Shown piece after piece: positions 1 through 42,074 of a stretch of 42,074 bases of DNA. Each line of letters starts with the position of its first letter. Position 1 is the first letter of the stretch. The DNA is taken from the NCBI GenBank assembly GCA_024404875.1, contig JAKSPK010000018.1, forward strand, positions 1-42,074, written 5' to 3'. The position numbers were made by a program, and so were the translations under genes. The stretch is from Oscillospiraceae bacterium. GTDB lineage: Bacteria; Bacillota; Clostridia; Oscillospirales; Ruminococcaceae. Below the pieces are notes generated by a model that saw only the letters and a program-made list of their open reading frames with translations, was not told where the DNA came from and made no database searches.

Positions 1-6
1 AATTAT

Positions 7-40
7 GCCCCTGAGCGTATCACATGAAGCGCTCAGGGGC
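7..40 (-). terminator. Hairpin terminator after coaBC
   Basis: A perfect 11-bp inverted repeat (GCCCCTGAGCG / CGCTCAGGGGC) with a 12-nt loop lies 46 bp beyond the coaBC stop. The tail on the minus strand is only weakly T-rich (ATAATT), so the hairpin is clear but the termination call is moderate. Confidence 0.6.
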
Positions 41-85
41 ATTGTGTTATTCGGATTGCAGCATCATATCGGTTCAGTGCGGGAT

Positions 86-1300
86 TCACAAATCGGATTC
101 TGGCGCGGTCTGCTGCATTTTCAGAATCAGATCAAAGATACGGTCAGCAGCGGCTTCCTTGGACATCTTCTCCAGCGTGATCTCGCGGTCTGCCGTGATG
201 AGCGTCAGGATATTCGTATCAGTGCCGAAGCCCGCACCCTCCGTCCGCAAACTGTTCGCGCAGATGAGGTCGCAGTTTTTTGAGACGAGCTTTTTTCGTG
301 AATTTTCGAGCATATTCTCGGTCTCCATCGAGAATCCGCAAATGAACTGACCATCGCGCTTCTGCGTACCGAGAGCTTTGAGGATATCCTTTGTGCGCAT
401 CATGTCAATTTGCAGCGAACCGTCTGATTTCTTGATCTTATTTTCCGCGACGGCTGCCGGCGTATAATCCGCGACCGCGGCAGCCTTGATGATGATATCG
501 GTTTCCGGCGCACGGGATATCACAGCATCGTACATCTCCGCAGCCGTTCCGACCGGAACAACATGGACAAAGGGCGGGGGAGCGGTCTCCATATGCGCCG
601 CGACTAGCGTCACATCCGCGCCGCGCCGCATTGCTGTCAGCGCTGCAGCACAGCCCATTTTTCCAGTCGAGTGATTTGTGATGAAGCGCACCGGATCGAG
701 CGGCTCCTGCGTTGCGCCGGCCGTGACCAAAACACGCTTTCCCGCGAGATCCTTTTCATGCGCGATCTCCCGCATGATATATTGGAACAATACGCTCTCC
801 TCCGGCATCCGGCCGTCGCCAATGTCGCCGTTCGCGAGCCGTCCGGTATCGGGCAGCGCGATTTCATAGCCGTAGGCCGCAAGTTTTTTGATATTGTCCT
901 GTACGATCGGGTTGTGATACATATTGTGATTCATCGCAGGGGAGATGATCTTTTTGCAGGGGCAGGCCATGACGGTCGTGGTCAGCATATCGTCTGCAAT
1001 GCCGCAGGCGATCTTGCCGATGACATTTGCAGACGCGGGTGCGATCATGACAACATCCGCCTGCTTTGCGAGTGCAACGTGTTCGACGCTGTACTGAAAA
1101 TTGCGGTCAAATGTGTCGATCAGGCATTTGGAACCGGTCAGTGTTTCAAAGGTAATCGGATTGATGAACTGTGTGGCGTTCTGTGTCATGAGGACACGGA
1201 CATTACAGTTCAGCTTTGTCAGCATTCTGACGAGATTCGGGATCTTGTATGCGGCGATGCTGCCGGTGACGGCGAGCAATACGGTTTTTCCGCTCAGCAT
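86..1300 (-). CDS. coaBC: Bifunctional phosphopantothenoylcysteine decarboxylase / phosphopantothenate-cysteine ligase
   Basis: This cytosolic enzyme makes 4'-phosphopantetheine for coenzyme A: the CoaB half joins cysteine to phosphopantothenate with CTP and the FMN-dependent CoaC half decarboxylates the product. The 404-residue length is typical for the fusion. The N-terminus has the flavoprotein start TGSIAAYK and, further on, the PAMNHNMY segment of the decarboxylase active site. The C-terminal ligase half shows VLVTAGATQEPLDPVR, ITNHSTGKMG and a KIKK motif. The start follows a GGGAGG ribosome site at good spacing and a SigA promoter lies just upstream. It appears monocistronic. Family assignment is secure. 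Confidence 0.96.
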   Translation of the reverse strand: MLSGKTVLLAVTGSIAAYKIPNLVRMLTKLNCNVRVLMTQNATQFINPITFETLTGSKCLIDTFDRNFQYSVEHVALAKQADVVMIAPASANVIGKIACGIADDMLTTTVMACPCKKIISPAMNHNMYHNPIVQDNIKKLAAYGYEIALPDTGRLANGDIGDGRMPEESVLFQYIMREIAHEKDLAGKRVLVTAGATQEPLDPVRFITNHSTGKMGCAAALTAMRRGADVTLVAAHMETAPPPFVHVVPVGTAAEMYDAVISRAPETDIIIKAAAVADYTPAAVAENKIKKSDGSLQIDMMRTKDILKALGTQKRDGQFICGFSMETENMLENSRKKLVSKNCDLICANSLRTEGAGFGTDTNILTLITADREITLEKMSKEAAADRIFDLILKMQQTAPESDL

Positions 1301-1350
1301 TTTGTTTTCCTCCCGGAATGAATTTCCACGGCATTGCTGCGGATAGTTAC

Positions 1351-1379
1351 ATTATAACACATTATGAAAAAAAGTGCAA
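1351..1379 (-). promoter_or_regulatory. SigA-type promoter of coaBC
   Basis: On the minus strand, TTGCAC (1379-1374) is followed after 17 bp by TATAAT (1356-1351), which is preceded by TGT and so also reads as an extended -10. It lies about 50 bp before the coaBC start. Confidence 0.75.
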
Positions 1380-1443
1380 TGGCATCTGGTCAGAGGAGAC
1401 AGTCAATCGGGGACTTGTCATTTAACAGTCTGCGATTTCATAT

Positions 1444-1500
1444 AGGCAGCACCACACAGAGTCTGCCAAGCTGTCAGGCTGGCTTTGTGCGGTGCTGCCT
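1444..1500 (-). terminator. Long hairpin downstream of the GGDEF gene
   Basis: AGGCAGCACC (1444-1453) pairs with GGTGCTGCCT (1491-1500), with further pairing inside (CACA/TGTG). It sits 71 bp past the stop of the minus-strand GGDEF gene. There is no T-run, so it may be a terminator-like or mRNA-end hairpin. The rest of the 1301-1571 gap holds only the coaBC promoter. Confidence 0.4.
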
Positions 1501-1571
1501 ATCGTACTTCCTGTTGTGTTGTATTTCAGGGATCGGAAACGGGTCTTTTGACCGGAATAAAAAGAAAAGTG

Positions 1572-3512
1572 TTATGCATTGAGCAGATCGCGTTCTCGGC
1601 GGCGCTTTTGCTTCTGCGCATACATCCGGTCATCCGCTGTCCGGATCAGGTGGTCGAAATCAAAGGTATCATCCAGCGGTTCGGCATAGCAGCCGATGCT
1701 CGCTTCGACCGGATACGGATTTCCTGCGGAATCATTGTATCGTTTCAGATATTCCGCAAACTGACACCGAAACCGCTGAAAACAGCTCTCCGCCAGCGAT
1801 TCGGGCAGGATGCCGCCGACCGCAAATTCATCGCCGCCGAAGCGAGCGCAGATGTCATGCGGGCCGCAGGCGTGCAGGAGTGCCTGTGCAACGGTAATGA
1901 TCGCGTTGTCACCCTCCAGATGCCCATAGGTATCGTTGATATATTTCAGCCGGTCGAGATCGGCTGAAATCAGGAATGCACAGGGCTTTTCCTGTTTGCA
2001 TTCCTTCATCTGACTGCGGAATTCTTTGTAGAATCCGCGGCGGTTCAGCAGGCCGGTCAGAGAGTCGTGAACATAGAGCTTTTCCAGCTCCGCATTGACC
2101 TCCTTGAGCTGACTGTTGATGCTGCGGATCTGCACTTGTCCGTGAAACGTGCCGAAGGCTGCATTGACCGCGCTCATAAAGGTGTGCATTTTCTGATAAT
2201 CATCGAGTGAGATTTCCGGCTGAAACAGACAGTAGCCGAATGAGAGATCAAGGAAGTGCAGCGCGCAGACAAGGATCGGTTCTTCCCGGCTCAGCATCAG
2301 ATCCGGTGCCGGCAGCAGTTCGCTGCGATTGATCGTGCAGGGCTCTATTTCATACCAGAAATAGCGCTGCATGATGATCCGGATTCGTTCGCTGAAAGCC
2401 TGTGCACCGCGGTGATGCAGGCCGAATCCCGGCGGATCGAACATATCCTCATTGATTGCGAAGACCGTTGTCGGCAGGATGAATTTGTTGACAAAGATCG
2501 CCGGCAGATCTTCAATGGTCTGCATCCGCGGCAGAGAAGCCTGCACAGTACACATCATTTCCTGCCGCTGCAAAGCGAGGCGCATATGGTTGTATATTTC
2601 CTGCGCCGCATCGTTGATATTGTAGAACGAGACCGGCTGACAGCCGCAGGATTGCGAGCAGATCAGCCTGAAGCCGATCATCTGCCGTTTCGGGCAGGTC
2701 TTTCCGGCAAGCCGTGCTTCAATCGACTTTACGATCTGCTGCCCCATTTTATCATAGTCCTGCCGGCAGGTCGTTATTTGCGGGATATGATACTGTGCCT
2801 GCATGATGCCGTCGAAGCCGGTGACGATGCAGTCCTCAGGCACGCGGACATGATGCTTTTGCAAATAGCTGCTGACGACGATCGCCATAGAATCATTTGC
2901 GCAGATGATCGCATCCGGATACGGCCGTTGCTCTTCCTCGAACCATTTTACCATCAGGTCCAGCGTCGGTGAATCCCAGAAATTGCCGTAGCCGACCAGA
3001 CTGTCATCGTAATACAGTCCGCGTTCCGTCAGCACATTTTTGAATGCTCTGGCTCGCTCATCGGAGAACGTATTGCCCTGGAAGCCCGCGACCATCATCA
3101 GGTTTTTCGCACCGTGAACATCAATCACGTGACAGCATAGCTGCCGGAAAATATCTTCATAGGAGAACGAGAAGCAAAGGCAGCCCTCAATCTCTTTGTC
3201 GATCGAAACGACCGGTATTTTTTTTTCAAGACAGTTCTCCACGACCTCATCAAGGATCGGATTATGATAGAGAAACTGCGGGAAGACGATCATTCCGGAG
3301 AGCTGATCATACGGGATCAGGCGGAACACATTACGTTCGCTGTCAATATCCGGATTTTCAGACGAATAGAGATCGGAGCAGGCATTGAAGATCATCAGTC
3401 GGAAGCCAGCGGCTACAGCGTGTTTGTTCAAAGCGCGTATGAAGTAGAATCTGTCTTCTTCGTGGATTGTTGAAAGACAGACTCCGATGATTCTTGTCTG
3501 ACCGGTTATCAT
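1572..3512 (-). CDS. LacI-type ligand-binding domain fused to GGDEF diguanylate cyclase
   Basis: The protein probably makes cyclic di-GMP in response to a small ligand. Residues about 6-290 resemble the sugar-binding core of LacI/GalR regulators (IIGVCLST at the start, AIICANDSMA near 201-210, TGFDG near 231), but there is no helix-turn-helix in front, no signal peptide and no membrane segment. A linker region (about 300-470) of unknown fold follows, then a GGDEF domain from about 480 (VHDSLTGLLNRRGF) with an intact GGDEF at 559-563. The RxxD inhibitory site five residues upstream is absent (GPHD), so product inhibition by that site is unlikely. I chose the ATG at 3512, six to seven bases after GAGGAGGTG; a GTG at 3521 lies inside the ribosome site. 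An HD-GYP gene lies next door. Confidence 0.9.
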   Translation of the reverse strand: MITGQTRIIGVCLSTIHEEDRFYFIRALNKHAVAAGFRLMIFNACSDLYSSENPDIDSERNVFRLIPYDQLSGMIVFPQFLYHNPILDEVVENCLEKKIPVVSIDKEIEGCLCFSFSYEDIFRQLCCHVIDVHGAKNLMMVAGFQGNTFSDERARAFKNVLTERGLYYDDSLVGYGNFWDSPTLDLMVKWFEEEQRPYPDAIICANDSMAIVVSSYLQKHHVRVPEDCIVTGFDGIMQAQYHIPQITTCRQDYDKMGQQIVKSIEARLAGKTCPKRQMIGFRLICSQSCGCQPVSFYNINDAAQEIYNHMRLALQRQEMMCTVQASLPRMQTIEDLPAIFVNKFILPTTVFAINEDMFDPPGFGLHHRGAQAFSERIRIIMQRYFWYEIEPCTINRSELLPAPDLMLSREEPILVCALHFLDLSFGYCLFQPEISLDDYQKMHTFMSAVNAAFGTFHGQVQIRSINSQLKEVNAELEKLYVHDSLTGLLNRRGFYKEFRSQMKECKQEKPCAFLISADLDRLKYINDTYGHLEGDNAIITVAQALLHACGPHDICARFGGDEFAVGGILPESLAESCFQRFRCQFAEYLKRYNDSAGNPYPVEASIGCYAEPLDDTFDFDHLIRTADDRMYAQKQKRRRERDLLNA

Positions 3513-3553
3513 ACAGCTCACCTCCTCAACCGGTGAAATGACTTTCTTGTTCT

Positions 3554-3582
3554 ATTTTACCATAATTTTAGAATAATTGCAA
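3554..3582 (-). promoter_or_regulatory. SigA-type promoter of the GGDEF gene
   Basis: TTGCAA (3582-3577), 17-bp spacer, TAAAAT (3559-3554) on the minus strand, about 45 bp upstream of the start. It gives the cyclase a promoter separate from the HD-GYP operon upstream. Confidence 0.7.
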
Positions 3583-3622
3583 CTGTGCTTTGGGAAAATG
3601 TTTGTGAAATTTGGTGAATTTT

Positions 3623-5341
3623 TCATGAACAGGTAAGAGACGGCTGTGAAGCTTCGTCGCTGTTCAGTTCGGAATAGGTCTGCTCCAGACGGCTGCGGCA
3701 TTCGAGAAACAGCTTTCCCAGTACCGGATCAAACTGCGTGCCGAGTCCCTCACGGATGATGCGGAAGGCATCGTCGAAGGTAAAGGCACTTTTATAGCAG
3801 CGCTTCGAGACCAGCGCATCGAAAACATCCGCGAGTGCCATGATTCGCGCTTCGATCGGGATATCTTCGCCGCTTCGCTGACTCGGATAGCCCTTGCCGT
3901 CATAGCGCTCGTGATGAAAGTGTGCGATGTTGATTGCGATGCGGACAAACTCCTCGTCATCCACTTCATTGAGGATTTCTGTCAGGACACGCGCGCCTTC
4001 CGCGGGATGCTTTTTCATCTCCGCATATTCCTCGTCGGTGAATTTGCCGGGTTTGCGCAGGATCATATCGTTGATTGCGATCTTGCCGAGATCATGCAGA
4101 GGAGCTGCCTTGGCGACGGCCTGCAAGAAATGATGCGTCAGGCCGAGCTGTTCCATGCGTTCCGGGTCCTTCTCCAGTTTCTCCGCAAAGATGCGGACAA
4201 CCGTGCTTGTGCGGCGGATATGGCCGCCGGTGGAATTGTCGCGGCTTTCGATTACGCTTGCCATGCCGGTGATGATCGAATCCTGAACCTTGCGGATATG
4301 GCGGGTTTTTTCTTCGACCTCGGATTGCAGGCGGCTGTTGTAGGTACCGAGCAGCCGTACATATTTCTGCTGTTCGGTGTCATCCTCCAGCAGCAGGCCG
4401 TAGCCGACAAGAGTGTTTTTTCGCTTCAGCTCCGTGACCTTGCGCTCAAAGGCTTCCTCGCCGACAGAAAAATGCGTGGTAGAGGCCGTGAAGAGCATAT
4501 AAACTTCATCAGGGATGCGCTCATTCTGGCGGAGACGGAGCAGGGCGGGAAAGAGCGCCTTGGCATGTTTATTTGAATCGAGATAGCCGTACTGATTGTC
4601 CGTGATGATATAGGGATTTTCCATCTGCTTGAAGATCCACTCGTGGCCGGAATCCGTTACGCCGAAGAAGCTGTCAGTCATCATTCTGATGACAACGGAC
4701 AGCAGCGAGAGCGCACAGAGCATCGGCATGATATCAATGCCCAGATCCGCAAAGGTATCGACCGCAAGTGCGCCGATGACGATGAACTGCGCATCGGCCA
4801 GTCTGCTGAGATTGCGGCGCTCCGAGGTCAGCTTGTTGCGTGCCATGACGATAATCGTATAGGTGAGCAGCGCCGTCAGCAGACACAGCAGGATGATGCT
4901 GCGCGTCCTGTAGATCGGGGACTGGTTCGCGATCTGTGCTGTGAAAACCTGAAAAGTCTCGTTCCGGACAAAATAATAATGTCCGATGAACAGTTCCTGC
5001 GCTGATGCGTTCCAGTGAACGATGCAGATGCCGATCTCCAGGGTCGCCCAGAGCGTGAGAAATACCTGCGGAACCTTCACCCGGAGGTAGGAGAGCAGGA
5101 ATGTGAGAAAGAAATAATAGAACAGGGCATTGCCGAGATAGACAAAACGGATCGCGACACCGGCTTCCGGCTCTGAATTGGCAGTCTGCATGATAAAAGA
5201 GCCGATGTTCATGATGAGACAGCCGATGCTGGTCAGCATCAGACGAACACTGTTTTCGCTGTATTGTTTATTGTGCAGCAGCGCGATCACGCCCGCGAAC
5301 GGGATCATGATCGCTGTAAATGTGATAATAGGAATCAGCAT
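3623..5341 (-). CDS. Membrane HD-GYP cyclic di-GMP phosphodiesterase
   Basis: A 572-residue protein. Residues 1-220 form a bundle of about seven hydrophobic segments like the 7TM sensor region found in front of histidine kinases. A PAS-like stretch follows (about 231-320), then a coiled segment (about 325-355) and an HD-GYP domain (about 355-550). The domain is intact: HD at 416-417 in LHDLGKIAI, LRKPGKFTDEE, HPAEG, HHE at 476-478 and DGKGYP at 481-486. HD-GYP enzymes hydrolyse c-di-GMP, so activity is expected. The start follows AAGGAG, which overlaps the stop region of the M16 peptidase gene 10 bp upstream, so the two are co-transcribed. The signal sensed is unknown. It would oppose the adjacent diguanylate cyclase. 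Confidence 0.9.
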   Translation of the reverse strand: MLIPIITFTAIMIPFAGVIALLHNKQYSENSVRLMLTSIGCLIMNIGSFIMQTANSEPEAGVAIRFVYLGNALFYYFFLTFLLSYLRVKVPQVFLTLWATLEIGICIVHWNASAQELFIGHYYFVRNETFQVFTAQIANQSPIYRTRSIILLCLLTALLTYTIIVMARNKLTSERRNLSRLADAQFIVIGALAVDTFADLGIDIMPMLCALSLLSVVIRMMTDSFFGVTDSGHEWIFKQMENPYIITDNQYGYLDSNKHAKALFPALLRLRQNERIPDEVYMLFTASTTHFSVGEEAFERKVTELKRKNTLVGYGLLLEDDTEQQKYVRLLGTYNSRLQSEVEEKTRHIRKVQDSIITGMASVIESRDNSTGGHIRRTSTVVRIFAEKLEKDPERMEQLGLTHHFLQAVAKAAPLHDLGKIAINDMILRKPGKFTDEEYAEMKKHPAEGARVLTEILNEVDDEEFVRIAINIAHFHHERYDGKGYPSQRSGEDIPIEARIMALADVFDALVSKRCYKSAFTFDDAFRIIREGLGTQFDPVLGKLFLECRSRLEQTYSELNSDEASQPSLTCS

Positions 5342-5351
5342 ATGCCGCTCC

Positions 5352-8228
5352 TTAATCCAGAACTGTCAGATTCTTGCAGTCTGCAAGCAGGTTTTCCGAT
5401 GCGCTTACAAACACTGCGCCGTTTTTAGCGAAAGCATCCCAGAAGTGGCAGGAATCGAGCAGTGTCTCCCGCGTTGCGGCAAGCAGCTGTTTGCGGTCTG
5501 CGGTCAGATCTGCCTTTGTTTTGCCGATGCACCAGAGCGAATCCGCCGTGATGCCCATGCTGCGCGGCGACTGGAGCGGGTCTTCATCATTCACCGTTGA
5601 GATGATGAATTTGTCAAGCGGCTCTCCGCTTTCGCAGAACTGCCGGATAAATTCTGAGATGCCGCTGTTGACTTCGAGCGAACGCGCCGGAGACGGATCG
5701 CGGAAGGAGTAGGTGTAGACGCTGTTGTCGTGCATCAGCGCGATGCCGGTGCCGTAAGCACCGCCCTGTACGCGGACAACATTCCAGAGATAGCTTAGTG
5801 AAATGATCTTTGCGGCCGCCCGCCAGCCGCTGTTGAAGCCGTATTCCCGCTTCGGCAGGAAGCAGCCCTGTACTGCAAAGCCAATCTGTGCCGGGATTGT
5901 ATAGCCTGCGCGTTCTGGAATATCTGCGGTATAAGCAGCCTCTGTCGGCACGGGGTCGCCTGCCGGGAAGCGCGCAAGCAGCGGACTGATATCCGCGTTC
6001 TTTGCAGCAGAAACACTGGCGTAGTGCAGACGTGCGCGGCACAGCTTGGACTGCACCGACCGCAGCAGATCGGAAAATGCTTCGAATTTTTCATCGAATT
6101 CCCGGACGAGCTGCTGTGTTTTCTTGAGAAGCGGATAGCCGGAGACCGCGCAGCGGACAGCGTTTTTCGCGGCATAGCGTGCCATTACAGAGGAGATGCC
6201 GAGGGCGTGTCCAGCCACGACACCCATCTGCTTCATGCGCTCATTCGCCTGCGTGATGATTTCACAGATCTTGTCCTTCTGCGTGAAATCGGTGGTCAGC
6301 AGCACTTCCTCGATCAGATCGAATGCATCAGGCATGCGGTCTGCCAGCACACTGCACCGGACTGTCAGCACAGGCGTGCAGACATCCGTTACCTGATCTT
6401 TTGCGAAGACTTCGACACCTGCCTTCAGCCGGCCGACTTTGTTTTTGAGTGCCTGCTGCAATTCCAGCGCAGTGTAATGCGCAGTCGGGAGCTTGCCGTA
6501 AAGGGTGCCGATGTGGGATACAAGCGTCAGCTCATCCAGCGAGAGATCGGTCAGGCGGAAAGCAAGCGCGATATGCACGATTCCGCGGCTCGGCACCGGA
6601 TGATACAGCACGGTCACGCCGTCCTGCTGCTGTTTATCGGTCTCCGTCCAAGAGGGCTCCGGACTGACCTCCGACAGGCTCAGCACCGGCAGCGTTGCGA
6701 GCTGCTCAGCGGAATCGGGCGTCTGCTGCCATGAGAGCAGCTTTTCATTGAGTGTGCGGTTTGCGGCGAGATCGGCTTCATTCCAGTGAGATGTGGTCTC
6801 TGCGAGCCGTGTTTCTTCTTCTGCACGCAGCTCATCGCCGCGTGTATAGGACGGAAGCGAATACAGCACCGCAGTGCCGCTTTCTTCGACCAGCGTTTCA
6901 CGGAGCAGCGCTTCAAATGCGTGATCTCTGAGCATTTGCCGGACAGCAGCAAAGTCCTCCTCATAAACGAGATACTGCATTGGGTCGCCGCCGTTCAGCC
7001 AGCTGTTCATGCAGTTGATGCAGCGGTCGAGTCCCTGCGGCTCCTCCGTCTCCAGCAGATAAAATGCGAGCCGGTTTGCAGAGGCTTCGAGTGCATCATA
7101 ATCGAGACCGTTTTCCGCAAGATCGGCAGCAGTTTTCCGGATGAGCGGAAGGATTTCGTCAGCCTTGCCATCGCGGACATTTTTCAGCTGAATGGAAAGA
7201 TACGGCTGTGCGATCGAATCGTCAACCGCAATATCCAGCTCCTTTGCCAGTCCAGCTGAAAGCACCGCACGCTTGATCGGCGTTTCATTGGATCCCGCCA
7301 CGGCATCCAGCAGGACACGCAGTGCAATCAGCTTGGTGCGGTCGCGCCATGTACCGATGATGCGGCCGGCGGTCAGGACGGTCTGATCGGTCAGCTCCTC
7401 ATCCTTTGCAAGCTCGTAATACTGCGTTGCTGTCGAGGAAACAGGCTTCTGCATGGTGATTTCGGGGAGATCCGTGCTGCGCTCGAACTGCGAGAGGTAT
7501 TCCTCGATCAGCGCGAGCGTTTCCTCCAGCGGGATATCGCCGTCCAGAAAGATTCGTGCATTTGAAGGATGATAGAAGCGGCGATAGGTTTCGGTGAAAG
7601 CTTCATAGGTCAGTGTCGGGATGACTGCCGGATCACCGCCGGAATTGAAGCCGTAGCAGGTATCCGGGAAGAGCATTGAGATCAGCTTGTATTCCGCAAG
7701 ATCATCGACACTGCTCATCGCGCCCTTCATTTCATTGAAAACAACACCCTTGTAGCTGAAGCTGCCATTCTCGTCCTGCTCGATGTGCCAGCCCTCCTGA
7801 TAGAATATATTCGGATTTTCGAGGATCGCCGGTGCAAAAACGGCATCCAGATAGACGGCTGTCAGGTTAAGAAAATCGTGTGGGTTGCGGCTGGAGACCG
7901 GATACATTGTTTTGTCCGGGAAGGTCATTGCATTGAGGAAAGTGTTCATGGAGCTTTTCAGCAGCTCGACAAACGGCTCGCGCACCGGATATTTCTTGGA
8001 GCCGCAGAGAACGGAATGCTCCAGAATATGGAAGACACCCGTGCTGTTCTCCGGCAGTGTCTTGAATGCGGCTGAGAACAGCTTGTTTTCAGCATGATTG
8101 TCGATCCAGACGAGCTCGGTGCCGGTCTGTGTGAAAGTCATTTCAACGATTCGTCCCCCAAGCTCCTCCGATTCGCGGATGCGGGTGACGGTAAAACCGT
8201 GTATGATATCTCCGATTTGATTCAGCAT
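5352..8228 (-). CDS. M16C-family zinc metallopeptidase (insulinase / presequence-protease-like)
   Basis: A 958-residue peptidase of the pitrilysin/insulinase superfamily, subfamily M16C, a two-half clamshell fold that degrades peptides. The inverted zinc motif HILEH lies at 67-71 (zinc His 67 and His 71, catalytic Glu 70) in a typical context (TGVFHILEHSVLCGS). FVELLKSSMNTFLNA and PVSSRNPHDF follow as in the family. No signal peptide is visible, so it is probably cytosolic. I chose the ATG at 8228 because GGAAAGGAG precedes it; an upstream ATG at 8276 lacks a ribosome site and lies inside the promoter. It is the first gene of an operon with the HD-GYP gene. A role in clearing peptides is inferred from the family. 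Confidence 0.93.
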   Translation of the reverse strand: MLNQIGDIIHGFTVTRIRESEELGGRIVEMTFTQTGTELVWIDNHAENKLFSAAFKTLPENSTGVFHILEHSVLCGSKKYPVREPFVELLKSSMNTFLNAMTFPDKTMYPVSSRNPHDFLNLTAVYLDAVFAPAILENPNIFYQEGWHIEQDENGSFSYKGVVFNEMKGAMSSVDDLAEYKLISMLFPDTCYGFNSGGDPAVIPTLTYEAFTETYRRFYHPSNARIFLDGDIPLEETLALIEEYLSQFERSTDLPEITMQKPVSSTATQYYELAKDEELTDQTVLTAGRIIGTWRDRTKLIALRVLLDAVAGSNETPIKRAVLSAGLAKELDIAVDDSIAQPYLSIQLKNVRDGKADEILPLIRKTAADLAENGLDYDALEASANRLAFYLLETEEPQGLDRCINCMNSWLNGGDPMQYLVYEEDFAAVRQMLRDHAFEALLRETLVEESGTAVLYSLPSYTRGDELRAEEETRLAETTSHWNEADLAANRTLNEKLLSWQQTPDSAEQLATLPVLSLSEVSPEPSWTETDKQQQDGVTVLYHPVPSRGIVHIALAFRLTDLSLDELTLVSHIGTLYGKLPTAHYTALELQQALKNKVGRLKAGVEVFAKDQVTDVCTPVLTVRCSVLADRMPDAFDLIEEVLLTTDFTQKDKICEIITQANERMKQMGVVAGHALGISSVMARYAAKNAVRCAVSGYPLLKKTQQLVREFDEKFEAFSDLLRSVQSKLCRARLHYASVSAAKNADISPLLARFPAGDPVPTEAAYTADIPERAGYTIPAQIGFAVQGCFLPKREYGFNSGWRAAAKIISLSYLWNVVRVQGGAYGTGIALMHDNSVYTYSFRDPSPARSLEVNSGISEFIRQFCESGEPLDKFIISTVNDEDPLQSPRSMGITADSLWCIGKTKADLTADRKQLLAATRETLLDSCHFWDAFAKNGAVFVSASENLLADCKNLTVLD

Positions 8229-8266
8229 AGTAATTCTCCTTTCCGCTGCGTGATGCAGATATGTAT

Positions 8267-8295
8267 ATTGTACCACATTTTCGCTGATTTTTCAA
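8267..8295 (-). promoter_or_regulatory. SigA-type promoter of the M16-HD-GYP operon
   Basis: TTGAAA (8295-8290), 17 bp, TACAAT (8272-8267) on the minus strand, about 40 bp before the peptidase start. Confidence 0.7.
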
Positions 8296-8683
8296 TACCA
8301 TCAGCAGAGACAGCGGCCTTTTCTTCTTGGCGACGGTGTGCAGAGCATATCAGATTGGCCGCTGACGCGCTGCTGTTTGCAGATAATGCTTGGTCTGGCT
8401 TTTAGCTTACGCTGCTTTTCTTTGCATCTGGAGAACATCAGATCACTGCCTCGGCTTTGTCAGTTGATTGATGTTGTGTATGATATACAAAAATACAATA
8501 AACGCCTTGTGAAGAATGCTGATTTTTGGCGGATGCCTTGCGCTTTTCAGTGCTGTGTGTTATGATTGATATAATCAATATATTTTGTGCTGCGTACTCA
8601 GCATATATGTATTGAATTTCAGGCCGGCCGGCAGATCAATGAGGGGGTCTTTCGGAGTATCCGGTCAATCGAGAGGGGAAAAT
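8296..8683. other. Non-coding gap with leader of the LRR-dockerin gene
   Basis: About 390 bp with no supported gene; short open frames here lack ribosome sites. An AT-rich centre around 8465-8500 precedes a likely promoter at 8567-8575. From there to the start at 8684 runs a leader of about 100 nt. I see no known riboswitch in it. Confidence 0.5.
8567..8575 (+). promoter_or_regulatory. Extended -10 promoter of the LRR-dockerin gene
   Basis: TGATATAAT at 8567-8575 reads as TGnTATAAT, an extended -10. No good -35 is present at 17 bp (TCAGTG). The extended -10 could compensate. Confidence 0.5.
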
Positions 8684-9871
8684 ATGAAAAATCTGAGAGG
8701 CGCAGCAATGCTGTGTGCGGCCTGTCTGGTATGGACGGGCTCAGCGGTATTGCCTGCAACTGCGGCTGTCTACGCCGCAGAGGAGGAAGCGCAGCCTGCT
8801 TACGAGGGGCTGCTCTACGAAATCGCAGACGGAGCTGTGACGATTACGGGCGTGACAGACGATCTGCCGGAAACAGTGACCATTCCGTCGGAGATCGACG
8901 GCTTGCCTGTCACAAAGATCGCGGAACGCGCTTTCGCATTTCATCTGACGATGACGGATATTGTCATTCCGGACAGCGTCACCGAGATCGGCGATTCTGC
9001 GTTCAAGAACTGCTATGAACTGAAAAGTGTTGTCCTGCCGGATGCACTGAAGGTTATCCCGACGAGCGCTTTTGACAAATGTGAAAAGCTGGAATCGGTC
9101 AATATCCCGTCGGGTATTGAGTCGATCGGAGACCGCGCATTCTGCCGCTGTGTGCTGATCGAGGATTTTGATATCCCCGCAGATCTGAGGGATTTCGGTG
9201 AGGATTGTTTCAGCGGTACCGGCTGGATGAATGCCAAACGTGAAGAGACCAAATTCGTCACCGTCAACGGCATTTTGCTGTTCGGAAAGGATAACACCGG
9301 CGATGTGCTGATTCCGGATGATGTTGAGGTCATCGGACGCGGTGCGTTTTCCTATGATCCGAAGCTCATCAATGTGATTGTGCCTGCATCGGTCACCAAG
9401 ATCGACCGCTACGGCTTCTATCTCTGTGAGCATCTGAAAAGCATCACCATTCTCAATCCGGACTGCGAGATCTTTGATCTGGATGCAACAATCTGCAATA
9501 CCGTCGCAAGGCATAAGGCGGGCATCACGGACGGTGCGATCCGCGGCTATGAGAACTCCACCGCGCAGCAGTATGCGGAAAAGAATTCGTATCCTTACGA
9601 AATCATGGCGGAGGATGAGCTGCTTCGCGGCGACTTCAACGGAAACTGGAAGGTTGAAGGCGATGATGCACAGGCGGTTCTTATTGCATATACCGATTCG
9701 CTGTCCACTGGTTCGATTGACCTGAATGATCCGCAGAAAAAAGCCTGCGATATCAACGGCGACGGCAAAGTTTCGGTCGCAGATGCGCAGCTTATTTTGC
9801 TCTATTATGTCAATAATACGATCTCCGGCGTTTCGACTTCGTGGGAGAAGCTCATGACAGCAGACACCTGA
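8684..9871 (+). CDS. Secreted BspA-type leucine-rich-repeat protein with C-terminal dockerin
   Basis: A 395-residue exported protein. Residues 1-31 are a signal peptide (short Lys/Arg start, hydrophobic core, cleavage near VYA-AEE). Residues about 60-270 hold LRR_5/BspA-type repeats with recurring units such as IPDSVTEIGDSAF, IPSGIESIGDRAF and VPASVTKIDRYGF. A type I dockerin lies at about 314-385: Ca-loop 1 in GDFNGNWKVEGDDA and loop 2 in CDINGDGKVSVADA, both with plausible ligands. The dockerin should plug it into a scaffoldin cohesin; LRR_5 repeats often mediate adhesion, so a binding or structural cellulosome part is the inference. The start at 8684 follows GAGAGGGGAAA; an in-frame start 99 bp upstream lacks a signal peptide context. 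Confidence 0.9.
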   Translation: MKNLRGAAMLCAACLVWTGSAVLPATAAVYAAEEEAQPAYEGLLYEIADGAVTITGVTDDLPETVTIPSEIDGLPVTKIAERAFAFHLTMTDIVIPDSVTEIGDSAFKNCYELKSVVLPDALKVIPTSAFDKCEKLESVNIPSGIESIGDRAFCRCVLIEDFDIPADLRDFGEDCFSGTGWMNAKREETKFVTVNGILLFGKDNTGDVLIPDDVEVIGRGAFSYDPKLINVIVPASVTKIDRYGFYLCEHLKSITILNPDCEIFDLDATICNTVARHKAGITDGAIRGYENSTAQQYAEKNSYPYEIMAEDELLRGDFNGNWKVEGDDAQAVLIAYTDSLSTGSIDLNDPQKKACDINGDGKVSVADAQLILLYYVNNTISGVSTSWEKLMTADT

Positions 9872-9948
9872 CGGCGCGAGCGGACTTTGTTGTGAAGCAT
9901 CACGGTCCGATTGCCTATGCCGGGCAGTCACAATAACCCAGTAAACAA

Positions 9949-9990
9949 AGCAGCCTTTCCGGCGTGAACCGGTCAGGCTGCTAATTATTT
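9949..9990. terminator. Bidirectional terminator between LRR-dockerin gene and tmk
   Basis: AGCAGCCT (9949-9956) pairs with AGGCTGCT (9975-9982), with an inner CCGG/CCGG pair. The plus strand continues AATTATTTATT and the minus strand CTTTGTTTAC, so it can end both convergent genes. Confidence 0.7.
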
Positions 9991-10657
9991 ATTCGGTTTC
10001 CGGCGCGGTGATTGCTTCCAGCTCACGGAAAATGTCTTCAACCGGACGCATCGAACCGGCGTTTGTGCATTCCACAACCCGCCAGCCGAGCACCGCTGCA
10101 CAGTGATCCGCTGCACGGTAAGCCCGCCGCAGATAATCGAGATCCGCTTCATGGATATCCTTTTTGCTCTCGTCGCCCTGATAGCGTGCCGAGATCAGCT
10201 TTTGGCTGACATCCGGATCCACGCGCAGATAGACCGTGCAGGCAGGTGACGGTATCCCCAGCAGCTCATATTCATAGCGGAACAGCCATTCCAAAAAGCT
10301 GTCCCATTCCGTCTCCGGCAGCTTTGCACACTGGTGTATCGCATTGGATGTTGTGTAGCGGTCGGCGATTACAGTGCCGCCGTTCTGATAGAATGCCTTC
10401 CAGTTTTTTGTATAGCTCGCAAACCGGTCAACAGCATAAAAGCTCGATGCCGCATAGGGATTTACGGCATTCGGATCCGTACCGAATTCCCCGCGCAGGT
10501 ACATCTTCACGAGTGCAGAGGAATCGCTGTCATAATCGGGGAATGATACCTGCATGACATTGAGGCCGCGCCGCTGAAAAGCAGCAGACAGCAGCCCGGA
10601 CTGTGTGGCCTTTCCGCTGCCGTCCAGCCCTTCGATCACGATCAGTTTTCCTGCCAT
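9989..10657 (-). CDS. tmk: Thymidylate-kinase-family protein (dTMP kinase)
   Basis: A 222-residue P-loop kinase that should phosphorylate dTMP to dTDP with ATP. The P-loop GLDGSGKAT is at residues 9-17, followed by QSGLL; the nucleotide-binding DRYTTSNAIHQ lies near the middle and VYLRVDPDVS further on. The overall length fits thymidylate kinases, although the lid region is not the classic Arg-rich E. coli type, so another deoxynucleoside monophosphate kinase activity is possible. The start follows GGAAGG with somewhat long spacing. It lies 83 bp downstream of glmS in the same direction; a hairpin stands between them and I see no promoter of its own. Confidence 0.85.
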   Translation of the reverse strand: MAGKLIVIEGLDGSGKATQSGLLSAAFQRRGLNVMQVSFPDYDSDSSALVKMYLRGEFGTDPNAVNPYAASSFYAVDRFASYTKNWKAFYQNGGTVIADRYTTSNAIHQCAKLPETEWDSFLEWLFRYEYELLGIPSPACTVYLRVDPDVSQKLISARYQGDESKKDIHEADLDYLRRAYRAADHCAAVLGWRVVECTNAGSMRPVEDIFRELEAITAPETE

Positions 10658-10680
10658 TATTCATTTCCTTCCATTTGACA

Positions 10681-10713
10681 AATGATCTCCGAAACAGTGC
10701 TTCGGAGATCATT
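10681..10713 (-). terminator. Hairpin between glmS and tmk
   Basis: A perfect 13-bp stem (AATGATCTCCGAA / TTCGGAGATCATT) with a 7-nt loop, 28 bp past the glmS stop. No strong T-run follows, so read-through into tmk is likely. Confidence 0.55.
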
Positions 10714-10740
10714 CCTGTTGATTCTGATTGCAGTCCGCGC

Positions 10741-12579
10741 TTACTCGACCGTAACGGATTTTGCGAGATTGCGCGGTTTATCGACATCAAAGCCCTTGCC
10801 GATCGAAACATAGTAGCTCAGGAGCTGAAGCGGGATGACGCTCAGGCTGCCGGAGAACAGCGGCTCGATGCGCGGAACATAGCAGACGAATTCTGCTGTA
10901 TCCTCAAGGAAATAGTTTCCTGCTGTTGTGACTGCCATGACCTTTGCGCCGCGGCTCTTGACCTCGACCATATTGCTGATTGTTTTCTCAACCAGGCCTG
11001 GCTGTGTGACAATACTGATGACGATGGTGCCGTCCTCGATCAGGCTGATCGGGCCGTGCTTCAGCTCACCGGCTGCATAAGCCTCAGAGTGAATATAGCT
11101 GATTTCCTTGAGCTTTAAGCTGCCTTCCATGCCGATTGCATAGTCGATGCCGCGGCCGATGAAGAATGAATCGCTGACGTTGATGAGCTTTGCGGAGAAC
11201 CACTGAAGGCGCTCATTATCCTCCAGGATCTTTTCGACCTTATCCGGGATCGAATAGATGCTTTCCAGCATCTCATTGTATCTTTCAGCACTGATCTCAT
11301 TCCGCGCCTTTGCAAACTGGAGCGAGAGCAGATAGCCTGCAACGAGCTGTGTGCTGTAGGCCTTGGTTGTTGCAACGGAGATTTCCGGACCTGCGAGCGT
11401 ATAGAATACATTGTCCGCCTCGCGTGCGATCGATGAGCCGACGACATTGACGATGCCGAGTGTTTTGATTCCCTGCTCTTTTGCTTCGCGCAGTGCTGCC
11501 AGTGTATCAGCGGTCTCACCGGACTGACTGATGACAATGACGAGGCTCTTCTGATTGAGCGTCATTTTGCGGTAGCGGAATTCGGATGCCAGCTCGACGC
11601 GCACTTGCATGGATGTCAGCGATTCGATGACATATTGCAGATCCATGCCGACATGATAGGCTGAGCCGCAGGCGACGATATAGATCTGCTCAATCTTCTG
11701 CATTTCCTCATCGGTGAGATTTACACTATCGAAATGTACCTGACCGTTTGCCACGACCGAGTTGATCGTATCGCGGATGACCTTCGGCTGCTCGTGGATC
11801 TCCTTGAGCATGAAGTGCTCATAGCCGCCCTTTTCAGCGGATTCCGCATCCCATTTGATCTCTGTCAGCGTCTTCTCCAGCACTTCGCTGTCGATATTAT
11901 AGAAGGTCACATTGCCCTGTTCGAGCTTCGCGATCTCCATGTTGCCGATATAGTAGACATTACGGGTATATTTCAGGATCGCCGGAACATCAGAAGCGAC
12001 ATAGCTCTCGCCGTCCGTGATGCCGATGATCATCGGGCTGTCCTTACGGGCACAGAAAATCTGGCCGGGATAGTCCTTGAACATGACGCAGAGCGCATAG
12101 GAACCGCGGATTCGGACCATTGCGCGGGCGATTGCTTCGATCGGGATCTGCGCATATTTCTTGTAGTAGTAGTCAATCAGCTTGACAGCGACCTCAGTAT
12201 CAGTCTGAGAGTGAAATGAATAGCCCTTTTTGATGAGCTTTTCGCGCTGTTCCTGATAATTCTCGATGATACCGTTATGAACGGCGATTACATTGCCGTC
12301 GTCGCTCGAATGCGGGTGCGCATTGACGGCAGAGGGCTCGCCGTGTGTTGCCCAGCGGGTATGACCGATGCCGCAGGTACCCTTGACAGTATTGCCGTAA
12401 TCGGTCATTTCGGCAAGCACCTTGAGCTTTCCCTTTTCCTTGATGATCTCGGCTTCTTTGTCACCGTCGCGGACAGCGATGCCTGCCGAATCATATCCGC
12501 GGTACTCCAGCTTGGAGAGACCGTCAAGCAACACGGGAGCTGCCTGATTGCTTCCGACATATCCTACGATTCCACACAT
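10741..12579 (-). CDS. glmS: Glutamine--fructose-6-phosphate aminotransferase (isomerizing)
   Basis: The enzyme makes glucosamine-6-phosphate from fructose-6-phosphate and glutamine, the entry to peptidoglycan amino sugars. The 612 residues fit the family. The N-terminal glutaminase half begins MCGIVGYVG with catalytic Cys 2, followed by LEYRGYDSAGIA and GHTRWATHG. Two SIS sugar-phosphate domains follow, with VACGSAYHVG, SQSGETADT and IGRGIDYAIGMEGSLKLKEISYIHSEAY. The C-terminus DKPRNLAKSVTVE is typical. The start follows AAAGG. In many Firmicutes this gene is controlled by the glmS ribozyme, but I cannot find that ribozyme in the 370-nt leader. Confidence 0.97.
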   Translation of the reverse strand: MCGIVGYVGSNQAAPVLLDGLSKLEYRGYDSAGIAVRDGDKEAEIIKEKGKLKVLAEMTDYGNTVKGTCGIGHTRWATHGEPSAVNAHPHSSDDGNVIAVHNGIIENYQEQREKLIKKGYSFHSQTDTEVAVKLIDYYYKKYAQIPIEAIARAMVRIRGSYALCVMFKDYPGQIFCARKDSPMIIGITDGESYVASDVPAILKYTRNVYYIGNMEIAKLEQGNVTFYNIDSEVLEKTLTEIKWDAESAEKGGYEHFMLKEIHEQPKVIRDTINSVVANGQVHFDSVNLTDEEMQKIEQIYIVACGSAYHVGMDLQYVIESLTSMQVRVELASEFRYRKMTLNQKSLVIVISQSGETADTLAALREAKEQGIKTLGIVNVVGSSIAREADNVFYTLAGPEISVATTKAYSTQLVAGYLLSLQFAKARNEISAERYNEMLESIYSIPDKVEKILEDNERLQWFSAKLINVSDSFFIGRGIDYAIGMEGSLKLKEISYIHSEAYAAGELKHGPISLIEDGTIVISIVTQPGLVEKTISNMVEVKSRGAKVMAVTTAGNYFLEDTAEFVCYVPRIEPLFSGSLSVIPLQLLSYYVSIGKGFDVDKPRNLAKSVTVE

Positions 12580-12949
12580 AATTTTTTACCTTTCAGTCCT
12601 TTCGTTTGATTATTGTACAGATTGTTGAAAAAATGATTCCGTTCTGTACCTGTTCGGATTTTGCTTTTGATAATTATACTGCCGCGGCACATATCATCCT
12701 GCGAACGCACTGCCTTCAGTCCGAGGGTCTGAGCTGTTTTGTCTGCACTCATTCAGACGCCGGATCCAGTCAAACTGCGGAAGCGCCGCTGCCGGACATA
12801 ACGCAGCCTGGAGTCATCCGATTTTTATGCAGTATACGCCCGACGAAATGCTTCGTTGTGCCGTGGGTTCCGGAGCAGATAGAAAAGCGCAGTTCCTGCC
12901 TGAATCATGAATTTTGCTTTCGGCAGGAAAACAGACAGATACTAATATA
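12580..12949 (-). promoter_or_regulatory. Long untranslated leader of glmS
   Basis: From the predicted start near 12949 to glmS there are about 370 nt without a credible gene. Several hairpins can be drawn: CCTGCC/GGCAGG near the 5' end, ACGAA-GCAT-TTCGT, and nested CCGG/CCGG with GCGG/CCGC. The conserved glmS ribozyme words (AGCGCC at the cleavage site, GACGAGG, TCGGCGGATG) are not seen. It may hold a divergent or different regulator. Confidence 0.5.
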
Positions 12950-12955
12950 CATATT

Positions 12956-12984
12956 ATTTTAACACATAAAACCGATGCTGTCAA
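12956..12984 (-). promoter_or_regulatory. SigA-type promoter of glmS
   Basis: TTGACA (12984-12979), 17 bp, TAAAAT (12961-12956) on the minus strand, a near-consensus promoter directed towards glmS. The stretch 12985-13073 between it and the thrS terminator shows nothing else. Confidence 0.75.
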
Positions 12985-13073
12985 GTCGTTTTCAGAAACG
13001 GCATGATATCGTACCGAAAAAACCGTAGAAAACAACACAACTTTGTGGATTATGCGATTGCAGCGGGAACAAA

Positions 13074-13110
13074 AAGGGCGAAGCCGGAGAATTCCGGCCT
13101 CGCCTTTGTG
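13074..13110 (-). terminator. Terminator downstream of thrS
   Basis: Read on the minus strand, GGCGA-G-GCCGGA-ATTC-TCCGGC-T-TCGCC forms a strong stem followed by CTTTTTG. It lies about 100 bp past the thrS stop. The gap between stop and hairpin (13111-13212) shows no gene. Confidence 0.75.
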
Positions 13111-13212
13111 TATGATGTGAATGTCTGCGTTCCCGAAACTGTGGGAGACTACATCAGGCAGCAGCTTGTATTGAGGCAGCAGTGTGAAAGCCTGTCTGTT
13201 GGCTTTGCAGGC

Positions 13213-15147
13213 TTATTTTGCCTTTGAAGCGACCTCTGTGATGAGCTTCCCGAAGACATCATCCAGCGGCATGCAGCCAAGCTCGCCCTCCTTGCGGGAG
13301 CGAACCGTCACGCCGTTTGCCTGAACCTCATTGTCGCCGATGATAAGCATATACGGGATGCGGTCGAAGCGTGCATTTTTGATCTTTGTGCCGATGTTTC
13401 TGTCCTCTGCATCGACTGTTACGCGCATACCGGCAGCCGTGAGCTTGTCGGCAAATGCCTGTGCATATGCAGTGTGTTCCTCGCCGATCGGCAGCAGACG
13501 CACCTGCTCCGGTGCGAGCCACAGCGGCAGAACGCCGGCATATTTTTCGAGCATATAGGCAAGCGTGCGCTCATAGCAGCCCAGCGATGTTCTGTGAATG
13601 ATATACGGCAGCTTTTTCTGGCCGTCCTTATCAATATAGTACATACCGTAGCGCTGTGCGAGAAGCATATCAATCTGGATTGTGACGAGCGTATCCTCCT
13701 TGCCGAAGACATTCTTGTACTGGATATCGAGCTTCGGGCCGTAGAATGCAGCCTCGTCAATGCCGATCTCATAGTCCAGACCGAGATCATCGAGGATTTT
13801 GCCCATTGCATCCTGCGCGAGATCCCACTGCTCCTTCGAACCCTCATATTTGTTCTTCGGATTTGCCGGATCCCACTGAGAGAAGCGGAATGTGCAGTCT
13901 TCAAGCAGGCCGACCGTATCGAGCATATACTTTGCCATTTCGAGACAGAAGCCGAATTCTTCCTCCAGCTGATCCGGACGGATCACGAAGTGTCCTTCGG
14001 AGATTGTGAACTGACGGACACGGATCAGACCGTGCATTTCGCCGCTGTCCTCATTGCGGAAGAGCGTGGAGGTCTCAGTCAGGCGCATCGGCAGTTCTTT
14101 ATAGGAGCGCTGCTTGTTCAGGAATACCTGATACTGGAACGGGCAGGTCATCGGGCGGAGTGCAAAGCATTCCTTTTCCTCGTCATCCGGGTCGCCCATG
14201 ATGAACATTCCGTCGCGGTAGTGATCCCAGTGACCAGAGATTTTGTAAAGATCGCGCTTTGCAAAGAGCGGTGTCTTAGTGAGCTGACAGCCCTTGGACT
14301 GCTCATAGTCCTCGACCCAGCGCTGGAGAACCTGAAGCACTCGCGCACCCTTCGGCAGCATGATCGGGAGACCCTGGCCGATATAATCGACGGTTGTGAA
14401 ATAGCCGAGCTCGCGGCCGATTTTGTTGTGATCGCGGTTCTTTGCTTCTTCGAGCATATCAAGATGCTCTTTGAGCTGCTCCTTCTTCGGGAATGCGACA
14501 CCGTAAACGCGGGTAAGCTGCTTGTTATTCTGGTCGCCGCGCCAGTATGCACCGGTGCAGGAGGTCAGCTTGAATGCCTTGACCGAACCGGTCGAGAAGA
14601 GGTGCGGGCCGACGCAGAGATCGACATATTCACCCTGCTTGTAGAAGCTGATAGTCTCGCCCTCAGGCAGTTCTTCGATCAGCTCAACCTTGTAGGATTC
14701 GCCGCGCTCCTGCATGAGCTTTACAGCCTCTTCGCGGGAGAGTGTAAAGCGCTCGATGCGGAGATTCTCCTTGACAATCTTCTTCATCTCAGCTTCCAGC
14801 GCAGTCAGGGTATCGGCGTTGAACGGCTTTTCAGAATCGAAATCATAATAGAAGCCGCGGTCGATTGCCGGGCCGATCGTCAGTTTGACCTCCGGGAACA
14901 GACGCTTGACAGCCTGCGCGAGAATATGCGCAGCAGTGTGATTGAAGATATGTCTGCCTTCCTTGTCCTCAAAGGTGAGGAGCTTTACATCTGCATCACC
15001 GTTCAGCTCAGCGGTGAGGTCGGCAGGGGCGCCGTTCACGACAGCGGCGATGACATCACGGCTGATGACGCCTGCTTCTTTTGCGGCATCATAGACCGTG
15101 ACCGGGGCAGCACTTTCAAAGCTGCCGTTTCCAAAATTGATCGTCAT
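13213..15147 (-). CDS. thrS: Threonyl-tRNA synthetase
   Basis: A class II synthetase of 644 residues that charges tRNA-Thr. Domains in order: an N-terminal TGS-like domain (VTVYDAAKEAGVI), an editing domain with HTAAHILAQAVKRLFP and GFYYDF, then the catalytic core (MTCPFQYQVF, RLTETSTLFRNEDSGEMHG, IHRTSLGCYERTLAYMLE) and the anticodon-binding domain (APEQVRLLPIGEEH). The true start is the ATG at 15147 after CGGAGG; the frame stays open a further 105 bp upstream, but that part is the T-box attenuator. Expression is controlled by the T-box leader directly upstream. Confidence 0.97.
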   Translation of the reverse strand: MTINFGNGSFESAAPVTVYDAAKEAGVISRDVIAAVVNGAPADLTAELNGDADVKLLTFEDKEGRHIFNHTAAHILAQAVKRLFPEVKLTIGPAIDRGFYYDFDSEKPFNADTLTALEAEMKKIVKENLRIERFTLSREEAVKLMQERGESYKVELIEELPEGETISFYKQGEYVDLCVGPHLFSTGSVKAFKLTSCTGAYWRGDQNNKQLTRVYGVAFPKKEQLKEHLDMLEEAKNRDHNKIGRELGYFTTVDYIGQGLPIMLPKGARVLQVLQRWVEDYEQSKGCQLTKTPLFAKRDLYKISGHWDHYRDGMFIMGDPDDEEKECFALRPMTCPFQYQVFLNKQRSYKELPMRLTETSTLFRNEDSGEMHGLIRVRQFTISEGHFVIRPDQLEEEFGFCLEMAKYMLDTVGLLEDCTFRFSQWDPANPKNKYEGSKEQWDLAQDAMGKILDDLGLDYEIGIDEAAFYGPKLDIQYKNVFGKEDTLVTIQIDMLLAQRYGMYYIDKDGQKKLPYIIHRTSLGCYERTLAYMLEKYAGVLPLWLAPEQVRLLPIGEEHTAYAQAFADKLTAAGMRVTVDAEDRNIGTKIKNARFDRIPYMLIIGDNEVQANGVTVRSRKEGELGCMPLDDVFGKLITEVASKAK

Positions 15148-15182
15148 GATTATTTCCTCCGTTTCAGGTTTTGTCCGGCTGC

Positions 15183-15421
15183 AAAAAAACCGCACGCCGA
15201 ACAGATCACAGCCTGTTCGGGGTACGGGTTTGTTCCATATTTCACGGTTCAAACGCGCACGGTTCCACCCGAGCGTTTTCTCATTCCCATTGAATTCCGC
15301 AGCATCGGTGGTACCGGAAAAGAGATCATCGGATGCCTTTCAGCGTATCAGCATCCTCTCTGTCAGATGAGCACTCTCTTTCGACTTGTCCGCTGCTTTT
15401 CGTAAGCGAAAATCTCTGATT
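15183..15421 (-). promoter_or_regulatory. Threonine T-box riboswitch leader of thrS
   Basis: On the minus strand the leader carries AGAGAG near the 5' side of stem I, a specifier region with the Thr codon ACC (GGTACCACCGATG, around 15305-15317), the T-box itself (GGGTGGAACCGTGCGCG, around 15256-15272), and a terminator of about 15 bp (15190-15227: CCGAACAG/CTGTTCGG core) with a TTTTTTT tail at 15189-15183. Uncharged tRNA-Thr would favour the antiterminator and allow thrS transcription. Confidence 0.93.
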
Positions 15422-15427
15422 AACTTT

Positions 15428-15456
15428 ATTATACTTATTTGCACAAAAAAAGTCAA
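15428..15456 (-). promoter_or_regulatory. SigA-type promoter of the T-box-thrS unit
   Basis: TTGACT (15456-15451), 17 bp, TATAAT (15433-15428) on the minus strand, placing the transcript start near 15421 at the 5' end of the T-box. Confidence 0.85.
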
Positions 15457-15540
15457 GCTATTGAAAATGATTGTATATTTTTCGTGATGTGTGACAAATC
15501 ATCATGTACTTATGTTGAAAATAATATCCTTGTTTCATAT

Positions 15541-15579
15541 CCGGCGATGCCATCAAAGCATAGAAAATGACATCGCCGG
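15541..15579 (-). terminator. Hairpin downstream of pdaA
   Basis: CCGGCGATGCCAT (15541-15553) pairs with ATGACATCGCCGG (15567-15579), one mismatch. It lies 27 bp past the pdaA stop. The following minus-strand bases are not T-rich, so it is a terminator-like hairpin. Confidence 0.5.
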
Positions 15580-15605
15580 CCGCGATCATGATGATTCTGT
15601 TTGCA

Positions 15606-16331
15606 TTACAGCGTATATCCCTTTGCGCGCAGCGCGTCGATCAGATCGCCGAGGATTGCCGCATTGGTCGCTGAGACCGAGTGCAGCAGATACACAGCGC
15701 CGCCGTGCGCCGCATCGGTCAGCAGCTGCAGTGCTTCGGCAGGATCCGGCTGATCGTCCGTTTTCCAGTCTACATATGCCGCGCTCCAGAGCACAGTCCG
15801 GTAGCCAAGCGACTGTATCTTTGCCAGTGCCTCCGGCGTATACTCCCCGCAGGGCGGCCGGAAATACTGCATTTCATAGCCGTAGTTCGTCTGCACCAGC
15901 TCATGCAGTGACAGGATCTCGTTCTCGGTCTCGGCTTCATTCAGCGCGGGCAGCGCCGCATGACGCATTCCGTGATTGCCGAGTGTATGCCCCTCCGCGA
16001 GCATCCGCTTCACAAGCGCCGGCTCACGCTTGGCGTAATCACCCGTCAAAAAAAAGACTGCAGATACGCCCTTTTCCTTCAGCGTATCGAGGATGCCTGC
16101 CGTGAAGCCGTTTTCATAGCCCTGATCGAATGTCAGGATGATGCGGTTTGTGTCATCCGAGAGCGCATAGGCGCCGTATTTGCCGTATTCTGCCTGAAAC
16201 TGCAGGGCGCCTGCGGGACGGTTTTCCGCATCGCGTTCCACACCCTGTCCGTAGCCGACCGCCGCAGCGTGCAGCGGTGTGCAGAACTGCATGACGGCGA
16301 GCATTCCGGCAAGTGCCAGAAATCGCTTCAT
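15606..16331 (-). CDS. pdaA: Delta-lactam-biosynthetic de-N-acetylase (PdaA-type polysaccharide deacetylase)
   Basis: A NodB-fold deacetylase of 241 residues with a signal peptide (residues 1-about 24, FCTPLHAAA). PdaA removes acetyl groups from muramic acid so that muramic-delta-lactam can form in spore cortex peptidoglycan. Motif 1 is TFDQGYENGFT, close to the TFDNGYEN of Bacillus PdaA rather than the usual TFDDG; motif 2 is HTLGNHGMRH with the zinc-binding His pair; motif 3 is FRPPCGEYTPEAL; then VLWSAAYVDWK and YLLHSVSATNAAIL. The start follows AAAGGGGG; longer in-frame starts would bury the signal peptide. It follows a small membrane-protein gene by 61 bp and probably shares its promoter. 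Confidence 0.9.
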   Translation of the reverse strand: MKRFLALAGMLAVMQFCTPLHAAAVGYGQGVERDAENRPAGALQFQAEYGKYGAYALSDDTNRIILTFDQGYENGFTAGILDTLKEKGVSAVFFLTGDYAKREPALVKRMLAEGHTLGNHGMRHAALPALNEAETENEILSLHELVQTNYGYEMQYFRPPCGEYTPEALAKIQSLGYRTVLWSAAYVDWKTDDQPDPAEALQLLTDAAHGGAVYLLHSVSATNAAILGDLIDALRAKGYTL

Positions 16332-16392
16332 GAGAATCCCCCTTTCAGCGGTATCGGATACCGCAGAATTAGGATGCGTTCCCGGTGGGGGA

Positions 16393-16926
16393 TTATGCAC
16401 GGTTTCTTTTGGCATCAAACTCCGCACAGCTTCGCAGATAGCGCAGTTCATAGCCGAGAAACCATGCAGCGGCGGTAAGGAGCGGCGGAAACGCCATGAG
16501 CCATCCGCGCAGCGGCTCGACTGCGGAAAACGGCTCTGCACCGCCGGTAAGCAGCCGGTGGATCTGGATGAACGGCGCATTCAGCAGCGGGAACAGATTC
16601 AGCATCAGCGTGCTTTCGGGATTCAGGCGCAGGAGCAGATAAGTCGCGCAGGCAGGCAGCATCGAGCAGAGCGCGATGAGCAGCGGCTTGACAGGTTTTG
16701 TGCGCTTGCCGGATGTGCGGTAAAAAACTGCATCCTCGTCAGCGGTTTTCTGCGCGGCATTGCCGATCAGTAGGATATGTGCCGCCGCGCCGAACAGAAT
16801 GCCCGCGCCGCGGACGATGACGGGATTACGCAGGATCGCGATCGAGATGCCGAGGATGAGGCATAGGATCTCTGAGATCAGCAGCCATCCGAAGCAGACT
16901 GCGAGGTGTTTTCCGAAACGGTTCAT
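16393..16926 (-). CDS. Small integral membrane protein of unknown function
   Basis: A 177-residue protein I do not recognise. It has about four hydrophobic segments (about residues 9-32, 38-54, 81-98 and 145-158), a basic loop between them (RTSGKRTKPVKP) and a charged C-terminal tail (ELRYLRSCAEFDAKRNRA). The start follows GGAGG and a strong promoter lies upstream. It is followed by pdaA in the same direction, so a cell-envelope or sporulation context is possible but not shown. Confidence 0.75.
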   Translation of the reverse strand: MNRFGKHLAVCFGWLLISEILCLILGISIAILRNPVIVRGAGILFGAAAHILLIGNAAQKTADEDAVFYRTSGKRTKPVKPLLIALCSMLPACATYLLLRLNPESTLMLNLFPLLNAPFIQIHRLLTGGAEPFSAVEPLRGWLMAFPPLLTAAAWFLGYELRYLRSCAEFDAKRNRA

Positions 16927-16966
16927 ATTTCCTCCGGTGGAAGCAATGTATTTTCAGGTATTATAT

Positions 16967-16995
16967 ATTATACATGATTTTCACAGGATTGTAAA
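16967..16995 (-). promoter_or_regulatory. SigA-type promoter of the membrane protein-pdaA unit
   Basis: TTTACA (16995-16990), 17 bp, TATAAT (16972-16967) on the minus strand, about 40 bp before the start at 16926. Confidence 0.75.
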
Positions 16996-17063
16996 GTATG
17001 GCGCTGAAAGTTTTGGATGCTTCCATAAAATACGGAAAATCCGCTGCGAACCCTGCGGAATGC

Positions 17064-17092
17064 TTGACGAAAACCCGAAATTGAGATATAAT
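17064..17092 (+). promoter_or_regulatory. SigA-type promoter of rpe
   Basis: TTGACG (17064-17069), 17 bp, TATAAT (17087-17092), about 45 bp before the rpe start. Confidence 0.85.
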
Positions 17093-17137
17093 ATACAATG
17101 TATGTACCAAAACAGTTTTTCAAGGAGGATCATTTCG

Positions 17138-17782
17138 ATGATATCAGCATCCATTCTCAACGGCGATCTTGCACATCTGGCAGAGGTCGCGGAGCTTGTC
17201 AGGCACGCCGGTGCGGATGCACTGCATTATGATGTGATGGACGGATGCTTTGTCGATAATCTCTCTTTTGGGCTGCCCGTTCTGGAAATGCTGCGCCGCT
17301 GTACGCAGATGCCGATCGATGTGCATCTGATGATCACACAGCCGCACCGTTTTGCGGAGCGCTTTGTGAAAGCGGGTGCCGATCTGCTTTCCTTCCACAT
17401 CGAAAGCGATACCGATCCGGCGGAAACGCTTCGGATCATCCACAGTCTCGGTATTCCCGCAGGCATTGCGGTTTCACCGGAAACACCGGCGGAAGCGGTT
17501 CTGCCGTATCTGCCGCAGATGCAGAAGGATGATTTCATTCTCGTTATGACAGTCCGGCCGGGGCTGGGCGGTCAGGCGTTCATGCCGGAGACCGTTCCGA
17601 AGATCCGGATGCTTCGCAGCATCATCACCGAAAATCAGCTTCCGCTGCATATCGAGGTGGACGGCGGCATTAATGCTGAAACCGCAAAGATCTGCCGCGA
17701 GGCCGGAGCGGATTATCTCGTTGCGGGTTCCTATCTGCTCGGCGCGGCCGATCCCGCAGCAGCCGTGAAGAGTCTCTTATGA
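17138..17782 (+). CDS. rpe: Ribulose-phosphate 3-epimerase
   Basis: A TIM-barrel enzyme of 214 residues that interconverts ribulose-5-phosphate and xylulose-5-phosphate in the pentose phosphate pathway. Family marks are SILNGD at the start, LHYDVMDGCFVDN (metal His and Asp), DVHLMI, a VRPGLGGQ loop in place of the common VNPGFGGQ, and EVDGGI with the second catalytic Asp. The start was set at the ATG after AAGGAGG and 40-odd bases after a consensus promoter; the frame is open further upstream but runs through the promoter. Its stop overlaps the stop of the convergent mecA-like gene by 6 bp. Confidence 0.94.
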   Translation: MISASILNGDLAHLAEVAELVRHAGADALHYDVMDGCFVDNLSFGLPVLEMLRRCTQMPIDVHLMITQPHRFAERFVKAGADLLSFHIESDTDPAETLRIIHSLGIPAGIAVSPETPAEAVLPYLPQMQKDDFILVMTVRPGLGGQAFMPETVPKIRMLRSIITENQLPLHIEVDGGINAETAKICREAGADYLVAGSYLLGAADPAAAVKSLL

Positions 17783-18337
17783 GCTGAGTATCCGCGTAAC
17801 TGCGTCACGGTCAAAGATACACTCGCCGTATTCGGTCAGGCGTGCTTTGCCGAGCGCGGAAAGCCGGTAGGGACGGCCGTATTCCATAAGGATATGATGC
17901 ACTGTCTGTGCGCCGTTTCTGCGCAGACCGAGCGACAGCACGAATGCCCCGCGATATCGGCATAGAATACTGCTCCGGACAGTCTCCGCATGATGCCGGA
18001 GCTGGCCGCAGCACTCGCGCAGCGCCTCCTTGTCGGTGAAACGCGCCGCAAGTCTGACCGGATCCTTCCGGCTTCTCTTGAGCTTTTCCGGCTGATCGGG
18101 ATGCGCAGTGAAATAGACAGCGAGACTGCCGTTTTGTGCGCGCAGCAGTTCGACGGTCACAGGCATCTGCGAAAACGGGATGCCGCTGACGCGCTCGGCC
18201 TGTGTGAGCATAACGGCAAGCAGCCGCATCATCTGCGGCGAATCGGGAGCGGCATCCGGCTCCGTCACTAAAAATTGCAGTTCCTCCGCTGAAAGAATGA
18301 CCTTCACGGAGCGGGCTGAGAGCCGGTGTACGGTCAT
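17777..18337 (-). CDS. MecA-like adaptor protein
   Basis: A 186-residue cytosolic protein that resembles MecA, the adaptor that delivers substrates to ClpC. The N-terminus (TVHRLSARSVKVILSAEEL) has the MecA pattern in which a short basic start leads into an IKV-L-s-EDL-like motif. The C-terminal half (about 105-186) has the other hallmark, an aromatic/Gly strand (CRYRGAFVLSLGLRR) and EYGRPYRLS ... LTEYGECIFDRDAVTRI, matching the EYG repeats of MecA. The start follows GGAAAGGA. It runs divergently from the Rnf-like operon with 65 bp between starts. Identity is low by eye, so its partner could differ from classical MecA. Confidence 0.7.
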   Translation of the reverse strand: MTVHRLSARSVKVILSAEELQFLVTEPDAAPDSPQMMRLLAVMLTQAERVSGIPFSQMPVTVELLRAQNGSLAVYFTAHPDQPEKLKRSRKDPVRLAARFTDKEALRECCGQLRHHAETVRSSILCRYRGAFVLSLGLRRNGAQTVHHILMEYGRPYRLSALGKARLTEYGECIFDRDAVTRILSS

Positions 18338-18402
18338 GGCAGACGATTCCTTTCCGGCGGATCCCGCCGCATTCAAATACCCGAAAGGCGGTGCTTCGTG
18401 CA

Positions 18403-19356
18403 ATGCAGACCAAAACACATTCAGCGATCCTTTTTGACCGCACCGCGGCACTCGCCGCACTGCTTTGCACCGCAGTTTACGATTACGGTATCCGCATCCT
18501 GCTGCTTGCAGCGGCAGCGATCCTCGCCTCGCTGACAACGGAGCGGATCTGCACGGCACTGCGCCGTCAGCCGTTTACCCGCAGCAATCTGGATGCGGCA
18601 GTCAGCGGCGTGATACTGATGATGCTGATGCCGCCGACGATATCGGTGTCACTGCTTATCATGTCCTGTATTTTCGGAAATATCATCGGCCGGCAGGTTT
18701 TCGGCGGCAGGAAAAATCCGGTTCTGCCTGCTGCTGCTGCCGGATATGTATTTGCACTTTGCAATGCGCGGACGCAGATGACAATGTTCCCTGCGTCAAA
18801 GGGTGTACTTCCGATTTGGCAGATCGACGAAAGTACGCTGGTTTCCGGCATTTCGGAGACATTTTCGCGCAGCGGAAAAATCGCAGGGAGCGTGACCGAT
18901 CTGCTGACCGGACTGCCCGCGCAGCCGGTCGGGACAGGCTCGGTCGTGCTGCTGATTGTCATTGCAATCGTCCTGATGCTGCGGCGTTCGGCATCGGCAT
19001 TTGTACTGCTGCCTTCGGTTCTGGTCTGCTGCATCACGAATGTGCTGCTCTCCGACCTGCGGCATCCGGTTTTGACGCTTGCGGGCGCATTGCTTTCTCA
19101 TCAGTTTTTGTTTGCAGCGATCTTTCTGCTTTCCGATCCGGAATTTTCACCGCCGCAGACGGCCGGCATCTTTTTCGGAATGATCTGCGGTATTGCAGCT
19201 GTGATGCTGACACGGTTTTTATATGTGTACGATGCGCCGGTACTGTTGTCTGTACTGCTTTCGCCGCTCGGCGTGATCCTGCGGTATGTCATGCGGGATG
19301 ATCCGCCGGCGGCGGTCTCAGCGAGAGAGGACGGTGATCTGCATGAAGCGTCCTGA
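18403..19356 (+). CDS. Divergent RnfD/NqrB-like membrane protein
   Basis: A 317-residue protein with about eight to ten hydrophobic segments. It matches the RnfD layout: SNLDAAVSGVILMMLMPP (61-78), a FGGRKNPVLPAAAAG loop (100-114), a short extramembrane part, VTDLLTGLPAQPVGTGS (164-180, compare dLFLGnvPGSIGETS) and LLSDPEFSPPQTAGIFFGM (242-260, compare atDPvTSP...GKiiFG). In real RnfD the covalent FMN sits on the Thr of SGAT; here the aligned place reads SGIS (148-151), so a Ser at most. The ATG at 18403 follows AAAGGCGG. It is first in an operon with RnfE-like, RnfA-like and DUF4015-like genes. Confidence 0.72.
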   Translation: MQTKTHSAILFDRTAALAALLCTAVYDYGIRILLLAAAAILASLTTERICTALRRQPFTRSNLDAAVSGVILMMLMPPTISVSLLIMSCIFGNIIGRQVFGGRKNPVLPAAAAGYVFALCNARTQMTMFPASKGVLPIWQIDESTLVSGISETFSRSGKIAGSVTDLLTGLPAQPVGTGSVVLLIVIAIVLMLRRSASAFVLLPSVLVCCITNVLLSDLRHPVLTLAGALLSHQFLFAAIFLLSDPEFSPPQTAGIFFGMICGIAAVMLTRFLYVYDAPVLLSVLLSPLGVILRYVMRDDPPAAVSAREDGDLHEAS

Positions 19357-19903
19357 CAGAGATCTGCTTTGTCTGCTGCCTGCTGCACCGATCGCTGCTT
19401 TCTGCACCTCGCTGCGGGAGAGCCTGCTGCTGAGCCTTGCATTCTGCATCATTACAGCACTGACCGTGCTTTTCTCGACACTGATTCCGCGCAGTCTTCC
19501 GCGCTCTGTCCGTACCGTATTGTATTCCGTTATGGGCAGTTTGGTGTATATCCCGGCGGCACTGATCTGCTTCAGCTGCTTTCCGGATCTCAGCATGGGT
19601 ATCTGGATTCCGCTGCTGGCCGCTTCCGTGTATCTCAATGCCGCACATGATGCGGTGTTCCTGAAGGGACATCTGCTGAAGCCGCTGCTGAAGCTTCTTG
19701 CGGGCGGAACGGCTGCGGCGCTTTTGTCCGGCGCTCTGCGCGAACTGCTCGCTTCCGGCACGGTCTGGGGACGGACATTGCTGCCGCATCCGCCGCTTCC
19801 GATTTTGCTGGAGCCTTCTGGGGGCATGATGCTGCTGGTATTGTTTGCAGCAGTCTGCGGCGCATTCCGGCAGAGTGTGCGAAAGGAGGGGCCTTCATGC
19901 TGA
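19343..19903 (+). CDS. Divergent RnfE/NqrD-like membrane protein
   Basis: A 186-residue, six-helix-type membrane protein overlapping the previous gene by 14 bp. The RnfE signature can be followed: LLCLLPAAPIAAF at the first helix (compare GLCPaLAvT), FPDLSMGIWIPLLAASVYLN (80-99, compare ...LGIYIPLIvvNC) and GALRELLASGTVWG (130-143, compare gaiREllGsGTlfG). In Rnf and Nqr each of the two small half-channel subunits gives two Cys to an intramembrane [2Fe-2S] cluster. Here both aligned positions lack Cys (LLP and AAS), so the cluster should be absent. The role is unknown. Confidence 0.7.
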   Translation: MKRPDRDLLCLLPAAPIAAFCTSLRESLLLSLAFCIITALTVLFSTLIPRSLPRSVRTVLYSVMGSLVYIPAALICFSCFPDLSMGIWIPLLAASVYLNAAHDAVFLKGHLLKPLLKLLAGGTAAALLSGALRELLASGTVWGRTLLPHPPLPILLEPSGGMMLLVLFAAVCGAFRQSVRKEGPSC

Positions 19904-20460
19904 TCGCGGCTGATTTGGTGCTGATCCTTTTGCAGAGTCTGTTCTTTACCGATCTCGTCGGCATCTCCTCTGTTTCCCGCGCTGCAAAGGGGAAATATAC
20001 GCTGCTTCTGCACGGCCTGCTGGTTATGCTGTTCTGCATCCTGAGCGCCGGGCTGACGGCGGCGGTGCGCGGGATGATCCCGAAGAATATGCAGGTATTG
20101 CTGTTTCCGCTGCTGAATGCGGCAATCTGCGGAATTGTCTGCCTGATGGTCTGCGTGATATTACGGAAGCTCAGCAGGAAGCATTATGTCCGCATCGCAC
20201 CGCAGATTCATGCAGCGGCCTGCTCCGGTGCCGTTCTCGGCACTGTCTTGCTTAGCATGGGCCGGACAACGGCAGCAGCCGCGTCGATGCGTTTCGGGTT
20301 CGAGACAGGGCTCGGCTATCTCGGAGCCTGCGCTGCATTGATGCTTGCGATGCCTGCGCTGCGCAGTGAGCATATCCCGGAAAGTCTGCGCGGGTGGAAG
20401 GCGATTTTTCTTTATGCGGCCATGCTCTCCATGACAGCCGCCTGCCTGTTTCCGAACTGA
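19897..20460 (+). CDS. Divergent RnfA/NqrE-like membrane protein
   Basis: A 187-residue membrane protein of about six helices, overlapping the RnfE-like gene by 7 bp, with an AAAGGAGG ribosome site. It fits the RnfA/RnfE family by layout: LLQSLFFTDLVGISS at the first helix (compare ILGICPFLGVS), LLFPLLNAAICG (68-79, compare YLPLITTNCAVLG), and ETGLGYLGACAALMLAMPALRSEHIPES-like ending (compare ...tlalvlmAGIRErle...vP). Both cluster Cys positions are replaced, although a Cys lies three residues after the second. Its job in the operon is unknown; it probably pairs with the RnfE-like protein. Confidence 0.65.
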   Translation: MLIAADLVLILLQSLFFTDLVGISSVSRAAKGKYTLLLHGLLVMLFCILSAGLTAAVRGMIPKNMQVLLFPLLNAAICGIVCLMVCVILRKLSRKHYVRIAPQIHAAACSGAVLGTVLLSMGRTTAAAASMRFGFETGLGYLGACAALMLAMPALRSEHIPESLRGWKAIFLYAAMLSMTAACLFPN

Positions 20461-20490
20461 TACCCACACAAAAGAGAGGAGTGATCTTCC

Positions 20491-21816
20491 GTGAAACATA
20501 GAAAAAAGGGAAGAAAGCTGTTTACCTATCAGGCGAAGAACCGCCGTATTTTCAGTGAATATCATCCGGTGCGCAATGCGGTCGGAACACTGCTGATGCT
20601 TGTCATTATGGCAGGGCTCGGCATTGTCGGCTATAACATCGTCGGGCCTGTCGTAACGCGGATCCGTACCGAGGAAAGCAATCCAACCCTTACGCCGGAG
20701 CCGTATTTCACCGAGACACAGCCCGTTCAGACGGAACTGATCGCAGAGGCTGTTACAACGACGGCAGAAGTCACGACAACGGTCGTCCAGACAACGACTG
20801 CTGTCACAACGCGCCGCAGTGCAAAATTTCCGGAGGATACGGTCGTTGCATACTATACATCCGCCGATGTGCTGACCGATCTCGATATGTTGGAGAATGC
20901 GGCGAAGAAATGCGCCGACAGCGGTTATACAGCGATGATTCTGCCGATGAAGGACGATATCGGAATTTTGCACTATGCGACTGCATCCGAAAGGGCGAAG
21001 CAGTGCGGCGCTGCGAATGACAATCTGTTGACGCTCCGCGAAATTCGCAATGCTGTCAGCCGCTATCAGATTAACTGTATCGCGGAATTCTATACATTGA
21101 CTGACCGGACCTACCCGAATACATTCAACGACGGCTCCTATGTGTTCCTCGACGGCAATACGCGCTGGCTCGACAATGCGCCGGAGGAGGGCGGAAAGCC
21201 ATGGCTGAATCCGTTCAGTCAGGGGACATGGGATTATCTCGCGGGGCTTGCGAATGAACTGACTGCCGGCGGGATCTCGCAGATCATCTGCAAGGGAACG
21301 GTCTTTCCGCATTTCTATCCGACCGATTCCGATTTGCTCGGCGGGCAGATCAATGATCCTGGTGAACGCAAGACTGCGTTGCTGAATACGCTGAATACGA
21401 TCGCTGCCGCAGCGCCGGGCGCTGGATTGTATGTGGATGGCAAAGCACTCACGAATGGCCTGGAGGAAGCCTTTGACATCGACCAGCTTTCGATGGGGAC
21501 GGTCTTTGTGGAGATTGATCCCTCGGCATTTACGGAGCCGTTCACGGCCGTCGGGGAACGCTATGATCCGGGCACACTCGCATTCCGGGAGAAGATGCTC
21601 ATGCTGACCGATGCGATGCAAAAGGCAGTCGGCGGCAGAGTGATGATTCCGTGTCTGCGGGAGGACACGATGACGCCGCAGGAGCTTCATATTGCGATCG
21701 AGGCGCTTGCCGAGGCAGGCTGCCGGACGATCCACATTTATCCGGCAGAAGAGCCGGCGGATGAAAACGCAGCAGATGCAGCGCTGAACGATGGCGTACA
21801 GCAGGAGGCAGCATAG
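20491..21816 (+). CDS. Membrane-anchored putative glycoside hydrolase (DUF4015-like)
   Basis: A 441-residue protein with a basic cytosolic start (KHRKKGRK), one membrane segment (about 29-50), a Thr-rich spacer (about 70-105, repeats of TTT and TTA) and an outside domain from about 110. The domain resembles the TIM-barrel DUF4015 putative glycosyl hydrolases: a VAYYTSADVL start, YTAMILPMKDDIGIL, WLNPFSQGTWDYLAGLANEL and ISQIICKGTVFP. In these families acidic residues on the barrel strands would act on sugar polymers, but I cannot assign catalytic residues here. The start is GTG after AGAGAGGAG. It is the last gene of the Rnf-like operon, 30 bp downstream, where rnfB would normally be. Confidence 0.75.
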   Translation: MKHRKKGRKLFTYQAKNRRIFSEYHPVRNAVGTLLMLVIMAGLGIVGYNIVGPVVTRIRTEESNPTLTPEPYFTETQPVQTELIAEAVTTTAEVTTTVVQTTTAVTTRRSAKFPEDTVVAYYTSADVLTDLDMLENAAKKCADSGYTAMILPMKDDIGILHYATASERAKQCGAANDNLLTLREIRNAVSRYQINCIAEFYTLTDRTYPNTFNDGSYVFLDGNTRWLDNAPEEGGKPWLNPFSQGTWDYLAGLANELTAGGISQIICKGTVFPHFYPTDSDLLGGQINDPGERKTALLNTLNTIAAAAPGAGLYVDGKALTNGLEEAFDIDQLSMGTVFVEIDPSAFTEPFTAVGERYDPGTLAFREKMLMLTDAMQKAVGGRVMIPCLREDTMTPQELHIAIEALAEAGCRTIHIYPAEEPADENAADAALNDGVQQEAA

Positions 21817-21841
21817 CCTGTGGGATAATTTAGATCAGTAC

Positions 21842-21891
21842 AGCAGCCCGAAGCCGGTTGAAATTGACCGGTTTCGGGCTGCTTTGTTTTT
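21842..21891 (+). terminator. Terminator of the Rnf-like operon
   Basis: AGCAGCCCGAA-GCCGGT pairs with ACCGGT-TTCGGGCTGCT around a short loop, followed by TTGTTTTT. A strong intrinsic terminator 25 bp past the DUF4015-like gene. Confidence 0.9.
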
Positions 21892-21933
21892 AGGCGGGCG
21901 GTGATAGGGTATCGCGCCGTTTGGTTTGCGAAT

Positions 21934-21961
21934 GTCAAAATTTGTCGTTTCTGCATATGAT
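21934..21961 (+). promoter_or_regulatory. Possible SigE-type sporulation promoter of cotJABC
   Basis: CATATGAT at 21954-21961 is close to the SigE -10 (CATACAAT), with a loose -35 (GTCAAAAT, 21934-21941) 12 bp upstream. In Bacillus subtilis cotJ is SigE-dependent. No SigA-like promoter is seen here. Confidence 0.4.
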
Positions 21962-22008
21962 GAACCGTGCAGGATCAATGCACAGTTCAAAGGAAAGGAG
22001 AAATGGTG

Positions 22009-22239
22009 ATGCTGCCTGATCAGACCACACCGGCAAAGCCGGAGGGCGTCTTCCCCGCAAGACTGACGCTCGCAATGGCATATGTACCGTATCAGTGCTG
22101 GGAAGAACCTGCGGAAGCGGCCGAAGCACTTACGCAAGGAACGGTTTTTCCGTCACTGGTGAAGCCCTTCATGGCAGGGAAAGGAGGAAACGGCAATGGC
22201 GATGCAGTCGCGGTCTTTGGACAAAATGGAAAGGGCTGA
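22009..22239 (+). CDS. cotJA: Spore coat-associated protein CotJA
   Basis: A 76-residue protein with the CotJA pattern: LAMAYVPYQCWEE ... EALTQGTVFPSLVKPF. CotJA is needed with CotJC for assembly into the inner spore coat of bacilli. I set the start at the ATG at 22009, eight bases after GGAAAGGAG; an in-frame ATG at 22003 is too close to the ribosome site but cannot be excluded. The end overlaps cotJB by 44 bp. Confidence 0.88.
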   Translation: MLPDQTTPAKPEGVFPARLTLAMAYVPYQCWEEPAEAAEALTQGTVFPSLVKPFMAGKGGNGNGDAVAVFGQNGKG

Positions 22240-22480
22240 GCTGCTGCGGGTGGTGCAGATGCATCAGTTTGCAATGCAGGATCTTGCGCTTTATCTTGAT
22301 ACGCATCCTACCGATGAAACTGCGCTGGAGCATTTCATGCAGCATAAGGCCCTCTGCGAGCAGGCATCGAAGGTCTTTGCAGCGCGGTTTGGTGCGCTGA
22401 AAATGGAGCAGACCGGAACGGAAAACGGCTGGGCTGCGTGGAGTAACACGCCGTGGCCGTGGGATATGGAGGCGAACTAA
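22196..22480 (+). CDS. cotJB: Spore coat protein CotJB
   Basis: A 94-residue protein of the CotJB family: MERAELLRVVQMHQFAMQDLALYLDTHPTDETALEHF, with the Glu/Asp-rich helix pair, and a Trp/Pro-rich end (WSNTPWPWDMEAN). It starts after AAGGAGG inside the end of cotJA and ends immediately before cotJC. A second in-frame ATG lies two codons downstream. It acts with CotJA and CotJC in the spore coat; its own biochemical role is not known. Confidence 0.9.
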   Translation: MAMQSRSLDKMERAELLRVVQMHQFAMQDLALYLDTHPTDETALEHFMQHKALCEQASKVFAARFGALKMEQTGTENGWAAWSNTPWPWDMEAN

Positions 22481-23125
22481 ATGTTCCAGTATGAAAAAGC
22501 ACTGCAATACCCCGTGAAGATCACACGACCGAATGCTCGGCTCGCGAAGGCGATCATTTCGCAGATCGGCGGTCCTGACGGTGAACTCGGCGCATCCATG
22601 CGCTATCTGAATCAGCGTTATACGATGCCGATGCGGGAGCTGCAGGGCATCCTTACCGATATTGGGACGGAGGAGCTTGGGCACTTGGAGATGGTCTCCG
22701 CGTTGGTCTATCAGCTGACAAAGGGGCTGACACCGGAGCAGCTTGAAGCGCAGGGGTTCACGGATTATTTTGTGGATCATACGACCGGCATCTATCCGAT
22801 CGCAGCTTCCGGCGTACCGTTTTCTGCGGCGACCTTCCAGTCTACCGGTGATGCGCTCACCGATCTGCATGAGGATCTCGCGGCCGAACAGAAGGCGCGC
22901 ACGACCTATGACAATCTTCTGCGGCTTGCGGATGATCCTGATGTGCGTGATGTGATCCGCTTTCTGCGGGAGCGTGAGATCGTACACTATCAGCGTTTCG
23001 GTGAAGGTCTCCGTCTTTTGCAGGATCAGCTCGTGCGCAGTCCGCAGCCGGAGAATCCCTATGCCTACAACACCTCGTTCGATCCGATGCCGCGCCGCAT
23101 GAACCGGATGCGGAACAATATGTGA
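22481..23125 (+). CDS. cotJC: Spore coat protein CotJC, manganese-catalase family
   Basis: A 214-residue four-helix-bundle protein related to dimanganese catalases. Metal-site segments are visible: GGPDGELGASMRY, DIGTEELGHLEMV with the ExxH pair, DLHEDLAAEQKARTTYDNLL and REREIVHYQRFGE with a second ExxxH. It could detoxify peroxide in the spore coat; that activity is inferred from the family. The ATG follows the cotJB stop directly, with GGAGG inside the end of cotJB, so translation is coupled. The C-terminus ends with an Arg/Met/Asn-rich tail. Confidence 0.93.
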   Translation: MFQYEKALQYPVKITRPNARLAKAIISQIGGPDGELGASMRYLNQRYTMPMRELQGILTDIGTEELGHLEMVSALVYQLTKGLTPEQLEAQGFTDYFVDHTTGIYPIAASGVPFSAATFQSTGDALTDLHEDLAAEQKARTTYDNLLRLADDPDVRDVIRFLREREIVHYQRFGEGLRLLQDQLVRSPQPENPYAYNTSFDPMPRRMNRMRNNM

Positions 23126-23145
23126 TGTGAATTGAGAAACGAAAT

Positions 23146-23185
23146 AACAGCATCCCGACCGCAGATAAACGGTCGGGATGCTGTT
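23146..23185. terminator. Bidirectional terminator between cotJC and GH5 gene
   Basis: A perfect 16-bp stem (AACAGCATCCCGACCG / CGGTCGGGATGCTGTT) with an 8-nt loop sits between the convergent stops. The minus-strand tail (ATTTCGTTTC) is the more T-rich. Confidence 0.85.
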
Positions 23186-23195
23186 GTATATGGGA

Positions 23196-25016
23196 TTATT
23201 CAAATGAGATGAGCTTTGCAACATTCTGGAGGATCAGTCCGGCATCATCTGTGTCGATCCGGCTGTCTCCGTTGACATTTGCATTTATTTTTCCCTGTGC
23301 CGTGAGAGTAGCTTCCGAATCTTCAGCAGCATACCGGCAGATAAGCACAGAATCGGCAACATCCACATCACCGTCTTCATTCGCGTCGCCTTTGCGTTGC
23401 CTGGCAGTGGTGGATTCGGTCGTTGTCTCCTGCTTCAGGGTTGTTGTGGGCGTATCCGTCTGATCAGTCAATACCGTTGTCGTTGTCTGCTGCGCCTCCG
23501 TCTTTGCGGTGGTTGTGACGGCAGGCGGCGTGGTCTCGACCGAGACTTCACTGCCGTGATTGCCTCCGATGGTACCGCCGTCGAGATTGCTGCCCTCAGT
23601 ATTCGCATAGTTGGCATAGAAATCGCTGAGCGAGATGCCGTTCGAGCCGAGCGCGACCTGATGATCCAGACCGATGAATTTCTTGGTCGTCTGTGTTTTC
23701 CAGATTGACGGATAATAATAGTTATCGTACTTTTCCGCATCCCAGTTGATCGTGGTCTGCGCCTGAATGTTTCCGTCTGCATCGCGCATTACGCCGAACT
23801 GGATATCCTTCCAGAGTCCGCCGGTATCGCCGGAGTCATCGTTCAGACACCAGAAGGTATGGTTGACATGATGCTTGATCATGTAATCGCGGAGCAGTCC
23901 CATCCATTTTTCGTTGTCGCCGCCGTCAAGTCTGCCGCCCCATTCGCCGATCAGGAGCGGATACTTGTCCTCTTCGACGAGATATGCCCATGTGTCATAC
24001 CAATAGTCATCGAGCAGCGTCTGTTCGGTGAAGTCCTTCTCGAACCATGTCTGCGCACTGACGACCGGGCCGTAGTCATGCGGGGAATAGACGATCTGGC
24101 TTGTGCCGGAGGTCGGCATGACAGGATATTTCTCGACGCCGCGGAGATTGCCGCCCCACCATGCGCCGTGTCCCTCAAATCCCTCGACACCTTCAATGAG
24201 GATCAGCGCATACGGATTCTTTTCGAGAATGGCATTTGCGCAGTCCTCGGCGGCCTTTTTCCAGTTATTCTCAGAAGTGGAATCGTTCCAGATTGCGTCG
24301 ACCGGAGCGCCGCCGTAAGTGCTGTGCGGCTCATTCTTGAGGTCGAAGCCGATCAGCGTATCGTCACCCTTATAATGGTCGGCACACCATGCGAGTGTCT
24401 CGATCCACACATCAGTTGTGACGGTGACTTTCTTGCCGTCTCTGCCGGTGAAGCCTTTGCCGTACCAGAGTCCGTAATTGTGGCCGGAGTTGTTGGATTC
24501 CGGGCTGTGAATGTCGATGAACGCCTTGATGCCGTATTTCTTGCACTTTGCGAGCAGGACATCAAAGACCTGCTGACTGTTCATGGTCGAGCCGTCGGGA
24601 TTGATGAGGTCGACATTGATCGGATAGTTCGGATCATCATTCGGATTGACACTCTGGATCGGATCGGGATCGCCGACCATCCAGTTGTAGAGCAGCTCGG
24701 TCGAGACCGGCAGACGCAGGACATTGACGCCGTGCTCTGCGATATCCTTGACCATATCGTCGATATCGCCGCTCCAGAGATAGTGCGGAACGCATTCGGT
24801 ACAGTTGAAGCCGAACCAGTTTGCGCCGGTCAGCCAGACTTCATTGCCGTTCTTGTCAAAGAGACGGCTGCCCTCTGCATGGAGCCAGTCATCGGCGGTG
24901 TTGTCGGCGGCAAAGACCGTCGGCAATGCGGCCGCAGTGTCAACCATGAGGCCTGCAGTAGCGGAGGCCGCGATGGCTGCTGCCAGACAGAGTGCTGACA
25001 GATGATGCTTTTTCAT
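23196..25016 (-). CDS. Secreted GH5 cellulase with C-terminal dockerin (second of tandem pair)
   Basis: A 606-residue exported endoglucanase-type enzyme. Signal peptide 1-about 37 (MKKHHLS start). GH5 catalytic domain about 42-470: WLTGANWFGFNCTE, RLPVS near 101, DIHSPESNNSGHN, acid/base Glu 229 in DLKNEPH, SPHDYGP near 311-317, and nucleophile Glu 358 in LLIGEWGG. The layout (NWFGF, LWSGD) recalls GH5 subfamily 1. A Thr-rich linker (about 495-542) leads to a type I dockerin (about 545-606) with two intact Ca-loops (DANEDGDVDVAD and NVNGDSRIDTDD). It should attach to a scaffoldin and cut beta-1,4-glucans. The ATG at 25016 follows GAGAGGGG. It is paralogous to the GH5 gene just upstream. Confidence 0.95.
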   Translation of the reverse strand: MKKHHLSALCLAAAIAASATAGLMVDTAAALPTVFAADNTADDWLHAEGSRLFDKNGNEVWLTGANWFGFNCTECVPHYLWSGDIDDMVKDIAEHGVNVLRLPVSTELLYNWMVGDPDPIQSVNPNDDPNYPINVDLINPDGSTMNSQQVFDVLLAKCKKYGIKAFIDIHSPESNNSGHNYGLWYGKGFTGRDGKKVTVTTDVWIETLAWCADHYKGDDTLIGFDLKNEPHSTYGGAPVDAIWNDSTSENNWKKAAEDCANAILEKNPYALILIEGVEGFEGHGAWWGGNLRGVEKYPVMPTSGTSQIVYSPHDYGPVVSAQTWFEKDFTEQTLLDDYWYDTWAYLVEEDKYPLLIGEWGGRLDGGDNEKWMGLLRDYMIKHHVNHTFWCLNDDSGDTGGLWKDIQFGVMRDADGNIQAQTTINWDAEKYDNYYYPSIWKTQTTKKFIGLDHQVALGSNGISLSDFYANYANTEGSNLDGGTIGGNHGSEVSVETTPPAVTTTAKTEAQQTTTTVLTDQTDTPTTTLKQETTTESTTARQRKGDANEDGDVDVADSVLICRYAAEDSEATLTAQGKINANVNGDSRIDTDDAGLILQNVAKLISFE

Positions 25017-25120
25017 GTTATTTCCCCTCTCGAAAATATGATTCCGTGCGCAGCACGGCGTTTGCGCCGGCGTCAGCGGCACCCGTTTCCGCTTCGGCCG
25101 TTCAGACCTTGTTTTGGCAT

Positions 25121-25146
25121 CTGCCGCCCTCCGGAGAGGACGGCAG
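25121..25146 (-). other. Hairpin between the two GH5 genes
   Basis: CTGCCG-T-CCTC-TCCG-GAGG-G-CGGCAG on the minus strand forms a compact hairpin 31 bp past the upstream GH5 stop. No T-run follows, so it may be an mRNA processing or stabilising element rather than a terminator; the downstream GH5 gene has no clear promoter in the 160-bp gap. Confidence 0.45.
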
Positions 25147-25176
25147 AGCGTTCATTATATCTGCTGCACAGCAGCA

Positions 25177-27003
25177 TTACTTCGGTGCGAGTTCCTGATA
25201 AGTGATGAGCTTAGCAACATATTTCAGGATCTTGACAGAGTCATCCATTACGATCTTTCCCTGACCGCTGACAGCTGCATTCAGCTTACCCTGTGCGGAA
25301 ATAACGGCAGTGTTGTCTTCCGACGCATAGCGCGCGATGAGAACAGCATCCGAAACATCCACATCGCCGCTGAGATCTGCATCGCCCCAGAGTGTCACGC
25401 TGGGAGACGTCGGAGCTTCTGTGACGGCGGTCGTCGTTTTTTCCGTGCCGGAGACTACCGGAGCATCCGTGACAGTGGGGATCGGATCGTCCTTGATGCT
25501 GCCGCCTTCGCCGCCGTCAAGATTGGAATTCTTGCCGGATGCGTAGAACTGATCAAGAGACATACCGTTCGAGCCGAGCGGAGTCTTGTGGTCAAGGCCG
25601 ATGTAGGTGCCGTCGGTTGTCTGCCAGAGGGATTCTTCAAAAAGCGCGTATTTCGTCTCGTCCCATGTAGAGAAGGTCGCATCGAGCAGGCCGCCGGTGT
25701 CGCCGGAGTTCGGATTCAGGCACCAGAAGGTGTGATTGATATGATGTTTGATCATGAAATCACGCAGCAGCTCCATCCATTGCTGGTTCTTGCCGGAATC
25801 CATATGGCCGCCCCATTCGCCGATCAGAAGGGGAGCGATATCTTCCAGATTGATATATGCCCATGTATCATACCAGTAATCGTCGAGGAGCGTCTGTGTC
25901 GTGAAGTCTTTTTTGAACCAGGTCTGCGGATAGACGGACGGGCCGTAATCATGCGGCGAATAGACGATCTGGCTTGTACCAGTGGTCGGTGTAACGGGAT
26001 GTTCGCGGACGCCTCGGAGATTGCCGCCCCACCAGGCGCCGTACCACGGGGACTTGTCAGCGGGAGCATCCCAGATATCGGGCGTATCGTAAGTATAGCC
26101 CATATCGGTCTTCGGATACTGCTCGACGCCTTCAATGAGGATCAGCGCGTTCGGATTGACCTTGAGGATCGAATTTGCGCACTGTTCCGCGGAATATTTC
26201 CAGTTGTTTTTCAGTTCGGTGTCATCCCAGCGGGCGATGTCCGTCGGGCAGGTTGTGCCGTCATAGCCGCGCTTGCCGTGCGGCTCGTTCTTGAGGTCAT
26301 AGGCGATCAGCGTATCGTCATTTGCATACTTTTTAGCGAGCCATGTCAGTGAGTCAATCCAGTCCTGCCATGAAACCTGATCACCCTGATTCGGACCTTT
26401 TTCCTTGATGGTTGCCATATCATCGGCGGTCTTGCTGGTGGGTTCATAGTACCACAGCTCATAGTTATGACCGGAATTGTGGGAGGCGGGGCTGTGGACA
26501 TCCACGAGGGCCTTGATGCCGTACTTCTTGCATTTCTGCATGATGACATCGAAGACCTCCATGCTGTTCATTTCGGAGCCGTCCGCGTGGCAGAAATCCG
26601 GATTGAATTTATATGCGTCCTCATTCTTCGGGTTCAGTCCCTCACAAGTATAGGGGCTGCCGTTCATCCAGGAGAGCAGGAGCTCTGAGGAGATCGGGAA
26701 GCGGATGATGTTGATGCCGCGGTCAGCGACCTGCGACAACAGCTTGTCAACATCGGCACTCCAGAGGCCGTGCGGGAAGTTCTCGGTACAGTTCATGCCG
26801 AACCAGTTTGCACCGGTCAGCCAGACTTCGTTGCCGTTCTTGTCAAAGAGACGGCTGCCTTTGGCGTGGAGCCAGTCATCGTTTCCGTCATCGGCAGCAG
26901 CGGCGGCATAGATTTCGCCGACCGCCGGCCCGGTGTGGTACAGTGCCGAGCCTGCTGTGATGACCGCTGCCAGAAGAACCGGCAGCAATGCTTTGCTTTT
27001 CAT
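25177..27003 (-). CDS. Secreted GH5 cellulase with C-terminal dockerin (first of tandem pair)
   Basis: A 608-residue paralogue of the downstream cellulase. Signal peptide 1-about 34 (ending near IYAAAAA). GH5 domain about 42-480: WLTGANWFGMNCTE, RFPISSELLLSW, DVHSPASHNSGHN, acid/base Glu 240 in YDLKNEPH, SPHDYGP (349-355), nucleophile Glu 396 in LLIGEWGG. An extra loop (about 295-322, YPKTDMGYTYDTPD) is absent from the sister. A short linker leads to a dockerin with an intact first Ca-loop (DADLSGDVDVSD) but a second repeat (AVSGQGKIVMDD) that has lost most Ca ligands. The start follows AGAGGGG. No clear SigA promoter is seen in the 106-bp gap upstream. Confidence 0.95.
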   Translation of the reverse strand: MKSKALLPVLLAAVITAGSALYHTGPAVGEIYAAAAADDGNDDWLHAKGSRLFDKNGNEVWLTGANWFGMNCTENFPHGLWSADVDKLLSQVADRGINIIRFPISSELLLSWMNGSPYTCEGLNPKNEDAYKFNPDFCHADGSEMNSMEVFDVIMQKCKKYGIKALVDVHSPASHNSGHNYELWYYEPTSKTADDMATIKEKGPNQGDQVSWQDWIDSLTWLAKKYANDDTLIAYDLKNEPHGKRGYDGTTCPTDIARWDDTELKNNWKYSAEQCANSILKVNPNALILIEGVEQYPKTDMGYTYDTPDIWDAPADKSPWYGAWWGGNLRGVREHPVTPTTGTSQIVYSPHDYGPSVYPQTWFKKDFTTQTLLDDYWYDTWAYINLEDIAPLLIGEWGGHMDSGKNQQWMELLRDFMIKHHINHTFWCLNPNSGDTGGLLDATFSTWDETKYALFEESLWQTTDGTYIGLDHKTPLGSNGMSLDQFYASGKNSNLDGGEGGSIKDDPIPTVTDAPVVSGTEKTTTAVTEAPTSPSVTLWGDADLSGDVDVSDAVLIARYASEDNTAVISAQGKLNAAVSGQGKIVMDDSVKILKYVAKLITYQELAPK

Positions 27004-27109
27004 TGTGATTACCCCTCTTATTTTTCATGCTGCTTCGTTGGTACGCGCGGATATTGCGGACAGTGCGTTTCGGTTCCCTCAAACCTTCCGGCACTGCTTA
27101 ATTCCTGAA

Positions 27110-28072
27110 TCAGAAGATGCCGAAGCGCTTCTTCTCATAGAACGGCTTGCCCTCGGCCACGAGCTCCTTTGCACGGATCGACGATGCCGGCACACAGTCA
27201 AACGGCAGATCGGAATAGTCTGCGCATTCGGTGGTCAGCGTATTGCCGATCGCTTCGAAATCCGAGCTCTCGTCCGCTTCAAGCGCAACGAGCAGATAGC
27301 GTTCGCCCTTTTCGGTTTCCGGCTTGATATAGGCCTTGCGGACGGCCTTCTGCTTTTTCAGGACAGTCTTGAGCTGTGCGAGCAGTTCATCCGTGATCGG
27401 ATCTGTCTCCGGCTCGGCATCGGCGGCTGCATCCTTGGCGGATTCCAGCTCAGCCATTGCCTGACGGATGAGATCCTGCTGCTGTTCGCGGGAATTCTCG
27501 ACAGCGCCGAGAGCATTCTGCGGTTGCGGCTGCGGCACGGGTGCCGGGTTGATATGAACGGGGATCGGGCGGATCGGAGCATCTTCAGCGGGACGGGGTG
27601 CGGAAAGCACCGGTGTGCCGCCGTTGTCGCCGATCGCGATGATCTGCTGACGGATCAGGCAGAGTGCGCTGCCGAACGGGTTGACGACAACGCCGTTGAT
27701 CGCTTCGTTTGCCTTGATGAAGTTATAGAGATCGTTGAAGTTCATAAGCGCGACCTGGAAGGTCTCACCGGGCTTGCGGTTCTTTTTCAGCTCGACCTCG
27801 TCCGTGAAAGCGGGCATGAACCTTTCGCCCTTCGGATTGGTCATGATCTGGAAGGAGACACGCGCCTGCGCCTGCTCACCCTCCTTCGGGGGCTCAGCGG
27901 GCCGCTCGATCTGGGCGGGCAGAAGATACTGGGCATCAATCGCTGCCTGAAGGAACGCTCTTTCGTGCTCCTGGAAATTCTCTGCATTTTCCTTGTTGGC
28001 AAGATCCAGCTTGAAGGTCGCCATCGCATCGACAAGTGCGGGATTGGTGACCGGCTGCATAGGTTCGGGCAT
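27110..28072 (-). CDS. SseB-family protein
   Basis: A 320-residue, probably cytosolic protein with the two SseB domains. The N-terminal one (about 25-165) has FLQAAIDAQYLLPAQI, MPAFTDEVELKKN and NGVVVNPFGSALCLI; a Pro/Gln-rich spacer (about 170-200, PVPQPQPQ) follows, and the C-terminal domain (about 235-320) has VRKAYIKPETEKGERYLLVALE. SseB was named for altered serine sensitivity in E. coli, but the molecular role is unknown; a link to secretion-type toxin immunity has been suggested for relatives. The start at 28072 lies seven bases after AGGAGG, which itself is inside a longer open frame. It has its own promoter. Confidence 0.82.
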   Translation of the reverse strand: MPEPMQPVTNPALVDAMATFKLDLANKENAENFQEHERAFLQAAIDAQYLLPAQIERPAEPPKEGEQAQARVSFQIMTNPKGERFMPAFTDEVELKKNRKPGETFQVALMNFNDLYNFIKANEAINGVVVNPFGSALCLIRQQIIAIGDNGGTPVLSAPRPAEDAPIRPIPVHINPAPVPQPQPQNALGAVENSREQQQDLIRQAMAELESAKDAAADAEPETDPITDELLAQLKTVLKKQKAVRKAYIKPETEKGERYLLVALEADESSDFEAIGNTLTTECADYSDLPFDCVPASSIRAKELVAEGKPFYEKKRFGIF

Positions 28073-28148
28073 TTGGAATCCTCCTAACATAGTGTCTATT
28101 CGCCACTTTCGGGCGTTTCGGCAGCTGCGTATAGCAGCCTATACAATA

Positions 28149-28177
28149 TTCTAACATATTTCCCGGAAAAATGCAAG
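28149..28177 (-). promoter_or_regulatory. SigA-type promoter of the sseB-like gene
   Basis: TTGCAT (28177-28172), 17 bp, TAGAAT (28154-28149) with TGT before the -10, on the minus strand, about 75 bp before the start. Confidence 0.7.
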
Positions 28178-28210
28178 CGATTTTGAATATTTCTGCAAAT
28201 TCCGGAAGAT

Positions 28211-28247
28211 GAAGAAAAGCGGGCAGATCCGATGGGAATCTGCCCGC
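28211..28247 (-). terminator. Terminator of the small RNA unit upstream of sseB-like gene
   Basis: GCGGGCAGAT (28219-28228) and ATCTGCCCGC (28238-28247) form a perfect 10-bp stem; the minus strand continues TTTTCTTC. Confidence 0.85.
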
Positions 28248-28423
28248 AGTAATTACAGTCTCCGCCTTGCCGTCGCCTGAACAATAAAACCCGCGTAGAG
28301 CAGGTGGGTATCCGCCTGTGAACCTCATGCTCCCTTGCAACCGCGGCGCCGGGGCGTAAAAGCGGCCGGCGGGCGGGAGGCCTGCAATCTTTAACACAGA
28401 GCTCAGATTCCCTTTTATCGAGT
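28213..28423 (-). ncRNA. Candidate structured non-coding RNA (6S-like possible)
   Basis: A strong promoter and an intrinsic terminator on the minus strand bound about 211 nt with no convincing coding frame. The sequence is GC-rich and self-complementary: TTGCA/TGCAA encloses CGCCGG/CCGGCG, and CTGTG/CACAG with GAGC/GCTC can close an outer stem, giving a long rod with internal bubbles. A short stretch (GCGGTTG..GGGAGCATG) recalls 6S RNA, but I cannot confirm the family. No match to SRP RNA, tmRNA or RNase P words was found. Confidence 0.6.
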
Positions 28424-28428
28424 GTTGG

Positions 28429-28457
28429 ATTATATCAAATCAGGCTTGCTCGAACAA
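28429..28457 (-). promoter_or_regulatory. SigA-type promoter of the candidate small RNA
   Basis: TTGTTC (28457-28452), 17 bp, TATAAT (28434-28429) on the minus strand. Confidence 0.8.
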
Positions 28458-28573
28458 GGCAGAATGTCTTGTTGTTGATACTAGTATATCATGTTCGAGT
28501 GAAAAAATCAACTGGTAAAAATATCTAAACTTTGTGCATAATACTGGAATAATCTCATGCAAATTGCCAGATA

Positions 28574-28915
28574 TCACTCGGCTGCGCCGTCTTCATCCTC
28601 ATCATCGGCATCTTCATCGAGTCGTTCAATGAACAGATCTGCGAGCCGCTCATACTCCTCGTCGCTCTCGACCGGCTCAAGAATCTCATTGTTATCCTCA
28701 TCGGTGACTGCCTGCAAAACGACCAGCTCGACTTCGCCGTTCAGCAGAGCGGCCGGATCCTCGATGTGCGGGATCAGTGCAAAATACACTTTGCCGTTTT
28801 CCTCCAGAACATCGATCAGCTCGAACAGCTTTTCATTGCCGTCTTCATCGACCAGCGTATAAAGATCGGCGCCGTCCGCCATTTCATTTTCCATTGGCAT
28901 GTTTTGATCTTGCAT
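28574..28915 (-). CDS. DUF1292 family acidic protein
   Basis: A 113-residue, very acidic protein of the DUF1292 (YrzB-like) family. The core is LYTLVDEDGNEKLFELIDVLEENGKVYFALIPHIED, then EVELVVLQAV and DNNEILEPVESDEEYERLADLFIERLDED, with an Asp/Glu-rich tail. Members are widespread in Firmicutes; function is unknown. I chose the ATG at 28915, about six bases after CGGAGAA; a start nine codons upstream has no ribosome site. It is expressed from its own promoter and appears monocistronic. Confidence 0.85.
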   Translation of the reverse strand: MQDQNMPMENEMADGADLYTLVDEDGNEKLFELIDVLEENGKVYFALIPHIEDPAALLNGEVELVVLQAVTDEDNNEILEPVESDEEYERLADLFIERLDEDADDEDEDGAAE

Positions 28916-28980
28916 TTGCTTCTCCGTTCCGCCGGATCGCATCCGGACTCTTAATTTGCGGGGTCTGCCCGCATAATATT

Positions 28981-29009
28981 ATTTTAACCGATTTTAATGA
29001 AAATGTCAA
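28981..29009 (-). promoter_or_regulatory. SigA-type promoter of the DUF1292 gene
   Basis: TTGACA (29009-29004), 17 bp, TAAAAT (28986-28981) on the minus strand. The short leader has two small hairpins (GCGGG/CCCGC and CCGGAT/ATCCGG). Confidence 0.8.
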
Positions 29010-29063
29010 CCCTGAAGAAACCATAAAATATTCTTATGATATTGGAAAAATTGCCGAAAACTA

Positions 29064-29092
29064 TTGACAAAATGATACGAATGTGATATAAT
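29064..29092 (+). promoter_or_regulatory. Consensus SigA promoter of an orphan transcription unit
   Basis: TTGACA (29064-29069), 17 bp, TATAAT (29087-29092): a perfect match to both hexamers with ideal spacing, directed into the gene-free stretch. Confidence 0.88.
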
Positions 29093-29547
29093 AAAGCCAT
29101 AAGAACAGGAAAGACTCTCCTGGAAAGGACAAAATACCGATTCTTCATACGAAAATGTTGATCGGCTGTCCGTACCTGATTCAGCTTGATCCTGATCTTA
29201 TATGATGGTACGGGTTATGCGGCGTTTCCGGCTTGCTTCTTGCGGAGCAGGCAGCGTGGGACCGGATGTTTGACGGTCAGGGATCCGCGGCGCAAATTCA
29301 GACCCGGAAAGGATGCGTGAGACCGATGGAGACGGCAGAGTTTGTCCCATCCGTTGGTGCAGGCTCGCGCACATCTTGCTCTGTATGATATGATGCACTC
29401 TTTGGCTTGCAGTACATGATGCCGGCAGCATCAAATTGACTGCTTATGCGGGTGCGATTCCGTTATGGAGACCGATGCAGAGCAGAGCCGATCGACGGAT
29501 CGGTGCGAAAGCAGTGCGGAGCCGCAATAAAGCAGGAGGCAGCTTAT

Positions 29548-29655
29548 ATGAACGGTTTGCAGCAGGTGCATACCGGGCAGCGGAGAGGGGAGTCAGAGAG
29601 AACGGCTCTCGTCAGTCAGCCGCTGATTCAATCAGTGAACGCGCCAACGATGTGA
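29548..29655 (+). CDS. Possible 35-residue small protein
   Basis: ATG at 29548 stands seven bases after GCAGGAGG, as good a ribosome site as those of the real genes nearby. The product is a hydrophilic 35-residue peptide (starting MNGLQQVHTGQRRGE) with no membrane segment, signal or known motif. Length is too short to judge coding bias. It may be chance. Confidence 0.25.
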   Translation: MNGLQQVHTGQRRGESERTALVSQPLIQSVNAPTM

Positions 29656-29765
29656 TGGGAAAAGAATTTTTGCTCCGTGTGACGGAAGCGGACTGTAATT
29701 TAATATAGGTCCTATGAAAAAATCTTCATATTTCCCGGCATTCAAAAATTGAATAAAAAATAAGG

Positions 29766-29796
29766 GGAGGCTCTGTCATGAGAGTCTCCTTTATTT
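29766..29796 (+). terminator. Terminator of the orphan transcription unit
   Basis: GGAGGCTCT (29766-29774) pairs with AGAGTCTCC (29781-29789), one G-T pair, followed by TTTATTT. It lies just before the iorA promoter. Confidence 0.8.
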
Positions 29797-29817
29797 GGCG
29801 TTTATGATGATGATCCA

Positions 29818-29846
29818 TTGCATTTTTTGCAAAAATAAGTTATAAT
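29818..29846 (+). promoter_or_regulatory. SigA-type promoter of iorAB
   Basis: TTGCAT (29818-29823), 17 bp, TATAAT (29841-29846). The transcript would start near 29853, leaving a leader of about 200 nt before iorA. The leader has a TGCCG/CGGCA hairpin near 29940-29960 and no riboswitch that I recognise. Confidence 0.8.
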
Positions 29847-30053
29847 ACTTATGCCAATGAAATCCTGAAGAATAGATGCGCAGTTTTTTGCTGTGAGACA
29901 AGACACAAAGCCGCAGCTCTGCTGACTGGATGCAAGGATTGCCGGTATCGTATCACGGCAAAAGGCCAAGCATATGACTTTATGAGAAAAATTGGGATGT
30001 TAATCAACCCGATGAATGCTTTCACCGGGAAACGCAAAAGGAGGCGTTTATAT

Positions 30054-31865
30054 ATGCATCAGGAATTCCTCATGGGAAATGCCGCAATCGCACGGGGCGC
30101 TGCTGCCGCCGGTCTGAATGTGATCTGCGGATATCCCGGCACGCCCTCAACAGAGGTATTGGAAACCTGTGCGAAAAACAATGACGGTTCGCTTTATGTC
30201 GAATGGTCGGTCAACGAAAAGGCAGCCCTTGAGCTGGGCGCCGGTGCGGCCTATTGCGGTGCGCGCAGCATGGTCACAATGAAACAGGTCGGTCTGAATG
30301 TCGCATCCGATCCGCTGATGAGCCTTGCTTATATCGGCGTTAAGGGCGGAATGGTTATTTTGGTCGCGGATGATCCCGGCCCGATCTCCTCGCAGACGGA
30401 GCAGGATACGCGTACCTTTGCTGCATATTCCAAGCTCCCTTGCTTTGATCCGTCATCGGTGCAGGAAGCCTATGACATGATTCAGGATGCGTTTGCGTAT
30501 TCCGAGAAGTATCATACGCCGGTGCTGTTCCGCCCGACCACCAGAGTCTGCCACGGCTATGCCTCGATTACTGTCAGAGACAAGGAAGAATGTCTCGTGA
30601 ATCAGCCGGAGGGCTTCGTCAAGGATTCCTCGAAATGGGTGATTTTCCCGCGGCTTTCCTATCAGGCACATATGGACATCGAAGCACGGAATGTCGGGCT
30701 TCAGCGTGTATTTTCAGAGTATTCGCATAATGTCCTGACATCTGCCGCAGATGCGTCATGTAAAAAAGGCATCGCATCACACGGCATCAGCATGACCTAT
30801 GTGCAGGAGGCGCTTGCTGGAAAGGATGCGCCGCGTCTGCTGAAGATTGCAACGCCGTTTCCGTTCCCAGAGCAGCTTTCTGTAGAATTCCTGCGCGGGC
30901 TGGATGAGGTTCTCTGTATCGAAGAGCTGGATCCGGTGATCGAGCGAGAGCTGACCTATCTTTGCGGAAAATATCACCTGAGTGTCAGCATTCGCGGCAA
31001 GCTGACGCATGATGTAAAGAATGCCGGTGAGAACACCTGTGCATCTGTTGCGGATAATATCGCAGATTTCATGGGCTGGGAAAAGCCTGCGAACGAAGCG
31101 GCGGATCCGCTGCCGGAACTGCCTGTCCGTCCGCCGGTGCTCTGTGCCGGTTGTCCGCACCGAGCATCATTCTATGCGGTCAAGCAGGCGATGAAGGGTA
31201 AAAAGGCCGTATTTTGCGGCGACATCGGCTGCTATACGCTCGGTAATGCTATGCCGCTTGACATGGTCGATACCTGTCTCTGTATGGGCGCGGGTGTCAA
31301 CATCACGCAGGGCATCGGTCGGATCGAGCCGGATACGGTCTGCTTTGCATTCGTCGGCGATTCGACTTTCTTTGCATCAGCGATTACCGGGGCGGTCAAT
31401 GCTGTTTATAATCAGGCAAATATGACGCTCGTGATTCTTGATAATTCCACCACAGCAATGACCGGTCATCAGCCGCATCCCGGCACCGGCCGGACCATGA
31501 TGGGACAGATCGTGGACAAGGTCAGCATAGAAGCTGTCCTGCGCGGCATCGGTGTCAAAATAGTCGAGACTGTCGATCCGCTGAATCTGCAGGCGGCAGT
31601 CGATACAGTAAAGCGAGTTGCGGAGCAGCCGGGCGTCAAGACGATCATCTTCAAATCGCCGTGTGCGGTGCTCATCAAGCAGGGAACGCCCTCTGTCGTC
31701 AATCAGGAGGCTTGTACACAGTGTAAACGCTGTATCCGGCAGCTCGGATGTCCGGGCATTGTGCTGCATGACGGCAAAGTCATGATCGAGCAGTCGCTGT
31801 GCAATGGCTGCGGCCTCTGTGCGCAGGTCTGCACATCGAAAGCAATTTCGGGAGGTGAAAACTGA
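30054..31865 (+). CDS. iorA: Indolepyruvate:ferredoxin oxidoreductase, alpha subunit
   Basis: The 603-residue large subunit of the thiamine-diphosphate enzyme that oxidatively decarboxylates aryl pyruvates to aryl acetyl-CoA and reduces ferredoxin, in anaerobic aromatic amino acid metabolism. The N-terminal part has ICGYPGTPSTEVLE and YVEWSVNEKAALE, the middle has VLCAGCPHRASFYAVK, and the TPP site is GDIGCYTLG followed by GDSTFFASAITG and NSTTAMTGHQPHPGTG. The C-terminus has two [4Fe-4S] motifs, CTQCKRCIRQLGCP and CNGCGLCAQVC. The ATG at 30054 follows AAAGGAGG; a frame extension to 29982 lacks a ribosome site. It overlaps iorB by one base (TGATG). Confidence 0.95.
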   Translation: MHQEFLMGNAAIARGAAAAGLNVICGYPGTPSTEVLETCAKNNDGSLYVEWSVNEKAALELGAGAAYCGARSMVTMKQVGLNVASDPLMSLAYIGVKGGMVILVADDPGPISSQTEQDTRTFAAYSKLPCFDPSSVQEAYDMIQDAFAYSEKYHTPVLFRPTTRVCHGYASITVRDKEECLVNQPEGFVKDSSKWVIFPRLSYQAHMDIEARNVGLQRVFSEYSHNVLTSAADASCKKGIASHGISMTYVQEALAGKDAPRLLKIATPFPFPEQLSVEFLRGLDEVLCIEELDPVIERELTYLCGKYHLSVSIRGKLTHDVKNAGENTCASVADNIADFMGWEKPANEAADPLPELPVRPPVLCAGCPHRASFYAVKQAMKGKKAVFCGDIGCYTLGNAMPLDMVDTCLCMGAGVNITQGIGRIEPDTVCFAFVGDSTFFASAITGAVNAVYNQANMTLVILDNSTTAMTGHQPHPGTGRTMMGQIVDKVSIEAVLRGIGVKIVETVDPLNLQAAVDTVKRVAEQPGVKTIIFKSPCAVLIKQGTPSVVNQEACTQCKRCIRQLGCPGIVLHDGKVMIEQSLCNGCGLCAQVCTSKAISGGEN

Positions 31866-32446
31866 TGCAGACAAATATCCTGATCTGCGGTGTCGGCGGG
31901 CAGGGCATCGTCCTTGCATCTAAGCTCATCGCCGCGACTGCGATGTCACATAATATTCCTGTCATGAGCGCGGAAACGATCGGCATGGCGCAGAAGGGCG
32001 GCAGTGTATTCAGTTTTCTGCGGCTCGGTGACGGTTTGCACTGCCCGATGTTTCCGGAGCATTCCGCGGATATCATCATTGGCTTTGAGCCGGCGGAGGC
32101 TGTCAGGATGCTGCCCTACCTGAAAAAAGGCGGCAGCATGGTCGTGAATACGCATCCGATTATGCCGGTTACGGCGGCACTGGCCGGCAGCAGTTACTCC
32201 GGCAAGGAGATGATCGAATATCTGAAGGCGCATACGGAGCATCTGGTTTTGATTGACGCGGATGCGGAATGCCGTGCGCTTGGCTCTCCGAAGGTGCTGA
32301 ATATGATTATGCTGGGGCTGGCTGTCCGGCAGAATGTGATCCCGTTCACGATCGACGATATTGAAGCGTCGATGCGTGCTGCTGTCAAGCCGCAGTTTGT
32401 TGAATTGAACAGCCGCGCGCTGCGGACAGAGCCATCCGCCGATTGA
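31865..32446 (+). CDS. iorB: Indolepyruvate:ferredoxin oxidoreductase, beta subunit
   Basis: The 193-residue gamma-domain-type small subunit that partners IorA. It opens with the family motif ILICGVGGQGIVLASKLIA and has AETIGMAQKGGSVFSFLR and a GFEPAEAVRMLPYLKKGG segment. Translation is coupled to iorA through the overlapping stop and start. The gene pair ends at a strong terminator, so it is a two-gene operon. Confidence 0.94.
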   Translation: MQTNILICGVGGQGIVLASKLIAATAMSHNIPVMSAETIGMAQKGGSVFSFLRLGDGLHCPMFPEHSADIIIGFEPAEAVRMLPYLKKGGSMVVNTHPIMPVTAALAGSSYSGKEMIEYLKAHTEHLVLIDADAECRALGSPKVLNMIMLGLAVRQNVIPFTIDDIEASMRAAVKPQFVELNSRALRTEPSAD

Positions 32447-32454
32447 TACAGAAT

Positions 32455-32488
32455 ATCCCGGCCGTTTCACTGAACGGCCGGGATTTTT
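32455..32488 (+). terminator. Terminator of iorAB
   Basis: A perfect 12-bp stem (ATCCCGGCCGTT / AACGGCCGGGAT) with a 6-nt loop and a TTTTT tail, 8 bp past the iorB stop. Confidence 0.93.
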
Positions 32489-32643
32489 CATGCAATACCG
32501 TACAGAGCCTGTGGTACTGAGTGCCGCCGGGCGGCTATGTGTGGTTTTGCCTTTCGCCTTCTGACATGAAGAGACGGTCTGCTGCATAGGATTAAGCAGG
32601 ACGGATGCGCCGTGAGCCGCATCCGGAGCGAGGAGTGAGCAGA

Positions 32644-32988
32644 TTGAATCAACATCAGATCCATGCGGCAGAATCACGCGCCCAGGCGCTCGACGACCGC
32701 GCCTTGCAGCTCGGTGCCTACATCGCAGAGCACTGCGCGACCGTCCGCAATACCGCCGCCGTCTTCGGCATATCCAAATCGACCGTCCATAAAGATGTCA
32801 CCGTGCGTCTGCCTGCCCTGCACGCAGGACTCTATGCGCAGGTACGCGAAATTATCGAAAAAAACAAGCAGGAGCGTCATATCCGCGGCGGCCTCGCAAC
32901 CAAGCGAAAGTATGAACGCCTGCAGCGCAGCAGCAGAGAGCCTCGTCCCCGCAGCGGACTGTTGCCGCGTTCGACAGAGAATGTGTGA
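32644..32988 (+). CDS. spoIIID: Sporulation transcriptional regulator SpoIIID
   Basis: A 114-residue DNA-binding protein of the mother cell during sporulation. The match to SpoIIID is clear: ALQLGAYIAEHCATVRNTAAVFGISKSTVHKDVTVRLP contains the helix-turn-helix (VFGISKSTVHKDV), followed by ALHAGLYAQVREIIEKNKQERHIRGGLATKRKY. Compared with typical members it has an N-terminal extension of about 10 residues and a basic tail (PRPRSGLLPRS). I chose a TTG start at 32644, eight bases after GAGGAG; an ATG at 32605 has a ribosome site too close to it. A CATAGGAT box at 32585 could be a weak SigE -10. In sporulating species SpoIIID tunes SigE genes such as those for coat proteins. Confidence 0.93.
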   Translation: MNQHQIHAAESRAQALDDRALQLGAYIAEHCATVRNTAAVFGISKSTVHKDVTVRLPALHAGLYAQVREIIEKNKQERHIRGGLATKRKYERLQRSSREPRPRSGLLPRSTENV

Positions 32989-33027
32989 CGATTTGGAAAC
33001 AAAAAACAGAAATGCGTCTGCACCCCC

Positions 33028-33056
33028 TTGACGAATCGGAAAAAATGTAGTAGAAT
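33028..33056 (+). promoter_or_regulatory. SigA-type promoter of pfkA
   Basis: TTGACG (33028-33033), 17 bp, TAGAAT (33051-33056), about 90 bp before the pfkA start. Confidence 0.78.
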
Positions 33057-33146
33057 AGTAAGCGGCAAGTTATGCTCATTCTATAAAAACAGAAAAGGAA
33101 TGTGCCGCGTTCGGCGGTACAGAATTTTTGAGGAGGTTCAACTACT

Positions 33147-34106
33147 ATGAAGCGAATCGGTGTTCTTACCAGCGGCGGCGATGCGCCGGGCATGAATGCG
33201 GCGATCCGTGCGGTCACGAGATCTGCGCTCTATAAGGGTATGGAGGTCGTCGGCATCCGGAGAGGCTATAACGGCCTGCTCAACCTGGATGTATTTGACA
33301 TGACTGCACGCTCTGTCTCGTCGATCATCCAGCGCGGCGGCACACTGCTCTTTACCGCACGCTGTCTCGAATTCAAGGAGGAAGCAGGCGTCCTCAAGGC
33401 TGTCGAGAATTGCCACAAGCTCGGCATCGAAGGCCTCGTTGTCATCGGCGGCGACGGCTCCTACCGCGGCGCAGGCGATCTTTCCCGCCACGGCATTCCC
33501 TGCATCGGTCTGCCGGGCACGATCGACAACGATATCTCCAGCACTGATTTCACGATTGGCTATGATACCGCAATGAATACTGTCGTCGAGCTGGTTGACA
33601 AGCTTCGCGATACCAGCCACAGCCATGACCGCTGCTCCGTTGTTGAGGTTATGGGCAGAGGCGCAGGCTATATCGCAGTCAATACCGCAGTTGCCTGCGG
33701 CGCTGTCGAAGTGCTTTGCCCGGAGAAGCCCTATGATCTCAATGAGATCATCACCAAGATGCAGGAAGGCAGAAAGCTCGGCAAGCAGAACTTCATCATC
33801 GTTGTTGCTGAGGGCATTGGCCACTCCGCTGAAATCGCGAAGAAGATTGAGCAGGAGACCGGCATCGAATCCAGAGCAACGATCCTCGGCCATGTCCAGC
33901 GCGGCGGCTCGCCGACGGTCCGTGACAGAGTGCTTGCAAGCCAGATGGGCAATTATGCCGTCAATCTGCTCGAGCAGGGCATCGGCAACCGTGTTGTCGG
34001 TGTGCGCGGCACAAAGCTTGTCGATTACGACATTCAGGAGGCGCTCCAGATGAAGAAGCCCTTCGAAGATGACCTCTATGATCTGACGAAAATTATCAGC
34101 ATCTGA
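33147..34106 (+). CDS. pfkA: ATP-dependent 6-phosphofructokinase
   Basis: The glycolytic enzyme that phosphorylates fructose-6-phosphate; 319 residues as expected for the bacterial ATP-PfkA. It starts KRIGVLTSGGDAPGMNAAIR with the ATP-binding GGDAPG; the active site is GLPGTIDNDI with catalytic Asp, followed by TIGYDTAMNT; GDGSY has the Gly of ATP-type enzymes. VMGRGAGYIA, ATILGHVQRGGSPTVRDR and DYDIQEAL complete the pattern. The ribosome site is GAGGAGG. A promoter precedes it, and the folT riboswitch follows 36 bp after the stop without a clear terminator between, so read-through into the folate leader is likely. Confidence 0.97.
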   Translation: MKRIGVLTSGGDAPGMNAAIRAVTRSALYKGMEVVGIRRGYNGLLNLDVFDMTARSVSSIIQRGGTLLFTARCLEFKEEAGVLKAVENCHKLGIEGLVVIGGDGSYRGAGDLSRHGIPCIGLPGTIDNDISSTDFTIGYDTAMNTVVELVDKLRDTSHSHDRCSVVEVMGRGAGYIAVNTAVACGAVEVLCPEKPYDLNEIITKMQEGRKLGKQNFIIVVAEGIGHSAEIAKKIEQETGIESRATILGHVQRGGSPTVRDRVLASQMGNYAVNLLEQGIGNRVVGVRGTKLVDYDIQEALQMKKPFEDDLYDLTKIISI

Positions 34107-34137
34107 ACCGAACATTAGTATGCCGGGCAGAAGTCAC

Positions 34138-34258
34138 GCTTCTGCCGCAGAGTAGGAGATCCCGCGTAAAGTGCCGCCCGAACGGGGAGTTGTCGGACGG
34201 ACGAAAGATACACAGCCTGTGTATTTGCGGTGGGTTCTTCGCATCCCGCTGGAGGCAT
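34138..34258 (+). promoter_or_regulatory. Tetrahydrofolate (THF) riboswitch aptamer
   Basis: The conserved THF aptamer words appear in order: AGAGTAGGAGATCCCGCGT (34150-34168), AAGTG, ACGGGGAGTTGTC (34182-34194), CGAAA, GCGGTGGG, and GCATCCCGCT at the 3' side. The P3 hairpin is ACACAGCCTGTGT (about 34210-34222). It lies upstream of a folT gene, as in other Firmicutes. Confidence 0.9.
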
Positions 34259-34270
34259 GAGGGAATATGT

Positions 34271-34314
34271 AACACTCCTTTGTGCATTCAGTATATTGTG
34301 CAAAGGAGTGTTTT
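34271..34314 (+). terminator. Riboswitch-controlled hairpin hiding the folT ribosome site
   Basis: AACACTCCTTTG (34271-34282) pairs perfectly with CAAAGGAGTGTT (34301-34312), followed by TTTT. The 3' arm contains the folT ribosome site AAAGGAG, so this stem can act as an intrinsic terminator and also block translation when THF is bound. Confidence 0.82.
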
Positions 34315-34317
34315 ATT

Positions 34318-34905
34318 ATGAAAATTTTTCGCTGGTCTCTTGAAGAATTGAAAAGTCTCCGTGCGGTGATCGTCACCGGACTGCTGATCGCGCTCTCGAT
34401 GGTGATCGAGTCGTTCACGATCAATCTCGGCTTTGCCAAGATCAATTTCGCATTTCTCGCGATCGCCGCGATCGGTATGCTCTACGGTCCGTCTGTCAGC
34501 CTGTTCGCAGGCGCGGTCTGCGATGTGCTGGGCTATATGGTCGCACCGGACGGCGCATTTTTCCCGCTCTATACGCTGATCGGCGCTGCGCAGGGTCTGA
34601 TCTACGGCCTGATTGCGTATCGCCGCATTCCGACACGCACCGGAAGAGCCTTTGATACGGAAATGATCATCCGCTTGGTGATTGCGCGAATTCTTGATGT
34701 TCTGTGCATCAATCTCGTATGCAATACCGCAGCGAATTTTCATTACGGCTTTCTCTCCGACAGAACGCTCGGTGCAGCAATCGGTGCGCGCGTCGTGAAG
34801 AATCTGCTGGAGCTGCCGATTGACATTGTGCTGATTGCCGCCGTGCTGACTGCGGTGCTGAAGGCATATGAGACTGTTTTCGGAAAGACAAGAAAACCGG
34901 CGTAA
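34318..34905 (+). CDS. folT: Folate ECF transporter substrate-binding subunit
   Basis: A 195-residue membrane protein that binds folate as the S component of an energy-coupling factor transporter; the shared EcfA/A'/T parts are not in this window. About six hydrophobic segments are present. Marks of the family are LRAVIVTGLLIALSMVIESFTI, the KINFAFLAIAAIGMLYGP segment, AGAVCDVLGYMVAPDGAFFP and a late VKNLLELPIDIVLIAAV. The ATG at 34318 follows AAAGGAG in the riboswitch hairpin; an ATG 36 bp upstream lies inside that hairpin. Substrate is inferred from the THF riboswitch and the family. It is followed by proC after 20 bp. Confidence 0.93.
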   Translation: MKIFRWSLEELKSLRAVIVTGLLIALSMVIESFTINLGFAKINFAFLAIAAIGMLYGPSVSLFAGAVCDVLGYMVAPDGAFFPLYTLIGAAQGLIYGLIAYRRIPTRTGRAFDTEMIIRLVIARILDVLCINLVCNTAANFHYGFLSDRTLGAAIGARVVKNLLELPIDIVLIAAVLTAVLKAYETVFGKTRKPA

Positions 34906-34925
34906 TTCAAAAAGGAAGTATATAT

Positions 34926-35747
34926 ATGAAACTCGGATTTCTCGGTGCCGGCAATATGGGAACCGCGATGATGCGCGGGATCGCCGCCTCTGCGCTCTGT
35001 AAGAACGGCGAGATCTCGGATATCTTCGCCTTTGATACGGACAGTGCAAAGCTTGAAGCGCTCTGCAAAGCGGGGATCAAGCCCTGCGATTCTGCACAGG
35101 CGCTCAGCGATACCGTTGATTTTCTGGTGCTTGCTGTAAAGCCTCAGGTTCTCGGCGGTGTGCTGGATGCGCTGAAGCTGCGCAAAGAGCAGGTCATTGT
35201 CTCTATCTGCGCGGGCATTTCTGCGGAATTCATCCGCAGCCATACGATCCCTGATGCGCGGATCATTCTCTGTATGCCGAATACCCCGCTGATGCTCGGT
35301 CTCGGCGCGACTGCACTTGCAAAATGTGACGGTGTCACCGATGCGGAATTTTCGCTCGCAATGCGGATGTTTGCGACCTGCGGTATCGCAGAGGAGATCC
35401 CTGAAAGCAAAATGCGCGAGATCATCGCCGTCAACAGCTCCAGCCCGGCGTTCCTCTATCTTTACGCAAAGGGCTTTCTGGAATTTGCCAAGGCAGAGGG
35501 CCTTTCGGATGATGCCGCGCTCCGTCTCTTTGCGCAGGCCATGGTCGGCTCTGCGAAGATGATGACAGATTCCGGCTACAGCATCGATGAGCTCATAAAA
35601 ATGGTCTCCTCTCCCGGCGGTACAACGCTGGCCGGTCTCGATCAGCTCTATGCAGGTGATCTGACAGGTACTGTGCGCAAATGCTGTGACGCCTGCACAT
35701 CGCGTGCCTATGAGCTTGCGGGTGCTGAACGGAAAAAGGCAGAATAA
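34926..35747 (+). CDS. proC: Pyrroline-5-carboxylate reductase
   Basis: The last enzyme of proline synthesis, using NAD(P)H; 273 residues as usual. The Rossmann motif is GFLGAGNMGTAMMRG at the N-terminus, followed by DFLVLAVKPQ, VSICAGIS, ILCMPNTPLMLGLGATAL and the C-terminal signature MVSSPGGTTLAGLDQLYAGDL. The start follows AAGGAAG. It may be read from the folT transcript and so lie under THF control in part, or have another promoter that I do not see. Confidence 0.96.
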   Translation: MKLGFLGAGNMGTAMMRGIAASALCKNGEISDIFAFDTDSAKLEALCKAGIKPCDSAQALSDTVDFLVLAVKPQVLGGVLDALKLRKEQVIVSICAGISAEFIRSHTIPDARIILCMPNTPLMLGLGATALAKCDGVTDAEFSLAMRMFATCGIAEEIPESKMREIIAVNSSSPAFLYLYAKGFLEFAKAEGLSDDAALRLFAQAMVGSAKMMTDSGYSIDELIKMVSSPGGTTLAGLDQLYAGDLTGTVRKCCDACTSRAYELAGAERKKAE

Positions 35748-35787
35748 TTCTTTGTCCTTCCGCATATGGTATGGCGGAGGGATGCTT

Positions 35788-36429
35788 ATGAAACTGACAA
35801 CCGGAATACTCTATCGAACCGTATCTGCGCGGACAGGCAGATTTCTCACTGCCCTGAAACCGCCGGATCCGATCCGGCTCCTGCTGGCATGGACGGTCGC
35901 GGGTGTCTTGCTTGGCGCGGTGCTGTGCCGACGGATGCCGCAGCTTGCGGACACGCCTTTGCTGACACAGGGACTTGCTGTCTCCGCTGAGACACGGTCA
36001 CTCTGGACGGTCTGTAAGACGGCGCTCTGTCCGATGCTTCTGCTGCTCTGCGGTATCTGGGCGAGCGGCTGCGCGGCATTCGGACAGGTTCTATCTGCGG
36101 GGCTGCTGCTGAGCCGCGGCATTGCATTCGGGATTTCGGCAGCTGTGTGCTTTATGCAGTATCCGATGCGGGATGCAGCCGTAATTGCGGCGGTGCTGAT
36201 TCTGCCCTATGGCTTTTTCAGCGCGCTGGTGCTGTGCTATGCGGTGCGCGATGCGATGCGGATGTCCGGCAGGATGACGGGATGTCTTCTGCACGGCAGT
36301 GCCGGAGCAGAATCCTGCGGAACCGACCGGCTGTCAAATATGCTCTGCTGTCTGCTGATGACACTGGCAGCGGCCGGGATGCAGACACTGCTGCTCTGGC
36401 TGCTGAATGATCCGATGCTGGCAGCATGA
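35788..36429 (+). CDS. SpoIIM-like membrane protein
   Basis: A 213-residue membrane protein whose layout resembles stage II sporulation protein M, which takes part in engulfment. It has about five hydrophobic segments, with LLLAWTVAGVLLGAVL early, GLLLSRGIAFGISAAV in the middle, LPYGFFSALVLCYAVRDAMRMS (compare LPQN..iPaF.. in SpoIIM) and AAAGMQTLLLWLLNDPMLA at the end (compare LAAGIEAFISPMLM). Sequence identity by eye is modest. The ATG at 35788 lies seven bases after GCGGAGG; another ATG two codons upstream is possible. It follows proC by 40 bp and precedes the DUF624-like gene by 16 bp. Confidence 0.6.
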   Translation: MKLTTGILYRTVSARTGRFLTALKPPDPIRLLLAWTVAGVLLGAVLCRRMPQLADTPLLTQGLAVSAETRSLWTVCKTALCPMLLLLCGIWASGCAAFGQVLSAGLLLSRGIAFGISAAVCFMQYPMRDAAVIAAVLILPYGFFSALVLCYAVRDAMRMSGRMTGCLLHGSAGAESCGTDRLSNMLCCLLMTLAAAGMQTLLLWLLNDPMLAA

Positions 36430-36445
36430 AAGGATGTGTTGAACT

Positions 36446-37354
36446 TTGGGACTCTTCGGAGGCTATCAGAATCCGGGGCCGGGTATCAACCCGAATGCAC
36501 CGAAAAAGAAGCCGTTCTTTCGATACTGGGAGGTACTTTGGCATAATCTCAGTAAGCTGATCTCCCTGAATCTGATTTTTACGCTTCTGCACGCGCCGAT
36601 GTTTCTGGCAGTCATCTTTTTCTTTGAAACGAATAACAAATTCACCTATGCGATGACCGGCTTTCTGCTGGTGGTGCAGTTTCTGCTGGAGGGACCTGTC
36701 ATGGCGGGATGCGCGCGCGTTCTGCGTCTGATCGTGCTGGACAAGGCGTTCTTCCTGGGCGAGGAATTCAAAAAGGGTATGAAGCAGAATTTCGGTGCCG
36801 CGGTGCTTTACTGGTTTATGGATGCGCTTGTGACCGCCTCGGTTATCGCCGGATATTATGTCTATCCGCAGCTTGTACAGCAATCGGGCAGTCAGGCTGT
36901 CTATATCCTCTACGGTATATCACTGGCGGTCGCACTGGTACTGCTGTTCATGAATTATTACATCATGGCACTGCAGGCCGCGACTACGCTGAAAAAAGGC
37001 GCTGTTCTCAAGAATTCGCTGATGCTGGCAGGTCTTTCGCTGAAACAATGCCTGCTCACGACACTGATCGCTGCGCTGCTCGCCGGCATCATGGTTCTGC
37101 TCATCTGGCTGTCACCGATGTTCATGTTCCTGCTGGCATTTTTCCCGGCGGCACTGATCGGCTATACTGTGATGTTCATTCACTATCCGGTCATCCAGAA
37201 ATTCGTCATCAATCCCTACTATGAGGATCGCGGCGAACAGAATCCGGAGGAAGAGCAGGAAATCTCCGATGACGAGCGTGTCTTCACCGACCGCGGCGGT
37301 ACGGAGGAACCCGTGAAAAAGCAGAACGCGAAAAAGGGCAAGATCATTTCGTAA
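36446..37354 (+). CDS. DUF624/YesL-like membrane protein
   Basis: A 302-residue membrane protein. The cytosolic N-terminus (GINPNAPKKKPFFRYWEVLWHNLSKL-like) leads into about six hydrophobic segments between residues 40 and 255, and a charged, Glu/Lys-rich tail ends the protein (NPEEEQEISDDERVF). The pattern, with a RYWEVLWHNLSKL start and NSLMLAG near the fifth helix, matches YesL/DUF624 proteins, often found beside sugar-use genes; function is unknown. The only in-frame start is TTG at 36446, about 11 bases after AAAGGA. It ends the run of plus-strand genes after proC. Confidence 0.7.
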   Translation: MGLFGGYQNPGPGINPNAPKKKPFFRYWEVLWHNLSKLISLNLIFTLLHAPMFLAVIFFFETNNKFTYAMTGFLLVVQFLLEGPVMAGCARVLRLIVLDKAFFLGEEFKKGMKQNFGAAVLYWFMDALVTASVIAGYYVYPQLVQQSGSQAVYILYGISLAVALVLLFMNYYIMALQAATTLKKGAVLKNSLMLAGLSLKQCLLTTLIAALLAGIMVLLIWLSPMFMFLLAFFPAALIGYTVMFIHYPVIQKFVINPYYEDRGEQNPEEEQEISDDERVFTDRGGTEEPVKKQNAKKGKIIS

Positions 37355-37518
37355 AGCAGTTACATTTCGTTTTTTGATGCAGTTATGTGAATCGCATGGC
37401 TATGCGATGAATTCTCCCGAATTCTTCCAGTGATACATTCAGAAATAATGGACAGAATACAGATGCCCTGCATTTTCATTTGCAGAGCGAGGAATGAAGA
37501 AGGAGAGGGAGCGTTTCA

Positions 37519-37842
37519 ATGAACAAGCTAACGGGCGCGGCTGCTTTGACAGCGGCACTCAGTACGCTGCTGACAGGCTGCGGGCAGCATGCAACGCAGA
37601 ATGCGGAAGCAGTACCCCGGCAGACGACAGCCGTCACAGAGATCGCAGCAGGCACCGGCCGTGTCACGGATACCGTGGGGTACGACAGCGGAAATGACCT
37701 TTATGAAGATGATGACATTCACCGGAAAACCGATTCGGAGCCGGATCTGATCGACCGTGCAGAATCCGTGATTGAGGATCCGGAAGGTGCGTATTCGGAA
37801 ATGATGACGGATATGCAGGAAGCCATGGACAAAATTGATTAA
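37519..37842 (+). CDS. Small lipoprotein of unknown function
   Basis: A 107-residue exported protein with a lipoprotein signal: basic MNK start, hydrophobic stretch and lipobox LLTGC with the acylated Cys at 21. The mature part is acidic (NDLYEDDDIH, DSEPDLIDRAESVIEDPEGAYSEMMTDMQEAMDKID) and has a short helical end. No family is recognised. The start follows AGGAGAGGGAG. The 160 bp upstream contain a CGCAT-GGCT-ATGCG hairpin but no clear promoter. It ends just before a bidirectional terminator. Confidence 0.78.
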   Translation: MNKLTGAAALTAALSTLLTGCGQHATQNAEAVPRQTTAVTEIAAGTGRVTDTVGYDSGNDLYEDDDIHRKTDSEPDLIDRAESVIEDPEGAYSEMMTDMQEAMDKID

Positions 37843-37843
37843 A

Positions 37844-37881
37844 AAACCGCCGCAGGAGCATTTATGCTTCTGCGGCGGTTT
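37844..37881. terminator. Bidirectional terminator between the lipoprotein gene and pheT
   Basis: AAACCGCCGCAGGAGCA (37844-37860) pairs with TGCTTCTGCGGCGGTTT (37865-37881), one G-T pair, flanked by A-run and T-run on both strands. It serves the convergent genes. Confidence 0.92.
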
Positions 37882-37897
37882 CATTTCTGTGTGATAT

Positions 37898-40333
37898 TCA
37901 GCGCTGAACGGCCTCGAATTCTTTTCCGAGATTCTTCAGGATCTTCGCGACAAACTGATCGACCTCTGCATCAGTCAGCGCATGGTCATCGCTCCGGAAC
38001 CAGAGCGAGAATGCCAGCGACTGCTTGCCGGCTTCGATCTGCGAGCCCTTGTAGACATCGAACAGCTTGACCGCACTCAGCGATTTGCAGGCGCGTTTCA
38101 TGCAGCTTTCGAGATCTGCGCAGATTACATCGTTTTTGACGAGCAGAGCGATATCGCGCTGCACCACCGGATATTTCGGCAGCATTTCAAATGTGACCGG
38201 ACGGTTCAGATACGGCTGCAGTGCGGTCATATCCAGCTCCGCGAGAAAAACGGAATGCTCCGGAACAGTCTCGTCGGTCAGATCATGAGCGAGCATACCG
38301 AGCCAGCCGATCTCCTGACCATCCAGCAAAACAACTGCGCTCATGCCCGGATGCAGGAACGGATACTTTGCTGCATCCTCCGGCTTTTTATAAGTGAATT
38401 CGATACGGAACGCCTCTGCAACTGCTTCCAGCACAGCCTTGCCGTTGAAGAAGCTGAGCTTTCCGCCGTCAAAGAGTCCGATGGAGAGGGCTTCGCGCTC
38501 CTCCGGCTCCTGCGAAGGATGCTCCTCTTCGGAATGGTAGGTTTTTGCGATTTCAAACAGTCTGCCCGCATCATTGCCGCGCCGGACATTGCGGATGACC
38601 GCATTCAGCATAGACGGCGCGAGCATTGTGCGCATGATGGAAAGATCTTCAGAGATCGGGTTCAGCAGACGGATCGCGTGACGCTGCGGAGCATCCTGCG
38701 GGATGCGAAGCAGATCGAGATCCTTCGGAGAAAAGAACGAATAATGGATCGCCTCATAAAGTCCCTGTGCCGCGAGTGTACGCTTGAGTTTGAGCGTACC
38801 GGTCTGTGCAGCATTTCTGCCGCCGCTTGTGACAGATGCAGCCGCAAGGAAGGTCGGAGTGATGTGGCTGTAGCCATACATCCGGATCAACTCTTCGGCG
38901 ATATCCGGCGCATTTTCGATATCCTCGCGGAAGGGCGGTATCTGCATGCTGAGTTTGTCACCGTCGATCTGCGGGGCAAAACCAAGATTGTTGAGAATGC
39001 GCAGAATTTCATTATCCGGGATCGTGATGCCGAGCAGCGCATTGACCGAAGCGATCGAGACCGTCAGCGGACGTGCCGCCGTCGGATCGGGATTGACAGC
39101 TTCGCACCAGCCGGAGCCGCTGACCTTGCCGCAGCCAAGCTCTCCGATCAGATGCAGAGCGCGCTTCATGCCGAGCTGGACAGCAAATTCGTCCACGCCC
39201 TTCTCAAAGCGCTGTGAGCTGTCAGAATGCTGGCCGAGCGCACGGGAGGTCTTGCGGACATTGTCGCGCATGAATTTCGCCGCTTCAAAAATGACCTCCG
39301 AGGTATCCTCGCGGATTTCCGAATTCAGGCCGCCCATGATGCCTGCCAGCGCGACCGGTTTCTGACCGTCGCAGATGACAAGCTGATTCGGATTCAGCTT
39401 GAATTCCTTTTCATCCAGCGTGACGATCGTTTCATCCTGCTTTGCGCGGCGGACAACGATCTGTTTTTCCTCCAGCTGACGGAGATCGAATGCGTGCATC
39501 GGCTGGCCGATCTCTTTCAGTACATAGTTCGTGATATCGACGATGTTCGAGATGGACCGAATGCCGACGAGCGCAAGTCTGCGGCGCATCCAAGCGGGAG
39601 ACTGTCCGATTGTGACATCATGGACATAGTGCGCCTGATAGCGCGGACAGAGATCGCTGTCCTCGACAGTGACGCGGAAGCCGTTCAGCGAGGTGCTGAC
39701 AGTCTCGCAGTCAGTCGCCGGCATTTTCAGCGGCTTGCCGAGCGTGGCTGCGACCTCGCGTGCGATGCCGAGAATGCTCATGCAGTCGGGGCGGTTTGCG
39801 GTCAGGGAGATATCGAACATCCAGTCATCAAGTCCGACGATCTTTTTGATATCGGCACCGACAGGCGCATCCTCCGGCAGAACGAGCAGACCGCAGTAAT
39901 CCGCACCCGGATAGAGATCTTCATTCAGACCGATCTCGATGCCGGAGCAGAGCATTCCCTGCGATTCAAAGCCGCGAAGCTTGCCCTTTTTGATCTTCAT
40001 GGTGCCCTCGATCGTCACATGATCCTTTGCAGTTGCATAAACCTGTGCGCCGACGAGTGCTGCCGGATATTTTCCGCCCACTTTGACATTATCCGCGCCG
40101 CAGCAGATTTGGAAGATTCCGTGTTCGCCGCAGTCAACCTTGCAGACATGAAGATGTGTTTCGGGGATCGGTTCACACTCGGTGACAAGACCGACCACGA
40201 CGCCGGAAATATCGCTGCCGAGCTCGGTCAGTGTTTCGACCTCAAAGCCGCAGTCAAAGAGCTTCGTTTGCAGCTCCTGCGGCGTGATATCAATATCAAC
40301 ATATTCCTTTAACCAACTCAATGGAACGATCAT
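37898..40333 (-). CDS. pheT: Phenylalanyl-tRNA synthetase, beta subunit
   Basis: The 811-residue beta chain of the alpha2-beta2 synthetase. It begins MIVPLSWLKEYVDI; an EMAP/OB tRNA-binding domain follows (about 40-155, HLHVCKVDCGE, CGADNV, KLRGFESQGMLCS), then the B3/B4 editing module (LTANRPDCMSILGIAREVA, EIRED-type segment), B5 and the catalytic-like core, and a C-terminal ferredoxin-fold anticodon domain (YPVVQRDIALLV ... SLAFSLWFRSDDHALTDAEV). The start follows AAGGAAAGGA. It lies 39 bp downstream of pheS in one operon. Confidence 0.97.
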   Translation of the reverse strand: MIVPLSWLKEYVDIDITPQELQTKLFDCGFEVETLTELGSDISGVVVGLVTECEPIPETHLHVCKVDCGEHGIFQICCGADNVKVGGKYPAALVGAQVYATAKDHVTIEGTMKIKKGKLRGFESQGMLCSGIEIGLNEDLYPGADYCGLLVLPEDAPVGADIKKIVGLDDWMFDISLTANRPDCMSILGIAREVAATLGKPLKMPATDCETVSTSLNGFRVTVEDSDLCPRYQAHYVHDVTIGQSPAWMRRRLALVGIRSISNIVDITNYVLKEIGQPMHAFDLRQLEEKQIVVRRAKQDETIVTLDEKEFKLNPNQLVICDGQKPVALAGIMGGLNSEIREDTSEVIFEAAKFMRDNVRKTSRALGQHSDSSQRFEKGVDEFAVQLGMKRALHLIGELGCGKVSGSGWCEAVNPDPTAARPLTVSIASVNALLGITIPDNEILRILNNLGFAPQIDGDKLSMQIPPFREDIENAPDIAEELIRMYGYSHITPTFLAAASVTSGGRNAAQTGTLKLKRTLAAQGLYEAIHYSFFSPKDLDLLRIPQDAPQRHAIRLLNPISEDLSIMRTMLAPSMLNAVIRNVRRGNDAGRLFEIAKTYHSEEEHPSQEPEEREALSIGLFDGGKLSFFNGKAVLEAVAEAFRIEFTYKKPEDAAKYPFLHPGMSAVVLLDGQEIGWLGMLAHDLTDETVPEHSVFLAELDMTALQPYLNRPVTFEMLPKYPVVQRDIALLVKNDVICADLESCMKRACKSLSAVKLFDVYKGSQIEAGKQSLAFSLWFRSDDHALTDAEVDQFVAKILKNLGKEFEAVQR

Positions 40334-40372
40334 GATTCTTAGTTCCTTTCCTTTATTTTCAGCAGCGCCGCA

Positions 40373-41398
40373 TTATTCGTGGAACTGCGAGAGTACACGG
40401 ACATCGGATTCAAACAGCATCTTGATATTCGGGATGCCGTATTTCAGCATCGCGATACGCTCGATGCCCATTCCGAATGCAAAGCCGGTGTATTCATCCG
40501 GATCAATGCCGCAGTTTTCAAGCACTTTGCGGTTGACCATACCGGCACCGAGTACTTCGATCCAGCCGGTATCTTTGCAGAGACGGCAGCCCTTTCCGCC
40601 GCATTCAAAGCAGCTGACATCGACCTCGACAGACGGCTCCGTGAACGGGAAATAGCTCGGGCGAAGACGCGTCTTGACATTTTTGCCGAAGACATTCTGC
40701 GCAAAGACATCGAGCATACCCTGCAAATCGCAGAGCGTGATGCCTTTATCAACGACCAGACCTTCCATCTGCGAAAACATCGGCGAATGCGTTGCATCGT
40801 CATCGGAGCGGAAGACCTTGCCAGGGGAGAGAATCTTGATCGGCGGCTTGGTATTCTCCATGACGCGGATCTGTCCGGCGGAGGTCTGTGTACGCAGGAG
40901 CAGCTCCGGGCTGACATAGAAGGTATCCTGCATATCGCGTGCCGGATGATCCTTCGGCGTATTCAGCGCGGTGAAATTATAATAATCATTTTCAATCTCC
41001 GGCCCCTCGAAGATTGTGAAGCCCATGCCCGCGAAAATGTCGATCAGCTCATTGGCGATCAGGGTATTCGGATGCAGTGCGCCGCAGAGATGCGGTGCGG
41101 CCGGCATTGTGACATCGATCTGCTCTGCCGCGTTCTTTTTTGCAAGCTCAGCGGCCTTGAGGCGGCTGTCCTGCTCTGTAAAGAATGCGAGCGCCCATGT
41201 TTTCAATTCGTTGACGATTTTGCCGAAGGCCGGACGCTCCTCCGGTGCAAGCTCGCGCATATTTTTCATCAGTGCGGAAATCAGACCGGCCTTTGCGTCC
41301 AGATACTGTTTCCGGAGCTGATACATTTCCTTGGAATCGTTGATGCCGGAAGCTGCGGCTATGATTTTAGCCTGCATTTCCTGGATCTTCTCATTCAT
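40373..41398 (-). CDS. pheS: Phenylalanyl-tRNA synthetase, alpha subunit
   Basis: The 341-residue catalytic class II chain. An N-terminal coiled coil (1-about 90) is followed by [41 protein letters not shown], motif 2 ([23 protein letters not shown]), [16 protein letters not shown] and motif 3 ([18 protein letters not shown]). A CXXC-type set ([12 protein letters not shown]) marks the region before motif 3. The start follows AAAGGATGG. A consensus promoter lies about 70 bp upstream; no T-box is seen in the short leader. Confidence 0.97.
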
Positions 41399-41467
41399 CT
41401 CGATACCATCCTTTCAGATTGATGATCCTGCTGCCCGTTCGGGCGCAGTCGGAAAACTCCACCTTAT

Positions 41468-41496
41468 AGTATACCGCAAATCCTTGAAATTGTCAA
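41468..41496 (-). promoter_or_regulatory. SigA-type promoter of pheST
   Basis: TTGACA (41496-41491), 17 bp, TATACT (41473-41468) on the minus strand. The leader of about 60 nt holds only a small GCCCG-AAC-GGGC hairpin. Confidence 0.87.
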
Positions 41497-41634
41497 GTTT
41501 GTATTGGAAGATGGGGCAGTTTTCAATATAAGAGAAAAAATGCAATCATTCTGCTTTAGCGACATCATTCTGTATTTACAAACGATCAATTTAATGTGGA
41601 ATGAGATTGATAATCCATTGAATATGGATTGGCA

Positions 41635-41972
41635 AAAAACAAAAGAGCTATCCGATTCCCAAATGAATCAGATAGCTCTTTATTCATACAATCATACAAG
41701 AAATGTTGCCAAAACGTTGCCGTTGTTATCGTGATAACAGCAAAAACAGCGTATTTAAGCCGTTTCAGGAGATTGGGATATTATTCCCACTCCACAGGTT
41801 ATAGCCTGATCTAAACAATTTTGTATAGATATTATGGCGGCTTTTTACTTTGATTATCCGGTTTGATAACCGTTATCCGGTATAGCTGATGCCGTGTTAT
41901 CAATTTGTTAGCAGGGTGATAACAGCACGGCGCAGATCTGAGGGAACAATGGTACTTGGTGGCTTGCTCCTT
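41635..41972 (-). ncRNA. Candidate non-coding RNA upstream of pheST
   Basis: A near-perfect promoter and an intrinsic terminator on the minus strand bound about 340 nt with no ATG-started frame of use. The 5' part can form two hairpins built on TTATCA/TGATAA (with GCCGTG/CACGGC) and GATAAC-C-GTTATC. It has none of the known RNase P, tmRNA or T-box words. It could also be a leader that ends before pheS. Confidence 0.4.
41642..41681 (-). terminator. Intrinsic terminator of an orphan minus-strand unit
   Basis: AAAGAGCTATCCGATTC (41642-41658) pairs with GAATCAGATAGCTCTTT (41665-41681), one mismatch. The minus strand continues TGTTTTTTG, a good tail. Confidence 0.85.
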
Positions 41973-41978
41973 ATTGGT

Positions 41979-42007
41979 ATTATAGCGCAGATTGGGGCGG
42001 TTGTCAA
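41979..42007 (-). promoter_or_regulatory. Consensus SigA promoter of the orphan minus-strand unit
   Basis: TTGACA (42007-42002), 17 bp, TATAAT (41984-41979) on the minus strand: both hexamers are perfect. Confidence 0.88.
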
Positions 42008-42074
42008 GGGGTTTCTGATACGCCCATTGCTGCACCTTTCGAGTTAAAATAATTCAAGAAATATCGGCATTTCT

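Follow-up and report, generated by a model that had tools for sequence, protein, structure and literature searches.

The window (the whole stretch of 42,074 nucleotides analyzed here) carries three overlapping genes, which encode RnfD-, RnfE-, and RnfA-like membrane proteins in this order, hereafter D, E, and A (Table 1). All three reading frames are open, and the arrangement of overlapping genes ordered D-E-A, as proposed in the initial annotation, is borne out by the coordinates together with the Pfam and PDB profile matches described below. The rpe gene is a conserved upstream neighbor of the trio and lies outside the machine itself. A MecA-like adaptor gene is inserted between rpe and D in the opposite direction; because its long open reading frame overlaps the start of D, its true start is probably located further in, and a MecA-like match was found somewhere in 48 of 118 loci of the family. 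The gene for a putative DUF4015 glycosidase begins 30 bases past A. Further downstream are a cotJ spore-coat set and two tandem GH5 cellulase genes, the first of which has a dockerin-like end scoring slightly below the Pfam cut-off; the tandem suggests a fiber-degrading host.

Table 1. Genes of the RnfD-E-A-like locus and its surroundings in the window.
Feature	Position	Strand	Remarks
rpe, ribulose-phosphate 3-epimerase	17138..17782	+	ATG at 17138; PF00834, E = 2.5e-64, on the longer ORF 16760-17782
MecA-like adaptor gene	17777..18559	-	PF05389, E = 1.7e-13
D, RnfD-like, 317 aa	18403..19356	+	alternative GTG start at 18391
E, RnfE-like, 186 aa	19343..19903	+	longer ORF from 19286; 14-base overlap with D
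A, RnfA-like, 187 aa	19897..20460	+	7-base overlap with E
DUF4015 putative glycosidase	20491..21816	+	PF13200, E = 1.5e-11; N-terminal hydrophobic stretch (by eye)
cotJA-cotJB-cotJC spore-coat set	21967-23125	+	cotJC Mn-catalase-like
GH5 cellulase (first)	23196-25082	-	
GH5 cellulase (second)	25177-27003	-	

D was assigned to the Pfam family NQR2_RnfD_RnfE (PF03116, E = 6.5e-34), and E and A to Rnf-Nqr (PF02508, E = 5.2e-9 and 4.9e-7, respectively), all three above the curated cut-offs, and these profile E-values rule out a chance resemblance to Rnf. When profiles made from relatives were compared with the PDB, each subunit found its own counterpart first, that is, RnfD for D (7zc6_D, 5e-63), RnfA for A (9eri_A, 8e-37), and RnfE for E (7zc6_E, 4e-31), with no unrelated membrane family on top. 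The NCBIfam rnfD, rnfE, and rnfA models also match the trio, far under their curated cut-offs, as expected for a divergent branch.

The same arrangement is widespread in the family. A search with the window A protein matched 129 of 197 family genomes (it also caught one canonical rnf locus, L099, and missed at least genome G006, which has the system), and the resulting set comprised 119 divergent loci plus the window, all from one family sample, of which 118 of 120 have a complete D-E-A trio. D, E, and A stand in this order on one strand in 118/118 complete loci, overlapping or nearly touching each other (median intergenic gaps of -17 for D-E and -4 for E-A). The rpe gene is located upstream in 114/118 loci, the other four having less than 2.5 kb of upstream sequence, and the DUF4015 gene follows A in 101/118, one of the other 17 (L190) stopping at a contig edge. 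Carriers include Clostridium methylpentosum DSM 5476, Massilioclostridium coli, and strains of Ruminococcus flavefaciens, and this family-wide occurrence rules out a unique oddity of the window genome. In a class-wide search 281/391 genomes matched, and the matches listed score mostly as canonical; among them were 30 loci, in which 29 classifiable A proteins divide into 24 canonical, four divergent ones of the same family, and one divergent one of another family (L289). The median dN/dS of sister pairs was 0.10 for D (35 pairs, maximum 0.21), 0.10 for E (38 pairs, maximum 0.29), and 0.09 for A (36 pairs, maximum 0.25), the window not being among these pairs and a few pairs representing the same genomes from two collections. 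The trio subfamily is thus under purifying selection.

The residues which ligate the intramembrane [2Fe-2S] cluster in canonical Rnf have been lost. Alignment to canonical proteins places Ser, Gly, Ala, and Val of the window at the positions A-Cys1, A-Cys2, E-Cys1, and E-Cys2, respectively, and so confirms the earlier statement that all four Cys are replaced. The positions by eye were less accurate: those proposed in A (FFT and NAA) were wrong and are rejected by the alignment, the aligned residues being the S of GIS (Ser24) and the G of CSG (Gly111), and those in E (LLP and AAS) were off by one or two, since the second A of PAAP (Ala15) and the V following AAS are aligned. In the canonical Rnf proteins from this family, both Cys positions are retained in A (30/30) and in E (31/31). 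Among the 118 divergent loci, by comparison, Cys was found in 0/118 at A-Cys1, 67/118 at A-Cys2, 0/118 at E-Cys1, and 0/118 at E-Cys2, so that any locus keeps one of the four at most. With three of the four gone in 118/118 loci, the loss is not a matter of chance. A named collection of 80 loci with 76 complete trios, which partly overlaps the 118-locus set, gave the same picture: A-Cys1 is Ser in 76/76, E-Cys1 and E-Cys2 are never Cys, and A-Cys2 is kept in 76/76, but the scan pattern itself required the last of these. A conserved His of A was considered as a new ligand; it occurs in 31/33 of the C-less loci (those without the RnfC-like gene described below) looked at first but in just 49/86 of the larger set, and was rejected.

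The flavin sites of D have been affected as well. In window D, SGIS stands in place of the canonical FMN motif SGAT, as had been read from the sequence by eye. MAFFT aligns the canonical FMN Thr with the G of SGIS, and a two-residue shift would make the replacement Thr to Ser; SGAT is missing under both placements. The FMN column is T in 21/21 canonical versus 9/118 divergent proteins, three of the latter nine reading TPA. SGAT or TGAT occurs anywhere in D in 5/118, and roughly in register in only 1/118 (L214, TGAT), which contradicts a survival of the motif. The residues of the riboflavin site, whose roles in NqrB and Rnf are treated in parts of PMC10643135 and PMC11889175, read Pro-Ser-Asp in window D versus the canonical Asn-Thr-Asp; that is, the Asn is lost, the Thr is replaced by Ser, and the Asp is kept. 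Both gate Phe residues are also kept in window D.

In 32 of 118 loci, D is preceded by an RnfC-like gene (hereafter C) in the same orientation, at touching distance in 25, and the DUF4015 gene lies downstream in all 32. The initial annotation had regarded rnfC, rnfG, and rnfB as missing, which is correct beside the window copy (none was found by Pfam among the neighboring genes) but does not extend to rnfC in these relatives. All 32 RnfC-like proteins have two CxxCxxCxxxCP [4Fe-4S] motifs, and the eight cluster cysteines are invariant among 22 aligned proteins. GGAGF, which we take to be the NADH/FMN motif of canonical RnfC, is present in that of L099 and in 0/32 of the RnfC-like proteins. A conserved acidic motif, DExDG ... 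DAxDDEPY, is found at the former NADH/FMN loop (L091, L092, L097, L098, L100-L102, and others) and represents a possible new ligand site.

The presence of C goes together with the riboflavin residues of D. The position of NqrB Asn200 is kept in 31/32 loci with the RnfC-like gene versus 18/86 without it (Fisher 1e-14, relatedness ignored), and that of Thr162 in 31/32 versus 30/86 (Fisher 2e-10, relatedness ignored). Counted along the tree, the Asn is present in 34/35 C-bearing loci, which fall into five groups including two genomes from outside the family but within the order, in 2/36 and 14/47 loci of two large C-less clades, and in two of three single C-less leaves (L197, L209, and L249). The Asp346 position, another riboflavin ligand, is D or E in 34/36 and 36/47 of the same two clades. 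The simplest reading is that D would have exchanged electrons with C via riboflavin until C was lost.

A full Rnf set elsewhere in the cell could have supplied the missing parts. None was found above cut-off in the window genome, a 2.37 Mb assembly that is 87% complete and whose missing sequence could hide some genes: it contains no PF02508 protein beyond those of the trio, no FMN_bind, and no ApbE, and only sub-cut-off fragments of RnfC (best 45 versus 246 bits needed) and RnfB (best 39 versus 69 bits needed). The same searches returned above-cut-off matches for RnfB, RnfC, FMN_bind, and ApbE in two genomes that carry canonical Rnf, run as positive controls. PF02508 matches occur in 182 of 197 family genomes. 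By hand count over the 197, four matches were found in 125 genomes, two with a strong best match in 27, two weak ones in 18 (including that of the window), one in six, three in two, five or six in four, and none in 15. Judging from the 125 genomes with four matches, most family genomes appear to carry canonical Rnf and the divergent pair together. Fourteen of the 18 weak-pair genomes were fetched at length, and 13 hold the full trio (e.g., G177, 97% complete), while G102 has only A. Since these 13 possess only the weak PF02508 pair, the trio does not need canonical RnfA/E, and the idea that it is an incomplete Rnf generally borrowing canonical parts is ruled out.

How the electron path was dismantled can be reconstructed in outline. 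Genomes G475 and G360, members of a different family within the order, carry rpe-C-D-E-A with a longer RnfC-like protein and no DUF4015 gene after it. A loss-only model needs five losses of C, and Fitch parsimony gives five changes with the root undecided or four with C absent from the root, on a tree whose deep nodes are weak (support 0.06, 0.24, and 0.39). We favor C as ancestral, because a second arrival of this RnfC-like gene at one and the same position would be unlikely and because the other family also has C. The C-bearing loci keep the [4Fe-4S] motifs and the riboflavin Asn, and the C-less loci have mostly lost the Asn, which suggests a stepwise stripping of the electron path. In the order of events that we propose, a duplicated Rnf operon would have settled beside rpe in the ancestor of this bacterial order, and RnfB, RnfG, the [2Fe-2S] cluster of A/E, the covalent FMN of D, and the NADH/FMN motif of RnfC would have been lost first. 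This would have left C-D-E-A as an intermediate, its C carrying two [4Fe-4S] clusters and its D probably riboflavin. At least two large lineages would later have lost C, with erosion of the riboflavin site of D. The end product would be a set of membrane proteins with no recognizable redox cofactor, which is selected as a subfamily.

The window copy itself is the most diverged. Its root-to-tip distance is the largest among 121, and none of the four Asn in front of the broken helices remains in it; in the 118 loci these Asn are kept in 115 and 113 cases in A and in 110 and 64 in E, at least three being kept in 107/118. Two genus-mates are reduced further. In G108, E and A have disappeared, and only D (L305:7364-8659, minus strand; PF03116, 2.4e-27) lies between rpe and the DUF4015 gene; an RnfD-like protein on its own is already unusual. 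G188 has no PF02508 match. In six fetched loci, rpe adjoins the DUF4015 gene with no trio between them. Judging from its root-to-tip distance, the four lost Asn, and the reduced genus-mates, the window copy may be fast-evolving or decaying.

There is strong support for the earlier inference of a membrane core that has ceased to serve electron transfer. The window lacks the cluster ligands, the FMN motif, and the riboflavin Asn; RnfB, RnfC, FMN_bind, and ApbE were not found above cut-off in the incomplete genome; and the loss of Cys is common to a conserved subfamily. We consider, at somewhat better than even odds (roughly 0.55), that the trio is an Rnf core stripped of its electron wiring which may work as a cofactor-independent transporter or ion-conducting unit, presumably with D, E, and A in one complex. 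Counting against a redox-free reading are A-Cys2 in 67/118 loci, T in the FMN column in 9/118, and Asp346 in most C-less loci. The reuse as a channel or transporter that the initial annotation suggested would fit the published folds and the purifying selection. The portions of PMC12174285 that deal with the folds place RnfD/NqrB among the relatives of ammonium and urea transporters, liken RnfA/E to symporters of the alternating-access type, and set out both proposed routes for Na+. The gate positions of NqrB are F or Y in nearly all D proteins of the trio (F338 in 116/118 and F342 in 117/118), and D may thus conduct via a fold like that of the urea and ammonium transporters with its Phe gate kept. 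The A/E pair may work by alternating access, alone or besides D. In the ion-pair network, Arg67 and Glu115 of E are kept in 97/118 and 76/118, respectively. RnfA Glu88, part of the network proposed for Na+, is lost in 118/118 (the Glu of the RnfA/E network is Cys in window A), and Thr111 is Phe in 99/118; judging from these two replacements, the published A/E route for Na+ is not preserved unchanged in the trio. From the kept gate and the altered ion-pair residues, we propose with moderate confidence a transporter or channel whose A/E path has been altered.

Other explanations deserve consideration, and the most serious is that the trio is a functionless remnant which is being lost, at least in the window genome. 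The lone D of G108, the lack of a PF02508 match in G188, the longest root-to-tip distance, and the six loci in which rpe adjoins the DUF4015 gene would all agree with decay. However, dN/dS is about 0.1 over 35-38 pairs (relaxed selection on the window copy, which is not included, is possible), gene order is conserved in 118/118, and the three frames of the window are open, so that we regard decay as unlikely, though worth keeping in mind for the window copy. It is improbable, in our judgment, that the trio, at least in its C-D-E-A form, is still a redox device with changed wiring, in which electrons would move between the [4Fe-4S] clusters of C and the riboflavin of D before reaching a quinone or an external acceptor. 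The C-bearing loci speak for such a device, with both cluster motifs in 32/32 RnfC-like proteins and the riboflavin Asn, and likewise the Thr, in 31/32, and NqrB passes riboflavin electrons to quinone in the account given in part of PMC12174285. It misfits the window, where no RnfC-like gene stands beside D, the riboflavin Asn is Pro, and the Thr is Ser; even the C-D-E-A loci lack the NADH/FMN motif and the A/E cluster.

Two further possibilities tie the trio to partners. A service to the DUF4015 glycosidase, for instance as an importer of its product or as an exporter or anchor of a cell-wall polymer, is suggested by the position of that gene directly after the trio in 101/118 loci, including 32/32 with C, and by fusions of DUF4015 to the YkyA domain, which is elsewhere fused to polysaccharide deacetylases (reported in a section of PMC12700454). 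But the gene adjoins rpe with no trio in six loci and was not found after 17 of the 118 trios; it is a frequent but separable neighbor, and we give this explanation little credence. Slightly less credible still is that the proteins are accessory or regulatory subunits of a canonical Rnf encoded elsewhere in the cell, forming a hybrid complex or acting as a decoy. Four PF02508 matches, probably of both kinds, in 125/197 genomes (hand count) would be expected from such a role, but the 18/197 genomes with the weak pair only include that of the window, and 13 of the 14 fetched hold the full trio.

Compared with the Rnf complex (RnfABCDGE; PDB 7zc6, 9eri, 8ahx), the trio has homologous D, E, and A in the same relative order, and an RnfC-like gene upstream in some loci; it differs in that RnfB and RnfG are missing from the conserved operon, the [2Fe-2S] Cys and the FMN motif are lost, and the riboflavin Asn is lost in the window. 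Na+-NQR (NqrA-F) shares the homologs NqrB, NqrE, and NqrD, and both gate Phe positions of NqrB are aromatic in the trio. NQR is thought to stem from a duplication of rnf and a loss of rnfB, as stated in a portion of PMC4014512. In Na+-NQR the electron input was replaced while the core cofactors were kept, whereas in the trio the cofactors appear to have been removed and no replacement was seen; neither NqrF nor NqrA was found among the scanned neighbors of the window trio. The Nqr/Rnf-like complexes are also reduced derivatives, with a D-like subunit that has no flavinylation threonine, and, according to parts of the two reports (PMC8238504, PMC10979944), they pair a D-NAD fusion with an FMN_bind protein and are regarded as redox devices. 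In contrast to these complexes of Meheust, the trio keeps E and A, its D has only PF03116 and no PF00175 NAD domain, and no FMN_bind was found in the genome. Kinship of RnfD/NqrB with the ammonium/urea transporter family is stated in the relevant portion of PMC12174285, and Pfam gave only PF03116 on D. In the open-access PMC literature, subscription papers being outside its scope, we found no account of a cofactor-free D-E-A core.

We tentatively suggest, at a little short of even odds, that a redox-driven ion pump has been turned into a new family of redox-free transporters whose intermediates are still living, in the forms C-D-E-A, D-E-A, and lone D. If this is true, ion conduction and electron transfer are separated along the series, which would bear on the dispute over whether Na+ is carried by RnfA/E, as argued in passages of PMC11889175, or by RnfD/NqrB, as argued in passages of PMC10643135. 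A conserved cofactor-free core, if it conducts, would allow the ion route and its residues to be studied apart from electron transfer. For annotation, the presence of RnfD-, RnfE-, and RnfA-like genes in Ruminococcus-like bacteria is not sufficient evidence of an Rnf complex, a warning that is relevant to models of the energy metabolism of gut bacteria.
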